The notes under the pieces are model-generated. The model saw nothing but the letters and a program-made list of their open reading frames with translations. It searched no databases and was not told the origin of the DNA. A stretch of 20,307 nucleotides of DNA, from IMG/VR virus record IMGVR_UViG_3300025369_000083, positions 1 through 20,307 of that record; one strand, 5' to 3'. Shown piece after piece: positions 1 through 20,307 of the stretch. The position numbers and the translations under genes were made by a program. The DNA is from a virus. The first letter of the stretch is position 1, and each line of letters opens with the position of its first letter.

Positions 1-94
1 CCTCATCAAAATCAATAGGCCAACGCGCCGTTTCAGGGTGCAATTCTGACACTTTTTTGTACTTTGCTATGATTGCCTTTTCAACAATATCCAT
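1..94 (-). CDS. Partial phage hypothetical protein (5' end only)
   Basis: Reading leftward from ATG at 94-92, an open frame runs off the left edge without a stop, giving 31 visible residues that begin MDIVEKAIIAKYKKV and reach PIDFDE at the edge. The start overlaps the TGA of the preceding gene as TGATG, and a GGGGAGG sequence at 105-111 upstream could serve as ribosome-binding site. The visible part is charged and probably helical, with no recognisable domain. It is taken as a gene because it continues the unbroken chain of coupled genes of the left operon. The function is unknown, and the rest of the gene lies outside the window. Confidence 0.6.
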   Translation of the reverse strand, partial: MDIVEKAIIAKYKKVSELHPETARWPIDFDE

Positions 95-213
95 CACCAC
101 TGCACCTCCCCGTTAATCACGACCTGCACATACCAGCGGTCGCCGTCTTCGTTCTCCCACAGCGCTACTACATTGTCGCCGTCCCGCTCATGGCGGACTA
201 TCCATTTCCTCAT
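94..213 (-). CDS. 39-residue hypothetical protein
   Basis: A short frame from ATG 213-211 to TGA 96-94 encodes MRKWIVRHERDGDNVVALW followed by about 20 more residues ending GEVQW. The ATG overlaps the stop of the DUF551 gene (ATGA), and GGAG lies 8 bases upstream. Its own stop overlaps the next start (TGATG). The alternating charged and aromatic residues (W4, W19, W27, W39) suggest a small beta-rich protein. I do not recognise a family. The support is positional: it fills exactly the space between two coupled genes, leaving no gap, with a proper ribosome-binding site. Confidence 0.6.
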   Translation of the reverse strand: MRKWIVRHERDGDNVVALWENEDGDRWYVQVVINGEVQW

Positions 214-419
214 TTTGGCGGCTCCGGTAATGGCATCCAATGGGTTATCTTGCACTCTTCATAATCATATTCAGTCGCTTCATTGGGATCGCATACCCAT
301 GATCCATGATGCCATTTAACCGTTGCAATTCCTGTTACGTCTTCATAACCACAAAAACCATAAGCAAGGATGCGTGTTCCATCTTTTGGCGCTGTTTCTA
401 TTGGTTGCCATTCAGTCAT
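210..419 (-). CDS. DUF551-family protein
   Basis: A 69-residue protein begins MTEWQPIETAPKDGTRILAY and ends THWMPLPEPPK. The N-terminal W-x-PIETAPKDG and C-terminal THWMPLP signatures are those of the DUF551 family, common small phage and prophage proteins of unknown function. The chosen ATG (419-417) overlaps the previous TGA (ATGA) and has AAAAGGA about 9 bases upstream. The longer frame back to 518 would overlap the upstream gene and lacks the family start. The central part, with VKWHHGSWVCDP, looks like a small beta fold. A second DUF551 gene lies at 1525-1806, and their 3' ends are still similar at the DNA level. Confidence 0.88.
   Translation of the reverse strand: MTEWQPIETAPKDGTRILAYGFCGYEDVTGIATVKWHHGSWVCDPNEATEYDYEECKITHWMPLPEPPK
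211..246. repeat. Copy A of 36-bp duplicated DUF551 3' end/junction
   Basis: This segment matches 1526-1561 at 32 of 36 positions by eye. It covers the last codons of the DUF551 gene (THWMPLPE), its ribosome-binding region for the next gene, and the ATG of the next gene. It fits duplication or recombination of a DUF551 cassette together with its translational junction. Confidence 0.6.
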
Positions 420-610
420 TGGATGTATTCCTTTTCCATGTCTCTTTGATCCACAAGATGCCATTTGCCATTTTTGTCGGGACCAGCAACTACGCCCCAA
501 GCGTCCTTTAAGTGGCAATCCGTATTTTCACCTTGCGACCAATGTTTAATTGGCAAAACTTCATCGTCCACGATCATTAGCTTATTGTTAATATCAATCG
601 TTACACTCAT
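416..610 (-). CDS. 64-residue hypothetical protein
   Basis: Start ATG 610-608 forms an ATGA overlap with the preceding stop and is preceded by a G-rich GGGGGCGG stretch. The protein starts MSVTIDINNKLMIVDDEVL and is rich in short beta-type segments (LMIVDDEVLPI, WGVVAG, KWHLVD). A longer start at 637 is open but would overlap the upstream gene by about 30 bases and lacks the coupled spacing. No known domain is recognised. Its 3' end overlaps the DUF551 start, so it is probably co-translated with it. Confidence 0.65.
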   Translation of the reverse strand: MSVTIDINNKLMIVDDEVLPIKHWSQGENTDCHLKDAWGVVAGPDKNGKWHLVDQRDMEKEYIQ

Positions 611-819
611 GACCGCCCCCTTACAATGTGAATGCATTTATTGTTTTTATATAGAACCATTGAACCTTCGTATTTTACCAATGGTTCATAATCGCTTTGA
701 ACAATAATTTCATACTCACCAATCGGCAAATCGGTTATAAAATTTACGATTTCCTTGTTGTATTGATTGACCTTACGACCATGCGTCCGTTCACCCACAT
801 TTCTGTTATGGTTAGTCAT
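607..819 (-). CDS. 70-residue hypothetical protein
   Basis: Start ATG 819-817 overlaps the stop of the HNH gene (ATGA), with GGAG seven bases upstream. The N-terminal about 20 residues are basic and polar (MTNHNRNVGERTHGRKV). The rest alternates hydrophobic and charged residues (VNFITDLPIGEYEIIVQSD), suggesting a small beta sandwich. I do not recognise a family. It sits between the HNH endonuclease and a second unknown small gene in one minus-strand operon. Confidence 0.65.
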   Translation of the reverse strand: MTNHNRNVGERTHGRKVNQYNKEIVNFITDLPIGEYEIIVQSDYEPLVKYEGSMVLYKNNKCIHIVRGRS

Positions 820-1307
820 GATCGAACTCCATCTGATGCAAATTGCCCAAAATGATTTGTTGCCGCTGCTATGTATGCTGAATGCGCTTTTTCAGGCGTT
901 TCATACAATCCCAAATATTTGTCGCCAATTTGTGCTTGCCACTTTTGGCATTTTTTATGCCATGTAACGCCTTTATATCCTGACGTATTGTGCTTTGGTA
1001 TTGCGCTATTGCCGTTGTTATCGTGGATTGATGCCAACCGCAAATTATCAATTCTGTTATTTTCCCTATTGCCATCAATATGGTCTAAATAAGTTTCAGG
1101 ATCATGACCATATAAAATTTTCCATGCTAATCTATGCGCTGGATAACGTCTTTGGTCGATTTTTATGTAAATATAACCATCTGGGTGCAAACTTCCGGCA
1201 AATTGATTAGTTTGTCCTTTTGGTATTTTTTTCCATTTAAATTTGCCTGTATAAGAATCGTAATCAAACAATTCATTTAGACGTTGTATGGTTGGCAAAA
1301 CATTCAT
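816..1307 (-). CDS. HNH endonuclease with C-terminal AP2-type DNA-binding domain
   Basis: A 163-residue protein carries the HNH_3-type pattern: AHRLAWKILYG near residues 57-67, then DHIDGN at 75-80 and NNRIDNLRLAS at 83-93 (His76, Asp78, Asn80 and Asn88 are the expected metal and fold positions). After it comes an AP2-like module, residues about 107-157 (NTSGYKGVTWHKKCQKWQA ... GLYETPEKAHSAYIAAA). HNH-AP2 proteins are typical free-standing homing endonucleases of phages, nicking or cutting intronless sites and spreading themselves. Start ATG 1307 has TTAGGAG six bases upstream and follows the previous stop by two bases. It sits in the middle of the small-gene operon, consistent with insertion of a mobile gene without disrupting coupling. 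Activity is inferred from the motifs. Confidence 0.92.
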   Translation of the reverse strand: MNVLPTIQRLNELFDYDSYTGKFKWKKIPKGQTNQFAGSLHPDGYIYIKIDQRRYPAHRLAWKILYGHDPETYLDHIDGNRENNRIDNLRLASIHDNNGNSAIPKHNTSGYKGVTWHKKCQKWQAQIGDKYLGLYETPEKAHSAYIAAATNHFGQFASDGVRS

Positions 1308-1309
1308 TG

Positions 1310-1528
1310 TTAACTCCTAATCATCCCGCAAAACCCGTGGGTTGTACTAAATAGTCCTTCGCGTATCACGCAATCGTCTATATCTTTTACTTCTTTAATT
1401 AAATTAACCCACCGCCAAGCCATGCATTTTATATTTTTGCAAAACATAAATTCATTTTCATCTGTAATTGCGGGACAAATTTTGTTGCTGGCCTCTTCAG
1501 GCGTCACATAGTGTGGGTTGTCAGTCAT
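1310..1528 (-). CDS. Small cysteine protein with CxAWRW...GFCG signature
   Basis: A 72-residue protein starts MTDNPHYVTPEEASNKICP. It carries C-P near residue 18, then FCKNIKCMAWRW and, near the end, GFCGM. The spaced cysteines suggest metal binding (zinc or iron), but that is inference. The start ATG 1528-1526 overlaps the preceding DUF551 stop and has a strong GGAGGAG upstream; the longer frame to 1609 is rejected for that reason. The protein at 1808-2032 has the same pattern (CKCAAWRW ... GFCG), so the two are divergent paralogues. The pattern recalls a widespread unnamed phage family. Function is unknown. Confidence 0.8.
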   Translation of the reverse strand: MTDNPHYVTPEEASNKICPAITDENEFMFCKNIKCMAWRWVNLIKEVKDIDDCVIREGLFSTTHGFCGMIRS

Positions 1529-1806
1529 TTTGGCTCCTCCGGTAATGGCATCCAGTGAGTTGGTTGAAACTCTGTATCGCCAGATAAAAACAAGCCGCCA
1601 ACATTCCAAACCCTAATTGGCTCATCGTAAAAACCATCCATATCAGTTAAATCGCAATATGCGACTGCTTGTCTTTTATCACTTGAATAAACAAGAATAT
1701 CGGTCATTTCTGGCGATGTTTCTATTGGGTACCATGTGCCTTTCGTTGGCTCTACGGTGCCAAACAAATGATGCTCGTCTTCTGCTGACATTGATATAAC
1801 GCTCAT
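1525..1806 (-). CDS. DUF551-family protein (second copy)
   Basis: A 93-residue protein has the DUF551 core starting at about residue 24 (GTWYPIETSPEMTDILVYS) and ending THWMPLPEEPK. An extra N-terminal segment of about 23 residues, absent from the copy at 210-419, precedes the core. Start ATG 1806-1804 has AGGAG six bases upstream and lies two bases after the previous stop, so the extension is probably translated. Its stop overlaps the next ATG. The canonical PKDG turn of the family is replaced by PEMTD here. Function is unknown; the family is frequent in phage accessory regions. Confidence 0.88.
   Translation of the reverse strand: MSVISMSAEDEHHLFGTVEPTKGTWYPIETSPEMTDILVYSSDKRQAVAYCDLTDMDGFYDEPIRVWNVGGLFLSGDTEFQPTHWMPLPEEPK
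1526..1561. repeat. Copy B of 36-bp duplicated DUF551 3' end/junction
   Basis: Partner of 211-246, with four mismatches over 36 bases by eye. It also ends in the ATG of the following gene, here the CxAWRW protein. Downstream genes differ between the two copies, so the similarity stops at the gene boundary. Confidence 0.6.
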
Positions 1807-1807
1807 T

Positions 1808-2032
1808 TTACTCTCCTACTAAACCACAAAAACCAAACAGATCGCTATAGTGGGTATCCCACGTCTCTGTTTCCTTATTCCAATCGTCAACGATGGTTTC
1901 CCAACGCCAAGCGGCACACTTGCAACCGATGCAGGCCTTGCCCACTGGCACTGACTTTAAATGCACCGTCACGCCGCCGATGCCTATCGGGCAAACAAAA
2001 TTCTCGGCTTCCGTCTCAACCATATAGTTCAT
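1808..2032 (-). CDS. Small cysteine protein with CxAWRW...GFCG signature (paralogue)
   Basis: A 74-residue protein has cysteines in the order FVCPIG, ACIGCKCAAWRW and FGFCGLVGE. This is the same arrangement as the protein at 1310-1528, with an extra cysteine in CIGCKC. The pattern would suit a small metal-binding site; no enzyme motif is visible. ATG 2032-2030 overlaps the previous TGA, and AGGAG lies eight bases upstream. Paralogous spacing (each copy next to the upstream DUF551 gene) suggests that a two-gene DUF551/cysteine-protein unit is part of the accessory cassette. Confidence 0.8.
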   Translation of the reverse strand: MNYMVETEAENFVCPIGIGGVTVHLKSVPVGKACIGCKCAAWRWETIVDDWNKETETWDTHYSDLFGFCGLVGE

Positions 2033-2268
2033 TGTAATGGCTCCTCGGGCTGGCGTGGGTCGCTTGCAATCATTCCGTAAAATGTCATGGCCGCCTGCAT
2101 GCGTTGCGCTGGATCCATGTTGGATAAAACAGCAGATGTGAACGATGCAAGGATATGCAGGATCGTACCGATCGTCATACCATCGACGGCTTTGCCGATC
2201 GTGTCATAGGCCTTGATATGCTTTTCTTGTTGTTTCTTTTTCATGTGTTCGTTGAGGTCGATCGTCAT
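2029..2268 (-). CDS. 79-residue helical hypothetical protein
   Basis: Start ATG 2268-2266, with AAAGG six bases upstream, lies just after the primase stop; the longer frame to 2328 overlaps the primase and is not preferred. The N-terminus is basic and coiled-coil-like (NEHMKKKQQEKHIKAYD). It is followed by a hydrophobic helical stretch (GMTIGTILHILASFTSAVL) that could be amphipathic or a weak membrane helix, and an acidic Pro-rich tail. Directly downstream of the replication protein, it could be an accessory replication factor, but nothing in the sequence proves it. Confidence 0.65.
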   Translation of the reverse strand: MTIDLNEHMKKKQQEKHIKAYDTIGKAVDGMTIGTILHILASFTSAVLSNMDPAQRMQAAMTFYGMIASDPRQPEEPLQ

Positions 2269-2269
2269 G

Positions 2270-4534
2270 TTATGCCTTTCTGTAGCGTTTGATTTTATCT
2301 TTGCGCCGCGGGTGAACGGTTTCCACAACGACGATAGCGCCTTTCTCGACGAGCTTTTCTAATGCGCGTTCAATCTCGTCTTTCTTGCTCGGCCGTAGGC
2401 GGTTAACCAACACCCCGAGTGTTTCGCCTTCTTCGTTTTTAAGAAGGTTTTCTATTTTGGAAAACAACGCGCGCTCTGGGCTGTCCTTTGCGCGATCGTT
2501 CCCGATAACAATATTTGCCTTAGTGTCGACGTCGGCTTTAACGAGGGCATAGGCCCACCGGACGTGCTCGACAGTGCGTAGGCCGGACGGCGTGGCGAGG
2601 ATAAACGATATCTTGCCGACAAGCTCTTTGGCGCGCAGGTAAAGGGCTTCAAGGCCTGTTTTTTCGGCGTGGTCTTCGGCAAGGTTTTGGAAGCACTTGT
2701 TTGCCTTCTTGAGCATCGCCTTGGCATCGTCGGTGGTTGGTATAGAAATGCGCTCACCATAGTTTTCAATGCGGCCTTGCACGAGATCAAATGACCCGCC
2801 TGTGGCCAATTGGATGATGGTGTTCTTCATCGCCTCGTCCATCGGCCGCTTTTCAAAGTCTTCCTTTTCTTTCGGCGTGGAGTTTTGCTCGATGAACAAC
2901 ATTGATCGGCCAATAAAGCCGTTAGTGGCGTTCTCGAAATTCACGGCGCTGTCGAAATTGACGTTTGTGGTAAAACCCAAAATTGAAAGAAACGGGTTTT
3001 TGATGCCAGTTTGGATTTGATCAAGAGCAAGTTCGACCGAATCGCGGCGCGCAGACAAGGCAGGGTTTGCACCCTCCTCCAACTGCCGATCGATTTGTGT
3101 GATCTCGGCCAGCAGCTGCTTGCGGATTTCTTTGCGTACATCGCCCGATACCAACAGCATGCCGTTGGCTTTGGAATAAATCGACATGACGATACCGAGG
3201 ATGCCTTCGAGATAGGCCGCGGTGCCTTTGGTCTTGGCGTTGTTGATCTTGGCCAACAAGAAGCCCACTTCGTCGAGCAGGTAAAACGTAGGCTGGTGCT
3301 CGACGAGGTTACGAACGATTTCCTGCTCGGACTTGATCGCGCCATAGGCTGCGCGCTGCAGGCCCACGAGGGTCAGGATTTGAATTGATGCCTCGAGGAT
3401 GCTGTCCTTACCCGTGGCCGATGCTGCCACGCAGAAGCCGATCAGGTTGGACGTGGTTTGCGCCAGTGGGTCGCGGTATTTTAGGCCGATGAGATTGCCC
3501 ACGGTTACGATCGCGGTGCCCATCGAGATGGTTTCACGTTCGTAGCGCACTTGGTCTTCGATCCAGCGGGCAAGGTCGCCCACAAAGCCCGGCGGGCGCT
3601 TAAGGTCGATGCCTGTGATATCAATCTCGTCAGTAAGATTAACAATGAACTCTTCAAGCGCCTCGTTAGGCTTAAACGTAACAGGCTGCTCCCATCCGGC
3701 TTGTTGGGCGTAGTAGACCAGTGTGCCGAGCGTGACGGGGTTGGCTGACTTACCAAACGAGTGCCAGCGTTTCATGAGGGCATCGCGTCCGGGATATTTT
3801 GATCCCTTGGATGACCAAAAGTCCCAGACGTTATATCCGGTGCCGCCGGTTGAATGATGGATCGCCATCCCGCAGCGCACCCACGTCTCGTGATCAATGT
3901 CTGGATTGATATAAGTAAGCATCTCGGCCAGCTCATCATGCGACACGTCGATCGTAGTGCCGCCGAGGTCCGCGCGGTGGCGCTCGGGCTTTTGCAATGC
4001 CTGCAACAATGCCGGCGGGGCAGCGTCTATGTCGGCCGCAGACCCGTACAGGATGCTGTACCTGTTGCCGCTGGCATGTAGCGAGCCGGCGCCGACCACG
4101 AAGCCCGAGGATTTGAAGTCGATGCCGGGGTACTGCGGAAGGTGGGTCAGCAGGGCGAGGCCCTCGTCGCACTTGAAATATAAATGCTTTGAACCGCCGC
4201 CTGATCCCGTCTCGACAATAAGGCCAGCTGCCGCGATCTGCGGAATATCTTCTACAAGCCGCTCATATGATTCGACGCCGCCATTGCGCGAATCAACGTC
4301 GATCACAAGCAGTTTGTAAACGAGAACGCCATAACCGGTGGCGAAGTTGCCCATCTCTTCCATGACATCGAGCTGGTCGTCGGACCATTCGGGTGTGTAT
4401 GTCCAATTAGCAGTAAGAGGGTGCTTGCCCGCGGCCTTGCAATCTTTGTGGCCACATCCGCAGCTGCCGTCACGACGTACTGGGTGAAGCCCAAAGACGC
4501 GATGACCTGCCTCCCAAAAAGCGCGGTGCATCAT
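2270..4534 (-). CDS. Bifunctional primase-polymerase / DUF3987-like helicase
   Basis: This 754-residue replication protein has several domains. Residues about 8-185 are a Prim-Pol (bifunctional DNA primase/polymerase) domain: a small Cys/His cluster CGCGHKDC (25-32) followed by GKHP, catalytic VIDVDSRNGG with D79 and D81, SGGGSKHLYF at 111-120 with H117, and GIDFKSSGFVV. Residues about 199-281 resemble the PriCT-2 primase C-terminal domain. Residues about 320-580 form a P-loop ATPase of the DUF3987 type, with Walker A ASATGKDS (371-378) and Walker B YLLDEVG (418-424). The end (about 690-745) looks like a winged helix. It would prime, extend and unwind DNA at the phage origin. Start ATG 4534 lies 5 bases after the regulator's stop; a second ATG follows immediately. 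The upstream ribosome-binding site is weak (AGAAAGA), suggesting translation coupled to the regulator. Confidence 0.93.
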   Translation of the reverse strand: MMHRAFWEAGHRVFGLHPVRRDGSCGCGHKDCKAAGKHPLTANWTYTPEWSDDQLDVMEEMGNFATGYGVLVYKLLVIDVDSRNGGVESYERLVEDIPQIAAAGLIVETGSGGGSKHLYFKCDEGLALLTHLPQYPGIDFKSSGFVVGAGSLHASGNRYSILYGSAADIDAAPPALLQALQKPERHRADLGGTTIDVSHDELAEMLTYINPDIDHETWVRCGMAIHHSTGGTGYNVWDFWSSKGSKYPGRDALMKRWHSFGKSANPVTLGTLVYYAQQAGWEQPVTFKPNEALEEFIVNLTDEIDITGIDLKRPPGFVGDLARWIEDQVRYERETISMGTAIVTVGNLIGLKYRDPLAQTTSNLIGFCVAASATGKDSILEASIQILTLVGLQRAAYGAIKSEQEIVRNLVEHQPTFYLLDEVGFLLAKINNAKTKGTAAYLEGILGIVMSIYSKANGMLLVSGDVRKEIRKQLLAEITQIDRQLEEGANPALSARRDSVELALDQIQTGIKNPFLSILGFTTNVNFDSAVNFENATNGFIGRSMLFIEQNSTPKEKEDFEKRPMDEAMKNTIIQLATGGSFDLVQGRIENYGERISIPTTDDAKAMLKKANKCFQNLAEDHAEKTGLEALYLRAKELVGKISFILATPSGLRTVEHVRWAYALVKADVDTKANIVIGNDRAKDSPERALFSKIENLLKNEEGETLGVLVNRLRPSKKDEIERALEKLVEKGAIVVVETVHPRRKDKIKRYRKA

Positions 4535-4539
4535 TTGAA

Positions 4540-4719
4540 TTAATCTTTCTGACGTAAATACTCTATTAACTTATCCAATGTCGCGAGGGTCGGGTTGGTG
4601 TTCTTCCCCGATGCGATCGCGCGTATCGTGTTTTCGTGTAGACCAGTCTGGGCTGCCACCTTCGCTAAATTGCGATCGGACAGCATGCGCCTAATCCTTT
4701 CTAATGGGTAATCGTCCAT
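4540..4719 (-). CDS. Small helix-turn-helix transcriptional regulator
   Basis: A 59-residue protein starts MDDYPLERIRRML. It contains a Cro/XRE-like helix-turn-helix: RNLAKVAAQTGLHENTIRAI (about residues 16-35), followed by ASGKNTNPTLATLDKLIEYL, the usual recognition-helix and dimer-helix pattern. The start at 4719 is chosen because AAAAGGA lies 8 bases upstream; the alternative ATG at 4740 would add seven residues and has a poor site. It faces the divergent control region and is co-transcribed with the primase. The likely role is autorepression and control of early transcription in both directions, inferred from position. Confidence 0.87.
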   Translation of the reverse strand: MDDYPLERIRRMLSDRNLAKVAAQTGLHENTIRAIASGKNTNPTLATLDKLIEYLRQKD

Positions 4720-4746
4720 TTCATTATTCCTTTTCACCATTTCGAT

Positions 4747-4789
4747 GTTGACATTCCCACAATCATGCCTGTAGTGTCAACCCCGTTGA
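4747..4789. promoter_or_regulatory. Divergent operator/promoter region with GTTGACA half-sites
   Basis: Between the regulator (leftward) and the recombinase ATPase (rightward) lies GTTGACA at 4747-4753 and its exact inverse TGTCAAC at 4775-4781, separated by 21 bases. A third half-site GTTGA at 4785-4789 forms a second palindrome, TCAAC-CCC-GTTGA (4777-4789). TTGACA is also a perfect -35 box on each strand. For rightward transcription TTGACA is followed after 18 bases by TAGTGT, a weak -10; the leftward -10 is not clear. The arrangement fits an operator overlapping divergent promoters, probably bound by the adjacent HTH protein. Confidence 0.6.
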
Positions 4790-4806
4790 AGCAGAGGAGT
4801 GTGCCA

Positions 4807-5574
4807 ATGGGCATTTTAGATAGCGTAAGTAAGCCGGGTGATCGTCCGGTCCTAGTAACGATCTGCGGTGACAGCGGTATGGGTAAGACCACGCTTGCCA
4901 CCACCTTCCCGAAGCCAATCGTGATCCGTGCGGAGGATGGCCTGCAGGCTATTCCGTCGAACATCCGTCCCGATTCGTTTCCGGTTTTATCTGGTCCCGA
5001 AGACCTTTGGGAGCAGTGCAAGGGGTTAATTAACGAGCAGCACGATTACCAGACGCTGATCGTTGATTCGGTTACGGCGCTTGAGCGTATGTTTGGCCAG
5101 TGGGTGGTAGATACCGACCCAAAGAAGCCGCGGGGCCTACAGCAGGCTCTCGGCGGTTACGGCGCAGGCCGTGACGCGGTGGCAGGCATGCACCAGCGTT
5201 TGCGTAAGGCGGCGGGTATTTTGGCCGAAAAGCGCGGCATGAACACGGTGTTCATTGCTCACGCGGACACGACCAAGATCGAGCCACCGGATGACGATGC
5301 ATACATGCGCTATACATTGCGCCTGCATGAGAAGTCGATGCCAGCCTACGTCGATGACGTGGACGTGGTAGGGTTTCTAAAGCTTGAGACCTTTACAACA
5401 GGTGACGGTGACAAGAAGAAAGCGATCTCTGACGGGACACGCATTCTTATTACCTACGCTACGGCGGCAAACGTCAGCAAAAACCGTTACGGCATTACTG
5501 AGCCGATCCCGGTTAAGCTGAACGAAAACCCATTAGCGAATTATATCCCATCTTTGAAAGGTAAGGCACAATGA
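4807..5574 (+). CDS. Sak4-like single-strand annealing recombinase ATPase (AAA_24)
   Basis: A 255-residue P-loop protein has Walker A GDSGMGKTT (21-29), Walker B TLIVDSVTALE (about 83-93) and a sensor segment VFIAHADTTKIE. This is the layout of phage nucleotide-binding proteins of the AAA_24/Sak4 type, which have a reduced RecA/Rad51-like core and promote single-strand annealing with a partner SSB. Start ATG 4807 is preceded by GAGGAG at seven bases; the longer frame from 4765 runs through the operator and is rejected. The stop overlaps the next ATG (ATGA), coupling it to the SSB-like gene. It opens the rightward operon. Family assignment is firm; annealing activity is inferred from the family. 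Confidence 0.88.
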   Translation: MGILDSVSKPGDRPVLVTICGDSGMGKTTLATTFPKPIVIRAEDGLQAIPSNIRPDSFPVLSGPEDLWEQCKGLINEQHDYQTLIVDSVTALERMFGQWVVDTDPKKPRGLQQALGGYGAGRDAVAGMHQRLRKAAGILAEKRGMNTVFIAHADTTKIEPPDDDAYMRYTLRLHEKSMPAYVDDVDVVGFLKLETFTTGDGDKKKAISDGTRILITYATAANVSKNRYGITEPIPVKLNENPLANYIPSLKGKAQ

Positions 5575-6107
5575 GTAATTTTTGGGAACTGAGCGACGGT
5601 GATGATGTCGCAAAAACAGGCGGTAAGTTTGAAGTTGGGGGCGGCAATGATTTTGAGCCGATCCCTGATAAAACTGAATGCGTGGCCGTGATCGACGAGG
5701 CTGGCGTTATTTCCAATCAGGCGGGGTTGAAGTTGATCTCGCTGCGTTGGAGCATTTTAACGCCGGCGGATTATAAAAACCGCAAGGTGTTTCAAAAGCT
5801 TTGGGTGTTTGATCAGGACCCGCAGGCCAAGAACCCTGTCGTCAAGCAGGACAAGGCCAAGAAGATGCTGTTTGCGATCGATAACAACTCTGGTGGCAAG
5901 CTGAAGGCATCGGGTAAGGAACCAACGTCGGAATTGCTTCAGGCATCGGTGATGAACAAGCCAATGCAGATCAAGATCAATCTCATGAAGCGTGACGATG
6001 GCACGGGCATGAATTGGATTTCGTCGGTCTCTCCGCGTGGCGCAGTTTCCGTCGCAACTGGTCCCAAGGTTGTAGCGGTAACGGAAGACGACGAAGTACC
6101 CTTCTAG
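5571..6107 (+). CDS. DUF669-family single-stranded DNA-binding protein
   Basis: A 178-residue protein starts MSNFWELSDGDDVAKTGGKF and contains FEPIPDKTECVAVIDEAG and an OB-fold-like core (LRWSILTPADYKNRKVFQKLW). Its end, EDDEVPF, matches the acidic aromatic tip (DDDIPF-like) by which SSB proteins recruit partners. DUF669 proteins sit beside Sak4 or other recombinases in phages and act as SSB. Here the start ATG overlaps the recombinase stop by four bases. Downstream are a strong hairpin and a long non-coding gap, so this gene probably ends the first transcription unit or attenuates it. Confidence 0.87.
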   Translation: MSNFWELSDGDDVAKTGGKFEVGGGNDFEPIPDKTECVAVIDEAGVISNQAGLKLISLRWSILTPADYKNRKVFQKLWVFDQDPQAKNPVVKQDKAKKMLFAIDNNSGGKLKASGKEPTSELLQASVMNKPMQIKINLMKRDDGTGMNWISSVSPRGAVSVATGPKVVAVTEDDEVPF

Positions 6108-6120
6108 GGCTGGAAGGGTT

Positions 6121-6149
6121 GGGGGCGGCTTACGAGCCGTCCTCATTTT
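6121..6149 (+). terminator. Terminator-like hairpin after the SSB gene
   Basis: A ten-pair stem, GGGGGCGGCT (6121-6130) with AGCCGTCCTC (6135-6144), including two G-U pairs, is closed by a UACG tetraloop of the stable UNCG class and followed by ATTTTG. The T-run is short, so termination may be partial or serve as an attenuator ahead of the exonuclease operon. It begins 14 bases after the SSB stop. Confidence 0.5.
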
Positions 6150-6336
6150 GACACGCGGCTGGTGGGGAAAGCAGACCCACTAACAATTTATGGGTAAAAA
6201 GGTACCTATTACGAGCGCCCATACTCAAGCCTGAAAGCTGTCAACAAGCGACATCAGGGACTGAGACATGTTGAAGATCGTTGAGGACCAGTCGGGGTAG
6301 CGTCCGACCCGCGTGACCAAAAATAAAGGAATGAAA
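6145..6336 (+). other. Structured non-coding gap between SSB and exonuclease genes
   Basis: This is the only sizeable gap in an otherwise packed window. Possible stems are GTGGG/CCCAC (6162-6166 with 6176-6180), an alternative ACCCA/TGGGT pairing using the same CCCA, a two-part hairpin CCTGA...TGTC/GACA...TCAGG at 6230-6258, and GTCGG/CCGAC (6291-6295 with 6304-6308). One copy of the operator half-site TGTCAAC occurs at 6239-6245. Only tiny frames (10-14 codons) without ribosome-binding sites are seen. The region could be a regulatory leader RNA, an origin or a regulator-binding region; no known riboswitch or tRNA is recognised. Confidence 0.45.
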
Positions 6337-6954
6337 ATGGAACAGCGTAGCGAAGAATGGTTTAAGGCCCGCAAGGGTCGGGTTACAGGGTCATCCGTAG
6401 GGGCCATTCTCGGTGTGTCTCCATTTACTAAACGAGGCGACGTCATGCGCCGCATGGTGCGTGATTGGCACGGTGCGCCGTCAGAGTTCACGGGAAATGT
6501 AGCCACAAATTGGGGTACATTGAACGAAGATGGTGCGATTTCTCAATATGAAATGAAAACCGGCACTATGGTTGAAAAGTGCGGTTTTTACACCATGGAC
6601 GATTGGTTAGGCGCGAGCCCGGACGGTCTAATTGGTGCGACAGGTTTAATTGAGGTAAAGTGCCCCTTTGGATTGCGGGGTGCCGAAAAGCCTGTTTTTA
6701 AAACAGCAAAGATGCAAGTTCATTATTATAGTCAGATGCAGATACAGATGTATGTAACGGGCCGCGAGTGGTGCCATTTCTACCAATGGGCCCCAAACGG
6801 AGACGAGCTGGAAACGGTACATTTTGATAAACCATATACCGACACGGCGCTCATGGCGTTAAAGCGGTTTTATGATGAGTACCTGATCGAGCGCGAAAAA
6901 CCAGAGAAGTATTTAAATGGGCAAGAGATCGCAGTTCAAGCGCCACAAGCTTGA
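6337..6954 (+). CDS. YqaJ-like viral recombinase / exonuclease
   Basis: A 205-residue PD-(D/E)XK nuclease starts MEQRSEEWFKARKGRVTGS, the classical YqaJ opening. Active-site positions are visible: E64 in WGTLNEDGA, D96 in ASPDGLIG, E106 and K108 in LIEVKCP, and Q134 in the YYSQMQIQM helix. These enzymes resemble lambda exonuclease and resect double-stranded ends to feed a single-strand annealing protein, here the Sak4-like ATPase upstream. ATG 6337 is chosen because AAAGGA lies six bases upstream; ATG 6331 directly abuts that site and GTG 6313 has no support. It opens the second part of the rightward operon after the structured gap. Confidence 0.93.
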   Translation: MEQRSEEWFKARKGRVTGSSVGAILGVSPFTKRGDVMRRMVRDWHGAPSEFTGNVATNWGTLNEDGAISQYEMKTGTMVEKCGFYTMDDWLGASPDGLIGATGLIEVKCPFGLRGAEKPVFKTAKMQVHYYSQMQIQMYVTGREWCHFYQWAPNGDELETVHFDKPYTDTALMALKRFYDEYLIEREKPEKYLNGQEIAVQAPQA

Positions 6955-7432
6955 TCTTTATTCGACACCAGAAGAGGCGGTTTTGCCGCTCTTAAAGCAT
7001 TTAGATAAGGTTACGTACTATGCGGAGCCGTGCGCTGGAGATGGTGCGTTGATTAAGATTTTACAAAAGCATGGCCACAAATGCGTAGCGGCTTATGACG
7101 TTGAACCTAGACATAAGATTGTGAAACAACTCGATGCGACATTTCTTAAAAAAGAAGACCTCAATCGCGCTGACGTCATCATTACGAATCCGCCTTGGGG
7201 ACGGGAAGTGCTTCATCAAATCATCGAGCGGTCTTTTTTTTTGGCACCGACGTGGCTTCTATTTGACGCCGACTGGATGCATACGAGGCAAGCGATCCCT
7301 TACCTTACGCGTTGCAAAAAGATCGTGTCGGTAGGGCGGGTAAAGTGGTTTGGTAATACGGCGGGTAAAGACAACTGTTGTTGGTATCTCTTCGAAGATT
7401 GCCCAACAGAAACAATTTTTGTAGGGCAATGA
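6917..7432 (+). CDS. Class I DNA methyltransferase-like protein
   Basis: A 171-residue protein has an AdoMet-binding motif I, AEPCAGDG (36-43), motif II-like acidic AAYDVEP (58-64) and motif IV NPPW (91-94), as in N6-adenine methyltransferases. The opening KLDLYSTPEEAVLPLL is typical of compact phage methylase-like proteins. There is no separate target-recognition domain, so specificity is unknown and it may rely on a partner or be degenerate. It overlaps the exonuclease gene by 38 bases and its TGA shares a base with the next ATG. A run of nine T residues (7234-7242) lies within the gene. It may protect phage DNA from the neighbouring nucleases or from host restriction; that is inference. 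Confidence 0.82.
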   Translation: MGKRSQFKRHKLDLYSTPEEAVLPLLKHLDKVTYYAEPCAGDGALIKILQKHGHKCVAAYDVEPRHKIVKQLDATFLKKEDLNRADVIITNPPWGREVLHQIIERSFFLAPTWLLFDADWMHTRQAIPYLTRCKKIVSVGRVKWFGNTAGKDNCCWYLFEDCPTETIFVGQ

Positions 7433-7905
7433 TGAGACCATTATACGAAACAAGTGACGATCGAAGCAACGAAATGAATGTTGCTAAGATTATTGCCAAC
7501 CATTGGAAGCTTGAGGTTGTTAAGCTCAAGCCAGCCTGCGAAGTAGATTTTGCATTTATTCGAAATGGCGCAGTTGTTGCGGTGATGGAAATAAAGTGCA
7601 GGAATTATTCATACAGCAAGCTTGATCAATGGGGCGGCTTGATGTTGTCCTGCCATAAAATGTCAGCCCTTCGCCGTTGGCATGATGATTTTCCATTAGG
7701 GGCAGCAATCGCTGTTCAATTGACAGATGGCATTTATGTCTGGAGTATTCCTAACAAAACGTCGTTTGAAAGACTGCCTGAAATAAAAATGATGGGTCGC
7801 CGGGATCGAGGTGACCCACAAGATATTGAACCTTGTGTTTTAATTCCAATGAAGAAGTTTAGGAAGATTATAGATGTTGAGAGATTACCAGCAAAAGGCG
7901 CATGA
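7432..7905 (+). CDS. PD-(D/E)XK-type nuclease-like protein
   Basis: A 157-residue protein starts MRPLYETSDDRSNEMNV. An acidic N-terminal helix (E14) is followed by CEVDFAFIRNGAVVAVMEIKCR. D39 and E53-x-K55 fit the restriction-endonuclease-like fold core, with VVAVMEIK as the central strand. The C-terminal half (LPEIKMMGRRDRGDP) has no recognised domain. The start codon shares one base with the methyltransferase stop, and AGGG lies five bases upstream; the longer frame from 7378 overlaps the methylase gene. Placed between a methylase and a helicase, it may process or protect DNA ends in phage recombination. Nuclease activity is inferred from motifs only. Confidence 0.72.
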   Translation: MRPLYETSDDRSNEMNVAKIIANHWKLEVVKLKPACEVDFAFIRNGAVVAVMEIKCRNYSYSKLDQWGGLMLSCHKMSALRRWHDDFPLGAAIAVQLTDGIYVWSIPNKTSFERLPEIKMMGRRDRGDPQDIEPCVLIPMKKFRKIIDVERLPAKGA

Positions 7906-9655
7906 TGCGCTGATCCAATGGATCAAAAAAACTACCGAACCTGTCATGATCGAGGCCGCCACAGGGGCAGGTAAGAGCCACATTATTGCGGCGTTGGCGG
8001 AAACTATTCACCGCATATCTAATGGCAAAAGAATACTTTGCCTCGCGCCTAGTGCAGAGCTTGTGATCCAAAACAGCGAGAAGTACGCGCTCACTGGCAA
8101 CAAGTTCTCGATCTTCTCGGCGAGCGCCGGGGCGAAGTCGCTGCAGCATCCGGTGGTCTTTGCCACGCCTGTGACGGTCCACAACCGGATCAAGCGTTTT
8201 GGCAATCAGTTTGCTATGATCATTATTGACGAGTGTCACGGCATCACACCGACGATCCGCAAGATCGTATGGGCTATGCGGGAACAAAACCCCAATATCC
8301 GCGTTGTTGGTATGACGGCCACGCCCTATAGGATGGGCACAGGGTATATTTTTGCCCAATGGCCGAACGGTAATCCCGTTCCCGAACGGGAAACAAGTGA
8401 TCCTTATTTTGCCGTTTGTGTCGATCGCATTACTGCTCGGGAACTTATTGATAAGGGTTTTTTAACCAAGCCGGTCATTGGTAAAATTCATGCCGAGAGT
8501 TATCATACGCTGGATATGAAGTTGAACAGCCGAGGGCAGTTTGACGCGGCTGATGTCGATCGGGCATATGTAGGGCTGGGCAGGACAACGTCCGACATTA
8601 TTGCAGACGTGGTTGCACAGGCCAGAAACAGGCAGGGAGTGATGATCTTTGCGGCGACCGTGCAACATGCCCACGAGTGCTTTGCCAGCCTCCCACGGGA
8701 GCTTTCTGCGATCGTTACCGGTGACACACCAAGAGAAGAGCGCGCAGACATTATAGCTCGGTTCAAAGCGCGCGAGATCAAGTACATCGTGAACGTGTCG
8801 GTGCTGACGACCGGTTTCGACGCACCACATGTGGATTTGATTGCAATGCTACGGGCGACGGAATCCGTAGGTCTATTGCAGCAGATCATCGGCCGCGGTT
8901 TGCGTATTAGTGACGGCAAGGATGATTGTCTGATCTTGGACTATGCCGAAAACATTGAGCGGCACTGCCCGGATGGCGACGTATTCAATCCTGAAATTAC
9001 GGCCGTCAAAAAAGGCGCCGACGTCACTTACATTAAATGCACTTGTCCAACATGCGAGGCTGAAAATGAGTTTACTGCAAGGCCGAACCCCTCAGGTTTC
9101 AAAATTAACGCTAGTGGGTATTTTTGCGATCTCGACGGTAAACCAATTCCGTCAGAACATGGGGACGTCCCGGCACATTACGGAAGACGGTGCGGTAGTC
9201 GAGTATTGGTTGCGGGACAGCTTTTGCAGTGTAGCTATAGGTGGACCACGAAACAGTGCCCGCACTGTGAGGCCGACAACGATATAGCGTCAAGGTATTG
9301 CAGTGAGTGCAAAGGCGAGATTGTCGACCCAAACGAGAAGCTTGTTGCTGCGTTTAAAGAGATGAAGGCAGACCCTACGCGGCGGCAGACGGATGTTGTG
9401 ACGGGCTGGGAGGTCAATAACACCCTCAGTCAGTCTGGGCGCGAGTGCTGGCGAATCAATGTTACCACGCCTTATCGATCGTTTGTGTTCTGGGTGTTTA
9501 AGGCGCCTACGTGGTTTCAAGGTTACACAGATCGGGCCGCGTTTTTGGCGCTTGGCGGAAAGAAGCCGGATACCATTACTTATGCTAAAGACGTAAGCAC
9601 AAAGTTCTATAAGGTATTTGCATACAATCGGAGAGCAGATGAAATTCCCGCATGA
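7874..9655 (+). CDS. SF2 DEAD/DEAH-type helicase with C-terminal zinc clusters
   Basis: This 593-residue helicase has motif I ATGAGKS (29-35), motif II DECH (119-122), motif III TAT (148-150), motif V TTGFDAP (312-318) and motif VI QIIGRGLR (337-344), so both RecA-like lobes are intact. After the core come cysteine clusters: CTCPTC (389-394), C418, C440, C453 and CPHC (462-465) with CSEC (476-479), suggesting two or more zinc ribbons for DNA or partner binding. The remaining about 90 residues resemble no family I recognise. Such RecG/UvsW/type III restriction-like helicases in phages act in branch migration, recombination or origin clearing. It overlaps the upstream nuclease gene by 32 bases; AGGAAG precedes the ATG. 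Confidence 0.92.
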   Translation: MLRDYQQKAHDALIQWIKKTTEPVMIEAATGAGKSHIIAALAETIHRISNGKRILCLAPSAELVIQNSEKYALTGNKFSIFSASAGAKSLQHPVVFATPVTVHNRIKRFGNQFAMIIIDECHGITPTIRKIVWAMREQNPNIRVVGMTATPYRMGTGYIFAQWPNGNPVPERETSDPYFAVCVDRITARELIDKGFLTKPVIGKIHAESYHTLDMKLNSRGQFDAADVDRAYVGLGRTTSDIIADVVAQARNRQGVMIFAATVQHAHECFASLPRELSAIVTGDTPREERADIIARFKAREIKYIVNVSVLTTGFDAPHVDLIAMLRATESVGLLQQIIGRGLRISDGKDDCLILDYAENIERHCPDGDVFNPEITAVKKGADVTYIKCTCPTCEAENEFTARPNPSGFKINASGYFCDLDGKPIPSEHGDVPAHYGRRCGSRVLVAGQLLQCSYRWTTKQCPHCEADNDIASRYCSECKGEIVDPNEKLVAAFKEMKADPTRRQTDVVTGWEVNNTLSQSGRECWRINVTTPYRSFVFWVFKAPTWFQGYTDRAAFLALGGKKPDTITYAKDVSTKFYKVFAYNRRADEIPA

Positions 9656-10052
9656 TATCCCAGTATTTGGCGACATGAGCTATCGCGGCGAGTGCCCATC
9701 CGAATCAATGGAGCAGGTTACGTTTTTTAATAGGTTGCGTAAGGATTATCCTGATTCGTGGGGGCTTATCGCATTCCATCCAAGGAATGAGGGCAAGCGC
9801 AGCTGGACGAAGGCGGCATTTGAGCGAGCCGAGGGTATGGCCAAGGGGGCATCGGATGTTATTATTCCTGCGTCACCGTCATTTGTTTGTGAAATAAAAC
9901 GTCGAGATCATACCAAGTCATCATGGCAAGATGGGCAAAAGGAGTTCTTGAATGTCGCGAAGGAAAAAGGCGCTTTTGTCTGCGTCGCGCTCGGATGTGA
10001 GGCAGCTTGGTCTGCTTTCTTACAGTATTTGGCCGAACAAGGTCAGGCCTAG
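9639..10052 (+). CDS. VRR-NUC domain nuclease
   Basis: A 137-residue protein has the compact VRR-NUC pattern: an early E/Q (MEQVTFF, 24-30), PRNEGKRS (49-55), GASDVIIP with D73, CEIKRRD with E85 and K87, and WQDGQKEFL with Q100. Stand-alone VRR-NUC proteins in phages are Holliday-junction or structure-specific PD-(D/E)XK nucleases. ATG 9639 with GGAG five bases upstream is preferred over an upstream TTG at 9618. It overlaps the helicase stop by 17 bases. A helicase plus VRR-NUC pair suggests branched-DNA processing during replication or before packaging. Confidence 0.87.
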   Translation: MKFPHDIPVFGDMSYRGECPSESMEQVTFFNRLRKDYPDSWGLIAFHPRNEGKRSWTKAAFERAEGMAKGASDVIIPASPSFVCEIKRRDHTKSSWQDGQKEFLNVAKEKGAFVCVALGCEAAWSAFLQYLAEQGQA

Positions 10053-10269
10053 TACGGCGATCGATGCGGTTATGGAGGGCGCGGAACGCCTCGAAGACCA
10101 ATCCAAAGCCATGCAGTCAGTGATTTCGTTTTATATTTATTTGGAAGCCAAGAAAGTTATGGCTGGCAAGAACAAGGAGCAAAGAAAAAAATTGTTAGAT
10201 AAGCAGCCGGAGCTTGTCCGGCCGCATATAGAAAGAGAGGTTAAAAGATTATGGAACCGAGACAAATAG
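9952..10269 (+). CDS. Small phage hypothetical protein (start uncertain)
   Basis: The frame from ATG 9952 gives 105 residues and has a strong AAAAGGAG seven bases upstream, but it overlaps the VRR-NUC gene by 101 bases. An alternative ATG at 10072 would give 65 residues (MEGAERLEDQSKAMQSVISF ...) with a poor site. The region after 10072 is clearly protein-like: a helical, charged segment with FYIYLEAKKVMAG and a basic C-terminus (REVKRLWNRDK). The N-terminal 40 residues are basic and less convincing. No family is recognised. The gene is real; the start is uncertain. Confidence 0.6.
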   Translation: MSRRKKALLSASRSDVRQLGLLSYSIWPNKVRPSTAIDAVMEGAERLEDQSKAMQSVISFYIYLEAKKVMAGKNKEQRKKLLDKQPELVRPHIEREVKRLWNRDK

Positions 10270-10352
10270 CTGAATTTATTGCATTTTTTTGGGCAATTGG
10301 ATTGATAGGGTATATCTTAAGAATTATTTTATGCAGGGGTATTGACGGGTAA
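10251..10352 (+). CDS. 33-residue single-pass membrane miniprotein (putative)
   Basis: ATG 10251 to TAA 10350-10352 encodes MEPRQIAEFIAFFWAIGLIG followed by 13 residues ending LCRGIDG. Residues about 7-27 form one hydrophobic stretch long enough for a membrane helix, flanked by charges. GAGAGG lies about ten bases upstream, and the start overlaps the previous gene by 19 bases, the same style as its neighbours. It could be a tiny holin-like or host-membrane-acting early protein, or a spurious frame in an AT-rich stretch. It is the only membrane segment of this type I found in the block. Confidence 0.45.
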   Translation: MEPRQIAEFIAFFWAIGLIGYILRIILCRGIDG

Positions 10353-10370
10353 AAAACTATCCTCTATACC
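10342..10370 (+). promoter_or_regulatory. Sigma70-type promoter inside the rightward block
   Basis: TTGACG (10342-10347) is followed after 17 bases by TATACC (10365-10370), matching consensus -35 and -10 boxes at five and four of six positions. It lies 48 bases before the start of the gene at 10418 and overlaps the end of the 33-residue frame. It would give a second, independent transcript for the small genes from 10418 onward. Confidence 0.6.
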
Positions 10371-10377
10371 TATGTCC

Positions 10378-10394
10378 ATCAGCGCGGTGCTGAT
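10378..10394 (+). promoter_or_regulatory. Leader hairpin in the 5' region of gene 10418
   Basis: ATCAGC (10378-10383) pairs with GCTGAT (10389-10394) around a GCGGT loop, just downstream of the predicted promoter and about a dozen bases before the TGGAG ribosome-binding site at 10406-10410. It could stabilise the message or be a protein-binding site; the rest of 10353-10417 shows no gene. Confidence 0.35.
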
Positions 10395-10417
10395 TAGATT
10401 TTAGATGGAGAATACAG

Positions 10418-10714
10418 ATGTTGAACCGCTCTCTCGCCGACCAGTACTACGATCTCGACCAAGCTGAAAAAGCTGCTGCAGACGCCAAAAAAGCTCTCAA
10501 GGCTGAGATCGTAGCCCTCGGCACCGACCTCGTGTCCGGTGATGAAGTTGACGTCAAAGTCAACCTTTCCCAGCGTTCTGTCATGGATTTTGACAAGCTG
10601 TTTGCCACCTACGGCATCACCGAAGAGCAGTTCAAGCTGTTCTCGGCATGCACCAAGGAAGGCAAGCCCTTCGAAGTTCTCAAGGTTGTGTGCAAAAAGA
10701 AGGAGGCAGCGTAA
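10418..10714 (+). CDS. 98-residue hypothetical protein, possibly highly expressed
   Basis: The protein starts MLNRSLADQYYDLDQAEKAA. It has an Ala/Lys-rich helical N-terminus, then a beta-type segment (GDEVDVKVNLSQRSVMDF) and a second helical region (ITEEQFKLFSACTKEGKPFE). Codon choice is strikingly different from the neighbours, with many GCC, CTC, GTC, ACC and AAG codons, which together with its own good promoter and TGGAG site (seven bases) suggests strong expression. I do not recognise a family. Its stop overlaps the following start (TAATG). Confidence 0.75.
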   Translation: MLNRSLADQYYDLDQAEKAAADAKKALKAEIVALGTDLVSGDEVDVKVNLSQRSVMDFDKLFATYGITEEQFKLFSACTKEGKPFEVLKVVCKKKEAA

Positions 10715-10998
10715 TGCTGCCTTCCCCTTACTACGAAGCCATTTTTTACAATGGCCTCAATTCATCAACCAAGTTATTGTGGATTAAACTGTACCTTATG
10801 TACGGTTATGACCAGTTCTCTGGTTCTTATGAGGAAATGGCTGAAGAGGTACACAGCAAGCGATACACGGTGCGCGCTCAGGTATGGATGTTAAAGGAAG
10901 TCGGCGCGATTGAGACTGAAGATTATTATCATTCAGATGGTCAAAATGGTCAGGCTGGTCAGACTTTCCGCCTTATTGATCCGAAGAAATGGAGTTAA
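10714..10998 (+). CDS. Small winged-helix-like protein
   Basis: A 94-residue protein starts MLPSPYYEAIFYNGLNSSTK. Residues about 38-66 (GSYEEMAEEVHSKRYTVRAQ followed by VWMLKEVGAIE) fit a winged helix: a helix, a turn, a recognition helix, then a beta wing ending in TFRLIDP. This resembles the replisome-organiser or MarR-like DNA-binding modules of phage early genes. AGGAGG lies seven bases upstream of ATG 10714, which overlaps the previous stop. It could be a DNA-binding regulator or replication accessory protein. The fold is inferred from the pattern, not from a known family match. Confidence 0.7.
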   Translation: MLPSPYYEAIFYNGLNSSTKLLWIKLYLMYGYDQFSGSYEEMAEEVHSKRYTVRAQVWMLKEVGAIETEDYYHSDGQNGQAGQTFRLIDPKKWS

Positions 10999-11000
10999 AG

Positions 11001-11360
11001 ATGCCTAATTTATTAGATTACGAGCGCCTCGTGCGCCAAGTTGCCGATCTAAATGTCGAGCTAGCCATGTTGAAGGGCAAGCACAGCGATCGAACTTTGG
11101 AGGATAAAAGGTGGGACATCATCGAGGAGCAGCCTCTGAGGGGCACGGTAACGGAGGAAAAGCGCCTTCGCAAAGTGATACGGGAATGGGAAGAGCGTTA
11201 CGATATATTAAACGAGCTTTTCATTCGCCAGTCGACTGGTCAAAAAGATTTGGATTGGCACAAGGTGATATCCGATCGGAAGTACAGATCACAACAGAAG
11301 AAGCAGACCTTCTATACAAGAATCAAAGCCTCATGGGCTCTGATATGGGGGCCAAAATGA
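11001..11360 (+). CDS. 119-residue coiled-coil hypothetical protein
   Basis: ATG 11001 is chosen because GGAG (10991-10994) lies six bases upstream; the earlier ATG at 10989 contains part of that site. The N-terminal about 25 residues (DYERLVRQVADLNVELAMLK) form a likely coiled coil. The middle is charged (TEEKRLRKVIREWEERYDIL), and the C-terminus is basic with aromatic residues (FYTRIKASWALIWGPK). No domain is recognised. Its TGA overlaps an ATG at 11357 of the next frame. Probably a small early phage protein of unknown function. Confidence 0.6.
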   Translation: MPNLLDYERLVRQVADLNVELAMLKGKHSDRTLEDKRWDIIEEQPLRGTVTEEKRLRKVIREWEERYDILNELFIRQSTGQKDLDWHKVISDRKYRSQQKKQTFYTRIKASWALIWGPK

Positions 11361-11404
11361 TTGGCCAATTAAGATTAATAGAACCATTAAAAGAGGATAC
11401 ATCG

Positions 11405-11695
11405 ATGCTGCTCACTAAACGCGAAAAAACTCATGGGGTATATCGGGATAACGCCAGCCTCAGTCAGTCCATTAAAGATGTTCTCCGCAGCGGTAAAAAT
11501 TGGGAAAGCTTAACGGATGGGCAGAAGGAAGCTTTAGAGATGATAGCGGTTAAGTTGTCACGCTTGTTGACAGGTGATGCTAATTTCCGCGATCATTGGG
11601 ACGATATTGTGGGTTATGCACAGCTTGGTGGTCAAGGATCGCCCGTTAACATGCCTACCATCTCAAATGACCTGCAAGAGGCTATGGGGCAATGA
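11405..11695 (+). CDS. DUF6378-like phage protein
   Basis: A 96-residue protein starts MLLTKREKTHGVYRDNASLS and contains SQSIKDVLRSGKNWESLTDG, then ALEMIAVKLSRLLTGD, DHWDDIVGYAQLG. The R-x-x-THG opening and the KLSRLLTGD...DHWDDI-x-GYA pattern match the DUF6378 type, common in phages and of unknown role. The His/Asp/Glu-rich arrangement vaguely recalls all-alpha nucleotide hydrolases, but this is only inference. ATG 11405 has AAGAGGA seven bases upstream. An in-frame ATG at 11357, overlapping the previous stop, is the main alternative. Anything further upstream overlaps the preceding gene. Confidence 0.78.
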   Translation: MLLTKREKTHGVYRDNASLSQSIKDVLRSGKNWESLTDGQKEALEMIAVKLSRLLTGDANFRDHWDDIVGYAQLGGQGSPVNMPTISNDLQEAMGQ

Positions 11696-11886
11696 AAACA
11701 CACGGAGTTAACTGGTTGGGGCCATACGCCCCAACCGACCGCCATGCGGATGATAGGACGATTGACCACATCATAGAGCTTAGAAAAAAGCTTGCGGAGG
11801 CCGAGCGCCAGCGGGACAATGCTCTCGACATGCTCATGCATTACTACAAAATGTTGAAGGAAAAAGATGTACCAGATAATGGGTGA
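11692..11886 (+). CDS. 64-residue coiled-coil hypothetical protein
   Basis: ATG 11692 overlaps the TGA of the DUF6378-like gene (ATGA). After a polar N-terminus (MKTHGVNWLGPYAPTDRHAD) comes a long heptad-like helix, IIELRKKLAEAERQRDNALD and beyond, probably a coiled coil. No family is recognised. Such short helical proteins are common in phage accessory operons; the tight coupling on both sides supports it being translated. Confidence 0.65.
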   Translation: MKTHGVNWLGPYAPTDRHADDRTIDHIIELRKKLAEAERQRDNALDMLMHYYKMLKEKDVPDNG

Positions 11887-12073
11887 ACAGCGCGGTTTCT
11901 TATCCCGCGGGTCTATGTTAATAGATAATAATATGGAAAGAGAAGAGGCCGAGTACATGCTTGGCGAATTAAAGAATGAATTGCCGCTTTGGCAATTTTG
12001 GTTGGTAGAGCAGGAATTTGTAGATGAAAAAGTACAACAGGGTATTCGTCCCCAACCCGAACTTTCGGTTTGA
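11867..12073 (+). CDS. 68-residue hypothetical protein
   Basis: ATG 11867 has GAAGG six bases upstream and overlaps the preceding gene by 20 bases. The core EREEAEYMLGELKNELPLWQ then FWLVEQEFVDEKVQQ is acidic, helical and rich in Trp/Phe. The last 16 residues lie in the overlap with the next gene and are the least sure. An in-frame ATG at 11880 is an alternative start. No family is recognised. Confidence 0.55.
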   Translation: MYQIMGEQRGFLSRGSMLIDNNMEREEAEYMLGELKNELPLWQFWLVEQEFVDEKVQQGIRPQPELSV

Positions 12074-12368
12074 CCCAGAAGAACTGGCGAATCTTGGCTC
12101 ATCGATCGTTTACGTTTGCGACTTACCCATGTTTGATAATCTTGCCGGGGATGACAACATCCACCGTTTTGAACACCGTGTGGCGGAGCGTCTGGCAGAC
12201 TTTGATCCAAACGAAGACGTCATTGCGTACTACGGCGACATCATGATTTTTGCCATGATGGTAATGTACTTATCGGATAACTTTGATGCGTTTGATGTAG
12301 CCCGCTATTCGACTAAACAGCAAGGCTACATCATTCGCGAATTGTCTTACAGAAAGTTTATTCTGTAG
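12024..12368 (+). CDS. 114-residue phage hypothetical protein
   Basis: ATG 12024 has AGGA about eight bases upstream and overlaps the preceding gene by 50 bases. It starts MKKYNRVFVPNPNFRFDPEE. The segment EDVIAYYGDIMIFAMMVMYL, then DNFDAFDVARYS and YIIREL, resembles an unnamed small phage family with a hydrophobic helix followed by a strand and a Y-x-x-REL end (recalled pattern, not checked). The hydrophobic stretch is probably a buried helix, not a membrane anchor. It is the last gene of the rightward block; its end overlaps the convergent minus-strand gene by 11 bases. Confidence 0.7.
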   Translation: MKKYNRVFVPNPNFRFDPEELANLGSSIVYVCDLPMFDNLAGDDNIHRFEHRVAERLADFDPNEDVIAYYGDIMIFAMMVMYLSDNFDAFDVARYSTKQQGYIIRELSYRKFIL

Positions 12369-12549
12369 GAGTTTCTGCAGCAGGCGCTGGCGCAGGCGTG
12401 GCAGCGGCTTCAATCTGAGGTTTTGCTTGGCCATGTAGCAAGTTAATAACTTCTGCCACTTCGGCATATGCGCCTGCGCCAAGATGTTTCAAGATAGCGT
12501 TGACGTGTGCAACGGTCAGTTTTAGATCAAGTTCAAGATTTTCCATCAT
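12358..12549 (-). CDS. Small phage protein downstream of virion genes
   Basis: A 63-residue protein contains ENLELDLKLTVAHVNAILKH then LGAGAYAEVAEVINLLHGQA and an Ala/Pro-rich acidic tail (ATPAPAPAAETPTE). The first half resembles a widespread small phage family of the type L-D-L-x-x-T-V-x-x-V-N-x-I-L...Q-A-x-P-Q, found after tail genes. ATG 12549, with AGGGG six to seven bases upstream, overlaps the preceding stop (ATGA); a second ATG follows directly. A 10-base perfect inverted repeat lies inside the gene (12389-12398 and 12471-12480). Function unknown, possibly a small virion-associated or assembly factor. Confidence 0.75.
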   Translation of the reverse strand: MMENLELDLKLTVAHVNAILKHLGAGAYAEVAEVINLLHGQAKPQIEAAATPAPAPAAETPTE

Positions 12550-14804
12550 TTACCCCTATTTGCTATTTCCAAGGCTTTGGCGACGGTAGTGTCGTCCAAA
12601 TTCAACAAAGGCTCAGTCTGTTGAGCCTGTTTCTTTCTAATCTTTTCAGACAACGCAATCAAGCGATGGGCCTCGGCCTTAGCGTCTTTTTTGACAGCGC
12701 CGCCCGTCTTGCGACCGATCCGGCCGCCTGCTGCGTGTTGTCCGGTATCGTATAAAGATGTAGGTAACTGCTCAGTAGCCTTCATAACAGCATACGGAAC
12801 GGCTGCCCTGACAGCACCAGCGCCAAGCGGATTAATGGTTTGGGCGCCGATAAGGGGTGCGCTTTTTTGAATTGCTTTGCCAATGACTTTTTGGCCCGTT
12901 GTGGGGGCATATTGAGATAAAGGTCGAGCAATGTTGCGCGCGCCATAAGCCCCAGCCAAAGACCCCATACCAGCGGCGCCCATTGTTTTTAATGGCAAGC
13001 CACCAAGAAGAGCCGATTCGGTGAGTGCCGCAATTGGTTCAGCAATTGTAACCGGAGCAATGTTGGTCCCCGCCTTCTGAGCAAATGTATCAAGTTTGCT
13101 ACCAAGGGGGACGCCGTCTGATGTAGCCCGTCCAAGAGCGTTAATTTTTTCAAATGTGTCTCGCGCAGGACCGCTGCCAAATAGCAAGTCTTTGCCAGTG
13201 GGGTGCAAAGCATCATTGTAGAATTTATTGAAATTTCCAAACGAGAATTGGCCGCCGGGGGCAAGTGTATTCGCGTATGTTTTCCCGACAAGGCTCCATG
13301 CGTCTGGATCGTAATTGTTTACCACCTGCTGCAATGGAGATAAGGCAGCTATGTTTGGTTTTTTAGCAGATGCTGCAGATACAATATTGGAATAAATATC
13401 AGATGACTTTTTCCCATTAGGAACCTCGGGACCGCCTTTTGTATTGCCAACTGTTTTTAAAATATTGTCTCGCAAATTGTACAGTTTTTGAGCATTAGCA
13501 TTAGCGGTTGCAAGATTTTGAACAGCTTGAGGACCGCCAACGAGTTGCGCGTAAGCTTCCATGTCTTTAGAAGCTGCATTCCGCAATTGGCCAAGGATTG
13601 TATCATTTAATCCTGCGGTTCCCGGCGTGCGATTATAAGGGTCTCTTTGCTCATCAATAATTTGACGCAAAGCGTGGATTTGGTCAAAAGTAAGACCTTC
13701 TTCTTTTCCAAGGGCTTTGGATACTATTGCCAATGTTGGATCAATATTTGAAACCTCTCCAATTGATGAACTGCGGGCAGCCTCAACTGCATTGCGAATA
13801 TTTGCAATGTCCATTTTTTGTGATGAATTAGATAGATTGGAAACAGGTTTATAAAAATCGTTCATTTGAAAACGGAAACCCATTGGGTCTTGATCGTCTT
13901 GTAACCATTTACTAACTGCCGATCGAACAGCTTCACCGGCTTTTTCTGGATCGGCATCACCTGCAACATCTGAAACCTTGCTGCCAAGTTCAGAAAGAGT
14001 GCGAGCAGATGCCTTTGGCACTTGATTAAAAAAATCAAGTTTTGAAGCAACGCTTACTGGCGTTGAAAGACCTGTAGCCGCACTTGGCAAAGAAACGCCT
14101 ATGTCATGTGCAAGGCCGCTAGCTATTGCCGCGCTATCTGCGCCTCCAGTAAGGGCATGAACGACGGGATCGGCGACTTTACCAGCGATTGAGCCAATAG
14201 TTTTACCGGCCGCACCTAATACCATAGGCGCAACTTTAGCGCCGATAGCACCTGCCGCCGCTCCGCTAAGTTTATCGGCTGCCGTGTCACCTTCAGACGA
14301 GCCATAAATAGCCCCTTGAGTTACAGGGTTGGCAAGAACATCTGCCGCTTTACCAGCAAGCTTAGAGCCTCCCGCAACGCTTCGTAATCCTGCGCCCGCA
14401 AGGCTGCCAATGTTGCCCGATTCTGCGAGTAGGCCAGCGCCAGCCAACTCTTCCGGCCCAGCGACAACGGCGTTAATTGCTGCAGGAATAGCGGCACCAA
14501 CCATACCAGCGCCATACGCGTAAGGATGTTGGCTCCAAGCTTCCTCGTTAGCCGCTTTTTGTTTAGCAAGCTCGCTAATATATTCTGGGTTGTCGCTGCC
14601 CGGTAAATGGCCAGTTTTAATCGCGGCGATTAATTGCGGCGAATATCCCAATGCAAATGCATTTCCGGCGCCACGACCAAATGATTCAAGCCCGCCGATC
14701 TCTGGCTTTTTCGTATCTGGTAAATCGCTAGCGGGAACAAGATTGCTAGGCAAATCGCTTTGCGGGACCAAATTGGATGGCAGATCGCTTGCGGGAACTG
14801 GCAT
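12546..14804 (-). CDS. Large Ala/Gly-rich internal virion (ejection-type) protein
   Basis: A 752-residue protein has an N-terminal decapeptide repeat (PASDLPSNLV, PQSDLPSNLV, PASDLP), then long Ala/Gly-rich helical segments (such as GAGMVGAAIPAAINAVVAG and GAIGAKVAPMVLGAAGK), a polar middle, and a conserved C-terminus: GGRIGRKTGGAVKK, then QTEPLLNLDD and VAKALEIANRGK. That C-terminal module recurs in podovirus-like virion proteins in my recollection. The composition is that of ejection proteins, which leave the capsid to form a channel into the host. ATG 14804 shares one base with the preceding stop and has GGGAG eight bases upstream; a GTG at 14819 overlaps that site and is rejected. Confidence 0.78.
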   Translation of the reverse strand: MPVPASDLPSNLVPQSDLPSNLVPASDLPDTKKPEIGGLESFGRGAGNAFALGYSPQLIAAIKTGHLPGSDNPEYISELAKQKAANEEAWSQHPYAYGAGMVGAAIPAAINAVVAGPEELAGAGLLAESGNIGSLAGAGLRSVAGGSKLAGKAADVLANPVTQGAIYGSSEGDTAADKLSGAAAGAIGAKVAPMVLGAAGKTIGSIAGKVADPVVHALTGGADSAAIASGLAHDIGVSLPSAATGLSTPVSVASKLDFFNQVPKASARTLSELGSKVSDVAGDADPEKAGEAVRSAVSKWLQDDQDPMGFRFQMNDFYKPVSNLSNSSQKMDIANIRNAVEAARSSSIGEVSNIDPTLAIVSKALGKEEGLTFDQIHALRQIIDEQRDPYNRTPGTAGLNDTILGQLRNAASKDMEAYAQLVGGPQAVQNLATANANAQKLYNLRDNILKTVGNTKGGPEVPNGKKSSDIYSNIVSAASAKKPNIAALSPLQQVVNNYDPDAWSLVGKTYANTLAPGGQFSFGNFNKFYNDALHPTGKDLLFGSGPARDTFEKINALGRATSDGVPLGSKLDTFAQKAGTNIAPVTIAEPIAALTESALLGGLPLKTMGAAGMGSLAGAYGARNIARPLSQYAPTTGQKVIGKAIQKSAPLIGAQTINPLGAGAVRAAVPYAVMKATEQLPTSLYDTGQHAAGGRIGRKTGGAVKKDAKAEAHRLIALSEKIRKKQAQQTEPLLNLDDTTVAKALEIANRGK
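14718..14795 (-). repeat. Degenerate 30-bp tandem repeat (SDLPSNLVP)
   Basis: Two full and one partial 30-base units encode residues 4-29 of the ejection-type protein. The peptide is nearly identical between units, while several codon third positions differ, so the protein repeat is being conserved. Confidence 0.7.
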
Positions 14805-17800
14805 TATTGATACTCCCACTGACCATTGCGGAATACGATAGGCTTGCCGCTCTTAGAGGTAGAGGTTGAACCTTCCACTATACCAGTTGGAGCAGACCCA
14901 GCAGCTGGTCTACTTTGCTTTTCAACTTGATCAGCAAACTCATCGAAAGGAATCTGGCTCATAAACTTTTCTTGATACCCCGGTACGTCAAATCCTTCTT
15001 TTTGAGGATTGTACCCTTGATACATTTGTTGCTGATACATAACAGCAGCCTTTGCCCGAGCGAGAAGGTGGTGAACTGTTTCAGGTTGTGCGGTTGGGCG
15101 AGCAATTTGTGCGGCAATTGCTTCAAGTTCAGCTTTTGGTGCGCCGGGCGGCATATTGGCAAGTTGTTGTGTTATCAAGGCCGATGCACCCTTCTGTGCA
15201 GTTTGGAAGTCTGCAGCATCACTATTATGCAATTCTGGAATATTATTTTTTGGATCAACCACACCCATAAGTGTTGAGAACGCAGCCCTTGAAGGGGCGT
15301 CTGCGCCAGCTCTAAATTTGGAATAAATATCTTCCATATCTTGAAGATTTTTCTGAATGGTAGGGGCGATTTGAGTAAACTTAATTTTATTGTTTACGAA
15401 GTCTTTAGAGGCTTCCATCTGCTGTTCAGCAAACGTGCCTTGCTGACCAGCTGCAATAGCGCCCGGGAGGTTGATGCGGTTGCCGTTCACATCTGTCGTA
15501 TATCCATGAGTTTCAATCTCGTTTAAACGAACTCTCATGTTGTCGACGATATTTTTTACGTTCGCATCTACGGATGTACCGTTTTTTTGAATTGCAGCCT
15601 GCAAAGAAAGCGGGTCACTCATGGCAGGAATTTGCACTCCATTACGGTTAACTATAGCAGACTGCATTTGAAGCAAGCTCAATGCCTGAGGCATAGATGT
15701 GCCAGTATTGGTTGATTGAGCCGCTTGGCCACCAGAAGGAAGATAGCCCTTATAACCAACCATATTGGCATAATCTTGCAGCGATACGTTTTGTCCAGTC
15801 TGGGCATTATATGCCTGTAGGCCGCCTGCAAGTTTGTTGAGGGTATCAATTTGACGTTGCTGCACAACAGGCTGGAGGGCCTGACGTTCGAGCATTTGGT
15901 TCTGTACATCTTCGTAGCTCTTAGCGCCTGCACCAACGCCCTGCAAGAGCGCGGCACCAAGATAACGGCTATTGGAGCCAGCCATAGCGCCGAGGCCTGA
16001 CAGGAGTGGCACAAGGAATTTCTCGCTTGTGAGCGTATCGCCAAGGGACTTGGGTTGCTCTTCGCCGGGCACGGCAAAACCTTGCTGTCCTGTAGCGGCC
16101 TGAGCATTCATAGCACTCGGAGCAGGACGATCGGCAGGACTTGTTGCACCAAGAAGTCCTTGATTGCGTGCCACTGTCCAAGCGTTTGCACCATGCTTTG
16201 CGATGTAATTAGCGCCCCACTGGGAGATGTCGTTCTGATTAGCGGGGTCGTTAATGTAGCTAATTTTATCCTGAGGAGTACCGCTCTTTGCCAGCTCTGG
16301 ATTGCGTTCAGCAACGTAGGCATCGCCAAGGCCGGGGTTAGGATACTGCTTAGACAGGCCACCAACATGCAATTGGAGAATGCCGCCCGACGAACCTTCA
16401 TCGCCCAGAACAGGTTTTCCGCCGCTTTCGCCTTTGATTAAGCGAGTATATTCAACAGGATTAATACCAGCATTGCGCGCATGGTCTTCTGCTGCGGAAA
16501 GATCAAAACCCGGAATTTGTTTAGCCTGCGCCCCTGAAGGGCCAACAATACCACCCGGTTCGGCAGCAAATGGATCAAATCCCTCTGCGTCTCCGCCATC
16601 CGCAAACCCTGCACGGCCGCCCTTGGAGAATAAACTACCAATCCAAGCAAGGTCTTTGCCAAATGAAACGGCATTATTGAGATCGTTCATACCGTTCGAA
16701 CCAGAGCTGCCCGAAGGCAACTGCTGAGACTGCATAAGCTTCAATTCAGTTGGCTTTTTCTCACCTTCTTTGACAACGTCCGACATTGGGTCGTTTTCAA
16801 AATAAGGTTCTACATCGCCACCATCGGCATAAGCATGAACGAGGCCACCGCGATATGCGCCCTGTTGTGGCGCAGTGGATGAATTAACATAATCCGAAGC
16901 AAACTTTTTAAACTTTTGCCCTTGTGCCCAAAGGTCTTGAGCATCCTTGCCCAAGGTCGAAGCTTCATGGACGTCGCCCATAAGCGTTTCGGGAGCTTGT
17001 GTGCGGGATGGACTTGCAACGGCAAGGTGGCCTACAGGAAGACTGGCTGCAGGGACAAAGCCCTTACCGCCCGGAGTTCCGCCACTTGTGGCTCCGTATA
17101 GGCCGCCCTGTTGGAAAGGGGCGTAAGACTGTTTTTGTGATGCCAGTAGGGCCGCGATGTCATTGGGGTTAGATGCCACGTCCCCGCCGTCAAAGAAACC
17201 TTCCTTTTCATGCATAGGCGTGACCATTCCACCTTCGGAATTGCCAACCAACCCGCCCGCATAACGTGCCGCACGATCGTAGTCGACGGTCTTGAAACCA
17301 TGTGATTCGCCGACCGCTTCTGGATGGACCTTCTCGACCTCGTCGGCCATAAAACCAATGTTTGTCTTGTCGTCGCCCTTGTACTTGAACTTATAGATTG
17401 GCAAGCCTTCATCCGTCTCGCCGATGCGATGGATATCGTGTTTGAGGCGACGATCGGAGAAGAACGACGTGGGTGACGTCTGCGTCGTGGTTGATCCAGA
17501 CAGGGCGCCGGTGCCTTCCGCAATGTTGGCAAGGAATTGAGCCACTTGGAATGGATAAGCCTGCTGCTGTTGGAATTGGTTGTACAATGCCGTCTTGCCA
17601 GCCTGCTCGGTTTGTTGGCCAAGCGTACCAGCGCCAAGTTGCGCTTGCGCGCCCTGCAGGCCTGCTGTCTGCGCGGCACCGGCGAGATTGCCATACTGAT
17701 TGGCTAGCGCACCCTGCTGGGCAAGCCCCTGCATATAGTTTTGAGCAGACTGCTGATAACCCTGATTTGCCATCTGGCCAAGCGTCTGCCCCATGGCAAG

Positions 17801-18259
17801 GTTTTGCTGACCCATGAGAGCCGCCTGAGCAATGTTGCCTCGATCGCCGCCGAACGCACCCTGTTGGATTGTATTGCCGAGCAATTGCTGTTGCTGCTGC
17901 TGGTTTTGATTTTGCAGCATTGCTGCCGTCGAACCCATAGCATTCTGCAAATACGGGTTCATATAGGCTTGAACGCCCTGCTGGTAATTAGGAGCGTTGT
18001 AACCTTGGTAAGCTTGATCAGTGCCGGCCATAGCCCCTTGGTAGCCCGGTTGGGCAGCCATAGCCTGCTGGTTGATGTTACCAACACCTTGCTGTTGTTG
18101 TGCGTTTAAGGGAGCGACGAAGGCGTTAGGGTCGGTGCTATATTGCTGGAACGGCGTACCTGCTGCAGTCTGAGCCTGAGCGTTAACGGAGTTATACCGC
18201 GCCAGTACCTCGGGCGGGATAGATACGCTAGACGTTGTTGTTCCAGTCTTGCCACCCAT
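14804..18259 (-). CDS. Virion protein: Gln-rich N-term, internal S74 domain, lysozyme-like domain
   Basis: An 1151-residue protein. Residues 1-265 are Gln/Ala/Gly-rich (with a QNQNQQQQQQ run near 116-125 and GAFGGDRGNIAQAAL). Residues about 268-331 match the S74 intramolecular chaperone/autoprocessing domain: SDRRLK at 268-273, with the Ser268 and Lys273 spacing of the endosialidase dyad, then IGFMADEVEKVHPEAV and VDYDRAA. Glycine motifs follow (AYADGGD 476-482, GFADGGD 551-557). Residues about 583-705 look like a lysozyme-fold transglycosylase (ESGG with E611, SSGGILQL, then NDISQWGANYIAKHG). The rest (about 740-1151) is helical, of unknown role. S74 domains usually end tail spikes; here it is internal. 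ATG 18259 has GGAG seven bases upstream. The protein likely helps DNA entry through the cell wall. Confidence 0.82.
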   Translation of the reverse strand: MGGKTGTTTSSVSIPPEVLARYNSVNAQAQTAAGTPFQQYSTDPNAFVAPLNAQQQQGVGNINQQAMAAQPGYQGAMAGTDQAYQGYNAPNYQQGVQAYMNPYLQNAMGSTAAMLQNQNQQQQQQLLGNTIQQGAFGGDRGNIAQAALMGQQNLAMGQTLGQMANQGYQQSAQNYMQGLAQQGALANQYGNLAGAAQTAGLQGAQAQLGAGTLGQQTEQAGKTALYNQFQQQQAYPFQVAQFLANIAEGTGALSGSTTTQTSPTSFFSDRRLKHDIHRIGETDEGLPIYKFKYKGDDKTNIGFMADEVEKVHPEAVGESHGFKTVDYDRAARYAGGLVGNSEGGMVTPMHEKEGFFDGGDVASNPNDIAALLASQKQSYAPFQQGGLYGATSGGTPGGKGFVPAASLPVGHLAVASPSRTQAPETLMGDVHEASTLGKDAQDLWAQGQKFKKFASDYVNSSTAPQQGAYRGGLVHAYADGGDVEPYFENDPMSDVVKEGEKKPTELKLMQSQQLPSGSSGSNGMNDLNNAVSFGKDLAWIGSLFSKGGRAGFADGGDAEGFDPFAAEPGGIVGPSGAQAKQIPGFDLSAAEDHARNAGINPVEYTRLIKGESGGKPVLGDEGSSGGILQLHVGGLSKQYPNPGLGDAYVAERNPELAKSGTPQDKISYINDPANQNDISQWGANYIAKHGANAWTVARNQGLLGATSPADRPAPSAMNAQAATGQQGFAVPGEEQPKSLGDTLTSEKFLVPLLSGLGAMAGSNSRYLGAALLQGVGAGAKSYEDVQNQMLERQALQPVVQQRQIDTLNKLAGGLQAYNAQTGQNVSLQDYANMVGYKGYLPSGGQAAQSTNTGTSMPQALSLLQMQSAIVNRNGVQIPAMSDPLSLQAAIQKNGTSVDANVKNIVDNMRVRLNEIETHGYTTDVNGNRINLPGAIAAGQQGTFAEQQMEASKDFVNNKIKFTQIAPTIQKNLQDMEDIYSKFRAGADAPSRAAFSTLMGVVDPKNNIPELHNSDAADFQTAQKGASALITQQLANMPPGAPKAELEAIAAQIARPTAQPETVHHLLARAKAAVMYQQQMYQGYNPQKEGFDVPGYQEKFMSQIPFDEFADQVEKQSRPAAGSAPTGIVEGSTSTSKSGKPIVFRNGQWEYQ
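17267..17458 (-). other. Internal S74 autoprocessing domain segment
   Basis: These bases encode residues about 268-331 of the virion protein: SDRRLKHDI at the start, then KFKYKGDDKTNIGFMADEVE and the YDRAA end. In known S74 proteins cleavage occurs just before the Ser of this motif. Here that would separate a 267-residue Gln-rich piece from an 884-residue piece. Confidence 0.75.
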
Positions 18260-18260
18260 C

Positions 18261-18746
18261 TTATTGCTCCGTCATATGCTCTTCATGTCCAGTATGGACG
18301 TTGTATAAGAAAAAAGCCCCCGCTGGCGGACCAAACGAACGCTCGTACAATTTTACCTTAGCCGCGGTTCTGTTGTTCGAAAGAACACCAATAATGAGCG
18401 GCAAGCCCAATTCATCGGCTACCTTTTTAGAGAACTCACAAAGCCTTCGAGCGCGGCCGCCTTTCGCGCTTCTAAACTCAGGGTCGACAAAAATGGCCTT
18501 TTCTTCAAGCATTAAGCTATCCGAATACCACATTTTGCTGACTCTTAAAAGGACCGCCCCTTCAATCTTTTTGCCGGGTTCCCCTATGATCCCAACAAGC
18601 CCTTCCCAGAGGTACAAAGCGGGTCGGATCATGCCCAGCATTTTCTCGGGATTTACATCTTTAATCCCATTTTCTTCCCAAGCGCGGAGAGCCAAATCTA
18701 GCATGGCGGCTTCGTCGTCAGGTGTGCCTAATCTAATATCTGTCAT
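18261..18746 (-). CDS. GNAT-family N-acetyltransferase
   Basis: A 161-residue protein starts MTDIRLGTPDDEAAMLDLAL, the usual GNAT strand-1/helix-1 opening. Motif A is EKAIFVDPEFRS (82-93) with AKGGRARRL as the acetyl-CoA pyrophosphate loop (a variant of R/Q-x-x-G-x-G/A). Motif B follows: LIIGVLSNNRTAAKVKLYER. The fold is complete. The substrate is unknown; it lies inside the virion block, coupled to both neighbours (TAATG upstream, one-base gap downstream), so it may modify a virion or host protein at late time or ride as a passenger. Similar acetyltransferases occur in phage structural modules. Confidence 0.87.
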   Translation of the reverse strand: MTDIRLGTPDDEAAMLDLALRAWEENGIKDVNPEKMLGMIRPALYLWEGLVGIIGEPGKKIEGAVLLRVSKMWYSDSLMLEEKAIFVDPEFRSAKGGRARRLCEFSKKVADELGLPLIIGVLSNNRTAAKVKLYERSFGPPAGAFFLYNVHTGHEEHMTEQ

Positions 18747-19480
18747 TAGTCCCTCTTTGGCCCCGGTAATTTTTGAAGTGTTTTAATTAAATCTTTACGA
18801 GATTCGACCACAAAGTGATCAAGGATGTCGTGGCCATAGTCGATGTCACCACCGCCAATTTCACGGACAACCCGTGGCGGTATAACATATTCGCCGCCCG
18901 CCGCTATAATTTCGACGGGAAGGGAATCTTCGGGGGTACTGCCCCCTGTCGCTAAATGGGCTCCATAAGGAGTTGCACCAGCGGAATAAGGCATATTACC
19001 GGATTGGTAAGGTTGTTTACTTTCTTGAAAATACGGCGACGAGGCAAACATGTGGCGAGATATTTTATATCCCCCACTTTTAGGATTAAAGAGTTCTTGG
19101 GCTACTTTAAATCCTGCCTCGGTATTTCCTTCACCCTTTTTAGATATGATATCAGCAGGGATCACAAATGAACCAGAAGCCACCGTCATGGGAAGATGGT
19201 CAGTGCGGCCGGCGACAGGCGAACGGATCGGGCCTTCATGCAGCATGTGCTGATGCTTGACCGTTGTATCGTTAACGGGTTCGATTTTCTCTTTTAACGG
19301 ATTACCCATAAAAGCGCCGGGACCAGTTTTGGTTATGGTAAAATTGCCGCCCTCGGCTTTTGTTTTGCGCGCGGTCGACAGCGCCGCTGCCACGGCCTGA
19401 TCGTGCGGGTGGCCCGCGTGGATCATCTCGGAGATGTTGTGACTGATCGTTTTTTGTGACTTACCCGGCGTTAATGGCAT
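18746..19480 (-). CDS. Conserved phage structural-module protein
   Basis: A 244-residue protein starts MPLTPGKSQKTISHNISEMI then HAGHPHDQAVAAALSTARK. This opening, followed by the middle AGRTDHLPMTVASGSFVIPA and the end AAGGEYVIPPRVVREIGGGD ... LIKTLQKLPGPKRD, recalls a conserved family in podovirus-like phages; function has not been assigned as far as I know. ATG 19480 overlaps the preceding TGA; a GTG at 19483 is rejected because it would only add one residue. There is no signal peptide, and the two GSFVIPA / GEYVIPP repeats suggest a duplicated fold. Likely a virion-associated or assembly protein, from its position. Confidence 0.72.
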   Translation of the reverse strand: MPLTPGKSQKTISHNISEMIHAGHPHDQAVAAALSTARKTKAEGGNFTITKTGPGAFMGNPLKEKIEPVNDTTVKHQHMLHEGPIRSPVAGRTDHLPMTVASGSFVIPADIISKKGEGNTEAGFKVAQELFNPKSGGYKISRHMFASSPYFQESKQPYQSGNMPYSAGATPYGAHLATGGSTPEDSLPVEIIAAGGEYVIPPRVVREIGGGDIDYGHDILDHFVVESRKDLIKTLQKLPGPKRD

Positions 19481-19818
19481 CACGAATATCCTACAGAAAT
19501 GATTGACCCACTTCCGGGCGAGAAATAAAGACCGGTGGCAAATGGTATTTGCACTTGATACACACCGAGCGTGTTGGGCACGGCATAAATGCGAGAACCA
19601 GAAGCGGCCGATGTGGCATCATAAAGATACCCTTGAGTTGATCCAGCCACAATAACACTGACCGTTGCAAGCCAGCCTGAAGATGATTTAATCACCGACC
19701 CCGCGGATAGTTCTTTAGTTGAATACGACCCTGCATGATTTGTTAGCAAATTCACATAGGAATTGATCGCAACAACGCCATTTTTCTGGGTAGTAAGGAT
19801 ATCATCAAGTGATGCCAT
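19480..19818 (-). CDS. Small beta-rich virion-associated protein (putative)
   Basis: A 112-residue protein starts MASLDDILTTQKNGVVAINS and then has beta-type segments (SSGWLATVSVIVAGS, GYLYDATSAASGSRIYAVPN) and the end GLYFSPGSGSIISVGYS. The Ser/Gly/Thr-rich beta composition fits a decoration or head/tail accessory protein. ATG 19818 shares one base with the preceding stop (TAATG) and has GGGAGG five bases upstream. I do not recognise a named family; the assignment rests on composition and position. Confidence 0.65.
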   Translation of the reverse strand: MASLDDILTTQKNGVVAINSYVNLLTNHAGSYSTKELSAGSVIKSSSGWLATVSVIVAGSTQGYLYDATSAASGSRIYAVPNTLGVYQVQIPFATGLYFSPGSGSIISVGYS

Positions 19819-20307
19819 TAGAACCTCCCATCCAACTGATAGCGGTATTTGATTGCACCAAGACGCCAGAAAGTATTCGTATCGGTTGATGACAGGGAAA
19901 ACGACATATATCGAGCTCTAATACGACAAGAAACGTATTCGGTCGACTGCGTCATCGGGAAAGTAACCGAGCTAACCGCACCGGACGGTGAGCCAGAATA
20001 GTAACTGGTCGATGGCGATGTGGCCGTGTCAGTGGCGTAGTTGGTATAATAAATAGTCAAATATACGGTGGCGTTTGTGTTACCACTATACGTACCCCAT
20101 TTCATGTCGGGCCATATTTGATCCACGAAAACAAGGTTGTCGGCTTCGTTCAGTTCAAAATAACCTGTTTGGAAAGACGACTGCATGCCGGTTGTTTGAC
20201 CATTGTAAACCGCATCATTGCCTACTTCGTGCTGATAAAGCCAATTATCAGAGCCAGCACCAATGGGAGGCCCAAGCACAGATTGATCAATCCAAGCAGT
20301 ACGACCC
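19818..20307 (-). CDS. Partial virion structural protein (C-terminal 162 residues)
   Basis: The frame is open at the right edge, so the start lies outside the window; a GTG at 20279 is not a real start because clear coding (GRTAWIDQSVLGPP) continues upstream of it. Visible features are LGPPIGAGSDNWLYQHEVG, FQTGYFELNEADNLVFVDQ, MKWGTYSGNTNATVYLTIYY and the end FWRLGAIKYRYQLDGRF, preceded by SCRIRARYMSFSL. This beta-rich C-terminus recalls large phage head-completion or packaged-DNA-stabilising proteins (P22 gp10-like), but the match is from memory and only moderate. It is the first visible gene of the leftward virion block. Confidence 0.6.
   Translation of the reverse strand, partial: GRTAWIDQSVLGPPIGAGSDNWLYQHEVGNDAVYNGQTTGMQSSFQTGYFELNEADNLVFVDQIWPDMKWGTYSGNTNATVYLTIYYTNYATDTATSPSTSYYSGSPSGAVSSVTFPMTQSTEYVSCRIRARYMSFSLSSTDTNTFWRLGAIKYRYQLDGRF

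Follow-up and report, generated by a model that had tools for sequence, protein, structure and literature searches.

The window, by which we mean the whole 20,307-nucleotide stretch of viral DNA that was analysed, contains a gap of 229 nt (6108–6336) between the stop codon of one gene at 6107 and the ATG of a YqaJ-like exonuclease gene at 6337. According to the original prediction, the gap has no plausible gene, and the list of open reading frames bears this out. The upstream gene had been called an SSB; it matches no Pfam family. The features discussed here are the following (L numbers denote viral loci used for comparison):

5571–6107, plus strand: upstream gene (the predicted SSB), an open reading frame that precedes the exonuclease gene in 72 of 80 loci.
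6120–6145, plus strand: hairpin at the 3' end of the upstream gene, with 11 pairs (6120–6130 with 6135–6145) and a UACG loop, then UUUU.
6152–6315, plus strand: the structured RNA element as a whole, 164 nt, as matched by covariance model R1.
6152–6158, plus strand: 5' strand of stem P1, CACGCGG, forming 7 pairs with 6309–6315, with strong covariation in the family.
6162–6180, plus strand: hairpin H2, GTGGG-GAAAGCAGA-CCCAC, with 5 of 5 pairs varying on both sides and nearly invariant loop columns.
6181–6290, plus strand: variable domain V, 110 nt, with a final A before H3.
6230–6258, plus strand: putative stem in V, CCTGA (6230–6234) with TCAGG (6254–6258); L012 has CTAAAC/GTTTAG at the corresponding place.
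6241–6274, plus strand: candidate pseudoknot in V, TCAACA (6241–6246) with TGTTGA (6269–6274), a perfect complement; L012 has TGGTG/CACCA.
6291–6308, plus strand: hairpin H3, GTCGG-GGTAGCGT-CCGAC, abutting P1, with 4 of 5 pairs varying on both sides and UAGCG in 51 of 51 rows.
6309–6315, plus strand: 3' strand of P1, CCGCGTG, pairing with 6152–6158 and followed by ACCA (6316–6319).
6337–6954, plus strand: downstream gene, a YqaJ-like exonuclease (Pfam PF09588, 83.5 bits).

The original prediction took all 229 bases as one structured region. Structure is indeed present, but the element occupies only 6152–6315 and the hairpin at 6120–6145 is separate from it; two things, an upstream-gene hairpin and a 164-nt RNA element, had been merged. 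We compared 80 viral loci encoding relatives of the exonuclease, the upstream gene being present in 72 of them as well. The gap measures 229 nt in the window, L002 and L003 (the latter two having the window's gap sequence with no differences), 195 nt in L007 and 232 nt in L012. It shrinks to 54–87 nt in 21 of the 72 loci, where the 164-nt element is absent, and reaches 286–1089 nt in other loci, some of which carry small open reading frames there. This variation among relatives indicates that the gap is made of two parts. At L004, L008, L011, L044, L045, L056 and L063, apparently unrelated cassettes of small open reading frames replace the RNA, as at a hot spot.

The first of the two parts had been described as a ten-pair, UACG-capped hairpin. 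It is real and has the UACG loop, but it has 11 pairs and lies outside the RNA element. When the stretches following the upstream stop codon were taken from 46 of 73 loci (window included), giving 45 distinct sequences, a hairpin of 9–13 pairs, 7 or more of them G-C, was found at the same place in 28 of the 45. The loops differ among these relatives (UACG, GCAA, TCGG and others), and a few T usually stand 3' of the stem. Since this hairpin occurs with or without the RNA element, it is a feature of the upstream gene, namely a terminator-like or 3'-end structure. In the window only four T stand behind it, and the terminator scan did not count it. Elsewhere in the window, at 14804–18259 on the minus strand, a 1151-aa protein has an internal Peptidase_S74 match (residues 268–316), far from its C-terminus.

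Turning to the second part, the pairing of GTGGG (6162–6166) with CCCAC (6176–6180) noted in the original prediction is genuine: it is H2, and all five of its pairs vary on both sides in the family. The alternative proposed for CCCA, in which it would pair with TGGGT (6191–6195) to the exclusion of GTGGG, found no comparative support. The TGGG of 6191–6195 could instead pair with 6218–6222, a helix that is unchanged in the single close relative. Folding energy is not striking on either strand (z of −1.97 on the plus strand, where 7 of 200 shuffled sequences fold equally well; on the minus strand 6 of 200 are as good). Fold energy on its own is weak evidence, and it is the comparison of sequences that is decisive.

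The family was gathered outwards from a pattern of 19 bases of the window's 3' hairpin, GTCGGGRTAGCGTCCGAYC, which matched 11 viral stretches. A BLAST search with a 34-base stretch led to the Ochrobactrum phage POI1126, which has GCCGG/CCGGC in place of the window's GTCGG/CCGAC, a P1 of CAGAACGG/CCGTTCTG, and the same type of H2 loop as the window. Widened patterns matched 19 viral stretches (H2-based), 96 (H3-based) and at least 120 (an exact 20-base stretch of H2). After merging, and leaving aside the window's own, 181 loci carry the architecture in 183 elements, a count that includes two weak members: L083 (18.5 bits) and L084, which is phage SM1 (20.9 bits, an H3-like fragment only), both unsafe as members. 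L086 was rejected, its P1 being absent. L254, L117, L194, L206 and L140 each appear to have two elements on one contig.

Cultured phages are among the members. R1 gives 87.2 bits in POI1126, 71.7 in Synechococcus phage Ssp-JY40, 56.1 in Pseudomonas phage Persinger, 54.6 in Orimi01, 48.3 in vB_PaeS-D14H and 32.3 in PotUPM1; good matches were obtained in 6 of the 8 cultured-phage records examined, and Streptomyces phage pSt2308 had no R1 match. Under strict filters, 1 of 299 Pseudomonadota genomes matched R1, so the element is uncommon in the prophages of sequenced species. A consensus query found nothing in E. coli genomes, plasmids gave short matches only (13 records), and a BLAST search of the window region against phages returned nothing. 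Thirteen genome stretches contain the H3 19-mer, about 7 being expected by our own estimate; R1 was silent when 7 of these genomes were searched in full, and we therefore took these matches as chance.

All members share one order: P1, 0–3 bases, H2, V, an A, H3, and the 3' strand of P1 directly after H3. P1 is mostly 7–10 bp (range 6–25; exactly 7 bp in 37 of 183). H2 has a 5-bp stem and a loop that is either GAAAGCAGA or an enlarged form (GAAA...GCAGA), V runs from 31 to 405 nt with a median of 93 and ends in A in 148 of 170 distinct cases, and H3 has 5 bp and an 8-base loop containing UAGCG. Among 91 members chosen by H2, the commonest H3 loops are AGUAGCGC (44) and AGUAGCGA (23). The window's own loop, GGUAGCGU, stands in 61 of 88 members that were mostly chosen by H3, a dominance that results from the search pattern. 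The window itself has a closing P1 of at least 6 bp, H3 set against the 3' strand of P1, UAGCG in the H3 loop, and an H2 with a GAAAGCAGA-type loop beginning three bases after P1.

Several lines of evidence argue against chance. A detector that needs P1, H2 and H3 in register found 104 matches, 92 of them distinct, in the loci collected and none when the same sequences were reversed, and at 115 sites picked by H2 sequence alone, P1 was present in 112 and the full architecture in 100. In an alignment of 51 core rows, both partners vary in 15 of the 17 pairs. Covariation scores 0.596, compared with 0.142 (sd 0.011) for shuffled alignments, none of 500 of which reach it, and 0.05–0.13 for slid partners; in this alignment the window and L012 rows are off by one base in P1, which counts against the score. 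Paired cells make up 98.6% of the same 51 rows, a figure that follows in part from the detector's own demand for pairing, although the existence of fixed-register partners does not. Covariance model R1, trained on 25 members with the window, L012 and L007 excluded, has a sole match in the window at E 10, namely 6152–6315 (58.3 bits, E 1.1e-12). Because the training set was gathered from patterns begun with the window's H3, the H3 share of this score is not independent; the P1 and H2 shares are. Among the 80 neighbour loci, R1 matches 4 (L002, L003, L007 and L012), in every case within the gap between upstream gene and exonuclease. Between the window and L012, the P1+H2 and H3+P1 ends are identical at 54 of 54 positions, whereas identity is 72% for the upstream gene, 79% for the exonuclease and 74% for V, a pattern that on these alignments indicates purifying selection on both ends.

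Structure is thus conserved in relatives, as seen by the detector, the covariation, R1 and the sites chosen by H2. Its absence from relatives had been named in the original prediction as a refuting condition, and on this check the prediction is upheld. We are all but certain that 6152–6315 is a real structured element. It very probably works as RNA rather than DNA, given 71 G-U pairs among 1774 P1 pairs and the fact that, wherever a predicted tRNA or tmRNA is no more than 150 nt away (12 elements), the element and the tRNA or tmRNA share a strand. Hence what was put forward as a candidate regulatory RNA stands as a conserved structured RNA on the comparative tests, which carry it that far and not to a regulatory role.

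The interior of the element behaves quite differently from its frame. The window's V matches that of L012 in 83 of 112 columns and that of L007 in 50 of 110; L007 has an exonuclease gene with 89% DNA identity to the window's, yet its V is unrelated. There are 26 pairs of members whose cores are at least 94% identical, and in 19 of these V has no detectable similarity, which indicates that the interior is exchanged as a block. L198, L201 and L132, for example, have identical cores and V domains of 106, 89 and 50 nt. Judged from such comparisons, core and V evolve separately. Within the window's V, a pseudoknot can form in which the TCAACA/TGTTGA helix crosses CCTGA/TCAGG, the pair of window and L012 being the sole comparison. 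A canonical T arm lies inside V in 9 of 183 elements, where 0.06 would be expected; attP debris is one conceivable source of these arms. The V of L305 resembles tRNA positions 8 to CCA, then the acceptor 5' strand, and is possibly a permuted tRNA, a reading that ARAGORN confirmed in no rotation.

The elements are largely intergenic: in 138 of 166, overlap with predicted genes stays below 20%. Element and next gene share a strand in 119 of 158 cases, element and previous gene in 108 of 145; these counts come from a simple gene caller whose strand calls contradict the annotated ones in two records or more, L222 and L105 among them. Within 5 kb lie repressor-like genes (23 loci), TerL (20), portal, SSB and exonuclease genes, all labelled by eye. 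A co-occurring protein family was sought and none was constant, no neighbour (again by eye) appearing in more than 23 of 181 loci. A terminator-like hairpin stands within 100 nt downstream in 14 of 182 elements and upstream in 11 of 178. A terminator or promoter of its own is not general in the family, and the window has none; as most elements are without their own terminator, there is room for a role in cis within an operon. At L088, L089 and L091 the element has TGTTTCACGTGAAACA, which we take to be the parS consensus, on both flanks.

Some members lie close to tRNA genes. A predicted tRNA or tmRNA occurs within 1 kb for 18 of 97 elements, a count that still includes L098 and L100, two early members left out of the neighbour counts made afterwards; the general link to tRNA clusters that was initially apparent was rejected on this figure. 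Directly 5' of the element, L198 and L200 (with the same sequence in L172) have a circularly permuted tRNA-like gene, in the order anticodon-arm 3' half, T arm, acceptor 3' strand, linker, acceptor 5' strand, D arm and anticodon-arm 5' half. ARAGORN calls a tRNA there only upon rotation (12 and 8 rotations), none in the native order and none in 400 shuffles. Upstream of the elements of L105, L119, L153 and L160, stretches closed by 6–9 bp stems lie beside tRNAs and the element, and look array-like by eye.

Does the element belong to a known class of RNA? At the gathering score, Rfam 15 (4227 models) has 0 matches in the window, and 6050–6400 has none even at E 10. In 18 further loci, mostly member loci, only tRNA and tmRNA reached threshold, and for two members all matches at E 10 were below 13 bits. 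A search of the open-access literature found no description of the family, which may be described elsewhere. The family is thus new in that it matches no known RNA family that could be tested, novelty here meaning absence from Rfam 15 and from the open-access search. To our knowledge, few phage non-coding RNA families are known, and fewer still are common to unrelated phages.

Nearest in kind are GOLLD and ROOL, for which a homo-oligomeric cage is a further criterion beside their Rfam models. Passages of PMC12286853 present both as structured phage or prophage RNAs of unknown function, often near tRNA islands, GOLLD having a constant 3' part and a less constant 5' part, with a linker that sometimes holds a tRNA. 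The likeness lies in a phage RNA near tRNAs and, for GOLLD, in a variable part that may hold one, as PMC12286853 describes it there. The differences are that GOLLD and ROOL are, in the same account, far larger, with other sequences and folds, that their Rfam models are unmatched at the gathering score, and that near-tRNA members are a minority in the new family (the 18 of 97).

Other known RNAs are less close. HK022 put, in passages of PMC9378689, is an RNA of about 70 nt with two stem-loops and, like our element, a two-hairpin phage RNA that needs no dedicated protein. As described there, put has neither a closing stem nor a variable domain, whereas the element has 164 nt and a covarying P1, and so does not show the put arrangement of two stem-loops in about 70 nt with no closing stem. 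The C4 antisense RNA (RF01695, 87 model positions) is likewise a small structured phage RNA, but phage P1 scores 68.8 bits with the C4 model against 11.7 with R1, and the C4 model passed its cut-off in 0 of 8 records, that of L012 included, while passing it in the phage P1 positive control. The STAXI motif, according to a passage of PMC2864571, is a pseudoknot RNA often near SSB and integrase genes. It resembles the window in being a pseudoknot motif often near SSB genes, but in that passage it consists of tandem repeats of one pseudoknot, and the window has no Rfam match.

What, then, might this RNA do for the phage? As our best explanation, to which as a whole we give an even chance of being right, 6152–6315 on the plus strand is a gene for a stable, probably trans-acting non-coding RNA of an unlisted tailed-phage family with an exchangeable interior. 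The lack of a fixed neighbour or downstream gene, the closed P1 and the constant hairpin pair would together fit a stable RNA acting in trans, and we lean slightly towards its acting mainly in this way. The element would be transcribed along with its neighbours and then cut from the longer transcript as a compact unit, with P1 holding both ends of the released RNA. The nearly invariant H2 and H3 would dock onto a conserved partner, for which a host factor or a second copy of the RNA is the likeliest candidate. V would be the portion that differs between phages, its changes driven by an arms race with the host. An exchangeable interior would fit a part under changing selection; that V is a fast-changing, host-directed part is a possibility we hold with some doubt. 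More speculatively, and in our view unlikely, the RNA may serve for display, the P1/H2/H3 frame lending the RNA stability, docking on one conserved host component and presenting a pseudoknotted domain that is swapped whole. Such an RNA might be, and this too we think unlikely, an inhibitor, decoy or sensor particular to each phage, swapped in the manner of anti-defence proteins.

The main rival, to which we give a low probability, is an antiterminator acting in cis like HK022 put, in which the nascent RNA binds its own RNA polymerase and causes read-through of terminators in an early or late operon. The two hairpins with nearly invariant loops, the lack of a constant protein-gene neighbour and the co-directional next gene (119 of 158) are all consistent with this, as is a position near operon starts: labelled by eye, repressor-like genes accompany the element at 23 loci (with a shared strand in 22 of 24) and it lies upstream of TerL in 14 of 20. 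However, put, in the passages of PMC9378689, lacks both a stem to close its ends and a 31–405-nt variable domain between its two hairpins, R1 has no match in HK022, and the window's element is mid-operon. In Persinger, moreover, the next annotated gene runs in the opposite direction and a terminator-like hairpin stands immediately after the RNA. A tRNA-like RNA, which might mimic tRNA or serve as a decoy to nucleases that attack it, is improbable. In such a molecule P1 would be the acceptor, H2 the D arm and H3 the T arm, with V replacing the anticodon arm. The helix order is that of tRNA, P1 and H2 being separated by few bases and H3 and P1 by none; in the window P1 measures 7 bp and has ACCA behind it; the 9 T arms among 183 V domains exceed expectation (0.06); and some elements lie in tRNA clusters. 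Yet no more than 37 of 183 elements have a P1 of 7 bp (range 6–25), CCA falls within the first five bases after P1 in 25 of 183, which is mildly above chance and no family feature, the H3 loop differs from a T loop, and ARAGORN finds no tRNA in the window; a 7-bp acceptor, a UUCRA T loop, a CCA end and an anticodon arm do not come together in the element.

That the RNA is a ribozyme, cleaving or splicing itself so as to process the transcript or set V free, is very improbable: the invariant unpaired bases of H2 and H3, the pseudoknot, the unrelated genomic places and the exchangeable interior could be read in its favour, but there is no junction with invariant bases marking a cut site and no Rfam ribozyme matched. 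Scarcely credible is an ordinary gap, in which a terminator hairpin stands beside chance structure. It has on its side that 6120–6145 is an ordinary conserved 3'-end hairpin and that the fold z is only −1.97; against it stand the recurrence in unrelated phages, the skew, which has no turn, and the covariation, which already refutes it for 6152–6315. The two functions originally offered along these lines are unsupported. For an attenuator, P1 leaves the start region of the next gene uncovered, no terminator-like sites were found at 5900–6500, the hairpin at 6120–6145 is independent of the element, and the downstream gene varies across the family. For a replication origin, the cumulative GC skew is lowest near 2000 and climbs across 6108–6336 with no turn, and family members occupy many genomic places.

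Returning to the reading we prefer, a stable, probably trans-acting RNA with an exchangeable interior, the family is of note for joining strong covariation to a constant frame around an unrelated interior, even among near-identical frames, which is an unusual mode of evolution. Since it occurs in cultured Pseudomonas, Ochrobactrum and Synechococcus phages, it is open to experimental test. If the interior is host-directed, the family would be the equivalent, at the RNA level, of anti-defence genes that are exchanged between phages.
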